The notes beneath the pieces were generated by a model. It saw only the letters and a list, made by a program, of their open reading frames with translations. It was not told where the DNA came from and ran no database searches. This document shows positions 1 through 64,000 of a stretch of 64,000 nt of DNA, one piece after another. The stretch comes from Herminiimonas sp. KBW02 (lineage in GTDB: Bacteria; Pseudomonadota; Gammaproteobacteria; Burkholderiales; Burkholderiaceae_D). A program made the position numbers and the translations under genes. Every line of letters begins with the position of its first letter. The stretch's first letter is position 1. Location: the NCBI RefSeq assembly GCF_003852535.1, contig NZ_QAJP01000003.1, positions 248,001 to 312,000 on the forward strand, written 5' to 3'.

Positions 1-1
1 A

Positions 2-853
2 CCGGCGCTGTCGGCAGCGGTGCGGAATCTAGAAACCGAACTGGGCATCTCCATCGTGCAGCGCGGCCAGCGTTTCCAGGGCTTCACGCCGGAAGGCGAG
101 CGCATACTCGATTGGGCGCGGCAGACGCTGGCGGCGCTGGAAGGTCTGAAGCAGGAAGCATCGATGTCGCGCGTCAAGCTGAGCGGCACGTTACGCCTGG
201 GCGCGATCCCGACCACCATGCCGATTGTTTCGCTGCTGACCGGCCGTTGTCGCGCACTGCATGCGGACTTGCGGCAACTGGTACTTTCTTTAAGTACTGA
301 AGAAATCATGCGCAGGCTGGACGACTTCGAGCTGGATGTCGGCCTGACTTATCTGGAAGATCAGCGGCTCAATGGCTTCCATGTGCAGCCCTTGTATCGC
401 GAACGTTATATGTTGCTGGCGCGTACCGGCAGCATGCCGGACGGCAAGGAAGATGTGAGCTGGGAAGAAGCGTCCGAGTTGCCCTTATGCCTGCTGACTT
501 CTCATATGCAGAATCGTCGCATCGTTGATGCGGCATTTCGTCGTGCCGAGGTGCATCCGAATGTGGTGGTGGAAACTGATTCGGTGTTTGCCTTGTATTC
601 CCATGTTCGTCACGCGGATTTATTTAGCGTGGTGCCGCATAGTCTGCTCTACCTGTTTGAATTGCGTGACGGCATGATGGCTATCCCTATCGTGCCCGAG
701 CTGAGTCGCTCGATCGGCTTGATCTCACTCGATCATGAACCTTGCTCACCGATAGTGGTAGCGGCGCGCAGCATAGCCGAACAGATCAATCTGCAAGCGC
801 AATTCGATGCATACATAAGCGGAGGCTATCAGCCCATCACATCAAACGATTAG
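2..853 (+). CDS. LysR-family transcriptional regulator, 5' end outside window
   Basis: The frame is open to the left edge and begins inside the helix-turn-helix (PALSAAVRNLE, then LGISIVQR and FTPEGERIL), so the true start lies upstream and only about the first 30 residues are missing. The rest is a normal LysR effector-binding domain: the linker helix is followed by LRLGAIPTT and the two lobes of a periplasmic-binding-protein fold. The formate dehydrogenase gene follows on the same strand after about 150 bases, so control of that gene is a reasonable guess, although LysR regulators more often sit divergent from their targets. No effector can be read from the sequence. Confidence 0.85.
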   Translation, partial: PALSAAVRNLETELGISIVQRGQRFQGFTPEGERILDWARQTLAALEGLKQEASMSRVKLSGTLRLGAIPTTMPIVSLLTGRCRALHADLRQLVLSLSTEEIMRRLDDFELDVGLTYLEDQRLNGFHVQPLYRERYMLLARTGSMPDGKEDVSWEEASELPLCLLTSHMQNRRIVDAAFRRAEVHPNVVVETDSVFALYSHVRHADLFSVVPHSLLYLFELRDGMMAIPIVPELSRSIGLISLDHEPCSPIVVAARSIAEQINLQAQFDAYISGGYQPITSND

Positions 854-1001
854 ACCGTATAAAACTTACTTCATAAGATGGCTGCGCTGGACAACATTCT
901 GATGTCCGCTTGCAGAAGAAAAAGAAAATTCAGCTACCGCCAGCAATTTTCGATTCGGTGTAGCCAGCAATTTTATGCAACCTATCTTATGGAGAAGTAA
1001 C

Positions 1002-2204
1002 ATGGCAAAAGTTTTATGTGTTTTGTATGATGATCCAGTCAACGGTTACCCTAAGACCTACGCACGTGATGACGTAGCGCAACCATCGATCTACCCGGAC
1101 GGCCAGACTCTGCCGACACCAAAAGGTATCGATTTCACACCAGGCACTTTGCTGGGTAGCGTATCCGGTGAACTGGGCCTGCGTAAATACCTGGAATCGA
1201 ACGGCCACACTCTGGTTGTTACCTCCAGCAAAGACGGCGCAGACAGCGTCCTCGACAAAGAATTGCACGATGCAGAGATCATCATCTCGCAACCGTTCTG
1301 GCCTGCATACATGACAGCAGAGCGCATCGCTAAAGCTAAAAAATTGAAGATGATCGTGACAGCCGGTATCGGTTCCGATCACACCGATCTGGAAGCAGCG
1401 AACAAGCACAACATCACCGTCGCCGAAGTGACCTATTGCAACAGCCACAGCGTTGCAGAACACGTCGTCATGATGATCTTGTCGCAAGTACGTAACTACA
1501 TCCCTTCGTACAATCAGGTTGTAAACGGCGGCTGGAACATTGCTGACTGCGTAGAACGTTCGTACGATCTGGAAGCAATGAGCGTGGGTACTGTTGCTGC
1601 TGGCCGTATCGGTCTGCGCGTACTGCGTCTGCTGAAACCATTCGACGTTAAACTGCACTACATGGATCGCCACCGTCTGCCAGAAGCAGTTGAAAAAGAA
1701 CTGAACCTGACCTACCACAGCACACTCGACAGCCTGACCAAAGTCTGTGACGTTGTGACACTGAACTGCCCGCTGCACCCGGAAACAGAACACATGATCA
1801 ACGAAAAATCCTTGAAAAACTTCAAGCGTGGTTCGTACATCATCAACACCGCACGCGGCAAACTGTGCGATCGCGACGCGATTGTTGCAGCATTGAAGAG
1901 CGGTCAACTGGCTGGTTACGCTGGCGACGTCTGGTTCCCACAACCAGCACCAAAAGACCATCCATGGCGCACCATGCCGCACCACGGCATGACACCACAC
2001 ATTTCCGGCACCAGCCTGACAGCGCAAACACGCTACGCAGCAGGTACCCGCGAAATCCTGGAATGCTACTTTGAAGGTCGTCCTATCCGTGACGAATACC
2101 TCATCGTTCAAGGCGGCAAACTGGCAGGCGTCGGCGCTCACTCCTACAGTGACGGTAACGCAACCAAAGGTTCGGAAGAAGCTGCGAAATTTAAAGTAGC
2201 GTAA
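1002..2204 (+). CDS. fdh: NAD-dependent formate dehydrogenase
   Basis: The 400-residue protein belongs to the D-2-hydroxyacid dehydrogenase superfamily and oxidises formate to CO2 with reduction of NAD+; it is the metal-free soluble enzyme. Signs of the formate dehydrogenase subgroup are ISQPFWPAYMTAERI and TAGIGSDHTDLEAA in the catalytic part, the nucleotide-binding VGTVAAGRIGLRVLR (with the family's altered glycine motif), NTARGKLCDRDA, and the PHHGMTPHISGTSLTAQ segment carrying the catalytic histidine. The start chosen is the ATG at 1002 behind GGAGAA (991-996); an in-frame ATG at 975 lacks a ribosome site. Low use of rare codons suggests high expression. The oxalate/formate-type antiporter at 14,739 may belong to the same C1/C2 acid metabolism. 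Confidence 0.95.
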   Translation: MAKVLCVLYDDPVNGYPKTYARDDVAQPSIYPDGQTLPTPKGIDFTPGTLLGSVSGELGLRKYLESNGHTLVVTSSKDGADSVLDKELHDAEIIISQPFWPAYMTAERIAKAKKLKMIVTAGIGSDHTDLEAANKHNITVAEVTYCNSHSVAEHVVMMILSQVRNYIPSYNQVVNGGWNIADCVERSYDLEAMSVGTVAAGRIGLRVLRLLKPFDVKLHYMDRHRLPEAVEKELNLTYHSTLDSLTKVCDVVTLNCPLHPETEHMINEKSLKNFKRGSYIINTARGKLCDRDAIVAALKSGQLAGYAGDVWFPQPAPKDHPWRTMPHHGMTPHISGTSLTAQTRYAAGTREILECYFEGRPIRDEYLIVQGGKLAGVGAHSYSDGNATKGSEEAAKFKVA

Positions 2205-2261
2205 TTCGACGAAACGGTAAGCCATTGGGTGACCGGATCTGGTGGCTGACCATTTTTATTG

Positions 2262-2296
2262 AATGCCGACGTGCAGTAATGACGTCGGCATTTTTT
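2262..2296 (+). terminator. Rho-independent terminator of fdh
   Basis: An 11-bp stem (AATGCCGACGT paired with ACGTCGGCATT) is followed by a T run, 58 bases after the fdh stop. Confidence 0.9.
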
Positions 2297-2351
2297 AATT
2301 CGAGATGCTTCTGCTGCGTTGTCTGCAGACATCTACTCGCCAGGATCCCTC

Positions 2352-2861
2352 ATGTCGAATCCCATCAAGAAATTTTTTAGTAGCAGCATGGCGCTGCCAC
2401 CCAAACCTACATTCGTCAATGTGATGTTGTCTGGCCTCGGCGGCTTCATTGCGATCAGTGTCATTGCACTGGCTGCAGACTACACGCAGGCGATTCTGAT
2501 CCTTGGATCGTTCGGTGCATCTTGTGTGATTGTTTTTGCTTTACCTGATACACCATTGGCGCAACCGCGCAATGTGATAGCCGGACATTTCCTGAGCAGT
2601 TTGTCAGGTCTCTTTTACCTTAATGTATTTGGGCCACACTGGTGGGCATTGGCGCTGGCCGTTGCGACTGCCATCATCGTGATGATGGCCTTCCGTGTCG
2701 TGCATCCACCGGCAGGTTCCAATCCGGTGATTGTTTTTCTTGCGATGCCAGGCTGGAGTTTTTTGATATTCCCGACTCTCATCGGTGCTTGCATACTGGT
2801 GTTGGTTGCGATGTTCTACAACAACGTCGTACGCAAGAATAAATATCCCAAGTATTGGTAA
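2352..2861 (+). CDS. HPP-family integral membrane protein
   Basis: The 169-residue protein has four to five hydrophobic segments and the family signature VVHPPAGSNP around residues 115-125, plus the upstream GSFGASCVIVFALPD segment typical of HPP proteins. Members have been linked to nitrite transport in cyanobacteria and plastids, but most bacterial ones have no proven substrate. The start at 2352 is preceded by AGGA; a longer frame from 2319 would add residues without a ribosome site. It is separated from fdh by a terminator and is probably monocistronic. Confidence 0.85.
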   Translation: MSNPIKKFFSSSMALPPKPTFVNVMLSGLGGFIAISVIALAADYTQAILILGSFGASCVIVFALPDTPLAQPRNVIAGHFLSSLSGLFYLNVFGPHWWALALAVATAIIVMMAFRVVHPPAGSNPVIVFLAMPGWSFLIFPTLIGACILVLVAMFYNNVVRKNKYPKYW

Positions 2862-2938
2862 GCGGGGATGTGTCGCTGATCTGATGTTGTGTGGTCAGGC
2901 ATCAGATCAGTTTAGAGAGTGAAGTAATGCGGGTTTGT

Positions 2939-3217
2939 TTACATTGCAAACCGTTCGCCCAATTGGCTAAGCGATTGCACTAATTGTTCGCTGGTCTTGG
3001 AGGTTGCTTCATCGATTGCCACCTTGACGATGCGCAAGGTGCGCTGCTCTGCTTCAAACGCGGAAGTCTCGCATCCTTCGATCACACCTTCTATCGGCGC
3101 CAGGTTTTCCTTATGCCAGACGCGATAAGTTCCACCCCACTCCCCGAATGAGAAGCCCCATGTCTGTTCGGTTGCCGTTACCGAAATAACGTACCCTTTG
3201 TACTCAAGTAAAGCCAC
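2939..3217 (-). CDS. Hypothetical 92-residue protein
   Basis: A small soluble protein starting MALLEYKGYVI, with a beta-rich, aromatic N-terminal half (WGFSFGEWGGTYRVWHKE) and an acidic helical second half. I do not recognise the family. It has proteobacterial codon use like its neighbours and its own upstream region, which includes the ModE-like inverted repeat about 175 bases before the start. No membrane segment or signal peptide is visible. Confidence 0.6.
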   Translation of the reverse strand: MALLEYKGYVISVTATEQTWGFSFGEWGGTYRVWHKENLAPIEGVIEGCETSAFEAEQRTLRIVKVAIDEATSKTSEQLVQSLSQLGERFAM

Positions 3218-3392
3218 GATGTTAGTCCTGTTAATAATTCAACTGGATGTACACAAAGTTACCGACGATACGCTTGCACTAGCATCCTGCTATGCAAAGC
3301 CGGTAACGGGAAGTAATAACGCGTTCGGTTATCAGCGTGGAAAATTGTGCCGGAAGGGTATGTATTTCGCAGTGCGCGGTTTAAACCGATTT

Positions 3393-3416
3393 CGCTATGT
3401 CCGTAAGAATATAGCG
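3393..3416. promoter_or_regulatory. ModE-box-like inverted repeat
   Basis: CGCTATGT, eight bases, then ATATAGCG: an 8-8-8 architecture with CGnTATrT arms, the layout I recall for the Escherichia coli modA operator. It lies in the 353-base gene-poor stretch 3218-3570, downstream of the ModE-like gene (3571-3987, minus) and upstream of the 92-residue gene on the minus strand. I see no other gene in that stretch; an open frame at 3198-3476 has no recognisable content. Confidence 0.45.
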
Positions 3417-3522
3417 TTGTACTACCTAACGCAAGTATTTATCAGCGTTTCCTTGCGTTTGCTAAGCAAAGATTAGCCGAAATACGGCAGCGGTGTATCA
3501 ATATTTTGTGAAGGAAAATATA

Positions 3523-3551
3523 TGTAGCGATAGGTTGATCCTATCGCTACA
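3523..3551. terminator. Perfect 12-bp inverted repeat after the modE-like gene
   Basis: TGTAGCGATAGG and CCTATCGCTACA are separated by five bases, 20 bases beyond the stop of the minus-strand ModE-like gene. The minus-strand continuation is TATATTTTCC, only a weak U run, so it may be a terminator or an operator; its arms share CGATAG/CTATCG with ModE-type sites. Confidence 0.5.
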
Positions 3552-3570
3552 AATTGAGGACGGGCCGGGC

Positions 3571-3987
3571 TTACTTTTGCGGCGTCTTGCTGGCCTTGGC
3601 TTTGGCTGCCGGAGGCGGAGTGGTGGATAAGAGTTTGCTGAATACCGCGAAGTCGCTGCTGATGGCCTTGGATGCTTTGCGCTCCATCGCACGATAGCGC
3701 TCGACGACGCCGCGCCCGAAGTCAGTGACCAGTGCACCGCCACCACCGCTGCCGCCGGTGCTGGTTACCACCAGTGGTTCGATGAAGGAGGCATTGGTGG
3801 TTTCGACCAGTGTCCACGCACGACGGTAGGACATATTCATCTCGCGGCCTGCAGCCGAAATGGAACCGGTACGTTCTATTGCATCGATCAGGTCAGCGCG
3901 ACCTGGACCCATCGCGGTCAATTCACCCATCAGCACGCGTACGCGGGGTTGCGGGGCGAGGAATTTCTTAGTCTGGCTTTTAGGCAT
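3571..3987 (-). CDS. ModE N-terminal-domain regulator without molybdate-binding domain
   Basis: The 138-residue protein carries the winged helix typical of ModE: RADLIDAIERTGSISAAGREM, MSYRRAWTLVE and STGGSGGGGALVT. It ends soon after the dimer helix with a Pro/Ala/Lys-rich tail and lacks the C-terminal MOP domains that bind molybdate in full-length ModE (about 260 residues). Such short forms are widespread; whether they sense metal through another protein is unclear. The start at 3987 (MPKSQTKK) is chosen over 4071 because the extra residues look non-conserved. The ModE-like box at 3393 is the nearest candidate target. Confidence 0.8.
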   Translation of the reverse strand: MPKSQTKKFLAPQPRVRVLMGELTAMGPGRADLIDAIERTGSISAAGREMNMSYRRAWTLVETTNASFIEPLVVTSTGGSGGGGALVTDFGRGVVERYRAMERKASKAISSDFAVFSKLLSTTPPPAAKAKASKTPQK

Positions 3988-4071
3988 GGCTGGGACTCTT
4001 TCATGGATGGCGTATTTTCGCCCAGATTTGCGCCGGATATACGTTTCTTGCAGAGAGATTTTTAATCTCAA

Positions 4072-4845
4072 CTATGGACGCAACAACTGCGCAACATCGT
4101 CAGCGGCCTGACGCAGGATAGGTAAAATTTCCTTTACTCGGCCCTCAGTCATGCGTGCCAGCGTAGTGGCGACGGTAATGGCGGCGACCGCGGTACCCGC
4201 CGCATTGCGTATCGGCAGACCGAGCGCACTGACACCAGGTACTGCATGATTCGAGATCCATGCATAGCCGAGTTCGTGGGTGCGATTGTAATGATCGATC
4301 ACATCGTTGATATCCAGATTCTCGTAGACACTCAGGCGCGGTTCGACTTCGCGCAATATCTGCTCTGCTTCACTCTTGGCCAGGCAACTCAGAAGCGCCA
4401 GGCCACCAGCGCTGACCCCCAGCGGTTGACGGCTGCCAACTGGTACCACCGGTGTCTGTATCGGGTAATTACCCTGTATGCGGCTGAGGCAAATCGCATC
4501 ATTGCCACTACGCACAAACAGGAATGAGGTATCGCCGGTTTCATATGCCAGTCGTTCCAGTATCGGCGCGCAGATATCGCGCAGATTGAATTGATGCGTC
4601 GCTGCCAGTCCGAGCTCAAACATCACCGGCCCCAGGGTGTAGCGTTTGGAGCCCGGCAATTGCACCAGCATGCCTTCCTGCACCAGTGCCTTCAGCACGC
4701 GATGCGCGGTCGGACGTTCGAGATTCATCTCTTCCGCAATGTCGACCAGACGCATGCCATTCGGCGTATGCCTGGCGATCTGTTTCATTGCGCGTATCGC
4801 GCGGGAAATTGACTGCGAGCCTTCTCTTTTTGTCGCTTCGTTCAT
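4072..4845 (-). CDS. IclR-family transcriptional regulator
   Basis: The 257-residue regulator has an N-terminal winged helix (SISRAIRAMKQIA, MRLVDIAEEMNLERPTAHRVLKAL) and a C-terminal GAF-like effector domain (DTSFLFVRSGNDAICLSRI, GVSALGLPIRN). It is divergent from the deacetylase / asparaginase / MFS cluster, with palindromic operators in the shared 152-base gap, so it very likely controls that cluster and itself. The start at 4845 (MNEATKRE) is chosen; a frame reaching 4923 would run into the operator region. It abuts the ModE-like gene, but the start chosen for that gene leaves an 84-base gap. Confidence 0.88.
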   Translation of the reverse strand: MNEATKREGSQSISRAIRAMKQIARHTPNGMRLVDIAEEMNLERPTAHRVLKALVQEGMLVQLPGSKRYTLGPVMFELGLAATHQFNLRDICAPILERLAYETGDTSFLFVRSGNDAICLSRIQGNYPIQTPVVPVGSRQPLGVSAGGLALLSCLAKSEAEQILREVEPRLSVYENLDINDVIDHYNRTHELGYAWISNHAVPGVSALGLPIRNAAGTAVAAITVATTLARMTEGRVKEILPILRQAADDVAQLLRP

Positions 4846-4852
4846 ATAAAAG

Positions 4853-4961
4853 TCCACATAACGGAACAAATGAAAATCGTGTTGACCGGCTAGTAACCGA
4901 AAAATAGCATCGTTGACGTGCAATCAGGCCATTAGAGTGGACGATTATTCCACATAGTGGA
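4853..4961. promoter_or_regulatory. Candidate IclR-type operators in the divergent promoter
   Basis: TCCAC-ATA-GTGGA at 4949-4961 is a perfect inverted repeat, with an extra GTGGA at 4937-4941. A second related copy, TCCAC-ATA-ACGGA, lies at 4853-4865 next to the iclR-like start. Two copies of one motif in one divergent promoter support a specific operator. Confidence 0.65.
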
Positions 4962-4997
4962 TATCTGGCTCTATATACATTTTCCGGGAGTAGTCAT

Positions 4998-5885
4998 ATG
5001 ACGCAAGACAAGTCGACACCTAGCGCGCGTGAGCGGGTGCCCTATGAAGCGATCGTCCACCGCCGCCCTTTCAAGTTACCGGGCAATGCGCGCGTCGCGG
5101 TGTGGACCATCGTGAACCTGGAAAACTGGCTGCCGCAAAATGCTATGCCGCGTACCGTCTTGCCGCCACCTATGGGCCAGCCCTTGCTGCCGGATGTGCC
5201 GAACTGGTGCTGGCATGAATACGGCATGCGTGTCGGCTACTGGCGCATCCTGCAAACCTTGAAAGAGCGCAGGCTGAAGGCGACGCTGGCACTGAACGGC
5301 AGCGTATGCAGTGAGTACCCGGCAGCATGCGAGGCCGCACTCAAAGAAGGCTGGGAATTCATGGGCCATGGCCTGGTGCAGAAACCTATGCACAGAGTAG
5401 AAGACCAGGCTGCAGAGATACGCCAGACCATGGAAGCGATACGGCAATTTACCGGCAAAGCACCACGTGGCTGGGAAAGCCCGGGCCTGACCGAGACCGC
5501 GGAAACCGCCGACCTGCTGGCCGCAGCAGGGATCGAATATGTCGCTGACTGGGTGCTGGATGATCAGCCGGTTCCTATCTGCACCAGCAGCGGCAATCTG
5601 GTTTCCGTTCCTTACACGGTAGAGATCAACGACGTCGTCATGTCTGCGATCCAGCAGCAGCCTTCTGATGAAATCCTGCGTCGCGGTCGCGATCAGTTTG
5701 ATCAGTTGTACAAGGAAGGCGCAACCATACCGCGCGTGATGGCGATCTCGGTCCATCCTTATCTGACAGGTGCGCCGCATCGCATACGTTACCTGGCCGA
5801 GCTGTATGACTACATACGCGGACACGACGATGTGCTGATGTGCACCGGCGAGGAAATCCTCGACATCTATAAAAGCCAGTCCTGA
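4998..5885 (+). CDS. Polysaccharide-deacetylase-family (PuuE-like) hydrolase
   Basis: The 295-residue protein has a NodB-type (CE4) fold of the cofactor-independent-allantoinase / PuuE kind: WTIVNLENW near the start, GYWRILQTLKE, ATLALNGSVC, GWEFMGHGLVQKPMH, PRGWESPGLTET and AISVHPYLTGAPHR. The MGHG and SVHPYLTG segments carry the likely metal ligands. Such enzymes cleave amide or cyclic ureide bonds. With an asparaginase and an MFS carrier behind it and an IclR regulator divergent, it probably starts a catabolic operon for a nitrogen-containing amide. The exact substrate is unknown. The start has GGGAG upstream. Confidence 0.85.
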   Translation: MTQDKSTPSARERVPYEAIVHRRPFKLPGNARVAVWTIVNLENWLPQNAMPRTVLPPPMGQPLLPDVPNWCWHEYGMRVGYWRILQTLKERRLKATLALNGSVCSEYPAACEAALKEGWEFMGHGLVQKPMHRVEDQAAEIRQTMEAIRQFTGKAPRGWESPGLTETAETADLLAAAGIEYVADWVLDDQPVPICTSSGNLVSVPYTVEINDVVMSAIQQQPSDEILRRGRDQFDQLYKEGATIPRVMAISVHPYLTGAPHRIRYLAELYDYIRGHDDVLMCTGEEILDIYKSQS

Positions 5886-5932
5886 CGCTATGTGCAACGC
5901 GTCATTTCTAAATATCACCTTCGCTATCCATC

Positions 5933-6928
5933 ATGAATAAAGCACGCATATTGCTGGTCTCTACCGGCGGCACAATCACGATGACCTCGGCTGCCGGAGC
6001 AGGCATCACGCCGACGCTATCCGCCGAGGATCTGGTGCAGGCAGTACCTCAGCTGGCGACACAGGCTGAACTCGACGTGCACACCTTTTCCATGAAGCCC
6101 GGCGCTTCATTGACGCTGGAAGACTTGATAGAAATTGCCGCGCTGCTGGATGAAAAACTGGCGGCCGGGTTTGATGGCGCAGTGATGGTACAGGGTACCG
6201 ACACCATAGAAGAAACCGCATTCGTACTGGATTTGCTGGTGCAATCTGCGCGCCCTGTCGTCGTGACCGGCGCGATGCGCGGCGCTAGCGTAGCAGGTGC
6301 GGACGGACCCGCCAACTTGCTTGCAGCCGTCACGGTGGCAGCGGCACCAGATGCTGCTGGCCTGGGTGCCTTAGTCGTACTGAATGATGAAGTGCATGCG
6401 GCGCGCTATGTGCAGAAAACGCATACCGCTTCTGTTGCTGCCTTTGCTTCCCCTGGTTTCGCCGCATTGGGACGCGTTCTCGAAGGCCGCTTCGTACGCT
6501 ATGCCACGCTGCTGCGAACGCCGACATTGTCGCGCCCGCATAAGTCTGAAGCGGCAGTCGCGCTGGTGAAGATCGCGCTGGGTGACGACGGCCGTATGTT
6601 AAGCGCATTACCGGGTCTGGCATATCGCGGCGCAGTGATCGAGGCTATGGGTGCCGGGCATTTGCCAGCCAGTCTGGCGGACAAGGTGAGCGAGTTGGCA
6701 AATGCGATGCCGGTAGTCCTGGCGACACGCGTGGCGGCGGGTCCGGTCTTTACACAGACCTATGGTTTCCCCGGATCGGAAATGGATTTGCTGGCGCGCG
6801 GCGCCATTGCTGGCGGCACCATCAGCAGTGTTAAAGCAGTGCATCTGCTGCGTTTGTTACTGGCACAGGGCATGAGTGGCAGCGCATTGCGTGCTGCGTA
6901 TGCAGAACGAAGTAATAGCAATAGCTAA
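5933..6928 (+). CDS. L-asparaginase-family amidohydrolase
   Basis: The 331-residue protein has the two active-site signatures: STGGTITMT near residue 10 (nucleophile threonine) and VQGTDTIEETA near residue 85. It has the normal length of a full type I/II asparaginase with both domains. No signal peptide is visible, so it is probably cytoplasmic. It lies 47 bases after the deacetylase and before the MFS gene, so in this setting it may hydrolyse the product of the deacetylase rather than serve general asparagine use. Confidence 0.9.
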   Translation: MNKARILLVSTGGTITMTSAAGAGITPTLSAEDLVQAVPQLATQAELDVHTFSMKPGASLTLEDLIEIAALLDEKLAAGFDGAVMVQGTDTIEETAFVLDLLVQSARPVVVTGAMRGASVAGADGPANLLAAVTVAAAPDAAGLGALVVLNDEVHAARYVQKTHTASVAAFASPGFAALGRVLEGRFVRYATLLRTPTLSRPHKSEAAVALVKIALGDDGRMLSALPGLAYRGAVIEAMGAGHLPASLADKVSELANAMPVVLATRVAAGPVFTQTYGFPGSEMDLLARGAIAGGTISSVKAVHLLRLLLAQGMSGSALRAAYAERSNSNS

Positions 6929-7014
6929 TGTAAGCACAGATGCAAACGCCGATCCTGAGAAGAGCGGACCAAATATTGATGCGGTATTGACGAGATACTG
7001 AAGGGAGACCCGAG

Positions 7015-8217
7015 ATGGAAAAGAACAAGGCAGCACTATGGATGTTCATCATTCTGCTATTTTCGTATGTGATTAATGCGATGGACCGGCAACTGTTTTC
7101 GGTGCTGGCGCCGGATGTGCGTGTGGCGCTGGACCTGACATTGCCACAGGTAGGCCTGGCTTCTACCGTGTTCACACTGGGCATGGGGGTGGCCGGAATA
7201 CCGACTGGTTATCTATTGAGTGTGATGTCGCGCAAGAACGTGGTGCTGGTCGGCCTGATTATCTTTTCCGTTGCGACTTACCTCACGGCTTTGGCCAAAG
7301 GCATGCCTGATCTTTTGTTCTATCGCTTTGTTTCCGGTCTCGGCGAAGCGATGCAACTGACTGCCTTGCTGGCGATAGGTACGACTTACTTTTTCAATCA
7401 TCGTGCAGTGGCTGCCAGCTCGCTGAACTTCACCTTTGGTATCGGTGCCATCATAGGCCCCAACCTCGGTGCCGCCATCCTCGGTGCGACACATTGGCAA
7501 ATGCCTTTCATGGTGTTTGGCGCATCCGGCGCAATCGCACTGGTGCTGATCGTGCTCTTTGTTAAACCTTGGTTCACTGAAATCAAATCAGTGAAACAGG
7601 ATGGCGCAGCAGAAGCGGCAGATGCAAATGCGGCAGACAGTATCTGGTCGCGCGTACCGATGACCCTGGCCTTGGCGACGGTGTTTGCAGGCTTGGCGAT
7701 ATACGGCTATCTGGGTTTGTATCCGACCTATCTGCGCGAAGCGCTGGGCTTCACACCCAAACAAGCAGGCTTTGCTGTCAGCTTCTATGGCATGGGCGCC
7801 TTGTTGTCGCTGCTGGGTGGCTGGTTGGGTGATCGCTATGACTACCGCAAGCTCCTGTTCTTTTCATTGGTCTTATCGGCCATTGCGGGTGGCTTGTTGT
7901 TCTCGGGGTTGGAGAAATCGCTGACCTTGCATGCCATCTTCTCCTTTGTGTTTGGCGGTGCGATCAGCGGCATGGTGTATGCGAACCTGTCGGCGGGCAT
8001 TATTAAATCCGTCAAGCGCGTGCATGCCTCGCATGCATCCGGTCTGTTTGTCGCCAGTCTGTATATTCCAGCGGCGTTTGCCGGTTACTTGCTGGGGCAA
8101 CTGAAAGGTTCGCTGGGCTGGTCGATGGCAGGCATCGTGCAGGTTTCAGGGTGTGCTTTGATAGCTGGATTGCTTTCGATAGTGGCAACGCAGGGCCACA
8201 AGCAACAGGCAAAGTAG
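7015..8217 (+). CDS. MFS transporter, probable uptake carrier of the cluster
   Basis: The 400-residue protein has twelve predicted membrane segments. The first begins MDRQLFSVLAPDVR, and the loop between helices 2 and 3 has LLSVMSRKNVVLVG, in place of the usual MFS motif A; a second half-copy is GGWLGDRYDYRKLL. A strong ribosome site (GGGAG) precedes it. Its position at the end of the IclR-controlled cluster suggests it imports the substrate degraded by the two hydrolases. Confidence 0.88.
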   Translation: MEKNKAALWMFIILLFSYVINAMDRQLFSVLAPDVRVALDLTLPQVGLASTVFTLGMGVAGIPTGYLLSVMSRKNVVLVGLIIFSVATYLTALAKGMPDLLFYRFVSGLGEAMQLTALLAIGTTYFFNHRAVAASSLNFTFGIGAIIGPNLGAAILGATHWQMPFMVFGASGAIALVLIVLFVKPWFTEIKSVKQDGAAEAADANAADSIWSRVPMTLALATVFAGLAIYGYLGLYPTYLREALGFTPKQAGFAVSFYGMGALLSLLGGWLGDRYDYRKLLFFSLVLSAIAGGLLFSGLEKSLTLHAIFSFVFGGAISGMVYANLSAGIIKSVKRVHASHASGLFVASLYIPAAFAGYLLGQLKGSLGWSMAGIVQVSGCALIAGLLSIVATQGHKQQAK

Positions 8218-8281
8218 TGTTCAATCGGCGTCAGCTGATAATGCTAATGCCAACGATGAGTAGGGTATAGACGAAATACAG

Positions 8282-8302
8282 GGCGAGCTCAGGCTCGCCT
8301 TT
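8282..8302 (+). terminator. Probable terminator after the MFS gene
   Basis: GGCGAGC and GCTCGCC form a 7-bp stem with a four-base loop, followed by a short TTT tract 65 bases after the stop. Confidence 0.5.
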
Positions 8303-8442
8303 GCATTTCAGCGCTTTACCAATCTGCGATTGTGCACACGTCTTGCAATAAAGAAGAGTCTGCCGCCGGGCAACCGGATTAGGTTGTAGTTTTAGATATT
8401 CTCTATCGTCGTGTACCTTACTTCAGCATGTAGTACCTTCTT

Positions 8443-9192
8443 ATGACCGCTGCCCAAATATTTACCAATCTGAGCACCTGGCAAGTGATGATCTGGGGCC
8501 TTTTGTTTTTCTCTGCCTTGTACCTCGCAGGAGGGTTGGGTATGACAGCGCTGACACGCTTCCTGCAAAAACACGGCATAGGTCAGGTGCTGGATACGCG
8601 TCCGCTCAAGCCGGATCAATTGCGACGTGAATGGCGCCAATCCTTCTACTCCATACTCGTGTTTGGCCTGGGTATGATCGTGCCATGGGGTTTTGTGCAA
8701 CTGGGCTGGGCGCATTTCGCTGTCAATCCAGGTGGTTGGCAGATCGCCATCGAAATCGGGGTGCTACTGATCTGGAACGATGTACATTTCTGGATTACCC
8801 ATCGATTGCTGCATACGACCTGGTTCATACGTTTTCATGGGGATCATCATCGCTCGGTCGTGGTTACGCCCTGGTCCACTTATAGCTTTCATCCGCTAGA
8901 GGCGATGATGCTGGGGAATATCATCCTGTGGCCGATGGTGGTGCATGACTTCGCGTTCTGGTCGCTTGCCGCGGTGCCAGGGCTTAGTCTGATACTGAAT
9001 TCCATCGGCCATTCAAATTACGACTTTTTCCCGTCAGTCGGTTTGCGTCATCCGCTAGCTGCCAGCCGCCGTCATCATTTGCACCATGCAAGTCCTGCGG
9101 GAAATTATGGTTTTGCGCTGGCCTTCATGGACCGCATCATGCGCAGCGAGGCTGATCCGCTTTCGGTACGTCCTCCTGCGCGTCAACCCTGA
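8443..9192 (+). CDS. Sterol desaturase / fatty acid hydroxylase superfamily protein
   Basis: The 249-residue integral membrane di-iron enzyme has the expected histidine clusters: HRLLH near residue 125, HGDHH near 137 and HHLHH near 209, with further histidines at FHPLEA and GHSNYD. Four hydrophobic segments surround them. The family hydroxylates or desaturates lipids using O2; the substrate here is not evident. It is monocistronic, with its own terminator at 9237. Confidence 0.88.
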   Translation: MTAAQIFTNLSTWQVMIWGLLFFSALYLAGGLGMTALTRFLQKHGIGQVLDTRPLKPDQLRREWRQSFYSILVFGLGMIVPWGFVQLGWAHFAVNPGGWQIAIEIGVLLIWNDVHFWITHRLLHTTWFIRFHGDHHRSVVVTPWSTYSFHPLEAMMLGNIILWPMVVHDFAFWSLAAVPGLSLILNSIGHSNYDFFPSVGLRHPLAASRRHHLHHASPAGNYGFALAFMDRIMRSEADPLSVRPPARQP

Positions 9193-9236
9193 ACCTTTAT
9201 ATGCCGGCCTTGCCGAGCCGGGAAATTACACACAAT

Positions 9237-9272
9237 AAAAAAGCGCGCTCTGCATAGTCAGGCGCGCTTTTT
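9237..9272 (+). terminator. Bidirectional terminator
   Basis: GCGCGC stems flanked by an A run on the left and a T run on the right, between two convergent genes. Confidence 0.85.
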
Positions 9273-9302
9273 ATTTCATCGTGTACTTTCACTGCAGCGA
9301 CT

Positions 9303-9500
9303 TCAGGCCAGTGCTTCCTTCGCCGCTTCTTCCGGCGTCAAACCATCATAGAACAAGTCAGTGAACCATTCGATTTGTTCTTCAATATGATCTTGCGCTT
9401 CGGTTACGGTGGCGCCACCGGCAACCAGGAAGCCCTCTACTTCTATGCACCAGTTAATCAGTGCGAGTGTTTCCGGATCGAGTTCTTCTTTCTTGGCCAT
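9303..9500 (-). CDS. Small acidic hypothetical protein, 65 residues
   Basis: A short acidic helical protein (MAKKEELDPETLAL, then EEQIEWFTDLFYDGLTPEEAA). I do not recognise a named family, but the regular amphipathic helices and ordinary codon use suggest a real gene. No membrane segment or cofactor motif is visible. Confidence 0.65.
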   Translation of the reverse strand: MAKKEELDPETLALINWCIEVEGFLVAGGATVTEAQDHIEEQIEWFTDLFYDGLTPEEAAKEALA

Positions 9501-9575
9501 GATCTTTCTTCCATTTATGCGTTGATGTGCACAGTGTCACATGCCAGCGCGCTGAGTGGAAGCAGGATTTTAATC

Positions 9576-10949
9576 TCAAAGTGATTCCAGGAAACGCAGC
9601 AAGGCAGTGCGGTCTTGGGTCGACATTGCACGCACCGCTTCCTTCGAGTAATTGCCTTCACCGCCGTGCCACATGATGGCTTCCAGCAAGGTGCGGGCAC
9701 GACCGTCATGCAGGTAACCGGCATCCGGGTTGACTTTATGCGTCAGGCCTATGCCCCACAGTGGCGGTGTGCGCCATTCGCGACCATTTGCCAGATAGTC
9801 ACTGCGACCGTCGGCCAGAGCCGGCCCCATGTCATGCAGCAGCAAATCGGTATAAGGCCGGATCAACTGGTTCGATAAGGCTGGCAACGCAGCATCAGGA
9901 CGGGTGCGCAAAGGCGCAGCATGGCAGCTGATGCAGCGCGCCTGCTCGAACAGGCGATTGCCCCGAATCACTTGCTTATCATTGACATCACGGCGTGCCG
10001 GTACCGCTAACATGCGTTGATAAAACACGGTTGCGTACAACTCTGCACGCGTCAGTTCGGGTTCGCCGCCGGACGGTGCGCGCTGGCATGCGGTTTGTAC
10101 CTTGCTGCAATTTTCATGCGGTATCAACGGTGAAGTAATCCCGAGGTCGCCGGAGAAAGCGTTAGCGATTTGCTCAGTCAGCGTGGCGACATTCGCCTTC
10201 ATGCCGAAGCGGCCTATCGCTTCTTTCTGTGCCATTGCATCCCACACGATATTCACACGGCCTGCGATGCCATCCGGCTTGGCCTGTTTCGCCATCGCCA
10301 AAATAGTCTCGTCGCTGATCGCTTCCAGCAGGCCCAGGCCATATACGACCGGGCCTACGCGTGGCGACACCATGATGTCTGGCCCAAGTGTGCCGTAAGC
10401 CATTTCCTTGAAGTGCACATTGGGTTTGCGCAGTGTCACCCTGGCGCCGTCGGCTAGTGTCTCCACGTGCTCATCGTAAATCAGGAAACCTATGCCCTCA
10501 CCTGGTACGCCCGGCACGCCGCGTTCATTCAACTGATCGCCATAAGCGGGATGCGGTTTGGGGCCGCCATGCGGATTGGTGCCAGGGATGCTGAGGCGCA
10601 AGAGCATGGCTTGCATGGTGCCGTCGGGACCATCCGGTGCGCCGCCACGCCCGTTTTTTGCATGGCAGGCGATGCAGGAGATGCGGTTGTAGAGCGGTCC
10701 GAGTCCGGCAACTTTGTCGTTCGCCGGAGCGATTACCCAGGATTGCCGAAACAGACTGCGGCCTTGTGCGAATGCGGCAACATTGTCAGGATCCATGACC
10801 GGACTGGGTAGCGAAAAAGCTTCACGACTGTCATCAAAGACGGTAGCACTGCCACCGTTCAATGCTTTGGGATCGACGCTGGCTGCACCGCTTAGCAGGA
10901 AGGCTACCGGCAAGATGCCGAGGTAGCCAACAAGACGCCCGAGTTTCAA
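9576..10949 (-). CDS. Di-heme oxidoreductase (DUF1111, peroxidase-like)
   Basis: The protein has two c-type heme sites, CIACH in the first third and CISCH in the last third, and the GMKANVATLTEQIANAF and GLTHKVNPDAGYLHDGRA stretches of the di-heme thiol-oxidoreductase family. The likely start is TTG at 10949, which overlaps the stop of the upstream gene (TTGA) behind AGG; it gives a signal peptide (KLGRLVGYLGILPVAFLLSGAAS) for periplasmic export. A longer frame begins at 11027 inside the upstream gene. It is the third gene of the TonB receptor / binding protein operon, so it may act on the metal or ligand imported there, in the style of imelysin-associated di-heme proteins. Confidence 0.82.
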   Translation of the reverse strand: MKLGRLVGYLGILPVAFLLSGAASVDPKALNGGSATVFDDSREAFSLPSPVMDPDNVAAFAQGRSLFRQSWVIAPANDKVAGLGPLYNRISCIACHAKNGRGGAPDGPDGTMQAMLLRLSIPGTNPHGGPKPHPAYGDQLNERGVPGVPGEGIGFLIYDEHVETLADGARVTLRKPNVHFKEMAYGTLGPDIMVSPRVGPVVYGLGLLEAISDETILAMAKQAKPDGIAGRVNIVWDAMAQKEAIGRFGMKANVATLTEQIANAFSGDLGITSPLIPHENCSKVQTACQRAPSGGEPELTRAELYATVFYQRMLAVPARRDVNDKQVIRGNRLFEQARCISCHAAPLRTRPDAALPALSNQLIRPYTDLLLHDMGPALADGRSDYLANGREWRTPPLWGIGLTHKVNPDAGYLHDGRARTLLEAIMWHGGEGNYSKEAVRAMSTQDRTALLRFLESL

Positions 10950-12280
10950 TTCGTACCTGCGGCGTTCAATACTTCTTGCGCCAGTTGTTCCGCGCGCTCG
11001 CGATTTTGTCGTATGCGTGCTGTCCATTGTGTGGTGATGACGTCGTTGCGATGTGCGTCTGTGGTTTCATCGAAGGCAAATACAAACTGCTGTGCGAGCT
11101 TATCGGCTTCTGCTTCGCTTACCGGCACCGTATCGAGCAGGCTACGCGCTTGCGACGCTTTTGCTTTCAACGCCGCGGTATTGGCAGCACGCTCAGCCTG
11201 TATGACTTTGTCATTGGTCTGGCGTAGGCGCGCGTGTTCATTGGTGATTAATACATCGTACAGAGTATTGTTCAAGCCCTGACGCGCGAGTGCGTGTGTG
11301 GTATCAAAGACAAACGGCATGGCCTTGGCTGCTTCGAACGGATCGTAATAGCCAGCAGGTTTCTCGGCATACACCGCAGGACGTACCGGCAGTTTACGGA
11401 TGTCATGGTGGAACAGTATCTTCTGTCCTTCATCCGACAAGACGAAGGTAGCAAATGCGCGTGCGGCTTCCGGATTCGGTGCGCTCTTCATGATGCCTAC
11501 ATGTGCAGGCGAGTAACCGGTGACGCCGGGATAGATGAATTGCAGCGGTGCGCCATTGGCAATCGCCGATTTGATGAAAAAATCGATGGACACGCCGACA
11601 CTGGCTTTACCGTTACGTACATCGTCAGAAATATTGGCGCCACCTGCACCCAATAGTTGCGCATTGCTGCCGATCGCTTGCAGCAGGGCCCAGCCTTTAT
11701 CCCAGCCATAGCCTTGCAGGATGATGTCTATCAGTATCGGTGCGAAGCCGACTTTGCCTGGTACCGGAAAAACGATTTCGTCTTTCCACTCAGCGCCGGT
11801 CAGGTCGGTCCATTGTTTGGGTTGCGCTAATTTTTTGTCTTGCAGGCGCTGCGGATTGAGCGCAAAGCCATAACCTGCAATTTCACTTGCGAGATAAAAA
11901 CCGGCGGGATCGGAGATCGGGAAGCCGCCGACTTTGGCAGGCAGGCCCGTCATATCCAGATCAGGACGGCGGAAAGCACCCTCTTTGGCGAGGATTTGAA
12001 AATTGCGTTGTGCCGGTGCCCAGTAGACATCGACATTGCCTTGATTCGGTTTGCGTAAGTAAGACAGCGCATCACCGGAACGACGCCAGAGTATTTCGAC
12101 GCGCGTACCGGGATGTGCTTTTTCAAAAGCAGCTTCAAAACGCGACACCACTTCCTCCGGGTAACTGGTCATGACCACGACCTTGCCGGCAGGTTGGTCT
12201 GCCGCCATTGCAATGACTGAAGCAAAGCCGAAGAGCGCAGCAGCGAACAGCTTACGGAGAGAAAGTGATGTGCGTAGCAT
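10946..12280 (-). CDS. Periplasmic solute-binding protein, Fe(III)-ABC type
   Basis: The 444-residue protein starts with a clear signal peptide (LRKLFAAALFGFASVIAMAA) and continues as a type II periplasmic binding protein: KVVVMTSYPEEVVSRFEAAF, VDVYWAPAQRNFQIL, GFALNPQRL and a helical C-terminal extension rich in Ala, Arg and Gln. It resembles iron(III)/organophosphonate binding proteins. No permease or ATPase gene is adjacent, so it either shares a distant transporter or has a non-transport role. It lies 10 bases after the TonB receptor and overlaps the di-heme gene. Confidence 0.82.
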   Translation of the reverse strand: MLRTSLSLRKLFAAALFGFASVIAMAADQPAGKVVVMTSYPEEVVSRFEAAFEKAHPGTRVEILWRRSGDALSYLRKPNQGNVDVYWAPAQRNFQILAKEGAFRRPDLDMTGLPAKVGGFPISDPAGFYLASEIAGYGFALNPQRLQDKKLAQPKQWTDLTGAEWKDEIVFPVPGKVGFAPILIDIILQGYGWDKGWALLQAIGSNAQLLGAGGANISDDVRNGKASVGVSIDFFIKSAIANGAPLQFIYPGVTGYSPAHVGIMKSAPNPEAARAFATFVLSDEGQKILFHHDIRKLPVRPAVYAEKPAGYYDPFEAAKAMPFVFDTTHALARQGLNNTLYDVLITNEHARLRQTNDKVIQAERAANTAALKAKASQARSLLDTVPVSEAEADKLAQQFVFAFDETTDAHRNDVITTQWTARIRQNRERAEQLAQEVLNAAGTN

Positions 12281-12290
12281 AGCGTAGCTC

Positions 12291-14300
12291 TTAGAAGCGG
12301 TAGTTCATGTTGGCGAAGAAATTGCGGCCTTCTTCGTAGTAGCCTTCGGAGTAGGCGTAGTTACGATCCAGCAAATTGTTGACGCCTGCTTCCAACGTTA
12401 CGCCCTTTTGCAGGTTGTAGCTTAACTTCGCATTGACTATACCGAAGCCTTCGGCAGCACGTGTACCGGAGTCATTGCTCCAGCGTTTGGAATTGTATTC
12501 GGCACTACCGATAACGTTCATGCTTGGTGTTGCCGCCCATTTTGCATAGGTGAACAATTTGTGCGCAGGCGCGTCGGTCAGTAACTTCGAATCAGACTTG
12601 TTTTTCCTATCGAGGTAGGTGTAGTTGCCACCCAATTCCAGCGTGTTGCTGACTGCAGCGGTCAGACCAAGTTCGATACCTTTGCTGGAAACTTTGCCGA
12701 TGTTTTGCATTTGATTACAGGCTCTCCCTGCGTTGGTGCTCTGAGCGCAGAACGTGCCTGGAACAACATTCGATTGCATCATGTCGGTGATGTCGCTGTA
12801 AAAGATCGCTGCATCAACACGAACCTTCGAGGTTAGCTTTTCAGAAATACCCAATTGGTAGTTAATCGCGCGTTCGACATTCAAACCCGGGTTAGGGATG
12901 GCGGTTCCCATACCGGCGGAGTAACGTTGTTTGATCGTCGGGAAGCGAGATTTACGCGCAATCGTGAAGTAGGCATTGCCTGTTTCGGATGTGTGATAAA
13001 TCAGCCCTGCTTGCGGATTGAATGCCGATGTATCCTTGACCGGGAAATTGGTCATGGCACCGTTGGCGAATTTTTGCCCTTGCTTTTCTTTACGTTGGTC
13101 GTAGCTGGCGCCCACAACCAGATCCAGCTTGTTTGTAAGCTTATGTGTATCTTCAATGCCGAGCGAAGTTGTACGGTCAGCCGAACGTTGTTCAGGTCCG
13201 CCCTGATCATGTTCTTTGTGTACATCTTCTTTAAGATGCATGGAGACCTTAAGGGTATTTACATCAGATATTTTGGTTCCGTACTCGACACTGCCACCGT
13301 AGGTATGGTCATCATAAAAGCTTCTGGACGTTGCCTGGTTGTAGTTTGCATTGCCAAAGATCGCCAATGAATTGGTGAATTTGTCGTAGTACACGCGTGT
13401 CTTGATGTACGAATTCTGGCCAATAGCAGTGTTAGAGATGAAGTACAGGCTCTCTTTGTCCCATGCTGGCCATTGCCAGTAGCGGGCTCTGTCAATAGTG
13501 CCGGCATAAGGTGGGCTACCCTTCTCACCTTTTTGATTGACGTAGTTCAGTGCGTATTCATCAGTCGCATTTGGCGTGAAACCGATTTTGATATTGATTT
13601 TCTTATCGGTGTTGTATGCATTGCGTCTTTCGCGGTCGGGTTGTGCGGCAACAGGACGGTAGTCACGCGACATCGTGTAGCCATCGCGGTCGAGATAAGA
13701 CAGGCCAAGTTGCGCGTACCACAAACCTTGATTGGTGCCGAGATTGACGTTGGTGCTTTTGCCGTTGCTATTGAATTTATCGTTGCTACGGATGCCGACG
13801 CCGATGTTGCCTTCAAACTCTTTTGCCGGGCGACGTGTCACCAGGTTGATTGCGCCGCCTATGGTATTGGAGCCATAAAGGACTGAGCTGAAACCTTTGG
13901 CGACTTCGATCGAAGCGAGGTCATATGTGGTGAAGCGTGCCATGTCGACGTTGCCGTCATATGGCACGTAGACAGGAATGCCGTCGATAAAGACGGGCAC
14001 CTGACGGCTATCGAAGCCACGCACCGTCACCATGCGTTCGTTGCGCTGACCGCCGCCGGTGGTCGTGATGCCTGGCAGCAGATTGAGTGCGTCAACCACG
14101 ACTTCACGATTGAAGTCGTCCAGATCTTCGCGGGTGACGGTGCTGCCACCGACCGCAGGATTCGATGTGCCGGTTCCGGCAACATTAATTTCACCCAGCT
14201 TAAACACATTGGAATCATTGGCCGGTTCTGCAGCGAAGCTGCTACCAAATGCCAGCAGCAAGGACGCTGCGATGGTGGTGCGAGACAACAGATATTTCAT
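12291..14300 (-). CDS. TonB-dependent outer-membrane receptor
   Basis: The 669-residue receptor has a signal peptide (YLLSRTTIAASLLLAFGSSFA), a plug domain (TVTREDLDDFNREVVVDALN, VRGFDSRQVPVFIDGIPV), a 22-strand-type barrel, and a terminal aromatic residue (NMNYRF). It is the first gene of an operon with the binding protein and di-heme protein. No Fur-box match is seen upstream; instead there is a CGTTATGT / ACATAATG inverted repeat. The ligand is unknown, possibly a metal complex or oxyanion. Confidence 0.92.
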   Translation of the reverse strand: MKYLLSRTTIAASLLLAFGSSFAAEPANDSNVFKLGEINVAGTGTSNPAVGGSTVTREDLDDFNREVVVDALNLLPGITTTGGGQRNERMVTVRGFDSRQVPVFIDGIPVYVPYDGNVDMARFTTYDLASIEVAKGFSSVLYGSNTIGGAINLVTRRPAKEFEGNIGVGIRSNDKFNSNGKSTNVNLGTNQGLWYAQLGLSYLDRDGYTMSRDYRPVAAQPDRERRNAYNTDKKINIKIGFTPNATDEYALNYVNQKGEKGSPPYAGTIDRARYWQWPAWDKESLYFISNTAIGQNSYIKTRVYYDKFTNSLAIFGNANYNQATSRSFYDDHTYGGSVEYGTKISDVNTLKVSMHLKEDVHKEHDQGGPEQRSADRTTSLGIEDTHKLTNKLDLVVGASYDQRKEKQGQKFANGAMTNFPVKDTSAFNPQAGLIYHTSETGNAYFTIARKSRFPTIKQRYSAGMGTAIPNPGLNVERAINYQLGISEKLTSKVRVDAAIFYSDITDMMQSNVVPGTFCAQSTNAGRACNQMQNIGKVSSKGIELGLTAAVSNTLELGGNYTYLDRKNKSDSKLLTDAPAHKLFTYAKWAATPSMNVIGSAEYNSKRWSNDSGTRAAEGFGIVNAKLSYNLQKGVTLEAGVNNLLDRNYAYSEGYYEEGRNFFANMNYRF

Positions 14301-14391
14301 CTTACTCCCTCTACTATTTTATGGCCTCGCTGATGGCAACGTTGTAGCTGATCAGGAATAACGACCTATTTTAAAAAAGCGAGAGTATATA

Positions 14392-14416
14392 CGTTATGTA
14401 TTTAAACAACATAATG
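14392..14416. promoter_or_regulatory. Inverted repeat upstream of the TonB receptor
   Basis: CGTTATGT, nine bases, ACATAATG (7 of 8 positions pair). It lies about 95 bases before the receptor start in the 438-base gap 14301-14738. The arms resemble a ModE half-site but the spacer is nine rather than eight bases. The AT-rich setting lowers confidence. Confidence 0.35.
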
Positions 14417-14511
14417 TTTTAACGAGAAATTAACAGCGGTTGATGACGATTTGCCACAGTTTGCAAGCTTGTATGGCAGATGTCGGGGGCAGTCCTTATA
14501 CCGCGATGGCG

Positions 14512-14545
14512 GGACAAATTGTCGCTGTGCGCGGTCAAATTGTCC
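14512..14545. promoter_or_regulatory. Twin upstream activator sites
   Basis: Two near-identical palindromes, GGACAAATTGTC (14512-14523) and GGTCAAATTGTCC (14533-14545), have centres about 21-22 bases apart, two helical turns. They end 68 bases before the sigma-54 promoter, the usual place for binding of an NtrC-type activator such as the one encoded at 16,476. Confidence 0.75.
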
Positions 14546-14612
14546 CTGCAATAAACTTATGTGCAGTCGCAATAAGTAATAAGAATCAATGACTTGCACT
14601 GATTTCCCGGCA

Positions 14613-14627
14613 TGGCATGTCGATTGC
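14613..14627 (+). promoter_or_regulatory. Sigma-54 promoter of the OFA transporter gene
   Basis: TGGCAT, five bases, TTGC: the -24/-12 consensus with correct GG-to-GC spacing. Transcription should start near 14,639, leaving a leader of about 100 bases before the ATG at 14,739. Confidence 0.8.
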
Positions 14628-14738
14628 CTATAGATCAGGGCCTGGTGAAGAAGCTTCGCCGCAGACGATGCATGAGCGCCGTCAAAAACGCCTCGCAACA
14701 CAGCGATGTTGCGAACAAGATCAAATGAGGAGATTTAC

Positions 14739-16142
14739 ATGCTCGATTTTTTTGCTAAAGATAAAAGTGTCGCCGGTCCCGGCTTCAATCGTTGGATGGT
14801 GCCGCCAGCCGCACTGGCAGTCCATCTGTGTATCGGACAAGCTTACGCATTCAGCGTATTCAACGGCCCCTTGTCCCGTCTGATCGGTGTGGACAGTCCT
14901 GCTCCGGAAGACTGGAAACTCACCACGCTGGGCTGGATCTTCAGTCTCGCCATCGTGTTCCTTGGTCTGGCAGCTGCCTTCGGTGGTAAATGGCTGGAAA
15001 AAGTTGGTCCGCGCCTGACCATGTTTGTTGCGGCTTGCTGTTTCGGTGGCGGCTTCCTGATTTCTGCCATCGGTGTTTCACTGCACCAGATCTGGCTGGT
15101 CTATCTCGGTTATGGGGTCATCGGCGGTATAGGTTTGGGCCTCGGTTATGTTTCGCCAGTCTCAACGCTCATTAAATGGTTCCCGGACCGTCGCGGCATG
15201 GCGACCGGTATGGCGATCATGGGTTTCGGCGGCGGTGCTATGATCGGCGCGCCTTTGTCGGTCTATCTGATGGATCATTTCAAGACCGCGACTTCGGTTG
15301 GTGTGACCGAGACATTCGTCGTGATGGGTGTGGTCTATTTCCTCTCGATGGCAATCGGTGCGCTGGCGATCCGTATCCCGCCACCTGACTGGAAACCTGC
15401 TGGCTGGGTGCCACCTGTGGTCGAAAACAAGATGATCACCAAGAATCACGTGGATATCGAGCAGGCCATGAAAACGCCGCAGTTCTACCTGCTGTGGCTG
15501 GTCTTGTGCCTGAACGTGACTGCCGGCATCGGTGTCCTGGGCCAGGCCTCGGTGATGATCCAGGAAACCTTTAAGGATACCGTGTCGGTCGCTGCCGCTG
15601 CTGGTTTCGTCGGTTTGCTGAGTGTGTTCAATATGGGTGGTCGCTTCTTCTGGTCGTCGGCGTCCGACTACCTCGGTCGCAAGCGTACTTACTTCATCTT
15701 CTTTGCCGTCGGCATCATCCTCTACTCGTGTATTCCGTACACCGGTCATAGCGGTAGCGTAGCGTTGTTCGTCATTTTCTACGGCATCATCGTCAGCATG
15801 TACGGCGGCGGCTTCTCGACTGTACCTGTGTATCTGGCCGATTTGTTCGGTACCAAGTTTGTTGGTGCAATCCACGGCCGTTTGTTGACCGCATGGTCGG
15901 CAGCAGGCGTACTGGGCCCGGTGCTGGTCAATTACATCCGTCAATATCAGATCGACCAGGGTGTGGCTAAAGGCGAAGCATACGCAGTCACCATGTACAT
16001 CATGGCAGGTCTGTTGCTGGTCGGGTTCATCTGCAATATGTTGATCAAGCCGGTAGATGCAAAACACTATATGCGTGACGATGCCGCCAAAGCCGACAAG
16101 CCCGTGCACGGTGGTAACGCACAAGTTGCCAGCGCGGCTTAA
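14739..16142 (+). CDS. OFA-family MFS transporter (oxalate/formate antiporter type)
   Basis: The 467-residue protein has twelve membrane segments and the OFA-family pattern: an N-terminal FNRWMVPPAALAVHLCIGQ segment, YVSPVSTLIKWFPDRRGMATG, and the second-half NMGGRFFWSSASDYLGRKR. The start at 14739 has AGGAG upstream. A gene for a 44-residue partner follows directly. The family exchanges small carboxylates (oxalate, formate and others); the real substrate here could also be lactate or acetate. A sigma-54 promoter and the adjacent sensor pair suggest induction by the external carboxylate. Confidence 0.9.
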   Translation: MLDFFAKDKSVAGPGFNRWMVPPAALAVHLCIGQAYAFSVFNGPLSRLIGVDSPAPEDWKLTTLGWIFSLAIVFLGLAAAFGGKWLEKVGPRLTMFVAACCFGGGFLISAIGVSLHQIWLVYLGYGVIGGIGLGLGYVSPVSTLIKWFPDRRGMATGMAIMGFGGGAMIGAPLSVYLMDHFKTATSVGVTETFVVMGVVYFLSMAIGALAIRIPPPDWKPAGWVPPVVENKMITKNHVDIEQAMKTPQFYLLWLVLCLNVTAGIGVLGQASVMIQETFKDTVSVAAAAGFVGLLSVFNMGGRFFWSSASDYLGRKRTYFIFFAVGIILYSCIPYTGHSGSVALFVIFYGIIVSMYGGGFSTVPVYLADLFGTKFVGAIHGRLLTAWSAAGVLGPVLVNYIRQYQIDQGVAKGEAYAVTMYIMAGLLLVGFICNMLIKPVDAKHYMRDDAAKADKPVHGGNAQVASAA

Positions 16143-16173
16143 GCCTTGCGCTACAGATGATTAGGAGAAAGAT

Positions 16174-16308
16174 ATGAATGCAAAAACATCCGTTAGCAGT
16201 AAGCAAACCAGCCCTGCGCTGATCGCAATATTCTGGGCCTACGTCACGATACCGCTGATATGGGGTGTGTGGTCTACGCTGCAAAAGTCGATGGCACTAT
16301 TCCATTAA
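16174..16308 (+). CDS. MFS transporter small subunit, 44 residues
   Basis: A short gene with a strong ribosome site (AGGAGAAAG) 32 bases after the transporter. The product has a soluble N-terminus (MNAKTSVSSKQTSP) and one membrane helix (LIAIFWAYVTIPLIWGVW) ending LQKSMALFH. Small single-helix partners next to OFA-type carriers are known and are usually missed because of their size; length, position and the aromatic helix fit that family. A terminator follows, so it ends the transcription unit. Confidence 0.8.
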   Translation: MNAKTSVSSKQTSPALIAIFWAYVTIPLIWGVWSTLQKSMALFH

Positions 16309-16325
16309 CATCAGTCGCGGCCAAC

Positions 16326-16359
16326 AAAAGCGAGGTACGCATATGTACCTCGCTTTTTT
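16326..16359 (+). terminator. Rho-independent terminator
   Basis: GCGAGGTAC and GTACCTCGC form a 9-bp stem with a six-base loop, followed by six T, just after the small subunit gene. Confidence 0.95.
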
Positions 16360-16475
16360 CTGTCTTAACGTCGCCCCGATTCCATGGGGACTAGACGCAA
16401 ACTGCAGGATGCGCAATTATGGGTTATAAGAAAACGTTATCCATAGTTCGTGGCTTATCCCGCATAAAATTGATT

Positions 16476-17870
16476 ATGAGCGCTGCAACCCCCGTCAACC
16501 ATCCAGAAGAGCCTTTCGTCGAAGCATTCGGCGGCTGGCAAGAGCGCTCCATCCTGATCGTGGACGATGAGCCCGGCATGCGCAGCTTTTTGCAACGTAC
16601 GCTGGTCGGTCGCTGCAGCCGTGTTGAAACCGTGGAGTCGGTGGAGGCCGCGAACGTACTACTGGACCAGCATCATTTTGACCTGATCATTCTGGACAAC
16701 TCACTGCCTGGTAAATCGGGTGTGGACTGGTTGCAGGAGATACGCGACCTGGGTTTGCATAACGACGTGGTGTTGATCACGGCATTTGCCGATCTGGAAA
16801 CGGCTATCCGCGCCTTGCGCGCCGGTGCTGCCGACTTCTTGCTGAAGCCGTTTCGCGTCAATCAGATACTCAGTGCAATAGGCCGTTGCTTTGACCGTGC
16901 GCATCTGCGACGTGAGAACTTTATTTTGCGGCGCGAGCTGGATACGCATGTGGATCTGGCGGGCGTCGATGGACTGATCGGCGCTTCGACTGCCTTGCAA
17001 CCGATACGTGAAGCGATCAAGCGGCTGGCAACAGTACCGAGTACGGTACTGATCACCGGTGAGTCAGGTACCGGGAAGGAAATCGCAGCACGTGCGATGC
17101 ACAATCTCAGTAATCGCTCCGCCAACCATTTCGTTCCGGTTAATTGCGGCGCGGTGGCGCCGGAAATCATTGAAAGCGAATTATTCGGACACGTCAAAGG
17201 AGCGTTCAGTGGCGCGGCTTCTTCGCGTGAAGGATTGTTCTTCTATGCACAAGGCGGCACCCTCTTCCTTGATGAAGTCGCCGAATTGCCGTTGGTGATG
17301 CAAGTCAAACTATTGCGCGTACTGGAAGAAAAGAAAATTCGTCCGGTCGGTGCCGAGCGCGAGATACCGGTCGATGTGCGCGTTATCGCAGCGACCAATC
17401 GCAACGTGGAAGAAGCCGTGCGCGAGGGCCGCTTCCGCCAGGATTTGTACTACCGCCTGAATGTCGTGCAACTGCATATGCCGCCTCTGCGTGAACGCAC
17501 CGAAGACATCCCAGCCCTCGCTGAATACTTCGTCCGGCAATTGGCGCACCAGCTGGGCGTGGCGGCCAAGAAACCGGATAACAATTTATTTGCTGCACTG
17601 GCATCGTATAGCTGGCCGGGCAATGTACGTGAGTTGCGTAATCTGATCGAACGCTGGCTGATACTCGGCAATATTTCTGACGTAACACCTGCTACCAATA
17701 CCGGAGCGGCAACCGCAACTACGAACGGTGACGTCACGCTGGAAGCAGTCGAGAAACAACACATCCTGAAGATACTGGCCGAAGTCGATGGTAACAAGAC
17801 AGAGGCTGGTCGTCGTCTCGGGATTTCACGCAAGACCCTCGAGCGTAAATGCGCCGAGTGGGGCGTATAG
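16476..17870 (+). CDS. NtrC-family sigma-54-dependent response regulator
   Basis: Domain order is a receiver (RSILIVDDEPGM, phospho-acceptor Asp in LIILDNSLPG), an AAA+ domain (Walker A GESGTGKE, Walker B GGTLFLDEVAEL, DLYYRLNVV) and a Fis-type helix-turn-helix (NKTEAGRRLGISRKTLERK). The sigma-54 contact loop reads GAFSGA instead of GAFTGA. The start at 16476 (MSAATPV) is preferred to 16419. It is followed after 12 bases by its sensor kinase. The likely target is the sigma-54 promoter at 14,613 with its twin palindromes. Confidence 0.92.
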   Translation: MSAATPVNHPEEPFVEAFGGWQERSILIVDDEPGMRSFLQRTLVGRCSRVETVESVEAANVLLDQHHFDLIILDNSLPGKSGVDWLQEIRDLGLHNDVVLITAFADLETAIRALRAGAADFLLKPFRVNQILSAIGRCFDRAHLRRENFILRRELDTHVDLAGVDGLIGASTALQPIREAIKRLATVPSTVLITGESGTGKEIAARAMHNLSNRSANHFVPVNCGAVAPEIIESELFGHVKGAFSGAASSREGLFFYAQGGTLFLDEVAELPLVMQVKLLRVLEEKKIRPVGAEREIPVDVRVIAATNRNVEEAVREGRFRQDLYYRLNVVQLHMPPLRERTEDIPALAEYFVRQLAHQLGVAAKKPDNNLFAALASYSWPGNVRELRNLIERWLILGNISDVTPATNTGAATATTNGDVTLEAVEKQHILKILAEVDGNKTEAGRRLGISRKTLERKCAEWGV

Positions 17871-17882
17871 AAGCGGGACATA

Positions 17883-19913
17883 GTGCGACGTTTCATGCAA
17901 TGGGTGGCTACCCGTCATATCCTCGGTAATGTATCGGTGCGCACGAAGTTGTTGCTGGTGGCGCTGGTACCCATACTGACCGCCTTGCCGATAATCTTCT
18001 CGCTGATTTTTTACTGGGGACTTGGTTATTACGACCGCCTGCTTACCTTCAAGGTGAGCAGCGACCTGACCGTGGCGCATGAATACTTCATCCATGTGCG
18101 CGAACGCATAGGTCAGGACGTATCGAGTCTGGGCGACTCCTATCGCTTCGTGACCACAGTGCGCGATGACAATAATGCGAACCTGCAGCGCATGCTGGCG
18201 GAAAAGCAGAAATCACTGGATCTTGATTTCCTCAACTTCCTCGATCCGCAAGGGCGCGTCATCGTCTCTTCCAACGGCAAACCGGCAGAGCTGATCGCAG
18301 AAAGCTGGCCTGTCGTGTACAGCGCGCTGCAAGGTGAGAAAGCGACCGAGATAGATATCTACTCGGAAGAGCAGTTGCGCCAGCTGAGCGATAAGGCGGC
18401 ACAGCAGGCTTATACAGAACTGCTGAATACCTCGAATGCGGCGCCGACCAAAAAGACCGCTGAAAAAAGCGGCATGGTCATCCACTCGGCGACACCGGTG
18501 TATGACGACGACGGCAAATTGCTGGGCGTACTCGAAGGTGGCATGTTGCTGAACCAAAACCTGAGCTTCGTCGATACCATCAATAGTCTGGTCTATGCCG
18601 AAGGCTCGTTGCCGGAAGGCAGCGCGGGTACCGCTACTCTCTTTATCGATGACGTGCGCATCGCGACCAATGTGCGTTTGTTTGGCAACAAGCGTGCGCT
18701 GGGTACGCGCGCATCGCAAATCGTGCGCGATCATGTACTCAATGACGGCAAGACCTGGCTGGATCGCGCCTTTGTCGTGCACGACTGGTACATCTCCGCC
18801 TATGAGCCTATCAGCGATAGCTTCGGCAAACGGGTTGGCATGCTGTACGTCGGGTATCTGGAAGAACCGTTCCGCAAGGCCAAGGAAACGGCCATCATCT
18901 TGCTGGCGCTTTTATTCATCGCGATAGGTATCGGTGGCGCTTATTTCTCCCTGCGGGTTGCGCGCAGCATCTATGAGCCGCTGAAGGGCATGAACCGCAC
19001 CATGACGGCGGTAGAGCAAGGTGATATGGATGCGCGCACCGGTGGTGACCAGGCGCGCGATGAGCTGGGCAATCTGTCACGCCACCTGGATGAATTGCTG
19101 GATACCGTACAAGAGCAAAATGCGGAACTGAAAACCTGGGGTAATGAGCTGGATCGCAAAGTAGTCGAGCGTACCGCCGAACTACAGCAAACCAATAAAT
19201 TACTGGTGCAGGCACAACAGCAATTGGTGCTGGCCGAGAAGCTGGCAGCGATAGGTGAAATCACGGCCGGTGTTGCACATGAAATCAATAATCCGGTCGC
19301 GGTTCTGCAAGGCAATCTGGATGTATTGCGCGATACGCTGGGACCTGCGATCAGGCCGGTGCAAGGCGAGTTGCAATTGATGGATCAACAGATCTATCGC
19401 ATCAACACCATCGTGACCAAGTTGCTGCAATTCGCCAGTCCGGGTGAATTTGCCGGTTATGTGGAAGCGATCAACATTGATGAAGTGGTAGCGGATTCGC
19501 TGGTGCTGGTGCGGCATTTGCTGAATCAAAGCCGCATCATCGTCGTGCATAAAAAAGAAGCGACATTGTCAGTGCCTATCAATCGTGGCGAGTTGCAACA
19601 AGTGCTCATCAACCTTTGCACGAATGCTATCCATGCCATGAAAGATGGCGGCAAGCTGACGATAACGACCAGCGACTGGGAAGAAGAAAACGGCGCACGC
19701 GGTGTGCTGATACGCGTAGAAGATACCGGCAGCGGCATCCGCAAAGAAGATATCGCGCATATCTTCGATGCCTTCTTCACCACCAAGCGGCAAGGCGGCA
19801 CCGGCCTGGGCTTGTCTATCAGCTATACGCTGGTGGCACGTTATGGCGGCACTATCACGGTCAGGAGCGAACCCGGCCAGGGCACGGAATTCACCGTGCG
19901 ACTGCTGGCTTGA
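17883..19913 (+). CDS. Membrane sensor histidine kinase with periplasmic Cache-type domain
   Basis: The 676-residue kinase starts at GTG 17883. It has an N-terminal membrane helix (LLLVALVPILTALPIIFSLI), a periplasmic sensing region of about 270 residues with Cache features (LDFLNFLDPQGRVIVSSNG, MVIHSATPVYDDDGKLLGVLEGG), a second helix (IILLALLFIAIGIGGAYF), HAMP, coiled coil, and the kinase core: GVAHEINNP with the phospho-His, LINLCTNAIHAM, DTGSGI and GTGLGLS. It is the partner of the preceding regulator. Cache domains bind small carboxylates in related DctB-type sensors, which suits a neighbouring carboxylate carrier. Confidence 0.92.
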   Translation: MRRFMQWVATRHILGNVSVRTKLLLVALVPILTALPIIFSLIFYWGLGYYDRLLTFKVSSDLTVAHEYFIHVRERIGQDVSSLGDSYRFVTTVRDDNNANLQRMLAEKQKSLDLDFLNFLDPQGRVIVSSNGKPAELIAESWPVVYSALQGEKATEIDIYSEEQLRQLSDKAAQQAYTELLNTSNAAPTKKTAEKSGMVIHSATPVYDDDGKLLGVLEGGMLLNQNLSFVDTINSLVYAEGSLPEGSAGTATLFIDDVRIATNVRLFGNKRALGTRASQIVRDHVLNDGKTWLDRAFVVHDWYISAYEPISDSFGKRVGMLYVGYLEEPFRKAKETAIILLALLFIAIGIGGAYFSLRVARSIYEPLKGMNRTMTAVEQGDMDARTGGDQARDELGNLSRHLDELLDTVQEQNAELKTWGNELDRKVVERTAELQQTNKLLVQAQQQLVLAEKLAAIGEITAGVAHEINNPVAVLQGNLDVLRDTLGPAIRPVQGELQLMDQQIYRINTIVTKLLQFASPGEFAGYVEAINIDEVVADSLVLVRHLLNQSRIIVVHKKEATLSVPINRGELQQVLINLCTNAIHAMKDGGKLTITTSDWEEENGARGVLIRVEDTGSGIRKEDIAHIFDAFFTTKRQGGTGLGLSISYTLVARYGGTITVRSEPGQGTEFTVRLLA

Positions 19914-19929
19914 TATCAGACCGGGTGCT

Positions 19930-20241
19930 TTACTTTTTCTCTGTCGGTGGTGCCGTGGAATGATTATTTGCCTGTCCGGATAAAGGCATGGAGGTGGATT
20001 CCTGCTCTTTGCTTAACTCTTTCGGACTGGCCTGCGTCGTTCCGCTGGCATCACCACTACCGGTGCTTGCACCAGCGGCAGCTGGTGGCGTACTGGCTTC
20101 AGATGAGGGCATGGATGCAGCAGGGGCGGCAACGGAGCCGCCGCTGTCTACTTTGGGTGCCGGCGGCGTCTCTGCCTTCTTGCAGCCGATCAACAGTACC
20201 GCCAGAAAAGCAGAAACAAGTATGGAACGGGTGTAAGGCAT
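19930..20241 (-). CDS. Small Pro/Ser/Ala-rich lipoprotein
   Basis: The 103-residue product has a type II signal peptide ending in a lipobox (LAVLLIGCKK), followed by a low-complexity tail of Pro, Ala, Ser and Thr ending APPTEKK. The start at 20241 has GGAG upstream; the frame runs further but without a start signal. No enzymatic domain is visible. It may be a spacer-type envelope lipoprotein. Confidence 0.7.
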   Translation of the reverse strand: MPYTRSILVSAFLAVLLIGCKKAETPPAPKVDSGGSVAAPAASMPSSEASTPPAAAGASTGSGDASGTTQASPKELSKEQESTSMPLSGQANNHSTAPPTEKK

Positions 20242-20553
20242 GTGAGCTCCTTCAGTGGGTTGGTCGTCCCATTGTAGTGAGCGTAACGCGCAAGGGTAAG
20301 GTTTATTTTTCGCCAACAAAGAAATAACAGAAGAAAAGCCCTGGTTTGTAAAAATTACACGGGGACGCCGCATGTTTCTATGTGCCTTTCTTCTACAGCA
20401 AGCGTCATCCACATACTCCGCTCCCGAATTTTGACGGCCGACCTGATTTTCGGATTCACGTTATGCTGTCTGTCTTACGCCTGTTGCTAAAACCTCTTTG
20501 TGTATTTCCAAGTGTCAACGGATTGCATACATTACGCCGTCATATAGTTGCTC
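20242..20553. other. Intergenic region between divergent genes
   Basis: It holds the promoters of the lipoprotein gene and the LLM oxidoreductase gene. I see no clear operator, RNA or further gene. Confidence 0.5.
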
Positions 20554-21555
20554 ATGAAATCCCTGAAAAATACGCCTTTATCCGTACTCGACTTATCCCC
20601 TATCCTGGTGGACGGTACGCCAGCTGATGCTTTCCACCGTTCGCTCGATCTCGCACAACATGCAGAGAAACGTGGCTACAACCGTTACTGGCTGGCTGAA
20701 CATCACAGCATGCCCGGCATTGCGAGTGCCGCGACTTCGGTGGTGATTGGCTATGTCGCGGGCGGAACCTCGACCATACGTGTCGGCTCCGGTGGCATCA
20801 TGCTGCCGAATCACGCGCCACTGGTCATCGCGGAACAATTCGGTACGCTTGCTTCCTTGTATCCGGGTCGCATCGATCTCGGGCTTGGACGTGCGCCGGG
20901 TTCGAATCAGGCGACGGCACGCGCCCTGCGCCGTGAGATTAGTGATGATGGCAGTGAATTCCCGCGTCAATTGAATGAGCTGCGCGCTTTCCTGAAACCG
21001 ACAAATGAAAACGCCGCGGTGAAAGCGGTGCCGGGTGCGGGTATTGATATCCCGATCTGGTTGCTGGGTTCCAGCAGCTATAGCGCACAACTGGCGGGCC
21101 ACCTCGGATTGCCGTTTGCCTTTGCCGGACAGTTTTCGCCGGATTACATGCTCAACGCATTGCATTTGTACCGTCAGACTTTTGTGCCTTCGGACACACT
21201 GGATGCACCGTATGCGATGGTTGGTGTGAATGTATTTGCGGCAGATACGGAAGACGAAGCGCAACGTCTGGCGACTTCGCAACAGCAAATGCATTTAAGC
21301 CTGGTACGCGGCACGCCAGGTAAATTGCCGCCGCCTATCGAAAATATGGACGATGCGTGGTTGCCGCATGAACGTATCTCGGTAGAGTCCATGTTGCGCG
21401 CTTCCATCATTGGTGATGCGCCTATGGTGAAAGCAAAGCTGGAAGATTTCCTGGAGAGTACACAAGCGGATGAGATCATCATCAACAGCATGATTTTCGA
21501 TCATGCCAAACGTGTGCGCTCGTATGACATCGTGGCCGATGTCTGGCAGTCCTGA
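20554..21555 (+). CDS. LLM-class flavin-dependent oxidoreductase
   Basis: The 333-residue protein is a bacterial-luciferase-like TIM barrel: [12 protein letters not shown] at the start, [48 protein letters not shown] and [13 protein letters not shown]. This pattern is that of the widespread YhbW/MsnO8-like subgroup. It uses reduced FMN; the substrate is not known. The ATG at 20554 is taken over an in-frame TTG six bases earlier. Not evidently co-transcribed with tesB, although only 31 bases separate them. Confidence 0.9.
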
Positions 21556-21586
21556 ACTATTCGTCGTCCCTGACCAAAGGCTCCCC

Positions 21587-22450
21587 ATGCTGGATACATC
21601 CTTGTACAACACGGAAGAGATCATCCGCTTGCTGGCCCTGGAGGAGATCGGCACAGACAGATACCTCGGGCAAAGCCATTTCATGGGCAGTCCGAATGTG
21701 TTCGGTGGACAGGCGCTGGGTCAGGCATTGTATGCAGCCTGCAGCACCGTGCCGCAGCGACGACCACATTCCATGCATGCCTTGTTCATCCTGCCCGGTA
21801 ATCATCAATTGCCGATTGAATATGAAGTTGAACGTGTGCGTGACGGCGGTACTTTCAGCACCCGACGTGTGGTCGCAACGCAGGAAGGGCGGCGCATCTT
21901 TGTGATGTCGGCTTCGTTTCAGTCGGACGAAGACGGCTTGTCGCATCAGAAGGCGGCTCCGGTAATGACCGATCCCGAGACGCTGCCATCCAGCGTCAAG
22001 CTATGGCAGCAGCGCGGCATCGCGACTGGGCGCGCCTTTCATCCGGCGCCGGTCGATTTTCGTGCGAATGTAGCCGACGATATCTTTGGTGGCGAACGCG
22101 CTTCGGCCGTGCGCCAGGTGTGGGCACGTGCGCCTGTGGCGTTGCCGGATGATCCGCTGGTACATGAGAGCTTGTTCGCTTATGTATCTGATTACGGTTT
22201 GTTATGGACGGCCTTGCAACCGCACGGCATCCAGATGGGCGATCCGCGCCTGCAAATTGCCAGCCTCGATCATACGATCTGGTTTCACCGCCCCATACGC
22301 ATGGACGACTGGCTGCTGTTTGCGATGGAAAGTCCGAACGCATCCGGTGGGCGCGGCCTTTGTTTCCTGCATGTTTACAATCAATATGGCGTATTGCTGG
22401 CGACCGTGGCGCAAGAAGGCCTGATCCGTTTGCGCGACGATAAGAAATGA
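21587..22450 (+). CDS. tesB: Acyl-CoA thioesterase II
   Basis: The 287-residue protein is a double hot-dog fold: YLGQSHFMGSPNVFGGQALGQAL in the first half, FSTRRVVATQEGRRIFVM, and the second-half SLDHTIWFHRPIRMDDW and GLCFLHVYNQYGVLLATVAQEG, which carry the catalytic residues of TesB. It releases fatty acids from acyl-CoA. It overlaps the following PAP2 gene by four bases (ATGA), suggesting translational coupling. Confidence 0.92.
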   Translation: MLDTSLYNTEEIIRLLALEEIGTDRYLGQSHFMGSPNVFGGQALGQALYAACSTVPQRRPHSMHALFILPGNHQLPIEYEVERVRDGGTFSTRRVVATQEGRRIFVMSASFQSDEDGLSHQKAAPVMTDPETLPSSVKLWQQRGIATGRAFHPAPVDFRANVADDIFGGERASAVRQVWARAPVALPDDPLVHESLFAYVSDYGLLWTALQPHGIQMGDPRLQIASLDHTIWFHRPIRMDDWLLFAMESPNASGGRGLCFLHVYNQYGVLLATVAQEGLIRLRDDKK

Positions 22451-23151
22451 ATTCATCCTATACCCGTTTTGCCACGATCAATGTCATCGGGCTATTGCTG
22501 TGCGGCTTGTTGTTCACGTGGCTTGCGCGCGACGGCGCAGTGGATTTCCGCCTGGCGCAACTATTCTTCGATCCCGCTACACATAGTTTCCCTTTGCGGG
22601 TTTCTGACGCACTGGATTTCTGGGGTCATACCGTATTGAAATTGTTTACGGTCTGGATACTCGTCATCGCCGCAGTGGTGCTGGTAGTGAGCAATTGGGT
22701 AGAGGTTTTGAAGCCGTGGCGCCGTGCGCTCTTTCTGTTTGTACTGATGGCGGCATGTGCCGCTTACCTGGTACAAACGCTGAAAGGTGCCAGCGTGCAT
22801 TCCTGCCCGTGGGACATCAACACCTTCGGTGGTTCGGCGCAGTGGTTCCCTTTGTTCGGCCCGATCGGTGGAATGTCCGGCCCGGGTTTATGCTGGCCAG
22901 GTGGTCATGCTTCAGGTGGTTTTGCCGTGATGGCGGGTTACTTTGCGCTGCGTGACAGCAAGCCGAAACTGGCGCGCCTTATATTGCTATTCAGCCTGGG
23001 TATGGGGGCGTTGATGAGTGTCGTGCAAATGGCGCGCGGCGCGCATTTCTTGTCGCACAATTTATGGAGTGTATGGCTGGTGTGGGCTACCTGCTTCGTC
23101 ATCGATGCACTCATGCGCATCATCCTGCCGCCGCCACGCGTAGCGTTATAA
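22447..23151 (+). CDS. PAP2-family membrane phosphatase
   Basis: The 234-residue protein has about five membrane helices and the PAP2 signatures: KGASVHSCPWDI (first motif variant), WPGGHASGGFAVMAGY (PSGH-like) and ARGAHFLSHNLWSV (the C-terminal His motif). Likely substrates are lipid phosphates such as undecaprenyl pyrophosphate or phosphoethanolamine-type lipids. Coupled to tesB by the overlapping ATGA. Confidence 0.88.
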   Translation: MNSSYTRFATINVIGLLLCGLLFTWLARDGAVDFRLAQLFFDPATHSFPLRVSDALDFWGHTVLKLFTVWILVIAAVVLVVSNWVEVLKPWRRALFLFVLMAACAAYLVQTLKGASVHSCPWDINTFGGSAQWFPLFGPIGGMSGPGLCWPGGHASGGFAVMAGYFALRDSKPKLARLILLFSLGMGALMSVVQMARGAHFLSHNLWSVWLVWATCFVIDALMRIILPPPRVAL

Positions 23152-23155
23152 GCAC

Positions 23156-23515
23156 TTAAGGCTGCAGCTTTTCGGCGATACGGGCAGCGGTTTCTTCATC
23201 GTGTTTCAGGCGGCGTCTATCCAGCCACCAGGCCAGTACCGGCAGCACGATGAAGCCACCGGGCGCCACGAACAAGACCAGGTAAGGACTCAGCTCTACC
23301 AGTTTGCGCAGGTGCACCTTGATCCGTTTGCGATCCAGTTCAGTCCAGCGATAGCCGTTGCGTTGCTTCATCAGCAACGGCAGCAAGCCACGCATTTCCG
23401 TCATCTCATCCCACAGGCGTACGCGTTCCCGGCTCTGGACAGCCCACAGTGTCTGGATGGAGTTGCGAATCACACGATAAGGCGATGCAATCAGAGGGGT
23501 GATTCGAAGTGGCAC
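23156..23515 (-). CDS. LETM1-like domain protein
   Basis: The 119-residue protein has a charged helical N-terminal half (LWDEMTEMRGLLPLLMKQRNGY, split here by a helix) and the LETM1-type core KRIKVHLRKLVELSPYLVLFVAPGG with one membrane helix (FIVLPVLAWWLDRRR). The family match is by pattern only; its role in bacteria is unknown. Convergent with the PAP2 gene, four bases apart. Confidence 0.6.
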   Translation of the reverse strand: MPLRITPLIASPYRVIRNSIQTLWAVQSRERVRLWDEMTEMRGLLPLLMKQRNGYRWTELDRKRIKVHLRKLVELSPYLVLFVAPGGFIVLPVLAWWLDRRRLKHDEETAARIAEKLQP

Positions 23516-23706
23516 GTAAGATCCGGATGGCTAAGGGTAATTCTCCCCCTGATTCTACGCGAAGCGGGAGGAGCCGGTTGGGAAAGCGCTCCGGAGGACA
23601 TAGTCAATTTCTATTGAATTATTTATTTAAATCAATTTGAGCTATTAAATGCGTATCGCTATCATCTGTTACATGCCCGAGAACAAAAGATAGAAAGGAT
23701 GCCATC

Positions 23707-23940
23707 ATGGTCACCGCAGCAAAAACCGTTAGCCAGGTCGCAATGCACATGACAGTTGCATTCGCTGTTATGTATGTCGCCACTGGTTCGCTCGCGCTGG
23801 GCGGTGTGGCCGCAGTGGTCGAGCCTATCTGCAACGTGATGCTGTTGCCGCTGCATGACAAGATGTGGGAACGCATACGCGCCAGGGTGGATGCACGCAA
23901 GGCTGCGTCATCGGACGCATCGAACATGCAGACGGTTTGA
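23707..23940 (+). CDS. DUF2061 small membrane protein
   Basis: The 77-residue protein starts with AAKTVSQVAMHMTVAFAVMYV and has a second hydrophobic stretch (LGGVAAVVEPICNVMLLPLHD), the pattern of DUF2061 proteins: two membrane helices and a conserved Glu-Pro in the second. A ribosome site (AAGGA) precedes the ATG. Function is unknown. Confidence 0.78.
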   Translation: MVTAAKTVSQVAMHMTVAFAVMYVATGSLALGGVAAVVEPICNVMLLPLHDKMWERIRARVDARKAASSDASNMQTV

Positions 23941-24087
23941 TATTCGCGTGTGTTGTTGCGCAGAGCCGCTGATCATCAGCGGCTTTTTTATTGCGCCGGC
24001 AACGGGAACAGATCATCCGCATTTGCTCCAGCTGTCGGATAATAAGCGGCTAAGTAAGTACCTACGGCCGCCGACAGGAATGTGCAG

Positions 24088-25059
24088 ATGAAAATTGCGA
24101 TACTCGATGACTATCAGGATAGTGTGCGCCACCTTGATTGCTACTCGTTGCTGGACGGCCACGAAGTCAAGATATTCACCAATGGTGCGCGTGGTGTCGG
24201 TCAACTGGCGATACGCCTGGCCAGCTTCGATGCACTGGTACTGATACGCGAACGTACGGTTTTGTCGCGGCAGTTACTGGAAAAACTCCCCAATCTGAAA
24301 CTCATTGCGCAAACTGGTAAGGTCAGCGGCCATATCGATTTGCCGACGGCAGCGGCGCGCGGCATCACCATCGTGGAAGGCGTCGGCGATCCGACTGCAC
24401 CGGCAGAACTGACCTGGACCCTGATCATGGCGGCGATGCGCAAACTGCCGCAGTACGTCAATAACCTGAAGGATGGCTTGTGGCAGATCGCGTCGATGTC
24501 GCCTGCGCGTAATACGCTGGGTACGGCATTGAAAGGACGCACGCTGGGGATCTGGGGTTATGGTCGTATCGGTCAGATGATCGCCGCTTACGGTAAAGCC
24601 TTTGGCATGGACGTCATGGTGTGGGGCCGTGCCGCCAGTTGCGAGGCGGCGGTGCGCGACGGTTATCGCGCGGCGCCATCACGGCAGGCATTCTTTAGTG
24701 AAGCAGATGTGTTGACGCTGCATTTGCGCCTGAATGATGCGACGCGCGGTATCGTCACTGCCGACGATCTGGCGCATATGAAACCACAGGCTCTCTTCGT
24801 CAATACCAGTCGTGCCGAGCTGGTCGCGCCGGATGTCTTGCAGGCAGCCCTGGAGCAAGGCCGTCCCGGTTATGCCGCACTCGATGTATTCGAAAGCGAG
24901 CCGCTGCCGCCGGGTTCGCCTTTGCTGCGGATGGAGAATGTGCTGGCCTCGCCGCATCTCGGCTATGTTGAGAAAGACAGTTACGAACTCTATTTCGGCA
25001 GCGCGTTTCAAAACATAGTCGACTTTGCGCGTGGCACGCCGAAGAATGTGCTGCAGTGA
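24088..25059 (+). CDS. D-2-hydroxyacid dehydrogenase
   Basis: The 323-residue NAD(P)-dependent dehydrogenase has a Rossmann motif (GIWGYGRIGQMIAAYGKAFG), the substrate-binding Arg segment ALFVNTSRAELVAP, the Glu segment ALDVFESEPLP and the catalytic His in SPHLGYVEKDSYE. The substrate (2-ketoacid, glyoxylate or hydroxypyruvate) cannot be told. The start at 24088 follows AGGA. Confidence 0.9.
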   Translation: MKIAILDDYQDSVRHLDCYSLLDGHEVKIFTNGARGVGQLAIRLASFDALVLIRERTVLSRQLLEKLPNLKLIAQTGKVSGHIDLPTAAARGITIVEGVGDPTAPAELTWTLIMAAMRKLPQYVNNLKDGLWQIASMSPARNTLGTALKGRTLGIWGYGRIGQMIAAYGKAFGMDVMVWGRAASCEAAVRDGYRAAPSRQAFFSEADVLTLHLRLNDATRGIVTADDLAHMKPQALFVNTSRAELVAPDVLQAALEQGRPGYAALDVFESEPLPPGSPLLRMENVLASPHLGYVEKDSYELYFGSAFQNIVDFARGTPKNVLQ

Positions 25060-25082
25060 CCTGGCGGATGTAAAGCCGCAGT

Positions 25083-25856
25083 TTATTTGACGGTATCGGA
25101 TTTATCGCTACTGGCGCTTTTGGCCGGTTTCGGCAGCACGGTTGCAGTCGTGCTGGCCAGATGCGCGCTACCGAACAGCTTCGTCCAGCCTGGTGGCCAA
25201 GGCAATGCGGGGCCACTGTATTCCGGCACACCGCGCCGCACCGGTATCACCGGCAAGGCATCGGGGATGCGGCCATCCTGTTTATCCCAACCCAGCGAGA
25301 AGGTGTAGTCAGGCAGCAGCGCATCGCACACCATATCGAACCATGCGGCGTGATCTTCGTCGCGTCCCAGTGCCTGCGACATACCGGACGGATCGAACTG
25401 CGCCAGGGTGCTGGCCAATTCTTCCGCGGTTTCGCCTGGCGCATCGCCCCAACCCATCACCGGATTGCAGTTGTACTCAGCGCCTGAGCCGTACCAGCCT
25501 TCGCGCCATGGACGCTCCATCCAGTTGCGCGGACCGGTGAACAAATGCCAACGCCAATGCAAGCCCGAAGGTTTGGGCCAGCTATATAAATACAGACGTT
25601 GGTAACCGGCCTTATGCAGTTCGCGCACCATCGCCATCAGTCGCGCATGCGGCATAGGGTCGGGTGGGGTGCGGCGGAACAAAATCGCTTCACCATCCGC
25701 ATGCTGCACTTCGTCGGTCGACAGATTGAGGTCGAGCGTACGCATTTCGTTGCCGAAACGGGCAGAGATCCAGCCGGTCATCAGGTTAACGGCCGTGATC
25801 ACGCCATAGCCACGATGGCGGTGGAAAATCACGGTGCCTGGAGCGATAGGTTTCAT
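25083..25856 (-). CDS. Conserved hypothetical 257-residue protein
   Basis: I do not recognise a named function. The N-terminus looks like a small beta-barrel of the SH3/CarD kind (GTVIFHRHRGYGVITAVN, WISARFGNEMRTLDLN); the middle is Trp-rich (SGLHWRWHLFTGPRNWMER) and the end is a low-complexity Lys/Ser tail. Codon use is that of the core genome and the start MKPIAPGT is clear. Confidence 0.7.
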   Translation of the reverse strand: MKPIAPGTVIFHRHRGYGVITAVNLMTGWISARFGNEMRTLDLNLSTDEVQHADGEAILFRRTPPDPMPHARLMAMVRELHKAGYQRLYLYSWPKPSGLHWRWHLFTGPRNWMERPWREGWYGSGAEYNCNPVMGWGDAPGETAEELASTLAQFDPSGMSQALGRDEDHAAWFDMVCDALLPDYTFSLGWDKQDGRIPDALPVIPVRRGVPEYSGPALPWPPGWTKLFGSAHLASTTATVLPKPAKSASSDKSDTVK

Positions 25857-25898
25857 GGGTAAAGCGATGTTCGTTAGCTACGTTTAATCAGGGTTGCG

Positions 25899-25925
25899 AT
25901 CCCGCGCCAGTGTAGCGGGATTTTC
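25899..25925 (+). terminator. Hairpin in the 336-base gap 25857-26192
   Basis: ATCCCGC and GCGGGAT form a 7-bp stem followed by TTTT on the plus strand. No plus-strand gene ends just before it, so its role is unclear. The rest of the gap holds only the promoter region of the next gene. Confidence 0.4.
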
Positions 25926-26192
25926 TGTTGCTTATATTTGTACAGTCAGACTTGTGCTGCGTGCCTGCACTAATCCGGTGCGGGCCAAACCATAAGTATA
26001 CCGTGTCGGCTTCACGCTGGAATGCGCAGTTTCAAAATGTCGCTTCCTGGCGCAGATTCCAGTGCGGGTACAGCTTGTGCGGGTGGTCTATAAATTGCTT
26101 TGGAGCATGTATAGACATAGAAATTTTCATGTCCGGCTCTGCCAGCTATCCGTGCCGGGCCGCGCCAGAACGTTAACGCCCAGGAGTCTACA

Positions 26193-28766
26193 ATGAACCC
26201 GCAAGCCGCGCTGCAAATCGACACCTTCCTGCCTTATATGCGAGATGTCAGCCGATGTGAACAGTCCTTGCGCGAGCTGAACCTGATGTGGCGCATGATC
26301 GAAGCGTCGGCCAAGATGAATTGCCCGGTCGAGGCCAAGGCCATCCTGCCGACCATGGCGGCAACCCGTGCCGGTTTCAATCGACTGGAGCAGGAACTGG
26401 TCAGCAGTCTGGTGCGTGAAAAAGTCGCCAACGTACTGGAAGAGATAGGCACCAAGGCGCAATACGTCATTGATATCGTGGTGCGCAATCTGTACGAGCG
26501 CACTGCCGACGTCGGCTTCCTCGCGACCGATCGTGAGTTGTGCAGCTTTGTCGCGGGTTTGCATGAGGACCGCGACATGATACGTGCGCGCTTGCGCGCC
26601 TATCGCAGCAAGTACACCGTCTATGATGAAATCATGCTGATCGACGTGGCGGGTAATGTCCTGGTGCAAATCGATGAAGCGACGCCGCTGGAAGGAACCA
26701 CGGACCCGCTGTTGAAGGAAACTCTGGCATCCGATAGTTATGTCGAAACCTTCCGTGCGACCGACCTGCGTCCCGGCAAGCACGAGGCCTTGGTGTACTC
26801 ACGTCGCATGCATCATCCGGAAACCGGTGCAGTGGTCGGTATTCTTTGTCTGTGCTTCCACTTTGAAGAAGAAATGGCCGGCATCTTCCGCTCGCATCGC
26901 GATCCGGCGCAACGCTCTAATATGCTGCTGCTGGACGGCAGCAACCGCGTGATCGCCAGTGCCGATCCGCTGTGGATACCGGTAGGCACGACCGTGCCGG
27001 TCAATTGTGATGCCGATCCGCGACTGGTGGTCTACGGTGGCCGTGAATACCTGGCACGTACCTTCTCTGCCGACGGCTACCAGGGTTATATGGGGCCGCC
27101 AGGCTGGCAAGGGCAAGTCATGATACCGGTGGAGCTGGGCTTTACCGGACTGGCAACTACGGCCCTGAAATCACTGGATGTCGATGTCGCTGACGGCTTG
27201 CTATCGCATGCGCAATCATTCTGCCCGCCCCTGTTTGAAATCATGAGTGCGGCTGAAACCATACGTCGCGTGGTGTGGAATGGCCAGGTCATGACTGCCG
27301 GGCAGAACGGCGAATTGCTGAAACTCAAAACCATACTCGAGCAAATCAGCGAAACCGGTGCGCGCAGCAATGAATTGTTTTCGCAATCGATACGTGATCT
27401 GTATGAAACCGTGTTGTCATCGAGTCTGAGCGATTCAGAATTCGTCTCGCACCTGATGGTCGATCTGCTCGACCGCAATCTGTATGAGCGCTCGGATGAC
27501 TGCCGCTGGTGGGCGTTGACGCCGGAGCTGCAAGTGGCGCTGGCGGAGCCGTATCAATCGGCAGAGAGTGTGGCGCGCCTGACGGAAATCCTGGCTTACA
27601 TCAACTCGCTTTATACCGTCTATACGCGCATCTTCGTCTATGACAGCGAGGGTGTGATTATTGCCAGCACCGACTTCAAGGCAGATGGCCTGGATGTGGT
27701 CGGCACCAGCATAGACAGCACGACGCTGGGGCATGTATCCATGCTGCGCAGCGATCAACAGTACTACGTGACGCCGTTTGAAAGCACCGCCTTGTACGGC
27801 GAGCGGCCAACCTATGTGTACCACGCGGCGATCCGACATCCGGAGCACTCGGCGCAAATGGTAGGCGGAATAGGCATCGTGTTTGATTCTGAACCTGAGT
27901 TCGCGGCGATGCTGAAAGGTGCATTGGGCGACAAGGAAGACGTCAGCGCCCTCTTCATTAACCGTAGTGGCCGGATCATTTCCAGCACCGATCCCACGCG
28001 TCCGGTTGGCGATGTATTAGACATCGCACCGGAATTGTTGACGATGGAAAACGGCAGTAGCACATCGCGCATCGTTATCCATGACGGTCATTATGCAATC
28101 CTCGGTTGCACCGTGTCGCATGGTTATCGCGAGTTCAAGACGACGGATGGCTATCGTGAAGATGTGCTGGCTGTCGTGTATAAATCTTTCGGTGAGGAGC
28201 GGCAAAAAATCAACAACGGCAATCATGTTGATACCACGCTGGAAGTCGATATCAACGCGGTACCGGGACGTGAATTCGCCACCTTCTTTATCGATGGTTC
28301 GCTGTTTGCGATTGCAGCAGAACATGCCGAGGAAGCCTTGCCTGCCTCTGCCGTATCACCTGTCTCCATGGGTGGGCGTGCTGAACGCATCGGCATACTC
28401 GCACTGCAACATGACAATGAATCCAGGCGTTTCGTCTGGGTCTTTGATCTCGGCCATCTGATGCGCGGTTATCGCTCCGAGATCGACAGCAGCAGTCAGG
28501 TCATCATCGTCAAGCGCGGTTCGCAAAGCATAGGCTTGCTGGTGAGTGAGCTGCATGGTGTGCCGGAATTCCAGGCGGCGCAAATCACACCGACGCCACT
28601 GGCCAGCCCGACCGATGGCATGCTGGTGACGGAAGTGATACAGGCGAATGGCGGCCGCTTGCTGATCCAGGCCATCAATGTGGATCATCTGTTTGCCTTG
28701 CTGAATGATGAGGAGATTCCTATCCCGCAAGCAGCCATGACAGAGACCATGAAAATTGCTGCATAA
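26193..28766 (+). CDS. Soluble double-Cache protein with C-terminal CheW domain
   Basis: The 857-residue protein has two related sensor units. The first (about residues 70-350) contains VVRNLYERTADVGFLAT and YDEIMLIDVAGNVLVQIDEAT; the second (about 400-650) contains DLLDRNLYERSDDCRWWAL and YTRIFVYDSEGVIIASTDFK. These repeat one another and resemble Cache domains. The last 160 residues match CheW (FATFFIDGSLFAIAAEHAEE, VIIVKRGSQSIGLLVSELHG). No membrane helix or signal peptide is visible, unusual for Cache modules. It could feed a cytoplasmic ligand signal to a chemosensory array; no cheA or receptor gene is nearby. The ribosome site is AGGAG. Confidence 0.82.
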   Translation: MNPQAALQIDTFLPYMRDVSRCEQSLRELNLMWRMIEASAKMNCPVEAKAILPTMAATRAGFNRLEQELVSSLVREKVANVLEEIGTKAQYVIDIVVRNLYERTADVGFLATDRELCSFVAGLHEDRDMIRARLRAYRSKYTVYDEIMLIDVAGNVLVQIDEATPLEGTTDPLLKETLASDSYVETFRATDLRPGKHEALVYSRRMHHPETGAVVGILCLCFHFEEEMAGIFRSHRDPAQRSNMLLLDGSNRVIASADPLWIPVGTTVPVNCDADPRLVVYGGREYLARTFSADGYQGYMGPPGWQGQVMIPVELGFTGLATTALKSLDVDVADGLLSHAQSFCPPLFEIMSAAETIRRVVWNGQVMTAGQNGELLKLKTILEQISETGARSNELFSQSIRDLYETVLSSSLSDSEFVSHLMVDLLDRNLYERSDDCRWWALTPELQVALAEPYQSAESVARLTEILAYINSLYTVYTRIFVYDSEGVIIASTDFKADGLDVVGTSIDSTTLGHVSMLRSDQQYYVTPFESTALYGERPTYVYHAAIRHPEHSAQMVGGIGIVFDSEPEFAAMLKGALGDKEDVSALFINRSGRIISSTDPTRPVGDVLDIAPELLTMENGSSTSRIVIHDGHYAILGCTVSHGYREFKTTDGYREDVLAVVYKSFGEERQKINNGNHVDTTLEVDINAVPGREFATFFIDGSLFAIAAEHAEEALPASAVSPVSMGGRAERIGILALQHDNESRRFVWVFDLGHLMRGYRSEIDSSSQVIIVKRGSQSIGLLVSELHGVPEFQAAQITPTPLASPTDGMLVTEVIQANGGRLLIQAINVDHLFALLNDEEIPIPQAAMTETMKIAA

Positions 28767-28907
28767 GCACATGATGGATGGACCGGAATATTGGCCCATC
28801 CATTTGTAAATTTATTGGCTAATAAATGCGCGCCTCTTTTCACAATCATCCGGCTCGCGTTATGATGCGATATCCGCTTTTGGACTATCTCAGTTGTGTG
28901 ACCTTAA

Positions 28908-29393
28908 ATGACACTGCGCATCATTGCTACCGGCGGTACTTTCGATAAGCATTACGATGAAATTACCGGCCAGTTAAATTTCAGCCATGGTCACCTGCCG
29001 CAGGTCATCAAACGGGCACGCATTACCGTGCCGCTGCAGCTCGAACAACTCCCCTTCCTCGATTCTCTTGAAATGCACGATGCAGATCGTCAGCGTATCG
29101 CTGCGTCCTGCCTGCGTGCAGATGAAACCAGCATCGTCGTGGTACATGGCACCGACACCATGCGCGAAACGGCTGAAGTGCTGGGTGCCGCACAACTGCC
29201 GAAAACCATCGTCCTGACCGGCGCGATGATTCCATATGAAATCAAGAATTCAGATGCGCTGTTCAACTTCGGTTTCGCTTGCGGCATAGCGCAGGCATTG
29301 CCGCACGGCGTCTACATCGCGATGAACGCACAAATTTTCACCTGGAATAACGTGCGCAAGAATCGCAGCGCCGGTGTGTTTGAAAAAGCCTGA
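28908..29393 (+). CDS. Asparaginase N-terminal-domain protein, 161 residues
   Basis: The protein keeps both active-site signatures of asparaginases (IIATGGTFDKHYDE and VVHGTDTMRETAEVL) but stops after the first domain, about half the usual 320-350 residues. It ends NVRKNRSAGVFEKA, followed at once by a stop, so this looks like a natural short family rather than a broken gene. Short asparaginase-domain proteins are found in other proteobacteria. Activity is uncertain because the C-terminal domain that completes the dimer site is missing. Confidence 0.8.
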   Translation: MTLRIIATGGTFDKHYDEITGQLNFSHGHLPQVIKRARITVPLQLEQLPFLDSLEMHDADRQRIAASCLRADETSIVVVHGTDTMRETAEVLGAAQLPKTIVLTGAMIPYEIKNSDALFNFGFACGIAQALPHGVYIAMNAQIFTWNNVRKNRSAGVFEKA

Positions 29394-29523
29394 GTCAAGC
29401 CCCATCCTTCCCTTCAGTTTTATCTGAGCCGTAGACCCCTGCGTGGCCAGGCCAGCAATTCCTGTGTAGAGTGGTGCTCACGTCCTGAGTGCCTGGTTAT
29501 CAATACCTACAGTGAGAACAAGC

Positions 29524-31362
29524 ATGCATACGGCAGATGAAGAATTATCCATACCCAAAGCCATCGTTACCGGCCGCGTAGCACGACTGCGGCTGCTGAC
29601 GGGTTTGCTGCAGGGCGTGATCCTGTATGCGCTCTACTATAGCCTGAAAGAAAAATTCTGGCCCTCAACGAGTGGATATTTGTTCTCGCCGTTGACGATG
29701 ATTTTTGTCTTCGTGCCGATACTTTTCATCTCTGCATTAGGTCATTTGAATACGCGTCGCATGTGGATATGGATGGCGATAGCGACGCTGATTTGTGTGC
29801 TGCTGAGTGTTTATGACATTTGGCGCATGGCTGCGCTGGACGGGAATAATCTGCTTACTGATGGCTCGTTGCGACCTACTCCATCCGCAATGCTGGTGGT
29901 GTTTATTACCGGCGGTTTCTATATTGCGCATGCGTTGGTACTGGCCGCAGCTAACGACGAACGACGCATCGCGCGCTATCCGACTTACTTTGAAACCGCA
30001 TGGAAGCTGATTATCCAGATCAAATTTTCCGTGCTCTTCGTCGCGGTGTTGTGGCTAATCTTGTGGCTGGGTGCGACGCTCTTCATGCTGGTCAAGCTCA
30101 GCTTCCTGCAAACCCTGCTGGAGCAGTCCTGGTTTTTCATTCCGGTTACTACCTTTGCGTTTTCGACGGCTTTGCACATTACCGATGTGCGGCCCGGCAT
30201 CGTACGCGGCATACGTGGTTTGTTGCTGGTGCTGATGTCCTGGCTGCTGCCGATTACCACCCTGATCGTTGCCGGTTTCCTGCTTACCTTGCCATTCACC
30301 GGACTCGAACTTTTATGGGCGACGCGTCATGCGACTTCGGTCTTGCTCGGTACCAGTGCTACGTTGGTGCTGCTGATCAACGCGGCTTTCCAGGGCGGTG
30401 AGGTCGGCAAGGAAGTGGCCCGGGTATTGCGTTTCAGCGCCAGGCTGGCGTGTGTGCTCCTGCTACCGATGGCGCTGATCGCGATTTATTCGCTGACTTT
30501 GCGCGTACAGCAATATGGCTGGAGTGTAGACCGTGTGATTGCGGCGTCGTGTTTGCTGGTCGCGACTTGCTACGCCTGCGGCTATCTGTGGGCGGCGCTG
30601 GAGCGCGGTGTCTGGCTCACCCGTATTGCTGCCATTAATGTCCTGACGGCTTTTCTGACGCTGGCTATATTGCTGGCATTGTTTACGCCTGTCGCTGATC
30701 CGGTACGCATCTCGGTCGCCAACCAAATGGCGCGCCTGGAGTCTGGTCAGGTTGGTGCGGATAAATTCGATTTCACCTATTTGCGCTTTGAGGGCGCGCG
30801 CTACGGGGATCGCGCTTTGCGTGCTTTGAAGGAGAAGACCGAAGGCCCCGACGCTGCGCTGATCAGCAAACGTGCGGCTGTCGCGCTGGAACGGAAAAGT
30901 CGCTGGAGCGAACCAGACGTTAAGATGGATGCGACCTTGCGTGCCGCCAATATCACGGTCTGGCCGAGCGGACAGAGCTTGCCCGAAGCTTTCCTCAAAC
31001 AAGACATGCGCAACGTTGAGCGTAATTACATGTTGCCGGATTGCCTGAAATTGGAGCATAGCAAGTGCGACGCCTACCTGCTGGATATAGATGGTGACGG
31101 TAAAACCGAGATACTGATGAGGAATGAGCGAAATTATGGTCAGGCGGTGTTGTTTGCGCAGCAAACGGATGGCACGTGGAAACCGGCCGGAACCATGACC
31201 GGCGGCTTTAAATGTAAGGGTGTCAACGAGGATCTGGCCGCTGGCCGCGCGCATGGCGTGGCGCCGCTGTTTCCTGACCTCGAGGTGGCGGGTGAGCGCT
31301 TCCATATACAGCCGTGGGCATCCGACGACAGCAAGTGCAAGACACCGGTAGCGAAAAATTGA
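29524..31362 (+). CDS. DUF4153-like polytopic membrane protein
   Basis: The 612-residue protein has about twelve hydrophobic segments in its first 400 residues (for example MIFVFVPILFISALGHL and FSVLFVAVLWLILWLGATLF) and a C-terminal soluble region of some 200 residues containing YLLDIDGDGKTEILM, a repeat-like acidic loop that could bind calcium. The family is known only as a domain of unknown function. The ATG at 29524 is preferred to a GTG at 29512. Confidence 0.7.
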   Translation: MHTADEELSIPKAIVTGRVARLRLLTGLLQGVILYALYYSLKEKFWPSTSGYLFSPLTMIFVFVPILFISALGHLNTRRMWIWMAIATLICVLLSVYDIWRMAALDGNNLLTDGSLRPTPSAMLVVFITGGFYIAHALVLAAANDERRIARYPTYFETAWKLIIQIKFSVLFVAVLWLILWLGATLFMLVKLSFLQTLLEQSWFFIPVTTFAFSTALHITDVRPGIVRGIRGLLLVLMSWLLPITTLIVAGFLLTLPFTGLELLWATRHATSVLLGTSATLVLLINAAFQGGEVGKEVARVLRFSARLACVLLLPMALIAIYSLTLRVQQYGWSVDRVIAASCLLVATCYACGYLWAALERGVWLTRIAAINVLTAFLTLAILLALFTPVADPVRISVANQMARLESGQVGADKFDFTYLRFEGARYGDRALRALKEKTEGPDAALISKRAAVALERKSRWSEPDVKMDATLRAANITVWPSGQSLPEAFLKQDMRNVERNYMLPDCLKLEHSKCDAYLLDIDGDGKTEILMRNERNYGQAVLFAQQTDGTWKPAGTMTGGFKCKGVNEDLAAGRAHGVAPLFPDLEVAGERFHIQPWASDDSKCKTPVAKN

Positions 31363-31591
31363 GCGCTGCGGCGATATAAACACAGCTTGTAGGGCTATTA
31401 ATATTTACTTCAAACTTTACTTTTAAATTTGTACTAGAATTTAAATCGAGTGGCTGCATTACGGCAGCCCTTCATCAGGCGTCAACAACAACTCATTTAT
31501 TAAGGGGAATTCGGCTGAACTCTTGAGTATCCAGGTTATCAAACGATGGGACCAAACTGAGAGATATAACGCAATCACTTGGAGGAAAAAA

Positions 31592-31819
31592 ATGGATAAA
31601 GCACTGAAATCCTGTCCGTTTTGCGGCAGCAAGGCAGAACTGAAAGAAGCCCATTACCTTGAATCCGAATTGCCTTACAGCTACGTGCATTGCACGAGTG
31701 AAAGTTGCACCCTCAACCACAACACTGCGCATTTCAGCGGCAACACTGAAGCCAGGAATAGCGAAAGCGCAGTAACTGCCTGGAACAAGCGGCTGGAAAT
31801 CCCCGCCGTGCACCATTAG
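31592..31819 (+). CDS. Lar-like (restriction alleviation family) zinc protein
   Basis: The 75-residue protein has KSCPFCGSKAELKE at the start, a second Cys pair (HCTSESCTLNH), and NSESAVTAWNKR at the end: the CPFCG ... A..WN.R layout of the Lar/DUF restriction-alleviation family, usually phage-borne, in which Lar modulates type I restriction. A perfect GGAGG precedes the ATG. No restriction genes are in the window and no phage genes adjoin it, so its present role is uncertain. Confidence 0.82.
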   Translation: MDKALKSCPFCGSKAELKEAHYLESELPYSYVHCTSESCTLNHNTAHFSGNTEARNSESAVTAWNKRLEIPAVHH

Positions 31820-31841
31820 ATATCCATCAGTAACAACGATT

Positions 31842-31868
31842 AATGGCTTGGGCAACCAGGCCATTTTT
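31842..31868 (+). terminator. Terminator after the Lar-like gene
   Basis: AATGGCTTGG and CCAGGCCATT pair at 9 of 10 positions, followed by five T. Confidence 0.8.
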
Positions 31869-31948
31869 ATTTGTGCGACCGCCTCCCTGTATGTCTCAGA
31901 CAATAAAAAAGCCCGCCGTAGCGAGCTTTTTGTTTCCGTCCGTTGACA

Positions 31949-32851
31949 TCAGATCAGGATGATGGCGGCAACGATGCCGAGCAGGATAGACCACTTCACC
32001 AGATAGTAGAGCGGCTTGTTGTAGGCCTTCAGTTTCTTGCCGTTGGCACGGATCGCATAGATATTCTTGAATGCGCGATTCACGCCGCCGGTGCGGTCTT
32101 CCATATCGTTAGGTGCTGCCGTGGCCGACATTACGGTGTTGCTGAACCAGTGGTTCACAGCTTGCGCCCAGCCCCATTTCATCTTGCGTTCCAGGTCGCA
32201 GAACAGAATGATGCGGTTCTTGTCGCTATTGTTGGCAGCCCAGTGGATGTAGGTTTCATCGAAAATCACCGCTTCACCGTCACGCCAGCTGTAGTCGATG
32301 CCATCCACATTGATGAAACAGCGATCATCGTTAGGTGTCACCAGGCCGAGGTGATAGCGCAGCGAACCGGCGTACGGATCGCGGTGTTTGCCCAGATCCG
32401 CGCCCGGCGGCAATTGCGCAAACATCGCGGCCTTGATGCAAGGAATGGAGTCGAGAATTTCGACCGTACGCGGGCAACGTGCAATCGCCGATGGGTGGCT
32501 GTCACCGTACCATTTCAGGTAGAAGCGGGTCCAGCCGCGACGGAAGAAGGAGTTGAAACCGGCGTCATCCATCTTGGCCGAGGCCTTGATGCCGCCTTCG
32601 CTTTGCAGCGCGATAGCTTCATCGCGGATCACTTCCCATTGGTCGGCCAGCTTCTTCAGTTCCGGATAACTATCAACATCATGGTAAGGCTTGTCCGGCA
32701 GGCTGGAGAACAGCGTCATGAACGCATTGATAGGCGCCATGAAAGTTGAATGGTCGGTCGACTGACGCAGCCATTTATGCCGTATCTTGCCGCGATAGTG
32801 CGTATAGCAAACGCTGGCCAGGAACAGCGTGATCAGAGTCCATTTAATCAT
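31949..32851 (-). CDS. Aspartyl/asparaginyl beta-hydroxylase, LpxO-like
   Basis: The 300-residue protein has a membrane helix at each end (MIKWTLITLFLASV and LYYLVKWSILLGIVAAIILI) around a non-heme iron / 2-oxoglutarate dioxygenase domain: LGKHRDPYAGSLRYHLGLV carries the HRD-type metal and substrate residues, DGEAVIFDETYIHWAANN the second histidine. The arrangement matches LpxO, which hydroxylates the 2-position of a lipid A acyl chain at the inner-membrane cytoplasmic face. The start at 32851 is preferred to 32884 because it begins the first helix. Confidence 0.85.
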   Translation of the reverse strand: MIKWTLITLFLASVCYTHYRGKIRHKWLRQSTDHSTFMAPINAFMTLFSSLPDKPYHDVDSYPELKKLADQWEVIRDEAIALQSEGGIKASAKMDDAGFNSFFRRGWTRFYLKWYGDSHPSAIARCPRTVEILDSIPCIKAAMFAQLPPGADLGKHRDPYAGSLRYHLGLVTPNDDRCFINVDGIDYSWRDGEAVIFDETYIHWAANNSDKNRIILFCDLERKMKWGWAQAVNHWFSNTVMSATAAPNDMEDRTGGVNRAFKNIYAIRANGKKLKAYNKPLYYLVKWSILLGIVAAIILI

Positions 32852-32881
32852 TGGTAAAAATAGTACAGACAGGGCGAAAGG

Positions 32882-32898
32882 CAAATTGTACCCAACTG
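32882..32898 (-). repeat. 17-bp repeat, copy 1, upstream of the lpxO-like gene
   Basis: The sequence (minus strand CAGTTGGGTACAATTTG) also occurs, identical over 17 bases, at 35484-35500 upstream of the isocitrate dehydrogenase gene on the same strand. TACAAT within it could be a -10 box. Confidence 0.6.
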
Positions 32899-33019
32899 CA
32901 GCGGGCTGTGCTGAGAGTGTTGCATTCTGAACATTATCTTAACAATCTTGTCCATAGAAAACGGACCGCGCCGACCGTCAGGCCGGGGCGATCCGCAGTG
33001 TGTCAGCTAATGCCAGGGT

Positions 33020-35685
<2,666 letters not shown>

Positions 35686-36138
35686 ATGAACAATAGGCAA
35701 CTGGTAAGACCAGTAGCGATGCTGTTGGTACTCATGTTAGTCGTACCATCGTCATGGGCATGCAGCGAGCTCATCGGCATGTACGAACCGTGGCGAGGCG
35801 CTGATATGCAATATCGGGTGAAACGGCAAAAGAACAAATTCGTACTGATGCAACGTCAGACAAAGTCAGAGCGCTGGAACATCATCGAGTCTTCCACAAA
35901 ACGCCTGTCGCCGAATGAAATCGCACGCAGATTTGGCGTGGATACGGATGGCAACTCTTGTGCGATTGAGTATAAGAGCGGCGTGCTGGTGAAGACGTTT
36001 ATAGGCGCGCGCTATGTGCGGCAAGTCGACCAGAATCGTAGCCCCGGTCTGACACCGAGTCGGACTGGCGTGTTGCTGTTCCCGGTAGAGAAATCTTTAG
36101 CGGTGTGGGGTAAGGATATTTATCCGCTGGAGGAATGA
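35686..36138 (+). CDS. Secreted hypothetical protein, 150 residues
   Basis: A signal peptide (VAMLLVLMLVVPSSWA, cleavage before CSEL) precedes a basic, beta-rich domain with YRVKRQKNKFVLMQRQ and a second Cys (GNSCAIEY). The Cys after the signal region could be a lipobox cysteine (SSWAC), so the protein may be a lipoprotein. The family is not recognised. Confidence 0.65.
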   Translation: MNNRQLVRPVAMLLVLMLVVPSSWACSELIGMYEPWRGADMQYRVKRQKNKFVLMQRQTKSERWNIIESSTKRLSPNEIARRFGVDTDGNSCAIEYKSGVLVKTFIGARYVRQVDQNRSPGLTPSRTGVLLFPVEKSLAVWGKDIYPLEE

Positions 36139-36183
36139 AGTACACGGGGTTCCGTATATAAACCGGAACCCCGACAGATGGCC

Positions 36184-37581
36184 TTACTTACCGATGCAAA
36201 AACGGCTGAAAATCACACCGAGCAAATCATCCGAAGTGAATTCACCCGTGATGCTGGACAGGCGTTCTTGCGCCAGGCGCAATTCTTCCGCGAACAAGTC
36301 GAGTGCCGGATCAGTTGCTTCGCTATCGTGCGCTGCATGCTGTGCCGCCATCTCCAGATGATCATGCGCTGCCTTCAGCGCGATCAGATGACGTTCGCGT
36401 GCAAGGTACAGCGATTCACCGGTTTGCTGCCAGCCGATCAGGCGCAACAACTCACCACGTAATAAATCCATGCCTTGCGAGTCAGTTGCCGAGACATAGA
36501 TGTGGGTCGAATCCGGCATGCGATCGATCGCCGGGCGATGGCCGGACAAGTCGATCTTGTTCCAGATGCGCATCACCGGAATGTTTTCCGGGAAGCGTTC
36601 AACGATTTGTTCGTCAGCACGTGTCGGGCCACGGTTGGCGTCGAGCATGTGGATGATGACGTCGGCGGTTTTTACTGCCGCCCAGGTGCGTTCGATACCG
36701 ATGCGCTCTACTTCATCGGTGGCGTCGCTGGCGTCGCGGATACCGGCGGTATCGATCACATTGACCGGTATGCCTTCGATCTGGATGGTTTCGATCACTT
36801 TGTCGCGGGTGGTGCCGGCGATGGCGGTGACGATGGCGACATCGCTGCCTGCCAGTGCATTCAGCAACGATGATTTGCCGACGTTCGGTTGTCCGGCCAG
36901 CACGATGTTGAGTCCGTCACGCAGCAAGGCGCCTTGTGAAGCCTGCGCGAAAACGGCTTGCAGTGCTTCACGTATGCCATTCAACTGGCCGCGTGCATCG
37001 GATTTTTCCAGGAAGTCGATTTCTTCTTCCGGGAAGTCCAGTGTGGCTTCGACCAGCATGCGCAGGTTGGTGATCTTATCGACCAGTTCCTGGATGGTTT
37101 TGGAGAAAGCGCCGGACAGCGATTGCGAGGCGGATTTGGCCGCGGCTTCGGTCGATGCTTCGATCAGGTCGATCACGCCCTCGGCTTGTGCCAGATCCAG
37201 TTTGTCGTTGAGGAAGGCGCGGTGCGTGAATTCACCCGGTTGCGCCATGCGCAAACCAATGTCCGTGCCAGCTTCCAGGCAACGGGTCAGCAACATTTGC
37301 AAGACGACCGGGCCGCCGTGGCCTTGCAGCTCCAGCACATCTTCGCCGGTATAGGAATGCGGTGCCTTAAAGTACAGCGCCAGACCCTGATCAATGACGC
37401 TGCCATCAGCGTTGACGAAGTTGGTGAAAGTGGCATGGCGTGGCTGGAGTTCGGCACCTTTGGTGGCGCACACTGCCTCGACGATGGAAGAAATATTTTT
37501 ACCGGAGACGCGTACGACGCCGATGCCGCCACGGCCTGGTGCGGTGGCGATTGCTGCGATGGGGGAAGAGTCAAAGTTCAT
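36184..37581 (-). CDS. mnmE: tRNA modification GTPase MnmE
   Basis: The 465-residue protein has the tetrahydrofolate-binding N-domain ([17 protein letters not shown]), an internal G domain (G1 [13 protein letters not shown]3 DTAGIRD, G4 NKID) and the terminal CIGK with its catalytic Cys. With MnmG it installs 5-carboxymethylaminomethyl groups on wobble uridine. It ends the conserved minus-strand block rpmH-rnpA-yidD-yidC-mnmE, but a terminator separates it from yidC. Confidence 0.97.
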
Positions 37582-37619
37582 GCAGCAATTCTATAGTGAG
37601 TTCAGATATTTTAGGCAAC

Positions 37620-37651
37620 AAAAAAGCCCGCAAACAACACGGGCTTTTTTT
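37620..37651. terminator. Terminator between yidC and mnmE
   Basis: GCCCG and CGGGC stems flanked by an A run and a T run; works in both directions. Confidence 0.85.
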
Positions 37652-37685
37652 ATACACGGTAATCAGTGATTACCGGCATGCAGAT

Positions 37686-39383
37686 TTAGTTGGTACCCAT
37701 CTTTTTACCGATGGTCCATTGCTGCGCAATCGACAGGATGTTGTTGACTACCCAGTACAGCACGAGGCCGGCAGGGAAGAAGAAGAACATCAGCGAGAAT
37801 GCGATCGGCATGAACAACATCACTTTAGCCTGGATAGGATCTGGTGGTGTCGGGTTCAGCTTGGTCTGGATGAACATCGAAACCGCCATCAGGATAGGCA
37901 GGATACCGATGGTCAGGTGGAACGAGCCAATCATGTAGGAACCGAACAGAATATCAGGCGACGCCAGATCGCTGATCCACAGCCATGGTGCATTACGCAT
38001 CTCGACGCTGGCCAGCAATACCCAGTACAGCGAAATGAAGACCGGGATCTGGATCAGGATAGGCATACAGCCACCCAACGGATTGATCTTCTCTTTCTTG
38101 TACAGTTCCATCATGGCCGCGTTCATCTTTTGCGGCTCGCTCTTGTACTTGGTACGGATTTCGGTCATTTTTGGCGTGACCAGTTTCATCTTCGCCATGC
38201 TGCGATAGCTGGCTGCCGACAATGGGAAGAACGCCAGTTTGATGACAATGGTCAACACGATAATGGTCCAACCCCAGTTGCCGAGCAATTGGTGAATCTG
38301 GATCATCAGCCAGAAAATCGGACGCGCGATGACGGTCAGCCAGCCATAGTCCTTGACCAGTTCAAAGCCTGGAGCAACGGCTTCCAGACGTTTCGATTCT
38401 TGCGGGCCGGAATACAGCGTCGCGTCCATCGATTCGGTTGCGCCCGGAGCGACAGAGCCCATAGGCATGATCGCGCCGACTGCGTACAGATTGGTCGCCA
38501 GTTTCTTGGTGAAGTATTCACGCGGCGCATTGGCTGGTGGCACGAATGCGGACACGAAGTAATGCTGCACCATCGCGATCCAGCCGCTGTCGGCTTTCAG
38601 GACGTGCTCAATCTTGCCTTTTTCGATCGATTCGAAGCTGACCTTCTGGAACTTGTCGGTATCGGAGTACACGGCAGGACCGGTGAAGGTGCTGTAGAAC
38701 ATCGATTCATTGTTCAGCTTGGAACCGTCGCGTACCAGTTGCAGGTAGAGCGATGGGGTGATAGCTGCAGCGGTTTTGTTGATGACGTCATGTTTGATGT
38801 CGATCTTGTATTCGCCGCGCTTGAAGGTATAGGTCTTGACCAGTTTCACGCCGTTTTGCTCGGCTTCCAGCACCAGTTGGATCTGGTCGCCGCTTTCCAG
38901 CGTGCGTGGACCCGGACGTACGGAGAACTGCGACTTATGGTTAGGGTACGCGCCGCCGATCAGGCCGGTCTGGCCGAGGTAAGTACGTGGCGGGGTCGAA
39001 TCGAACAAGACGATGTCTTTGGTCGAATCCGAGCTTTCGTGGTGTGTCAGCAATTCGAGGTGACGGATTTCGCCGCCGACGGTATCGATGTCAGCCTTGA
39101 TCAGGTCGGTGGTGATGGTGACCACTTCACTTTTTGCTGCAGTTGCTGCTGCATCGGTTGGCACGCCGCTGGCATTTGCCTGATGTGCGGTGCTGGCAGT
39201 CGGAACATCTGCGGTTGGGGCTGGGGCCGTTTTACCGTCGCCGGTAGCAGCAGGTGTGGCTGCTTGCGTGGTCGGATTGTCGAAGAAGATCGATGGTTTG
39301 CCGGTATAGCGGTTGTAGTTGTCCCACAGCATCAGCAGTGAAAACGAGAACACAACCCACAGGACGGTACGTTTGATATCCAT
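37686..39383 (-). CDS. yidC: Membrane protein insertase YidC
   Basis: The 565-residue protein has an N-terminal anchor helix (TVLWVVFSFSLLMLWDNYNR), a large periplasmic beta domain after a Pro/Thr/Ala-rich linker, and the C-terminal insertase core (NWGWTIIVLTIVIKLAFFPLS, GCMPILIQIPVFISLYWVL, GLVLYWVVNNILSIAQQW). The conserved arginine of the hydrophilic groove sits in SAASYRSMAKMK. It inserts membrane proteins with or without SecYEG. Confidence 0.97.
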   Translation of the reverse strand: MDIKRTVLWVVFSFSLLMLWDNYNRYTGKPSIFFDNPTTQAATPAATGDGKTAPAPTADVPTASTAHQANASGVPTDAAATAAKSEVVTITTDLIKADIDTVGGEIRHLELLTHHESSDSTKDIVLFDSTPPRTYLGQTGLIGGAYPNHKSQFSVRPGPRTLESGDQIQLVLEAEQNGVKLVKTYTFKRGEYKIDIKHDVINKTAAAITPSLYLQLVRDGSKLNNESMFYSTFTGPAVYSDTDKFQKVSFESIEKGKIEHVLKADSGWIAMVQHYFVSAFVPPANAPREYFTKKLATNLYAVGAIMPMGSVAPGATESMDATLYSGPQESKRLEAVAPGFELVKDYGWLTVIARPIFWLMIQIHQLLGNWGWTIIVLTIVIKLAFFPLSAASYRSMAKMKLVTPKMTEIRTKYKSEPQKMNAAMMELYKKEKINPLGGCMPILIQIPVFISLYWVLLASVEMRNAPWLWISDLASPDILFGSYMIGSFHLTIGILPILMAVSMFIQTKLNPTPPDPIQAKVMLFMPIAFSLMFFFFPAGLVLYWVVNNILSIAQQWTIGKKMGTN

Positions 39384-39401
39384 AAGTGTCTTAATCAGTA
39401 A

Positions 39402-39662
39402 TCAGGAATGGCCGCAACCGCAAGCGGTTGTAGAAGTTTTGGACGATGATTTTTTGGGTACCGGATCAACGCCGCCGGCATGCCACGGATGGCATTTGCA
39501 CAGGCGCTTGGTCGCCAAAAAGCTGCCCTTCAATGCGCCGTGCTCTTCAAGAGCCTCGATAGCATAGCTGGAGCAGCTTGGATAAAAGCGACAATTCTGT
39601 CCGAGAAAAGGGCTGATGCCCAATTGGTAAGCACGTACCAGTAACTGCAAGATCGTTTTCAT
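39402..39662 (-). CDS. yidD: Membrane protein insertion efficiency factor YidD
   Basis: The 86-residue protein matches YidD throughout: [28 protein letters not shown], here in two parts ([27 protein letters not shown]), then [15 protein letters not shown]. The start overlaps the stop of rnpA by four bases, and yidC follows after 18 bases. Confidence 0.95.
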
Positions 39663-40069
39663 TTGTTCGCCTCCGGCAAACGCTGCGAAACACCTTGATG
39701 CAGACTTAGAGAAGCAAACAGTCGCGTCAATTCTTCCCGTAATGCGGCTTTCAGGCTGGCCGTAGTGGCTGGCCCTTTTTTCGAATTAACAGGTTGCGAC
39801 AGACGAACGATGCAATCGATGGACGGCAATGCCGTTTGTCGGAACAACTCCCGCGTCACGCGCTTGATCGTATTACGAGTCACGGCACGTGGCGCGAAGC
39901 GCTTGGCCGCTACCACACCCAGACGGGCGTGTGGCAGATCGGTCTGACGTGTATACAGCACGAAGTGTGCGGTACGTTGCACGGGTCGCAAACGAAAAAC
40001 GGATGAAAATTCATCCGTTTTAACGATCCGCCGATCGCGTGCAAAGTCGAGCGAGCGATCGCCGGTCAC
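39659..40069 (-). CDS. rnpA: Ribonuclease P protein component
   Basis: The 136-residue basic protein has the RNR-type signature [20 protein letters not shown] and the RLGVVAAKR strand. It assists the RNase P RNA in tRNA 5' maturation. It starts at GTG 40069, ten bases after the rpmH stop. Confidence 0.94.
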
Positions 40070-40078
40070 GCCATTCGC

Positions 40079-40213
40079 TTAAGCAGCGAGGCGCTTACGG
40101 CCTTTGGCGCGACGTGCATTGAGCACAGCGCGGCCACCGCGGGTTGCCATACGGACGCGGAAGCCATGGGTGCGCTTGCGGCGAACGACGGAAGGTTGGT
40201 AAGTACGTTTCAT
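40079..40213 (-). CDS. rpmH: 50S ribosomal protein L34
   Basis: The 44-residue protein reads [20 protein letters not shown] and continues to GRKRLAA, an exact L34 pattern. It heads the rpmH-rnpA-yidD-yidC unit and points away from dnaA. Confidence 0.98.
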
Positions 40214-40551
40214 GTTGGTCTCGCTAATCAGCAAATAATATAAATCGGAACATCACGCGCCCGTCGCCAAATTTCTGGGCAGCTGGTGCATGCTGATGCC
40301 TGACTGGCGACAACACAACTTACCAACATCCTGGGTAGTGAACCCTGAATTAGACAGCATTTTCTGCTTCCCTGTCAATCACTTAGCATACTTTTAGTCA
40401 GCGAGTACATATTGAAATAAGCGCCTGGCCTGTGGATAACTTTGCCGGTCAAGGGTAGAATAGGACTACATGTGGCGCGCCGCCCGGCATATAAATAGAC
40501 CACCCCTGGGCGCCGCAGCAACACCCCCGAACAAATTCACGTAGAAGATTC
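40214..40551. promoter_or_regulatory. rpmH-dnaA divergent promoter region with a DnaA box
   Basis: A consensus DnaA box (TGTGGATAA) is at 40431-40439, about 113 bases before the dnaA start. It is suited to autoregulation of dnaA. The remainder is AT-rich leader for both genes. Confidence 0.8.
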
Positions 40552-41934
40552 ATGGAAAATTTCTGGCAGACCTGCTCCGCCCAGTTGGAGCAGGAATTGA
40601 CGCCTCAACAATATAGTGCGTGGATTAAACCACTCGCGCCGCTCGATTACGAGGATGGCACGCTGCGTATAGCCGCGCCGAATCGTTTCAAGCTGGACTG
40701 GGTAAAAACCCAGTTCGCGAGCCGCATCACCAGCCTGGCGACCCAATTCTGGGAAATGCCGGTGGACGTACAGTTCGTACTTGACCCGCGTCTGGCCTCA
40801 CCGCGCAAGCCGGCTACATCGGCTAGTGTTGCACCGGCGCAATCCGACGACGTGCCGGCCAGCGTGCTCGAACCGATTCCGTCGAATGCCAGCGAATCGA
40901 CTCCGCGTCGCGATCAGAGTCGTATTAATACAGCGCTGACATTTGACAGTTTCGTCACCGGTAAGGCCAACCAATTGGCGCGCGCGGCGGCAATCCAGGT
41001 CGCGAATAATCCCGGCAGCTCGTACAACCCGCTGTTCTTATATGGCGGCGTCGGCCTCGGCAAGACGCATTTGATACACGCCATCGGCAACCAGGTGCTG
41101 GCCGACAATCCTGATGTCAAAATCCGCTACATCCACGCAGAGCAATACGTTCGCGACGTAGTGACCGCTTACCAACGTAAGGGTTTTGATGACTTCAAGC
41201 GCTACTATCACTCACTTGATCTGTTGCTGATCGACGACATCCAGTTCTTTGGCGGCAAGAGCCGCACGCAGGAAGAATTCTTCTATGCGTTTGAAGCGCT
41301 GATCGCTGCCAAGAAGCAAATCATCATCACCAGCGACACCTATCCGAAAGAGATTACGGGTATGGATGATCGCCTGATTTCACGTTTTGATTCGGGTTTG
41401 ACGGTTGCCGTCGAGCCGCCGGAACTGGAAATGCGGGTTGCTATTTTGCTCAAAAAAGCGGTGCAGGAAGGTGTGACCTTCTCCGATGACGTAGCGTTTT
41501 TTGTTGCCAAACATTTACGTTCCAACGTCCGTGAGCTGGAAGGCGCACTGCGCAAGATTCTTGCTTACTCCCGTTTTCATGGCAAAGACATCACGATTGA
41601 AGTTGTCAAGGATGCATTAAAAGACTTGTTATCGGTGCAAAATCGTCAGATCTCGGTAGAGAACATCCAAAAGACCGTGGCTGACTTTTTTAATATCAAA
41701 GTGGCGGATATGTACTCCAAAAAACGTCCTGCGAATATTGCGCGACCACGGCAGATTGCGATGTACCTTGCTAAAGAATTAACGCAAAAGAGTTTGCCCG
41801 AAATCGGCGAGCTGTTTGGCGGACGCGACCACACGACGGTCTTGCACGCGGTTCGCAAGATCGCGGCGGATCGCGGCAAGAGCCCGGAATGCAACCATGA
41901 GTTGCACGTGCTCGAGCAAACCTTGAAGGGTTAA
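40552..41934 (+). CDS. dnaA: Chromosomal replication initiator DnaA
   Basis: The 460-residue initiator has domain I ([20 protein letters not shown]), a variable Pro/Ser linker, an AAA+ domain ([41 protein letters not shown]) and a DnaA-box-binding domain with [16 protein letters not shown]. It melts the origin in its ATP form. Confidence 0.98.
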
Positions 41935-41962
41935 GCACCGAAATCGCTGCTGCCTATCAGCC

Positions 41963-42016
41963 TGTGGATAACTTTGTGGATATCCGTGGGATAAGTGGTG
42001 GATATCCGGTGCATAA
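41963..42016. other. Candidate oriC: DnaA-box cluster between dnaA and dnaN
   Basis: Within 54 bases lie TGTGGATAA (41963), TGTGGATAT (41975), GTGGGATAA (41987), GGTGGATAT (41997) and GGTGCATAA (42008), one consensus and four near-consensus boxes, all in the same direction and about 10-12 bases apart. The motif GTGGATATCCG occurs twice. The rest of the 347-base gap (41935-42281) is less ordered and may include the unwinding element. Gene orientations diverge around this locus. Confidence 0.7.
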
Positions 42017-42281
42017 GTAAGAAGAAGGACAAAATCGCGGCAAATCGGCTTTTAGACAGGTGTTTCTGTCAAAATACGGGGTGTTGTAGAGTATGCCTCC
42101 GGTTAAAAATGCCGCGTTCTCTTCCCTCTGTATTTATCCAGGCGGAAATAGAATGAAGGCCAAAAAGAATGCCGGTCGACGTGCGCGAAATCAGTCTCTA
42201 AATATAGAGTGCCGATAAAGTGCATCAGGCATGGGTTTCACTGAATACCGTATTCGTTTAACTATCGATAAGGATCTAACT

Positions 42282-43388
42282 ATGCAATTGGTCAAAACCC
42301 AACGAGACGCGCTGTTACGTCCGCTGCAGATTGTGAGTGGTATTGTCGAGCGTCGGCACACATTGCCGATTCTGGCCAATATCCTCATACGCAAGGATGG
42401 CGAGAGAGTCTCTTTCCTGTCGACCGACATTGAAGTGCAGATCACCACGCACGCACAAGTCGGTAGCGGCAACGATGTTGCATCGACCACGGTTGCTGCG
42501 CGTAAATTGCTCGACATCTTGCGCGCGCTGCCGGATTCCGGCGACGTTTCGCTGACACTCGCTAACAAGCGCATGACCGTGCAATCGGGCAAATCCCGTT
42601 TTGCATTGCAGACCCTGGCTGCTGAAGAATTCCCTACCGTGGCCCAGGCTGAGCAATACAACGCCAAAGTCACGCTGCCGCAAAAAACTCTGAAGCACCT
42701 GTTCAACATGGTGCACTTCTCGATGGCGCAGCAAGACATCCGTTACTACCTCAACGGTTTGTTGCTGGTCGTTGACGGCAAGAACGTCATCGCTGTCGCA
42801 ACCGACGGTCACCGTCTGGCGTTCTGCCAGGTTGCTACCGAGCAGGAATTCCCACGTCAGGAAGTCATCATCCCGCGCAAAACCATCATCGAACTGCAAC
42901 GCCTGCTGGAAGAAAACGATCAGCCAGTCGATCTGGAAATCGCCAACAACCAGGTCAAGCTGACCTTTGGCGACATCGAACTGATCTCCAAACTGGTAGA
43001 AGGCAAGTTCCCGGATTACACCCGCGTCGTACCTAAGGGTTACAAGAACAACTTCACCATCGGCCGCGATGCTTTGCTGCGTTCGCTGCAACGTGCTGCG
43101 ATCATGACCTCGGACAAGTTCAAGGGCGTGCGTTGCATCATGAGCCCGGGCAGCATGAAAATCAGCTCGACCAATGCCGACCAGGAAGAAGCCGTCGAAG
43201 AAATCGAAATCGATTACGGCGGCGATAGCGTCGATATCGGTTTCAACGTGACCTACCTGCTGGACGTATTGAACAACCTCAAAGGCGACAGCATCAACAT
43301 CGCCCTCGGCGATGCCAACTCGTCCGCACTGATCACCGTGCCGGACAATCCGGACTTCAAATACGTTGTCATGCCGATGCGTATTTAA
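42282..43388 (+). CDS. dnaN: DNA polymerase III beta sliding clamp
   Basis: The 368-residue clamp has the three-domain layout; MQLVKTQRDALLRPLQIVSG opens it, with GIVERRHTLPILANIL, ATDGHRLAF and the terminal YVVMPMRI. The start at 42282 follows AAGGA; an earlier in-frame ATG at 42231 has no support. Confidence 0.97.
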   Translation: MQLVKTQRDALLRPLQIVSGIVERRHTLPILANILIRKDGERVSFLSTDIEVQITTHAQVGSGNDVASTTVAARKLLDILRALPDSGDVSLTLANKRMTVQSGKSRFALQTLAAEEFPTVAQAEQYNAKVTLPQKTLKHLFNMVHFSMAQQDIRYYLNGLLLVVDGKNVIAVATDGHRLAFCQVATEQEFPRQEVIIPRKTIIELQRLLEENDQPVDLEIANNQVKLTFGDIELISKLVEGKFPDYTRVVPKGYKNNFTIGRDALLRSLQRAAIMTSDKFKGVRCIMSPGSMKISSTNADQEEAVEEIEIDYGGDSVDIGFNVTYLLDVLNNLKGDSINIALGDANSSALITVPDNPDFKYVVMPMRI

Positions 43389-46238
<2,850 letters not shown>

Positions 46239-46325
46239 TTTGGTATTGTAGGAAGCCATAGAAGATGAAAATTAAGTCATTCCCGTGAAAACTTTTTTTC
46301 ATGGTTGATGAAAACATCTAGATTC

Positions 46326-46355
46326 AAAAAAGCCCAGCATGTGCTGGGCTTTTTT
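46326..46355 (+). terminator. Terminator of gyrB
   Basis: AGCCCAGC and GCTGGGCT with a four-base loop, preceded by A and followed by a T run; it also reads on the minus strand after the retron reverse transcriptase gene. Confidence 0.92.
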
Positions 46356-46411
46356 ATTTTTCTTGAACTCTTCGACATGCATTCAGAGACAGATGGTTTT
46401 TGATTATTTAT

Positions 46412-47434
46412 TTACTTCGATTTAGTGCCTCGCACTTTTAGACTTTTTTCTACTCTCTCATCCATAATCGTCTGCCATTCTGATTTGTAGCGAGTCAATA
46501 AAACTTCCTTGCGGACTTTGTAGAGTGGGTTGATTTGCTCGGCCTCAGATAAGCGCCCTATCAAACTGCCTAGAAGCTTCTTCCTCATAGATCCACTTAC
46601 TGCCTGAGCTAATGCTTGGCTAGCGACTCTTACAAGCTTGGCTCGACGATGAGGTAGACGCAACATACCTTTATAGACCACTAGGCCTGTAATAACCGTT
46701 GGTACTTGATGATATGTTTTTATTTTGTGGTATCCGTAGCCGAACCGGTGAATAATCATTGCGATAGAAGTCAGTAGCGCCCTCGAAGCTTTGTCGCCAG
46801 ATATCGTCATATCGTCGACATACAAAGTAAACTTGCAATCATGTGCGCGGCATAGCGCGTCTATCTCGTCAAACATCACTTTATTAACGAGAAAAGAAAG
46901 AAGTGGACTTATACAGCTACCAGTTGGTAAATGGATTCCGAACTTTAATGTTGTGACCGTACAGAGCTTTGCAAGGATTGTTGAAATATCTGGAGCACAA
47001 GACATCTCGTTTTTAAAAAAATCATAAACATAATGAAATTTTACCGACGGGAAAAATTTTCGTATGTCGATTTTGAGAACAGCAGAAGAATGTTGATGAG
47101 CTTCAGCATTCGTCTTATATGAATGCTTCTTTCTCGCTGAATGAAGATAGGGAGGACACTGTATACGTGTGAGTAAATCCAGTAGTCGCCGATGGACCAA
47201 TAGTAGGTCGCTATGCGGTTCGGTGATAAAACGAGAAGTCTGTTTGTCTTTGAATATTTTATATTGAGAGCAAATAGCGGATTTCTTTAACCCCAATATT
47301 TTACTTGGCTCTACTCCCAGTAAATCTGCGAGCTTACGTTTGTTGGACAAACGGTAAAGTGGAGAGCTCTCCAGATCATACTTTTTTGATCCTCTGGTTG
47401 GATTCTTCGTCATCGCTATCTGCAATCCATTCAA
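46412..47434 (-). CDS. Retron-type reverse transcriptase
   Basis: The 340-residue protein has the reverse transcriptase core: KIDIRKFFPS at 121-130 (first catalytic Asp), LPTGSCISPLLS at 169-180 and YVDD at 205-208. Two retron hallmarks are visible: NAxxH (NAEAH, 109-113) and a VTG-like motif in VITGLVVYKG. It is therefore a retron enzyme, not a group II intron or DGR protein. It overlaps the Xre gene by 59 bases; an alternative start at 47413 reduces this to 38. The putative msr-msd RNA locus lies upstream, past the Xre and 76-residue genes. GC content is lower than in the core genome. Confidence 0.9.
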   Translation of the reverse strand: MNGLQIAMTKNPTRGSKKYDLESSPLYRLSNKRKLADLLGVEPSKILGLKKSAICSQYKIFKDKQTSRFITEPHSDLLLVHRRLLDLLTRIQCPPYLHSARKKHSYKTNAEAHQHSSAVLKIDIRKFFPSVKFHYVYDFFKNEMSCAPDISTILAKLCTVTTLKFGIHLPTGSCISPLLSFLVNKVMFDEIDALCRAHDCKFTLYVDDMTISGDKASRALLTSIAMIIHRFGYGYHKIKTYHQVPTVITGLVVYKGMLRLPHRRAKLVRVASQALAQAVSGSMRKKLLGSLIGRLSEAEQINPLYKVRKEVLLTRYKSEWQTIMDERVEKSLKVRGTKSK

Positions 47435-47696
47435 GTATTTTCAGCATTTTTTTTGAAATAAATGCGCGTGCTTTATTCATATTTTGAGAACCATCTAAGG
47501 TCTCCGAAAATACGACAAGTGATGAAAGCGGCACATTGAAGACCTCGGAATATTTATTGAGAATATCCAAAGATGGTTCTTTCTTACCTGACTCTAGTTC
47601 GGAAAGATAAGAGGTTGAAATCGACAACTTCCCAGCTAACTGCGTTTGATTCAGGTTGTGATACTGACGTATAACTTTAAGTGCATTGCTTAACAT
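47376..47696 (-). CDS. Xre-family helix-turn-helix protein of the retron
   Basis: The 106-residue protein has an N-terminal HTH_3 domain (LSNALKVIRQYHNLNQTQLA, SISTSYLSELESGKKEPS) and a C-terminal helical tail rich in Lys and acidic residues. It overlaps the reverse transcriptase gene and is its partner. HTH-associated retrons form a known type (I recall type VI), in which the small protein may be the effector or a regulator of it. Confidence 0.82.
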   Translation of the reverse strand: MLSNALKVIRQYHNLNQTQLAGKLSISTSYLSELESGKKEPSLDILNKYSEVFNVPLSSLVVFSETLDGSQNMNKARAFISKKMLKILEWIADSDDEESNQRIKKV

Positions 47697-47730
47697 GATG
47701 GTCTTTCCTCAATAATGGAAGGGCGCACAG

Positions 47731-47961
47731 TTAGAAGTCGGCATGCGAGAAAAACTCTCGCATATAAGACCAAGCTTTCTCTGCGTATTCCGGCACAGTA
47801 ACGATGCAGAAATTCCACACCGATGGACGTAACAGCAACCAGCGCAAACTGGCTTTGAGGAGTTTGGTTGCACCGTTTTTGCGTTCAACTTGAATGCAAG
47901 GCCCGGTGCCTTCTTTTGACTTCTTCCCGTGCGTCGGGCGGACTGTAGTTTTAGTTACCAT
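47731..47961 (-). CDS. 76-residue basic protein at the head of the retron genes
   Basis: The protein begins with a basic, disordered stretch (TKTTVRPTHGKKSKEG) and continues with a hydrophobic-aromatic helix region (LKASLRWLLLRPSVWNFCIV). It lies directly behind a hairpin and U tract, with AGGA before its ATG. I do not recognise it. It may be a third retron component; the amphipathic, partly hydrophobic middle would suit a membrane-active effector, but that is only a guess. Confidence 0.6.
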   Translation of the reverse strand: MVTKTTVRPTHGKKSKEGTGPCIQVERKNGATKLLKASLRWLLLRPSVWNFCIVTVPEYAEKAWSYMREFFSHADF

Positions 47962-47973
47962 ATGGTTCCTATA

Positions 47974-48005
47974 GTTAAAAAAGACATTAGTCGGGTGACT
48001 AATGT
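47974..48005 (-). terminator. Intrinsic-terminator-like hairpin downstream of the retron RNA
   Basis: On the minus strand ACATTAGTC and GACTAATGT form a 9-bp stem with a four-base loop, followed by CTTTTTT. It lies between the ncRNA and the 76-residue gene, so some read-through or a second promoter is needed for the proteins. A second hairpin, GGAAGC-GAA-GCTTCC, lies just before it (48006-48020). Confidence 0.8.
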
Positions 48006-48040
48006 GGAAGCTTCGCTTCCCCCTCGCCCTTTTTTAACTT

Positions 48041-48235
48041 AGAGAGACCGTCCCGAATACCCTTCATCCATTCTTGACCTGATCGCCGCCCTCGGCGATC
48101 AGGTATGCATTCAGTCAATACCGGATATTTCGATGATTCGACGTGTCCGGATAGTAGACCGAGGCATGGTTTTGACAGCGATTACCTGCTGTCGAGAGCA
48201 AATGCTCAAACTACTTCGAGGTTTCTCTTTACTAC
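48041..48235 (-). ncRNA. Putative retron msr-msd RNA
   Basis: Read on the minus strand from about 48235. The 5' part contains AGAGAAACC (48220-48228), which pairs at 8 of 9 positions with GGTCTCTCT (48041-48049) near the 3' end, as a1/a2 repeats do. Between them: a stem-loop GAGC-ATTT-GCTC (48196-48207) with a U-rich loop typical of msr; GACAGC / GCTGTC (48174-48193); CCGGA / TCCGG with inner TCGA pairs (48121-48150); and a perfect 11-bp stem CCTGATCGCCG / CGGCGATCAGG (48078-48103), a good msd stem. The branching G was not placed. This is structure by eye, not folded by program. Confidence 0.7.
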
Positions 48236-48241
48236 CCGGCC

Positions 48242-48270
48242 AATATATACGGGGCAAAGTTGAAATGCAA
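48242..48270 (-). promoter_or_regulatory. Promoter of the retron RNA
   Basis: On the minus strand TTGCAT (48270-48265), 17 bases, TATATT (48247-48242). Transcription would start near 48235, just upstream of the a1-like repeat. Confidence 0.75.
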
Positions 48271-48271
48271 G

Positions 48272-48298
48272 AATAAATTCGCTGATGGCGAATTTATT
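48272..48298. repeat. Perfect 11-bp inverted repeat beside the retron promoter
   Basis: AATAAATTCGC and GCGAATTTATT with a five-base spacer, ending two bases upstream of the -35 box. It may be an operator, possibly for the retron Xre protein. Confidence 0.65.
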
Positions 48299-48354
48299 TC
48301 GCTAAAACACGCAATCTCTTTGCGCGCCTAATGGCGGATGTTGGGTAATTTTCT

Positions 48355-48388
48355 ATGTTGCATTTTTATAGCAAAATTATAGCAACAT
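48355..48388. promoter_or_regulatory. Inverted and direct repeats upstream of the xre gene
   Basis: ATGTTGC and GCAACAT are separated by 20 bases and enclose two copies of TTATAGCAA, 82 bases before the xre start. It could be an autoregulatory operator. The 508-base gap 47962-48469 is otherwise filled by the retron RNA, its promoter and these repeats. Confidence 0.45.
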
Positions 48389-48469
48389 GTTGATTTTAAA
48401 AGGAATTTTGTGTTTTCGTCTGAATCTTGCTAAGATTTATTCAATTAAATTAACAAGGTTGGGCTGATC

Positions 48470-48814
48470 ATGACGCCATTTTCAGCGTTTTTAAACGGCA
48501 TTTGTCGGTCTCGCGGAATGCTACAAAAGCAGGTCGCCTATATGACCGGAGTTGATCCGTCATATCTGAGCGCGATGGCTCGTGGTAAGAAGTCTCCTAC
48601 TAGTAGTTTTGTACAGCGGCTTGAGAAAGAACTAAACCTTGATCAACAAGAGTGCCAGGCCTTGTCAGAAGCGGTGCAATTCTCGCAAAGGCTTTATCGG
48701 ATCCCTTCTGAAGCTAACGAGAGCGAACATGAAATGGTTTGGCAGATCATGAGCTTAATAGGCAAGCTAAGGCCGGCACAGATAAGTGCGATCAATGCGA
48801 TTTTGAAGCTGTGA
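48470..48814 (+). CDS. Xre-family regulator preceding the transposition genes
   Basis: The 114-residue protein has an HTH (LQKQVAYMTGVDPSYLSAMARGKKSP) and a C-terminal helical region (MVWQIMSLIGKLRPAQISAIN). It lies 216 bases before tnsA on the same strand and divergent from the retron, so it may regulate one or both. The gap 48815-49030 shows a GGGAC / GTCCC repeat but no recognisable transposon end. Confidence 0.75.
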   Translation: MTPFSAFLNGICRSRGMLQKQVAYMTGVDPSYLSAMARGKKSPTSSFVQRLEKELNLDQQECQALSEAVQFSQRLYRIPSEANESEHEMVWQIMSLIGKLRPAQISAINAILKL

Positions 48815-49030
48815 GCGAAGGTAAAGCAATGGAGAACACTATGTAGAAAAACAAACGGGACGAACCTTTGATGGGCTGTCCCGCTGGGTGATGCAGATAG
48901 TACTGAACGTGGAAATTCTAGTATTGTCCTCTTCCTTCCCGCGGTCAAGCCCCCTACTCATCTTCGATGAACAAGTTTTCGCCGAGGAATGGATCAGTTT
49001 TGGTCCATTTATGGCGATGCGGGGAATGCT

Positions 49031-49732
49031 ATGCCTAACGATTTTGTATCTCGCTCGGAATCGGCCACACCCGCCTTGGGAAACCAGAGAATACGTGCAC
49101 GTGAACCGGTTGGGCGCTCATTTGGTTCTGTGCGCGGAAAGTTCCCTTCGCAAAAAATGGGCCGAATGATTCACTGGGAGAGTCAGCTTGAGCGTGATGC
49201 AGTGTATCTGTTTGAGTTCTCCCCTGGTGTTCTTGCGTACAGAGAACAACCATTCAAAACGTATTACACGTTGGCTGGAAAGACGCGTAGGTATACGCCG
49301 GACTTTGAACTAACACTAGCCAACGAAGAGCTATTGTTAATCGAAGTAAAGCCTATGGAAAAACTACAAGACATAGAAGAGCAACGTCGCTTCGAATGCA
49401 TCTTCGAACATTTTTCCGCACATGGAAAATCGTTCCGTGTTCTTACCGAAATACAAATTCGCCAGTCTGATTTGCTCGACAACTTGCGCATGATGATGCG
49501 CTATCGATGCAAACCATTGACAAAATTTCAGCGGCTGCGCTTTGCTGAGCAATTTACTGGTAGAGACGCCATTTCTTTTGACGAGGTCCGAATTCTTTTC
49601 GGAAGTTGCGAGACAGTATGGATGTTAATTAACGAAGGACTCTTAATCTGTGATCTAAAAGTTGAAGTGGGAGCTGGCACAATTTTCTCGACTTCCGCTA
49701 AAGGAGATTCGTATGAAGACTTTCTCTTTTAA
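49031..49732 (+). CDS. tnsA: TnsA-like transposition endonuclease
   Basis: The 233-residue protein has the TnsA restriction-like nuclease core: IHWESQLERDAVYLFEF (first Glu), YTPDFELTL (Asp) and ELLLIEVKPME (the E-x-K pair). It cuts the 5' strands at the element ends so that the element leaves by cut-and-paste with TnsB. The start at 49031 has GGGGA upstream; an earlier ATG at 48989 does not. Its end overlaps tnsB by 20 bases. Confidence 0.9.
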   Translation: MPNDFVSRSESATPALGNQRIRAREPVGRSFGSVRGKFPSQKMGRMIHWESQLERDAVYLFEFSPGVLAYREQPFKTYYTLAGKTRRYTPDFELTLANEELLLIEVKPMEKLQDIEEQRRFECIFEHFSAHGKSFRVLTEIQIRQSDLLDNLRMMMRYRCKPLTKFQRLRFAEQFTGRDAISFDEVRILFGSCETVWMLINEGLLICDLKVEVGAGTIFSTSAKGDSYEDFLF

Positions 49733-51698
49733 AGTCGGTACATCTCTAAAGATTGATTCTCAAATGTTCAAAATTGAACGGATGCTTGAAGACAGTCAGG
49801 TACAACTTGAAAGCTTGACGGACGGAACATTGATTCGAACTTCTATAGAAGAACTTCTAAAAGGTTATGCGGACAAGAGAATTATTTTTGTAGAAAAATT
49901 GTCAGAAAAGCAGATCCCGGAGTTGCCATTGAACCGTTCAATTTCAACTTTCGCAGAGCCAATTCAAGCGAATGCAATACGAAAAAAGAGATACCTCGAC
50001 TTCATTCTTGGGATGGGTCCTTTTGTATCAACAAAAGACATTCTCGATCAACAGATATCTGAATTTGCGAAGAGCATTAATGATGTAAATCCTCCATCAT
50101 CAATTTCTGTATATAGATGGCATCGAGAGTTGTTACGTCATCATGGCGATTATCGCGCGCTCATAGATAGACATGATCGTAAGGGTGGTTTGGGAAGCAG
50201 ACTTCATCCTGGTACATGCACAGTTGTACAAGACGTGATCGATGAAATTTATCTATCAGAACAAAGAAACTCAGGCGAGACAGTATTCTATGAAGTCGTC
50301 TATCGCATCAACAAGTTAAATGAGTTCCTCGATGAAAGAGAGAAACTACCGGTGCCAAGTAAGTCGACGATCAATCGTGCTATCGCTAGTCTAGACCACT
50401 ATGAAAAGACAGCCGCTCGTTTCGGTGCCCGCTATGCACAAATGAAGTACCGGACGAGTGGTCAAGGAATTAGAGCAACTCGTATTCTCGAATGTGTGGA
50501 AATTGACCATACCCCTCTCGATCTCTTTATTATCGACGACGTGACAGGCTTGCCGTCGGGGAGACCAACCGTTACGGTGGCCATCGATAAATACTCAAAG
50601 ATGTTGGTCGGATTGCATGTCGGATTCTCTGGCCCGTCATTAGAAGCCGTATTCGCCTGTCTCAGACATGCTTTAACTCCCAAAACATACATCAAGGAAA
50701 GCTATCCGGAGATAGAAGGAGATTGGCCATGTCACGGACATATTGAAACGCTCGTTTGTGATAACGGGCTTGAATTTCACAGCAAAGAGCTTGAGCGGGT
50801 CGCGCTGGAGGTTGGTGTGTCAATGCAATACTGCCCCAAAAGACAGGCTTATTACAAAGGTTCTGTAGAGCGGTTTTTGAAGACGCTCAATTACCAGTTT
50901 TCAAGAGAGATACCAGGGCATAGCTTCCCTAAATGGTTTCATCGGGAAGACTATGATCCGCAAAAACATGCCTTAGTTACCTTTGACAAGTTGATGAGGC
51001 TCTTGCACAAATGGATTGTCGATATATATGCACGACAACTGCACCGAGGCATCAACACGTCCCCCTATAAAAAATGGCAAGATGGCGCCAAATCTGTGCC
51101 ACCTAAACTGTTGACAGATTTGAATAGGCTGGACGTTTCTCTGGGACGTACATGCGAGCGCGTTATCTGGCATTACGGTATTGAGCTGCACAATATCCGA
51201 TACAACGACAATGCACTCTTAGTGCTCCGCCGTCAGCACGGCGAAAAGAAGAAGTTTCAAGTTAGATTTTACTTTGACGATATCTCGGTCATTCACGTCA
51301 TTGACCCGTTAACAAAACAAACCATAGCAGTTCCTGCATTAGCGCAAGATTACGCGCGTGGCCTAACAATGGAGCAACACCGTCTAATCGGAATTCGCGC
51401 ACGTGACACAAACGCCGGCGTTATTGACATCACTTCGCTCGCCCGAGCCAAGCATGAAATTCGCCAGTTCATTGATGAGTTATCAATCGACAAATCCCAA
51501 CGTATTCGGCAGCGAAGCGCCAGAATAAAAGCTATTAAACAAAAAAAACAGCCGAACTTTCTTGATGATTCAATTGCCAAGGAAAACGTTCGCAGGGCTC
51601 CGCCACCCCCCTCCGCTCATATCGAGAACGATGAGTTGCCAGACTTCGGCTCTGCCGTCTTCACACGTCGTTCTAAAACAAAGGGTAGTCAATCATGA
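49713..51698 (+). CDS. tnsB: TnsB-like DDE transposase
   Basis: The 661-residue integrase-superfamily transposase has the three catalytic acids at about 265 (VEIDHTPLD), 349 (LVCDNGLEF) and 386 (KGSVERFLK). N-terminal helix-turn-helix regions bind the end repeats, and a C-terminal basic tail interacts with TnsC. The start at 49713 follows AAGGAG; the longer frame from 49662 lies inside tnsA. It overlaps tnsC by four bases. Confidence 0.93.
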   Translation: MKTFSFKVGTSLKIDSQMFKIERMLEDSQVQLESLTDGTLIRTSIEELLKGYADKRIIFVEKLSEKQIPELPLNRSISTFAEPIQANAIRKKRYLDFILGMGPFVSTKDILDQQISEFAKSINDVNPPSSISVYRWHRELLRHHGDYRALIDRHDRKGGLGSRLHPGTCTVVQDVIDEIYLSEQRNSGETVFYEVVYRINKLNEFLDEREKLPVPSKSTINRAIASLDHYEKTAARFGARYAQMKYRTSGQGIRATRILECVEIDHTPLDLFIIDDVTGLPSGRPTVTVAIDKYSKMLVGLHVGFSGPSLEAVFACLRHALTPKTYIKESYPEIEGDWPCHGHIETLVCDNGLEFHSKELERVALEVGVSMQYCPKRQAYYKGSVERFLKTLNYQFSREIPGHSFPKWFHREDYDPQKHALVTFDKLMRLLHKWIVDIYARQLHRGINTSPYKKWQDGAKSVPPKLLTDLNRLDVSLGRTCERVIWHYGIELHNIRYNDNALLVLRRQHGEKKKFQVRFYFDDISVIHVIDPLTKQTIAVPALAQDYARGLTMEQHRLIGIRARDTNAGVIDITSLARAKHEIRQFIDELSIDKSQRIRQRSARIKAIKQKKQPNFLDDSIAKENVRRAPPPPSAHIENDELPDFGSAVFTRRSKTKGSQS

Positions 51699-52681
51699 GA
51701 AAGCACAAAGATGCTATAGGCTTCTTCGATGAACTCAGGGCGGTGGAGAACATTCTAATACCTCACAGCGGTTTTACAAAAGTGATGTCTCGTTTGAGAA
51801 AGGCCATCGAGTTCTCGCAACAGGGTGCGGAGCCTCGACATACATTGTTGGTTGGCGAATCGGGAACTGGAAAGACCTGGCTGGCACAGCACTTCGCGTC
51901 ACTGTATCCGCCAAGGCTTAATCCAGATGATGTCATAGGTCCTATTCCGGTTCTAATTGTAGAAACACCCGCCATTCCATCTTTGAAAGGGCTCGCGGAG
52001 GCGATGTTAATGGCGCTTGGAGATCCATTGTTTTTCAAAGGAACGGCGGCCGAAAAGCGAAATCGAGCTCTTGATCTATTAAGGCGGCGCAATGTTGAAT
52101 TTCTAGTCCTAGATGAATTTCAACATTTTCTCGACCATGGGAAATTTGATTCACTTATTGCCGTGTCCGATTGGCTGAAACGCTTCATTGATGATGCTAG
52201 CGTGCCCTGTTTGCTGATGGGCTTGCCACGATGTGAGGGGATTCTTCAGGTTAACGAACAACTGCGTCGTCGGTTTTCATCTCGTCTGAAGCTATCTGCA
52301 TTCTCATTAGACACAATGGAGGGAGAGCGGGAGTTTCGAGCGTTAGTACATCAGATCGATAAATCGCTTCCTACCAGCGAGTTATCAAAACTCGCAGATG
52401 TGGATATGGCCAGGCGGCTTTACTTTGCGAGCAATGGTCTTATCGGTTATCTACGCCCGTTGATCACGGCAGCTTATGAGTTAATGGTTATCGAAAAAGC
52501 GAGCAAATTGGATGCGACTATATTTGAACAAACCTTTATCGATGTAATTTGGAAGGACGGTCTGAAGTCGCTTAATCCCTTCAACAAAGCTTTCCAATTC
52601 AGGCAATTGAATCAAATTGGTGAGCCGTTTGCACCGGCGCCAGTACATGTTCGAAGTGTACGCGCTCGTTATCGCTCATGA
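51695..52681 (+). CDS. tnsC: TnsC-like AAA+ transposition regulator
   Basis: The 328-residue ATPase has Walker A GESGTGKT (54-61) and Walker B FLVLDEFQHF (D140, E141). It links target recognition by TniQ to the transposase. It overlaps tnsB and tniQ by four bases each, so the module is one translationally coupled operon. Confidence 0.93.
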   Translation: MRKHKDAIGFFDELRAVENILIPHSGFTKVMSRLRKAIEFSQQGAEPRHTLLVGESGTGKTWLAQHFASLYPPRLNPDDVIGPIPVLIVETPAIPSLKGLAEAMLMALGDPLFFKGTAAEKRNRALDLLRRRNVEFLVLDEFQHFLDHGKFDSLIAVSDWLKRFIDDASVPCLLMGLPRCEGILQVNEQLRRRFSSRLKLSAFSLDTMEGEREFRALVHQIDKSLPTSELSKLADVDMARRLYFASNGLIGYLRPLITAAYELMVIEKASKLDATIFEQTFIDVIWKDGLKSLNPFNKAFQFRQLNQIGEPFAPAPVHVRSVRARYRS

Positions 52682-54492
52682 AGAGATCAACACTGCATCC
52701 AATAAAGGCAGAACAAGGGGAAAGCTTGAGAGGCTATCTTCTTAGATTGAGTACGGCTTATGGTTGGCCAGGCATGGGTTGGTTAAAAGAACTGCCTGAA
52801 GAGGTCCGACGGTTACGTACCATGATAGGAGTCTCTGTGCATGGCAGGATACCGTCATGGCTTCGAGAGCGGGGAGCGGCGCTTTTGTCAGGAGACCTAA
52901 GTCATCACCACTATCTGGGAAAGCTTTCACGTTGTTGTCCCGACTGCCTTATCGAATATCCATTCTGGAGGATTGAATGGGAACATATCTTCTATACCGT
53001 CTGTCATGTTCATCGGCATCTACTTCGTGATCAGTGCCCTGAATGCAATGCTTACCTAACATGGGACCGTCCCAGTCTTACCCATTGTAGATGTGGTTCC
53101 TCAATACTTAGTTGGCGTAGTGCCGATGTTCTGACTGACGAATCCCAGTTATGCGCTGCTATATCAAAGAGAATCCTTTACGAATGTGGTCTTCAAGCTT
53201 CCTGGGAAGGGAATACGGAAATAGATACGCTAAAAGTGCTGAATCTTCATGCGTTAGTGCGTTTGATATTTACATTTGGTACTTATGTAGATAGAGGAAA
53301 AAATTTAGGTACCGGCCTAGCTAAATTTAGCAAGGTGAGTGATGCACACAAAATGACCCGACTTACCTCAATTGCAATAACGAATTGGCCATTCAACTTT
53401 TACGAGTTCTTAAAAGAAAACATCTCATTTGATCTGAGAACAAAAACAGCAAAGCAATTTGCTAAATTTTCGAGACTAGTTCGCAAACAGGCCAGAAAGA
53501 ACGGGGAACTTGATTTCATCGCAAGAGAACTTCAAGACTATTTGGCGAAGTATGGTGCGCGACTACTGGACCGCAGAAATAGCTGGGCGACTAGAGAACA
53601 GAGAGTAGAACAGCGTTACATGCCAGGAACACTTGCAGCAAAGATTTTAGGGGTTAAGAGAGCGGTTATTGCCGACCTGGTACAGAAAGAGATTTTGGTT
53701 GGTTACAGTATCAAAACTAATAAACGGAGTTATCTCGTCATTGAGCGAAGTTCGCTTAATAAAGCTAAGTACTATCGGACGAATATGCTCACATTCACTG
53801 ATGTGATCGCCATATTAAACCTATCGCGCAGACGTACGAATGACCTAGTAGGGGCAGGCATTTTGGATGAAACACGCGAAAGAGGTATACGAATATTTTG
53901 TAAAACCCAAGTTCAGAAATTGGTCGAGACCTTATCTATTCCTAAAAAATTGCACTCGCCCGAAAATACGCCCATTTCAATGGGGTCCGTGTTAAAGAGC
54001 CACATAGCTTCAGGAAAAGAATTTGTTTTAATGATGCGTGCGATTCTTTCCGGTGATATATCAACCATCGGTACGCCGGAATCGAAAGATGGTATTGCGG
54101 GGGTCCTACTGGATCGTACGGAATACTATGATTGGCGATCTCGTTTCACTTTATGCCAGGGAGATGAGCAATGGACTCTTCCCCAATTAGCCAAGAAATT
54201 GGGGTTCAAACAACAGGTTATTTATCATCTTGCCGGCTCAGGATTGTTGCAATCGCTAACGCAAAAATCTGGGAGAAGGAAATACAGAGTTGTTACCCTT
54301 GCAGCCCTAAATGAATTTGAGGATAAATACATATCTTCGGCGCAACTCGCAAAGCTTCGCAATACTTCGCCAAAATTTATCATCAAGAATTTAATGACAG
54401 AAGGAATCGTGCCAATTTCTGGCCCTTCCATAGATGGTTGTCGACAGTACTTTTACAAAAAAAATGATGTCGCACTCATGCGGGTCTTGTAG
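52678..54492 (+). CDS. tniQ: TniQ/TnsD-family target-selection protein
   Basis: The 604-residue protein starts with a TniQ domain (GESLRGYLLRLSTAYGW) and zinc ligands (C87, C90, C120, C123, C137, C139, with H110 and H113). The long C-terminal part contains several helix-turn-helix-like segments (FTDVIAILNLSRRRTNDLV, LPQLAKKLGFKQQVIYHLAG). The length is in the TnsD range, longer than short TniQ proteins of CRISPR-guided elements, which suggests recognition of a fixed chromosomal site. No CRISPR or cas gene is in the window. Confidence 0.88.
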   Translation: MKRSTLHPIKAEQGESLRGYLLRLSTAYGWPGMGWLKELPEEVRRLRTMIGVSVHGRIPSWLRERGAALLSGDLSHHHYLGKLSRCCPDCLIEYPFWRIEWEHIFYTVCHVHRHLLRDQCPECNAYLTWDRPSLTHCRCGSSILSWRSADVLTDESQLCAAISKRILYECGLQASWEGNTEIDTLKVLNLHALVRLIFTFGTYVDRGKNLGTGLAKFSKVSDAHKMTRLTSIAITNWPFNFYEFLKENISFDLRTKTAKQFAKFSRLVRKQARKNGELDFIARELQDYLAKYGARLLDRRNSWATREQRVEQRYMPGTLAAKILGVKRAVIADLVQKEILVGYSIKTNKRSYLVIERSSLNKAKYYRTNMLTFTDVIAILNLSRRRTNDLVGAGILDETRERGIRIFCKTQVQKLVETLSIPKKLHSPENTPISMGSVLKSHIASGKEFVLMMRAILSGDISTIGTPESKDGIAGVLLDRTEYYDWRSRFTLCQGDEQWTLPQLAKKLGFKQQVIYHLAGSGLLQSLTQKSGRRKYRVVTLAALNEFEDKYISSAQLAKLRNTSPKFIIKNLMTEGIVPISGPSIDGCRQYFYKKNDVALMRVL

Positions 54493-54523
54493 TGGCTTAC
54501 ATATCGAAAGATGGCTTTATACA

Positions 54524-54988
54524 ATGCGAATTTTTATTGATACAGAATTTAGTGATTTCGTTAACCCTGAGCTGATAAGTATTGGTTTGGTTGCAGAGTG
54601 TGGGGAAGATGAATTTTATGCTGAGCTTCCAGTAGATCTGAGCCGCTGTAACAATTTCGTTCTTGCCATAGTCCTTCCTCAATTATGTCATCTGCCAGGC
54701 GTCTTATATGATCGATCACAATTGCAGATGCGTTTAATTGAATGGCTTAATAAATATGAGAAGGAAGCTCCAATTATCATTTCATACGACTACGAAGGAG
54801 ATTGGATTCTATTCTGTGATTTGATCGGTAATGATATTCCTGAGTGGATTTCAGGTGAGAATATCTATCCATATATTGATCCCGTGGCTTTGCATCGGTT
54901 CTTTATCGAGAGGAAACTGAAAGATCATCATGCATTGAATGATGCTAAAGCTAATCGCTATGCTTACACGCGAAGTGAATGCGAATAA
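54524..54988 (+). CDS. DEDDh 3'-5' exonuclease-like protein
   Basis: The 154-residue protein has the exonuclease pattern: MRIFIDTEFSDF (D6, E8), ISYDYEGDW (D93 or nearby) and DHHALNDAKANRYA (H135 or H136, D140). It resembles the short stand-alone RNase T-like family typified by mycobacterial Rv2179c. It follows tniQ after 31 bases and may be cargo of the element. The ATG at 54524 is chosen; a longer frame from 54434 overlaps tniQ. Confidence 0.75.
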   Translation: MRIFIDTEFSDFVNPELISIGLVAECGEDEFYAELPVDLSRCNNFVLAIVLPQLCHLPGVLYDRSQLQMRLIEWLNKYEKEAPIIISYDYEGDWILFCDLIGNDIPEWISGENIYPYIDPVALHRFFIERKLKDHHALNDAKANRYAYTRSECE

Positions 54989-55019
54989 TCAAGATATAAG
55001 TGATAAAGGACAGCCAAAT

Positions 55020-55208
55020 ATGAGGAGAAGATTTCAAAAAAGATTTCTCTATGCCCGTCTAGTTGCTGAGCATAAAAGCTCAACTCTCGATATAAGACGA
55101 CCGGATAAATTCAATGACCCTCTACAATTCGGTAATGAAATATGGGGGAAGGTCTTGCCCGTCGGTAGAGAGTTTGGCTCTGATCTATACAAAAATCATA
55201 AAAGCTGA
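55020..55208 (+). CDS. Small hypothetical protein, low confidence
   Basis: A 62-residue frame (MRRRFQKRFLYARLVAEHK...) with AAGGA nine bases before the ATG. It is basic and not recognised. It may be a remnant; the following 230 bases hold no gene. Confidence 0.35.
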   Translation: MRRRFQKRFLYARLVAEHKSSTLDIRRPDKFNDPLQFGNEIWGKVLPVGREFGSDLYKNHKS

Positions 55209-55438
55209 ATGTGATGTCAGGATGATATATCCGATTTTCTCAGAGAGCGTATTCTCTTCTGCTGCCGGGTAAAGACTGCTATCCATTCATGTGAACTTGA
55301 AATTTTAATCGCCGTACACTAATGACGTTAACGCTAAGCACTATGTGTATGCCGAAAGCTGGATCTAAACGATCAAAATTTATTAGTTTATTGAGCTGAC
55401 TAAATCTCGAATTGTTTCCGACTATTTTCGAGGTAAGT

Positions 55439-56026
55439 TCAACGTTCATAACCGCGATCGCGATTCAGTTCTTTTTCGTGCAAGAGTTCCATGTTAAGTT
55501 GCCGTTGAAATTCTGATAGCGATAAATATTGTGAAATACTTCCATCGCTATTGATGCCGGCAACCAAACTAAAATCATTCATGCTTAACCCGCCCCCACC
55601 ATTTGAAGCCTTTTTAAATTTTGCAAAGCTCTCAACATAATGCTTAAAAGATTTAAATTCTATTCCGCTCGCTAATACTTCATTAACGTCGTTCTTTTTG
55701 GTGGAACTGAAATAAGTCTGGTAGTTCAGTAGGATACTTGGACGGGTCTTATCTCCCTTGGATCCAAATACGATCAAATGGTGACCATCGCTATTCGATA
55801 ACGCTTGCCTAGCGTTTGTGTAATTTATAAATTTTGCTTTCTCACTATTAATGGAGATTTGATCTTTCTTAAACTCAATCAAGATCCATTTTTCATTTTT
55901 AGAAAAAATTGCATCACCCGCTTGTTCGTGCGTTCCGTCAAGTGGAGAAAGAAACATCCTCTCCATTGCCATTACACTTACTACAAATTTATACTCAACA
56001 GTTTTTTCCCACCAAGTAATACTCAT
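55439..56026 (-). CDS. PD-(D/E)xK-like nuclease candidate
   Basis: The 195-residue protein shows a nuclease-like core: GDAIFSKNEKWILIEFKKD gives D38 ... E51-x-K53. The flanking glutamate and the LIVFGSKGDKTR strand fit the fold. The second half has no recognised domain. Before insertion of the 515-bp element at 56103 it would have lain about 90 bases behind the TIR gene on the same strand and may have been part of that operon. Confidence 0.55.
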   Translation of the reverse strand: MSITWWEKTVEYKFVVSVMAMERMFLSPLDGTHEQAGDAIFSKNEKWILIEFKKDQISINSEKAKFINYTNARQALSNSDGHHLIVFGSKGDKTRPSILLNYQTYFSSTKKNDVNEVLASGIEFKSFKHYVESFAKFKKASNGGGGLSMNDFSLVAGINSDGSISQYLSLSEFQRQLNMELLHEKELNRDRGYER

Positions 56027-56102
56027 TCTCGATATCCTATATTTGGGAGCAATGCTTTTTTACGTACGTTAAATCTTTGCGAGCAGAAAAATTGATCTAA
56101 AC

Positions 56103-56617
56103 TGAGTATTCGCATAAAAATTGCTACCGAATAGCATCGCAAAGTTGCCACTGATGCGCATTGGTCAATGTCTGCTTTCGGCCAAAAGCGGATATCACTT
56201 GGTAGTATCTTGAAGTGCTAACAATTTGAAGCGAGTCATTCAATCCATGAAAACCAAAATTCTATCTTCATCGTTAGAAAGGCTAAAGCCATTCGCACAC
56301 CTAGAACCTATCATTTACGCTTTAATTGAAATTGGTAATAAGCCCACTTCAGTTCCTTGGTTTTCAGTTGACAAAGATGGTTGGTATTGCCAACTCCAGT
56401 ACCCGATAGATTTTGATTATCTAGAAACTAGATTTGAGTTCCCCCCTTCAATAAATATTTCGCGAGGGAGCGGCGGTATTTTGGATACTTTGACGTGGAC
56501 TGAAATTAATACGAAGTGACGCCAGCATTAACTAATGCGAATAGGTGGCACTGTTGAGATGCGACTAGGTGGCAACTTTGCTTTGCTAACTAATGCCAAC
56601 CTTCATGCGAATACTCA
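56103..56617. mobile_element. 515-bp non-autonomous insertion element with target duplication
   Basis: The ends are perfect 13-bp inverted repeats, TGAGTATTCGCAT (56103-56115) and ATGCGAATACTCA (56605-56617), flanked on both sides by CTAAAC (56097-56102, 56618-56623), a 6-bp target duplication. Homology of the ends extends inward (GCAAAGTTGCCAC at about 56138-56150; GTGGCAACTTTGC at about 56569-56581), and the right end has two copies of ATGCGA(A/C)TAGGTGGCA. Multiple internal terminal repeats recall IS21-type ends. No transposase gene is inside, so an outside enzyme must act. Confidence 0.85.
56247..56519 (+). CDS. Passenger ORF of the 515-bp element, 90 residues
   Basis: The product begins MKTKILSSSLERLKPFAHLE and contains VPWFSVDKDGWYCQLQYP, a Trp/Tyr-rich small domain. 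The family is not recognised. No clear ribosome site is visible. Lying wholly between the inverted ends, it is either the captured cargo of the element or leftover DNA. Confidence 0.45.
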   Translation: MKTKILSSSLERLKPFAHLEPIIYALIEIGNKPTSVPWFSVDKDGWYCQLQYPIDFDYLETRFEFPPSINISRGSGGILDTLTWTEINTK

Positions 56618-56630
56618 CTAAACAGAGCAT

Positions 56631-57533
56631 TTACTTCATTACTTTGTTCCAGTCAATATTGTGACCTGCGGCATTTAGCTCTCGGCCTAGGGCCGTCTTC
56701 CAGCCATTTCCTACATCCATGGCTTCCCATACAACACCGGCAAAATCACTTGGTATCTCTACCTCGCTTCGCTTAAGGGCACATACATTTTCACGCCCCA
56801 ACTTACCAATGAAGTAGCCTAGTTCTAGAAGCACGTTTTGCCTAGTACGCGGTTCTAACTCGATATCGTTTTTCGCTTTACCTAAATCGTCTGGGGTAAG
56901 GAGAACAACGGCAAAACTTACATCACTATTGGCTTCAACCTTCTCAATAACCGTACGCCCTCTATTGGCCTGTTCGTGAAGAATTATCGGATTTAACCCT
57001 ATACTGCTGAGAAATCGAGCAACGGTTTCCCGTGCTTCGCCATCATGACCATGAACGATAAAAATTTTATTCGATTTTGATTGCATTAGCTTTGGACTAA
57101 GGCTCCCATGATTTATGACATAAGTTTTATAGTCCCTAGCGAATGGAATTATTACTTGTCGGGTGAATGCTTGTAGTCCAGCGATTACTTTTCGACCTGA
57201 GTAGAAAAATTGATTGCAAAAATTAAGTGCATAGTCTGGGTCAGCTGCAAATTTGTCCAACAATATTAAAGTCAGACCTAGAATTTTTTCAGGTTCATCC
57301 GGCCAAACAAGTTGATGACTGCCGACCATGCTTCCACCAGTCGTTTCACTTTCATGTATGAAGGCGTCGAAATCCACATTGGTAATTAGTGAGCGATTTA
57401 TTTCCTCCAAACTAGGATGATGTAAAAGGCGCACGAGCGCTTTTAATGGCCGCTCAAATGATTGTTGCTGTGCGGCTTGTATATCAAGAATTGCATTATT
57501 GATTTGTAGGAATAAATCTAAATCGTCAGACAT
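56631..57533 (-). CDS. TIR-like nucleotide-binding domain protein, probable defence effector
   Basis: The 300-residue protein has a helical N-terminal half (about 1-150) and a C-terminal TIR-like domain (about 156-285): NKIFIVHGHDGEARETVARFL, EQANRGRTVIEKVE, FAVVLLTPDDLG and NVLLELGYFIGKLGREN, with the catalytic-type Glu in LLELGYF (E237). This is the pattern of the PF10137-like TIR group found in CBASS and related systems, which degrade NAD+. No cyclase gene is nearby. It overlaps the 94-residue gene upstream by eight bases. Confidence 0.82.
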   Translation of the reverse strand: MSDDLDLFLQINNAILDIQAAQQQSFERPLKALVRLLHHPSLEEINRSLITNVDFDAFIHESETTGGSMVGSHQLVWPDEPEKILGLTLILLDKFAADPDYALNFCNQFFYSGRKVIAGLQAFTRQVIIPFARDYKTYVINHGSLSPKLMQSKSNKIFIVHGHDGEARETVARFLSSIGLNPIILHEQANRGRTVIEKVEANSDVSFAVVLLTPDDLGKAKNDIELEPRTRQNVLLELGYFIGKLGRENVCALKRSEVEIPSDFAGVVWEAMDVGNGWKTALGRELNAAGHNIDWNKVMK

Positions 57534-57810
57534 CTGTACTCCCTAAACGTATTGCGGCTGCCCGATCGATAATTGCCTCTCGATAATGCTCTTTCATCTG
57601 TTCGGCGAGTGGGCCAATAAAGGAGTTGTCAGCATACTCCCCGAGCTTTTCATTGATTATCGTCTCAACACTTAAGATCGCGGCTTCAATACTTGCAGGG
57701 TCATTGGCATCAAAGGTTACTGTGCCGAGCTCGCCATCCAAAGTTTCAAGTGCCATTTCTGCATTTTTTAGTTCTTGGCTTAGCTCATCAAGCCCAGTAA
57801 TTTTAATCAT
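57526..57810 (-). CDS. 94-residue partner of the TIR protein
   Basis: An acidic helical protein starting MIKITGLDELSQELKNAEMA, with SFIGPLAEQMKEHYREAI near the end. Its stop overlaps the TIR start, a clear two-gene unit. The family is not recognised; it may be a sensor or an inhibitor of the TIR enzyme. Confidence 0.65.
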   Translation of the reverse strand: MIKITGLDELSQELKNAEMALETLDGELGTVTFDANDPASIEAAILSVETIINEKLGEYADNSFIGPLAEQMKEHYREAIIDRAAAIRLGSTDV

Positions 57811-57848
57811 GAGATTTAGAGTAAATAGTAAGTATTAAATTTGGGGAG

Positions 57849-57876
57849 GAAGCCAACTTAGAGTTGGCTTCTTTTT
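57849..57876 (+). terminator. Strong hairpin with T tract on the plus strand
   Basis: GAAGCCAAC and GTTGGCTTC with a five-base loop, followed by TTTTT. Genes on both sides are on the minus strand, so as drawn it would stop only antisense transcription. Confidence 0.6.
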
Positions 57877-57886
57877 GGGTTGGCTT

Positions 57887-58102
57887 TCATTTTCTTCGTA
57901 GGGCACGTGCAATGGTAACAATGCCAAAGACAAACAAAATCAGGGGGAATCCCCATGAAACGTCTTTGGATATCCAGCCCATTCGTTCTGCTATGAGCAA
58001 TGCACCTGCAGCTAAGGCAAAAATACCAACACCTAAACCCTCCCATAAAAGAGGACTAGTAAGGTTGGTTTCGGACCCTGCTTCATTTGATTCGATCGCC
58101 AT
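57887..58102 (-). CDS. Small two-helix membrane protein
   Basis: The 71-residue product (MAIESNEAGSE...) has two hydrophobic helices (VGIFALAAGALLIAERMGWI and GFPLILFVFGIVTIARAL) and a basic end. It starts four bases after the stop of the DUF2188 gene; an earlier start at 58165 would overlap it. Confidence 0.65.
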   Translation of the reverse strand: MAIESNEAGSETNLTSPLLWEGLGVGIFALAAGALLIAERMGWISKDVSWGFPLILFVFGIVTIARALRRK

Positions 58103-58106
58103 ATTA

Positions 58107-58331
58107 TTAACCCTTGGGTGGATATGGATCGTTGCCGAAGCTATCCTTATCCCTGATTTGGCCATTCGGTCTGTGAATGATTAATTCAGAGTTCTGGTTC
58201 TTGGCAATTTCACGCCCTGCATTTATTGCTTCGCGTTGCGTTGAAAACGTTCCTGTAACGCGAGAAGAGTTTTCGCGGCGGACTGCCCACTCACCGTTGT
58301 GAGTGACGACGTGTTGATTTGATTTTTTCAT
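58107..58331 (-). CDS. DUF2188 protein
   Basis: The 74-residue protein matches DUF2188: QHVVTHNGEWAVRRENSSR, TQREAINAGREIAKNQNSEL and IHRPNGQIRDKDSFGNDPYP. The fold is small and beta-rich; function is unknown. It forms a pair with the following membrane protein gene. Confidence 0.85.
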   Translation of the reverse strand: MKKSNQHVVTHNGEWAVRRENSSRVTGTFSTQREAINAGREIAKNQNSELIIHRPNGQIRDKDSFGNDPYPPKG

Positions 58332-58506
58332 AGCATTTATCGCTTATAAAATAGGTTTTAAAACGTTAGTAAAGCATCGTGTTCGACAAAAGAACTGCCA
58401 CGATATTCGCGTGCCAGCTTCTAAGAAGCGCTGGATGTCCTGGGTCCAATTCCTTTGCCGTAGCCCTGACTTTTGATGGTTAATCGCTAGTCATGCTGAT
58501 TATTAT

Positions 58507-58563
58507 ATAGCTAAAAAATAGCTAGTCAATAGCTTTGACATGGCTATTTTTAATTTATATAAT
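58507..58563 (+). promoter_or_regulatory. Consensus promoter overlapped by four phased operator repeats
   Basis: TTGACA (58535-58540), 17 bases, TATAAT (58558-58563): both boxes match the sigma-70 consensus fully. Heptamers ATAGCTA (58507), ATAGCTA (58518), ATAGCTT (58529) and ATGGCTA (58540) recur at exactly 11 bases and run across the -35 box. Direct repeats phased to one turn are typical targets of ribbon-helix-helix dimers such as the product of the next gene. Confidence 0.85.
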
Positions 58564-58601
58564 GTAGGTATGAAATAACAGGCAATGGTTGGGGGAACAC
58601 G

Positions 58602-58817
58602 ATGGCATTAGCTAAAAAGACAATGACGCTTAATCTTACCGATGCAGAAATGACTGTATTGGAGGAGCTTTGCGCTAAAAAGGATTTAAGTAAGACTTCG
58701 CTTGTGAGGCAGGCTCTTAGGCTGTATCAGTTGGTGGAAAAGCGCATGGAGAAAGGTGATAAGCTATTTTTTGAAGATGAAAAATCCAAAGAAAAAGCTG
58801 AGGTCATGATGTTATGA
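58602..58817 (+). CDS. Ribbon-helix-helix protein, candidate antitoxin and repressor
   Basis: The 71-residue protein has an RHH motif (KKTMTLNLTDAEMTVLEELC, then LSKTSLVRQALRLYQL) and a charged C-terminal tail. It is the first gene behind the strong promoter with phased repeats, and its stop overlaps the GNAT start (ATGA). Antitoxin-type repressors of the RHH class pair with GNAT toxins elsewhere, although those are mostly DUF1778 proteins. Confidence 0.8.
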   Translation: MALAKKTMTLNLTDAEMTVLEELCAKKDLSKTSLVRQALRLYQLVEKRMEKGDKLFFEDEKSKEKAEVMML

Positions 58818-59443
58818 CCGTAACCATATCGCCAATTTTCCTGTTGGATATCCAAAGTAAAAATTCTGTGCAAGCGGAGCTGTGGGATCAAATTACTGAA
58901 AAACAATTAGCTGATTGGGAGGCTGAATGGGCACCAACACTCCAAACTGGCATTAGAAATCTTAATCAAGCAGGGGTCGCCAGAAAATATTGGCCCCAGA
59001 ATCGTCATTGGGATTGGCGTAAAAAAATGGAGGCGGTGCAAGGCTATCTCGCATACCCGGGTTTCAGCGTCATGTGTAATGGCGTTACGCAAGGTTTAAT
59101 GGTCGTTGAAAATACGTCGTACCGTTGCCGACTTCAGGAACAAGAGGGGCAACATTTAATTTACGTTGAATTTATTGAAAATGCACCCTGGAATAGAAAG
59201 GAGTTACTACTTACGCCGCGTTACCGCGGGGTCGGCAGTATTTTGATCCGGGCAGCAATCGAACTCAGCAAAGAAGAGGGTTTCAAGGGAAGGATTGGCC
59301 TTCACTCATTGCCACAAGCAAATGATTGGTACGCCAATTCATGCGGAATGAGTGATTTGGGCATCGATACAAACAAAGAAGGCTTACGTTATTTCGAAAT
59401 GACACCTGCGCAGGCAGAAGCCTTCATTGCGAAAGGGAATTAG
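58814..59443 (+). CDS. GNAT-family acetyltransferase, candidate toxin
   Basis: The 209-residue protein has an N-terminal extension with a Trp-rich stretch (LADWEAEWAPTLQ, WPQNRHWDWRKKME) and a GNAT core with the acetyl-CoA loop LTPRYRGVGSILIRAAIE and the conserved end strand (LHSLPQANDWYANSCGM). The core is related to general GNAT proteins; the N-terminal extension is longer than in TacT-type toxins (about 170 residues). It could instead be a modification enzyme in a four-gene operon. Confidence 0.75.
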   Translation: MTVTISPIFLLDIQSKNSVQAELWDQITEKQLADWEAEWAPTLQTGIRNLNQAGVARKYWPQNRHWDWRKKMEAVQGYLAYPGFSVMCNGVTQGLMVVENTSYRCRLQEQEGQHLIYVEFIENAPWNRKELLLTPRYRGVGSILIRAAIELSKEEGFKGRIGLHSLPQANDWYANSCGMSDLGIDTNKEGLRYFEMTPAQAEAFIAKGN

Positions 59444-59445
59444 CC

Positions 59446-59928
59446 ATGAAAATCGAATTCACCAAAGAATGGTGTATGAGGATGGCACATCTGGAGAATG
59501 ATGCTGCCATTAGTGCGGGAGCATTTAGTTTTGATCCAGTATTGGACGTTGAGCAAGAAGAGGTCGAATCCTTTTTAGAGGAGCCGAACATTGCATTTGG
59601 CAGATTTGTGAGCCTTATTAGGCGAAAGAATAGATTAAGTCTTGAGAGGCTTGCAGAGGATACCGATATAGAAATAGAGGAGCTGGTAGAAATAGAGGCC
59701 GATACAAGACATAAGCCAGAACCAAGGACCGTATATCAATTAGCGAACTACTTCAAAATTCCAAGAAGTAATTTGATGCAGATAGCAGGACTTACTATAC
59801 CCAAAGATATACATCTTCATAGTGAGGCCATTAGATTTGCGGCGCGTTCGGACCCAAATGCTGACCTCTCTGATGAAGAACGTGCTGCTTTGGAAGCCTT
59901 TGTGTCTGTTCTCATAGATAAAAAATAA
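59446..59928 (+). CDS. Xre-family HTH protein
   Basis: The 160-residue protein has an N-terminal acidic region and an HTH (NRLSLERLAEDTDIEIEELVEIE, then PRTVYQLANYFKIP) with a helical tail. It starts two bases after the GNAT stop. Xre proteins next to ImmA peptidases are commonly repressors inactivated by the peptidase, which fits the next gene. Confidence 0.8.
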   Translation: MKIEFTKEWCMRMAHLENDAAISAGAFSFDPVLDVEQEEVESFLEEPNIAFGRFVSLIRRKNRLSLERLAEDTDIEIEELVEIEADTRHKPEPRTVYQLANYFKIPRSNLMQIAGLTIPKDIHLHSEAIRFAARSDPNADLSDEERAALEAFVSVLIDKK

Positions 59929-59934
59929 AAGATA

Positions 59935-60867
59935 ATGGCAAAAAATCTCTTACTGTCTTCCAGAACTAGTCGCGATATTGATGCAAAGATAGAGCGTGTG
60001 CTGAATGGGCTTGGCAATCCCGAACCACCTATTCGGTTAGAAGATGTAAGAGCTCTTTTAAATCTAGATTTGAAGTTTTATACAGCTACTGACCCTGGTT
60101 TTGCAGAAGAGACAATCAGTAGAATTCGAGTCGCTACTATTCAAGTTTATAAGCGACCTACACTTCTAATAGATGCGATTAAGAAGATGTCTCTGAAAGC
60201 TCTTTACTTGCCTGATCGTAAGCGAATTATGCTTGATGGAGATATCCCAGAAAAAAAACATAGATGGAATGAGGCTCATGAGATTGGGCATAGTTTAATC
60301 CCTTGGCATGACGACATGATGCATGGAGATAACACGCATACAGTTTCTCACTCGTGTCATGAACAAATCGAAGCCGAGGCTAATTTTGCTGCGGGGAGAT
60401 TATTGTTCTTGCGCGATCGATTTTTAGACGAAGCGTTTTCTGTTGATCCGACCTTGGCATCTGTAAGGAAGTTACACGGAATATTTGGAAATACGCTGTC
60501 AACAACACTTTACAGATTTGTAGAATGCGTGGGCGTTGACGTACCTATGCTCGCATTGATTACTGGCCATCCACATTCAACCAAACGAAAACCTGAATTT
60601 GATGAGGCTAAACCCTGTCGCCACTTTATTCGTTCTCCTGCGTTCATGGCTCGTTTCAGCAAAATTTCAGAGATTGAATTGTTTAAGGCGGTTGCCGGTT
60701 ATTGCGGCCCCCAGAGTGGGGGGCCGCTAGGTGCTACTGATTTAATTCTTACTGATGATAATGGTGAAAATCATCGATTTAAATTTGAAACGTTCTTTAA
60801 CCGATATGACGGGTTAACGTTGGGTACTTATTTACAGCCCGAGCAGCTAATGGTTGCTGTATCCTAG
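59935..60867 (+). CDS. ImmA/IrrE-family zinc metallopeptidase
   Basis: The 310-residue protein has the HExxH motif (HEIGH, 115-119) and the following helix with the third ligand (QIEAEANFAAGRLL), the ImmA/IrrE (DUF955) layout. A C-terminal part of about 120 residues has cysteines (EAKPCRHF, GYCGPQSGG). In this family the enzyme cleaves the associated Xre repressor on stress. It lies six bases after the xre gene. Confidence 0.85.
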   Translation: MAKNLLLSSRTSRDIDAKIERVLNGLGNPEPPIRLEDVRALLNLDLKFYTATDPGFAEETISRIRVATIQVYKRPTLLIDAIKKMSLKALYLPDRKRIMLDGDIPEKKHRWNEAHEIGHSLIPWHDDMMHGDNTHTVSHSCHEQIEAEANFAAGRLLFLRDRFLDEAFSVDPTLASVRKLHGIFGNTLSTTLYRFVECVGVDVPMLALITGHPHSTKRKPEFDEAKPCRHFIRSPAFMARFSKISEIELFKAVAGYCGPQSGGPLGATDLILTDDNGENHRFKFETFFNRYDGLTLGTYLQPEQLMVAVS

Positions 60868-60930
60868 GAGCCTGTTAGATTTAAAGGCAGAGCCTAAACT
60901 GAAGAAATATAATGTGCTCATGGAGGTGTT

Positions 60931-61125
60931 ATGGCTAAATCACATGTGCTTCGCACAAGCACGAGTAAGTTTGTTGTGAAGTCAACAGCGAGCGCCGAAT
61001 TGGCGACCTTGCGCACTGTCGTCTTCGAGCTTAAGAAAAAACCTCAAGAATTACGTAAGATTGCAGTGAAAGCCGGTGTTTCTACGCCAACGGGGCGGGT
61101 GCCTTCAATTTATCGGAGCAAATAA
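60931..61125 (+). CDS. Small basic protein, candidate antitoxin of the ART-like gene
   Basis: The 64-residue basic protein (MAKSHVLRTSTSKFVVKS..., ending AGVSTPTGRVPSIYRSK) has a strong ribosome site (GGAGG). It directly precedes the ADP-ribosyltransferase-like gene. Similar small proteins with an AGI/AGV-T-x-G-K/R end occur in type II toxin-antitoxin pairs. Confidence 0.6.
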   Translation: MAKSHVLRTSTSKFVVKSTASAELATLRTVVFELKKKPQELRKIAVKAGVSTPTGRVPSIYRSK

Positions 61126-61163
61126 TAAATACCGGATCGCGTTACGAAATTCTACCGAGTTTT

Positions 61164-61748
61164 TTGGTGTGCTTTCACGGGACGGATGAAGCTACAGCCG
61201 AAAAAATTCTGGCGGGCAAAGATCATTTAGATCAAAGTACCAATCAGTATGATTGGTTGGGACATGGAATTTATTTCTGGGAATATAGTCCGCATAGAGC
61301 GCAAGAATTTGTTGAAACAAAATTCGCACGAGAAAAAAGAAAAGACAAAGTTGCTGTCGTCGGAGCCATTATCGACCCAGGGCTTTGCTTAAACCTTTTA
61401 GATGCGTCAGGATTGAAGTCGTTAGAACTTGCGTATGAAGCCTTGCTTGCAAATAATAATGGTGATGTTGCCCAGTTGCCCGTTAATGGCACACAAAGGT
61501 GGAATAGAAATTTGGATTGTGCGGTGATAAATATGCTGCACGAACTTCGTGAGGTTACTCAACAAAAGACCTGGCAGAAGAAAAATCCGGGAAGGCAGAC
61601 ACTACCTGCCTATGACACCGTTCGAGGAGCATTTTGGGAGGGCGGTCCAATTTTCCCTGGGTCTCTAATTGAGAAGAAAAACCATGTGCAAATATGCGTG
61701 CGAAATCCAGATGTAATAAAAGCATACTTCCGCCCTATACAAGATTAA
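61164..61748 (+). CDS. ADP-ribosyltransferase-like protein, candidate toxin
   Basis: The recognisable protein begins LVCFHGTDEATAEKIL and has the ART-type pattern: H-G-T at the start, YDWLGHGIYFWEYSPHRAQEF (shortened here), and a conserved AFWEGGPIFPGSLIEKK end. This resembles DUF3990-type or PARP-fold toxins. Initiation is unclear: only TTG at 61164 or GTG at 61167 are standard starts, without a ribosome site, while the frame stays open back to 61059 and codes family-like residues (YEILPSF) before it. An ATA or ATT start behind GGAG (61115-61118) is possible. Confidence 0.65.
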   Translation: MVCFHGTDEATAEKILAGKDHLDQSTNQYDWLGHGIYFWEYSPHRAQEFVETKFAREKRKDKVAVVGAIIDPGLCLNLLDASGLKSLELAYEALLANNNGDVAQLPVNGTQRWNRNLDCAVINMLHELREVTQQKTWQKKNPGRQTLPAYDTVRGAFWEGGPIFPGSLIEKKNHVQICVRNPDVIKAYFRPIQD

Positions 61749-61798
61749 CTTTGAGGGGTCCTTCAAACTAGGCCTAGTTTCAATGGAAAGGGATAGCA

Positions 61799-62131
61799 GT
61801 GTCCAAATACCTTTACGAAGTCAGCATAACGCGAGGCAGAAGTAATAAGAATTACCAGAAATTCTTGAAAAATGTATCAAATCTTAACGCGAAGGCTCCT
61901 GATTACGCCGGTATTCAAAATGTCTGTCTTTTAGCGCACCACGTCGATGCTCGGACTATTCACATGCTTTGTACGGAGGGTTTCAGTCGTGCCGAAAAAG
62001 ACGTCACTGTCGAAGAAATAACAACATCCTCTTTGGATTCGCCAGTCGGGCATCATCGAATTCATTTGGAGCTAATCGAGAATTATTTTCTACCGCACGG
62101 TAATTTCCCGAATTTAAAGGCTATTGGCTAA
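61799..62131 (+). CDS. Hypothetical 110-residue protein
   Basis: The product (MSKYLYEVSITRGRSNKN..., GTG start behind AAGGG) contains HHVDARTIHMLCTEGFSRAE and a His-rich C-terminal half. The family is not recognised. It follows the ART-like gene on the same strand and may be related to it. Confidence 0.6.
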   Translation: MSKYLYEVSITRGRSNKNYQKFLKNVSNLNAKAPDYAGIQNVCLLAHHVDARTIHMLCTEGFSRAEKDVTVEEITTSSLDSPVGHHRIHLELIENYFLPHGNFPNLKAIG

Positions 62132-62352
62132 ATAGAGTCACTTTATACAAACGTCGAGTAATGAAGAACATAAAAGCAGTTTTCATTTAATTTGAGAAAA
62201 TATAGGAAATTTTAATAAACTGTGAAATAGCCGAATAATGAAAATAGAAAACTGCTTGAAATTTCCTTTAAAAATCAAAGAGCATAATTTTCATTATCTG
62301 TGACTTCCTACAGGTATATTTTCAAAACATTTGAAATGTTTTCAAATACGTG

Positions 62353-62378
62353 AAAAGGCTCCTTTGGGAGCCTTTTTT
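62353..62378. terminator. Bidirectional terminator in the gap 62132-62475
   Basis: GGCTCC and GGAGCC with a four-base loop, between an A run and a T run, between convergent genes. The AT-rich remainder of the 344-base gap has a second palindrome (AAAACATTT / AAATGTTTT, just upstream) and no gene that I can support. Confidence 0.8.
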
Positions 62379-62475
62379 ACAAGTATGGTGAGATTCGAAT
62401 ATGTCGCCGAAACCCAATGGTGGCTTCAAATCGATTCCGGTGTAGAAGAAATAAATGGAAACGAAAAGATGGGCT

Positions 62476-63330
62476 TTACTTGGAAGAAAAGTATCGCTCA
62501 TGATCGCTTTCATGTAATGAGTGAAGCTCACCGATTTTGTTGGCTATTTGCTGTACCTCCTGACTGAGCTTTTCGTCGCTACCAATTAACTCAAGCAGGA
62601 TATGTATTGCTTCGCAATGGCAAAGAATCGCCTGAATGGTAAGGTAAATAGCGAAACTGAATTTTTCTACATCAAGTAGGGCAAACGCCCGTGCGTGATC
62701 CTCGGTTGGTATGAACTCTACAATCGTTGAATTAAGAATGTCTTCGCCGAGAAGATGCACTGAATCAGACGACGATTGGAAGTGCGTACAATACACCTCT
62801 TCTTTTCCTACGGCCTTAAACTTCTCTCGACTATTTGATGGCCAAGGCGCGATAGGGAGGTTAGGCGAAAAGGTAATGCTTTTTTCAATCAATTCTGTTG
62901 ATTGCAATAATCCTTCTGCTGCCTTCATCGATGTGACTAAATTTGCCCCAGCTGCGAATTTGTACCATTTCTTTGCGCGTGATTTACGAGCTTCTACGCA
63001 TGCTCGCAGTAGTCCTTTAGACCTCGCATGTTGAGTCTTGGCCAGAATAAAAAGCAAATTAACGGACATTTCAATAGAAACGCGAGAAAGAGCTTCGGCG
63101 GGAGTACTAAATTTCTGAGATAACGCGTGGCAAATCGTTGCGTTAAGCTCATTAATCCCATTTAAAAAATGTCGAACTTGAACGCGTTGAATGATGAAAC
63201 TAAGTGATGCATGTGTTTCAACGGGAATATTGAGGGAAATTTCTCTTAACGTTGTGACCGTCTTTAAGAGGGTTTCAACTTGGGTTGTATGCGCAGCGTA
63301 GTCCGCTGTGAATTGTTTTAAAAAGGTCAT
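62476..63330 (-). CDS. Hypothetical 284-residue helical protein
   Basis: The product (MTFLKQFTADYAAHT...) is helical, with a central positively charged region (ARSKGLLRACVEARKSRAKK) and a Cys/His-containing hydrophobic segment near the end (AIYLTIQAILCHCEAIHILL). It shows some likeness to DUF5677-type proteins, by impression only. The start at 63330 is chosen; a longer frame from 63378 adds a Cys-rich leader. It shares strand and spacing with the next gene, so they may form a unit. Confidence 0.55.
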   Translation of the reverse strand: MTFLKQFTADYAAHTTQVETLLKTVTTLREISLNIPVETHASLSFIIQRVQVRHFLNGINELNATICHALSQKFSTPAEALSRVSIEMSVNLLFILAKTQHARSKGLLRACVEARKSRAKKWYKFAAGANLVTSMKAAEGLLQSTELIEKSITFSPNLPIAPWPSNSREKFKAVGKEEVYCTHFQSSSDSVHLLGEDILNSTIVEFIPTEDHARAFALLDVEKFSFAIYLTIQAILCHCEAIHILLELIGSDEKLSQEVQQIANKIGELHSLHESDHERYFSSK

Positions 63331-63415
63331 TAGATCTTTGATGCAAGATGAAGAGCAGATGTACGGGGGCGCTTGCACATCAATGAACGTTCAACTATGG
63401 GATGTGCTATTGAGC

Positions 63416-64000
63416 TTAATAAAGATCGGTATAAGAAATAAGTTGATGAGTATCTGAAAGATAGGTCTTTGTTAAATCAACATTGCCATCACGCCGCATA
63501 TCTACAATGCGAGCCACAAGATCAATCAGAAAATCTTCTAATCCACCTAAAACTTGAGGTAGTGGATGGCTGTATTGAACAAGGCCATTAATGTGCTTGT
63601 CACGTTTCTGTGCCAGGGCTAGTACAGTGGGAAATTCTGCTCCTAAAAGCCCACGAATATCACTGTTGTGAAATGCGTGTTTAGAGGCATTGCTTAAGGT
63701 CTGAATTGTTTTAACAAAGCTGATATTGTTCCCTAAGAAAACTTTTTTCAATAATTCAAAACGATTGGCTAATTCAACATTGTTTGCCAGATTTTTAAAC
63801 ATCCGTTTTTGTATTCCCTGCGTTTCTTCAAACAAAGACGCAAAAGAATCTAGATATATTGGGCTCCCTATTTTTTGTAGTTGGCTGTGAAATATATCAA
63901 TAAAAAGCAAGCTAACTATTTCATCTAATACGCGGCGGATTTGGAAAATCAATGCGTCCGTGGAAATATGATAATCAAATGGATTTACTGCATCGGATTT
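63416..64000 (-). CDS. Hypothetical helical protein, 5' end outside window
   Basis: The frame stays open to the right edge with plausible coding (SDAVNPFDYHISTDALIFQI), so the true start lies beyond 64000. The visible 194 residues are helical, with LSNASKHAFHNSDIRGLLG near the middle, a pattern that recalls HEPN-type domains without a clear R-x4-6-H motif. It is followed on the minus strand by the 284-residue gene after 85 bases. The family is not identified. Confidence 0.5.
   Translation of the reverse strand, partial: KSDAVNPFDYHISTDALIFQIRRVLDEIVSLLFIDIFHSQLQKIGSPIYLDSFASLFEETQGIQKRMFKNLANNVELANRFELLKKVFLGNNISFVKTIQTLSNASKHAFHNSDIRGLLGAEFPTVLALAQKRDKHINGLVQYSHPLPQVLGGLEDFLIDLVARIVDMRRDGNVDLTKTYLSDTHQLISYTDLY

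Follow-up and report, generated by a model that had tools for sequence, protein, structure and literature searches.

A 515-bp element with IS21-type ends around a single small gene in Herminiimonas sp. KBW02, and its cargo-bearing relatives in the genus

A segment of 515 bp in Herminiimonas sp. KBW02 is very probably a non-autonomous mobile insertion cassette of the IS21 family, moved in trans by the IstA and IstB proteins of a complete relative. It occupies positions 56103–56617 of the window, which here denotes the whole analysed stretch of 64,000 nucleotides (contig NZ_QAJP01000003.1, positions 248,001 to 312,000). Mobile insertion cassettes consist of the ends of an insertion sequence (IS) around a passenger gene, and the 515-bp element shows just this organization: IS ends and a passenger, with no transposase. 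The one small passenger gene is enclosed by two end segments, each about 85 bp long and bearing a terminal TG...CA inverted repeat together with repeats of 24-bp period; in the proposed mechanism, the IstA transposase and the IstB ATPase of a complete relative would insert the cassette in trans, and this insertion would have duplicated 6 bp of the target.

The termini TGAGTATTCGCAT and ATGCGAATACTCA are perfect 13-bp inverted repeats of the TG...CA type, and the inverted similarity extends imperfectly further inward, the outermost 59 bp of one end being 73% complementary to those of the other. Among the perfect 13-bp inverted position pairs with a spacing of 60–2000 bp in the whole window, one of ten has an identical 6-bp flank, namely the pair of the 515-bp element; no 6-bp duplication at a 13-bp inverted pair occurred in 100 dinucleotide-preserving shuffles (mean 2.71 pairs each). 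The boundary of the element is soft by one base, as the C flanking each side also permits a 5-bp duplication; the boundary given here agrees with the TG...CA ends and the 5–6 bp duplications of most related elements. The length, 13-bp ends, CTAAAC duplication, inner repeats and 90-codon frame described in an earlier sequence-only reading were all recovered to the base (Table 1), and its proposal of a non-autonomous insertion agrees with the presence of inverted ends and a target duplication around 515 bp that hold no transposase gene. The insertion may be recent, as was also proposed, to judge by the intact ends and duplication.

Inside the termini, a scan for the unit TTGCCACCNATTCGCAT located inner sites with a period of 24 bp, ending at positions 35 and 59 counted from the left terminus and at 35, 59 and 83 counted from the right one. 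This spacing is also seen directly in the right end, between ATGCGAATAGGTGGCA at 56535 and ATGCGACTAGGTGGCA at 56559, and between the two copies of ATGCGAnTAGGTGGCA. Further matches to the unit at 129 (left) and 109 (right), with 6 mismatches each, were taken as chance. IS21-family ends are built from direct repeats, at least two in number, which lie 23 bp apart in the solved complex; the ends terminate in CA, and two complete repeats are required by IstA (PMC10122671). In keeping with this, the element has two inner sites on the left and three on the right (one of them degenerate), besides the terminus. The 24-bp-period repeats are probably binding sites for IstA. Many IS21 members make 5-bp target duplications, as stated in PMC11208146; the duplication found here, CTAAAC, is similarly short at 6 bp.

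Table 1. Features of the 515-bp element (window positions) and loci of a protein kept near istA in related elements. E-values are for the end sequence model R1, built from 23 ends that include both ends of this element.
Feature	Position	Strand	Remark
Target duplication CTAAAC, left copy	56097..56102		read directly; matching right copy
Left terminal inverted repeat TGAGTATTCGCAT	56103..56115	+	perfect 13-bp; R1 E=3.6e-16
Inner repeat, left end, putative IstA site	56121..56137	+	3 mismatches to unit
Further inner repeat, left end, putative IstA site, 24 bp further in	56145..56161	+	2 mismatches
Passenger frame, 90 codons + stop	56247..56519	+	ATG 56247, stop 56517-56519
Inner repeat, right end, putative IstA site	56535..56551	-	1 mismatch
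Inner repeat, right end, putative IstA site, 24 bp from 56535 copy	56559..56575	-	1 mismatch
Degenerate inner repeat, right end (site at 35)	56583..56599	-	6 mismatches
Right terminal inverted repeat ATGCGAATACTCA (as + strand)	56605..56617	-	perfect 13-bp; R1 E=4.6e-15
Target duplication CTAAAC, right copy	56618..56623		identical to left copy
295-372 aa protein near istA	L039 12364-13251; L038 7198-8106; L034 5320-6207; L134 1001-2119

An autonomous IS21 element contains istA and istB, and the 515 bp hold a single 90-codon frame. Complete istAB elements with related ends were found in sister species, which supports the earlier likening of the ends to the IS21 type. Herminiimonas contaminans Marseille-Q4544 (G005) has a 7744-bp element with istA, istB and a sulfate permease, flanked by a 4-bp duplication (ATAA). 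Genome G008 has two such elements, one of 13227 bp (L039 2715-15941) with istA, istB, arsB and chrA/chrB and the duplication CATAGC, and one of 10691 bp with istA, istB and an FTR1-type permease and the duplication ATGTCC. In H. fonticola S-94 (G011), istAB lie near one end, and the partner end was not found within the 12 kb fetched. The H. contaminans pair, the only IstA/IstB pair put through the NCBIfam cut-offs, scored above these curated thresholds: IstA reached 232 bits with the model for IS21 transposases, where 160 are required, and IstB 246 bits with the IstB model, where 200 are required. Across the four elements, the IstA proteins are 69–95% and the IstB proteins 81–97% identical.

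The terminus of the istAB elements of H. contaminans and G008 differs from that of the window element at 0–2 of 13 positions, and their ends have the same repeat pattern. Weighing against the IS21 assignment, identity to the window element over the ends is only 75–77% for the H. contaminans istAB element and 76–80% for the single istAB-linked end of H. fonticola. The closest ends belong to a 13807-bp element in G010 with the duplication ACGAA (left 91% over 87 bp, right 89% over 84 bp); among the complete istAB elements found, none has ends that reach this 89–91% identity. The cargo of this G010 element comprises arsenic genes, a phosphonate-type ABC transporter, a 2-hydroxyacid dehydrogenase and two IS30-like genes, as named from their translations or, for the dehydrogenase, by Pfam, and no istAB were seen among its translations. 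No match of its interior to the window element was reported, as would be expected if the ends are conserved while the cargo is exchanged.

A protein of 295–372 residues encoded near istA is kept in four IS21-type elements, with 55–83% identity (Table 1). The L039 copy matched no Pfam family, and the PHROG matches of the L038 and L034 copies were insignificant. It is possibly an accessory transposition protein.

The neighbourhood of the element offers another candidate for its source. Core genes of a Tn7-like transposon (TnsA, TnsB-like, TnsC/TniB and TniQ) lie in a row at 48989–54492, downstream of gyrB. The 515-bp element could in principle be a miniature of this transposon, moved by its TnsB, as the Tn7-like genes end 1.6 kb from it, ends with several transposase sites are common to Tn7-like and IS21 elements, and the TnsC of the window shares a stretch of 42–43 residues (35–43% identity) with three of the four IstB proteins. 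In addition, 12 of the 13 terminal bases are matched once more at 54979–54991, but this lone match has no inner repeats and was not listed by the end model at E≤0.01; we take it as chance. Nor was a further copy of the ends present near the Tn7-like genes, either among the best 25 of 30 inverted pairs from a repeat search of 46240–58600 or among the best 150 of 1090 candidates of the end model. The same best 25 of 30 inverted pairs in 46240–58600 included no identifiable ends of the local Tn7-like transposon itself. Tn7 makes a 5-bp target duplication, unlike the 6 bp found here. A Tn7-like origin is disfavoured, because related ends accompany istAB in sister species and no second full copy was found near the Tn7-like genes among the pairs and candidates just named, and we regard it as very unlikely.

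Next to the Tn7-like genes, an exonuclease-like gene (54518–54988, RNase AS-like, below cut-off) precedes a small frame (55023–55208) in which a PVGREFGS motif occurs; the lone end-like match at 54979–54991 lies beside the exonuclease-like gene. In L037 and L042 a like pair, as read by eye from the DNA, is situated directly within IS21-type ends; no IS21 end was found around the pair at 54518–55208 in the window.

A DNA search of 40 genomes with the element gave matches in ten (its own included), all from the same genus, and the matches to relatives were confined to query bases 1–94 or 425–515, i.e. to the ends. At E≤0.01 the end sequence model detected ends in 12 of 13 genomes of the genus, in G009 and G012 by one weak match each. 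At E≤0.001 it matched 22 of 145 family genomes and 12 of 44 genera; weaker relatives of these ends therefore exist outside the genus. The end pattern with at most one mismatch, a less sensitive probe than the sequence model, was found in one of 399 genomes of the order sample, this being the KBW02 genome itself, the sole genus member drawn, and blastn of plasmids with the whole element gave no match. For H. arsenitoxidans, the portion of PMC5670224 available mentions IS21 among the few insertion sequences and gives no details of the ends.

Pairs of ends were scanned for in 38 stretches of DNA (the window, L030–L046 and L127–L146) rather than in whole genomes. The 17 pairs obtained were reduced to 14 distinct ones by dropping L134 397-15352, which spans two elements and has no duplication, and the repeats L035=L131 and L040=L132. 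Exact duplications of 4–6 bp flank nine of the 14. The five others, which like the mere 4 bp duplicated at the H. contaminans istAB element count against the IS21 reading, are a 642-bp pair in G003, pairs of 2169 bp and 175 bp in the KBW02 genome, a 236-bp pair in G464 and a 9650-bp pair in G421. Outside the 14 is a pair of about 1.5 kb in G010, which the scan left unpaired and whose left end is without its first bases.

Elements with a single small gene recur within the genus, and the earlier view that short IS21-like derivatives with a passenger are unusual does not hold there. Three elements of 642 bp, in G001 (duplication GTAAA), G005 (CGTCAT) and G003 (no exact duplication), each carry one 158-aa gene of the DEDD exonuclease type. 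This label is tentative because the Pfam and NCBIfam scores are under their cut-offs: the G001 copy scored 26.9 bits against Pfam Rv2179c-like, just below the cut-off of 27, and 30.9 bits against NCBIfam RNase AS (cut-off 200), with a PADLOC match to DEDDh at E=0.001. Relatives of the exonuclease-like gene are also found inside or beside larger elements.

Another small element, of 782 bp, is found in H. fonticola (L131 1044-1825; duplication CTAGG). Its inner region is 79–91% identical to chromosomal DNA in five sister genomes with no ends detected beside it, and in G007 and G002 there is one end-like sequence beside it; weaker matches in G006 (Oxalicibacterium faecigallinarum), G009 and G012 lie outside this comparison. 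The pattern could reflect either gene capture or loss of ends. The site of the 782-bp element is a gap read as hom–thrC, and in G007 its joined flanks give an alignment that runs through the junction, with 84% identity over 1433 columns and small gaps near that point. The element is also absent from G010 and from the KBW02 genome, where the alignment breaks around the junction.

The KBW02 genome itself yielded further copies of the ends, as the sequence-only reading had proposed to look for, in the form of two more end pairs. One, on contig C15, spans 2169 bp around a 581-aa gene, read as an amidohydrolase from its translation, with four of five flanking bases alike; the other, on contig C11, is a degenerate pair of 175 bp. 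A profile search for IstB in the 16-contig assembly found none, its two matches being the dnaA of the window and an 808-aa frame below the cut-off; the element is therefore without an evident helper in this assembly.

The passenger frame may alternatively start at a TTG at 56226, which would give a protein of 97 residues. No Pfam, PHROG, NCBIfam or PADLOC match was obtained for the protein, and a single-sequence fold was unreliable (mean pLDDT 59.6). Proteins of similar length were found on Hymenobacter plasmids (seven records at E≤1, of which four reach E≤0.01, the best 1e-5), in G122 (E=5.9e-4; two of 300 genomes of an order sample matched) and in G432 (E=6.4e-13 with profile A2, made from the window protein, the G122 protein and three proteins of Hymenobacter, including one with E=0.2 in the plasmid search). 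Six aligned sequences of this family share 13 invariant columns. The family is rare: the profile matched one of 398 genomes of a phylum sample, the KBW02 genome only, and eight of 392 of a family sample at E≤0.01. These eight are the KBW02 genome, G432 and six weak matches (E=3.4e-5 to 0.0099) in longer frames of 158–754 aa, which were taken as chance. A profile search found the passenger in none of the 12 other members of the genus, and no relative was confirmed among 299 pattern-matching stretches in genome_contigs and 36 in viral_contigs.

These relatives bear on the question of whether the frame is a gene at all. The 515-bp segment could instead be a degraded remnant of a complete IS21 element in which the 90-codon frame is a chance frame and not a captured gene; short frames often arise by chance, and the lack of a match in the four family collections and the low-confidence fold would fit such an origin. 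This explanation is very unlikely: relatives of similar length on Hymenobacter plasmids, in G122 and in G432, with 13 invariant columns among six sequences, speak against a chance frame, and both ends and the target duplication are intact. The distant protein relatives thus back the passenger of the mobile insertion cassette as a real frame, and by sequence comparison it is a rare uncharacterised protein.

As to function, the plasmid relatives have as neighbours a MazF-type toxin pair, an Abi protein and a VbhA-type antitoxin, the G122 relative lies near genes for a C39-peptidase-like protein of 310 aa, a DUF6572 protein and a SUKH-type protein, and the G432 relative is a lone gene between duplicated segments. 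An immunity- or antitoxin-like role is no more than a guess suggested by the neighbours of these distant relatives.

The element occupies the gap between two minus-strand genes, one of 195 aa and one of 300 aa with a TIR domain, and interrupts neither. The 195-aa gene has no family match above cut-off. The TIR-domain gene (56631–57533) matches Pfam CAP12-PCTIR_TIR (E=9.3e-39) and the PADLOC candidate defence family PDC-S35 (E=5.4e-73). No empty site was seen: a flank search of 96 other family genomes, including three of the 12 other genus members, matched only element ends. Elsewhere in the window, directly downstream of gyrB (named by reading its 832-aa translation), the segment 46412–47696 encodes a reverse transcriptase (340 aa) and an HTH protein, the best matches of which are the PADLOC type VI retron models RT_VI (E=5.1e-81) and HTH_VI (E=1.7e-36).

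The 515-bp element resembles the IS21 family (IS21, IS5376) in its TG...CA ends, in two or more direct repeats about 23–24 bp apart and in a target duplication near 5 bp, and differs from it in its length of 515 bp and in having a passenger gene instead of istA and istB. The complete relatives described here also depart from the family pattern, in that they add kilobases of cargo and the conserved protein of 295–372 residues near istA. With mobile insertion cassettes, which have been described in Bacillus cereus, the element shares the lack of a transposase gene and would share movement by the transposase of an insertion sequence (PMC3281130); a qnrS2 cassette on the Aeromonas plasmid pAC3 is another example (PMC5444012). 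It differs from these in that its ends are of the IS21 type with multiple repeats and in that its passenger matches no gene known from resistance or metabolism. Like the transporter ISs (tIS) of PMC9330008, the complete relatives hold passenger genes within IS ends; unlike them, the window element has no transposase, and its relatives extend to 13.2 kb where istAB are present and to 13.8 kb where they are absent. No paper on an IS21 cassette stood out by its title or the start of its abstract in a literature search whose reach excluded most subscription journals and which took in, for the two largest result sets, the best 15 of 9,237 and 12 of 87 papers; this is weak evidence of novelty. Mobile insertion cassettes of other types have been described; what seems new is the IS21 version, in which single-gene forms occur alongside multi-kilobase ones.

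The 515-bp element belongs to a larger group of cargo elements of IS21 type in the genus. A wider proposal, which we put forward only tentatively and consider rather doubtful at present, is that in Herminiimonas and its near relatives this IS21 clade serves to carry cargo generally. It would comprise complete unit transposons of 8–13 kb with metal-resistance operons and matching single-gene cassettes without a transposase (with the exonuclease, the 90-aa protein and others), which the IstA/IstB of those transposons would move in trans; several of the small passengers would act in defence or competition. The IS21 family is familiar chiefly for insertion sequences of two genes and as a structural model of AAA+ regulated transposition. 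If the set holds, one such machinery would also move both multi-kilobase cargo and tiny single-gene cassettes within one genus, and its members, ranging from a few hundred bases to 13.8 kb, would form a natural series for asking which repeats IstA needs and how far it can act in trans.
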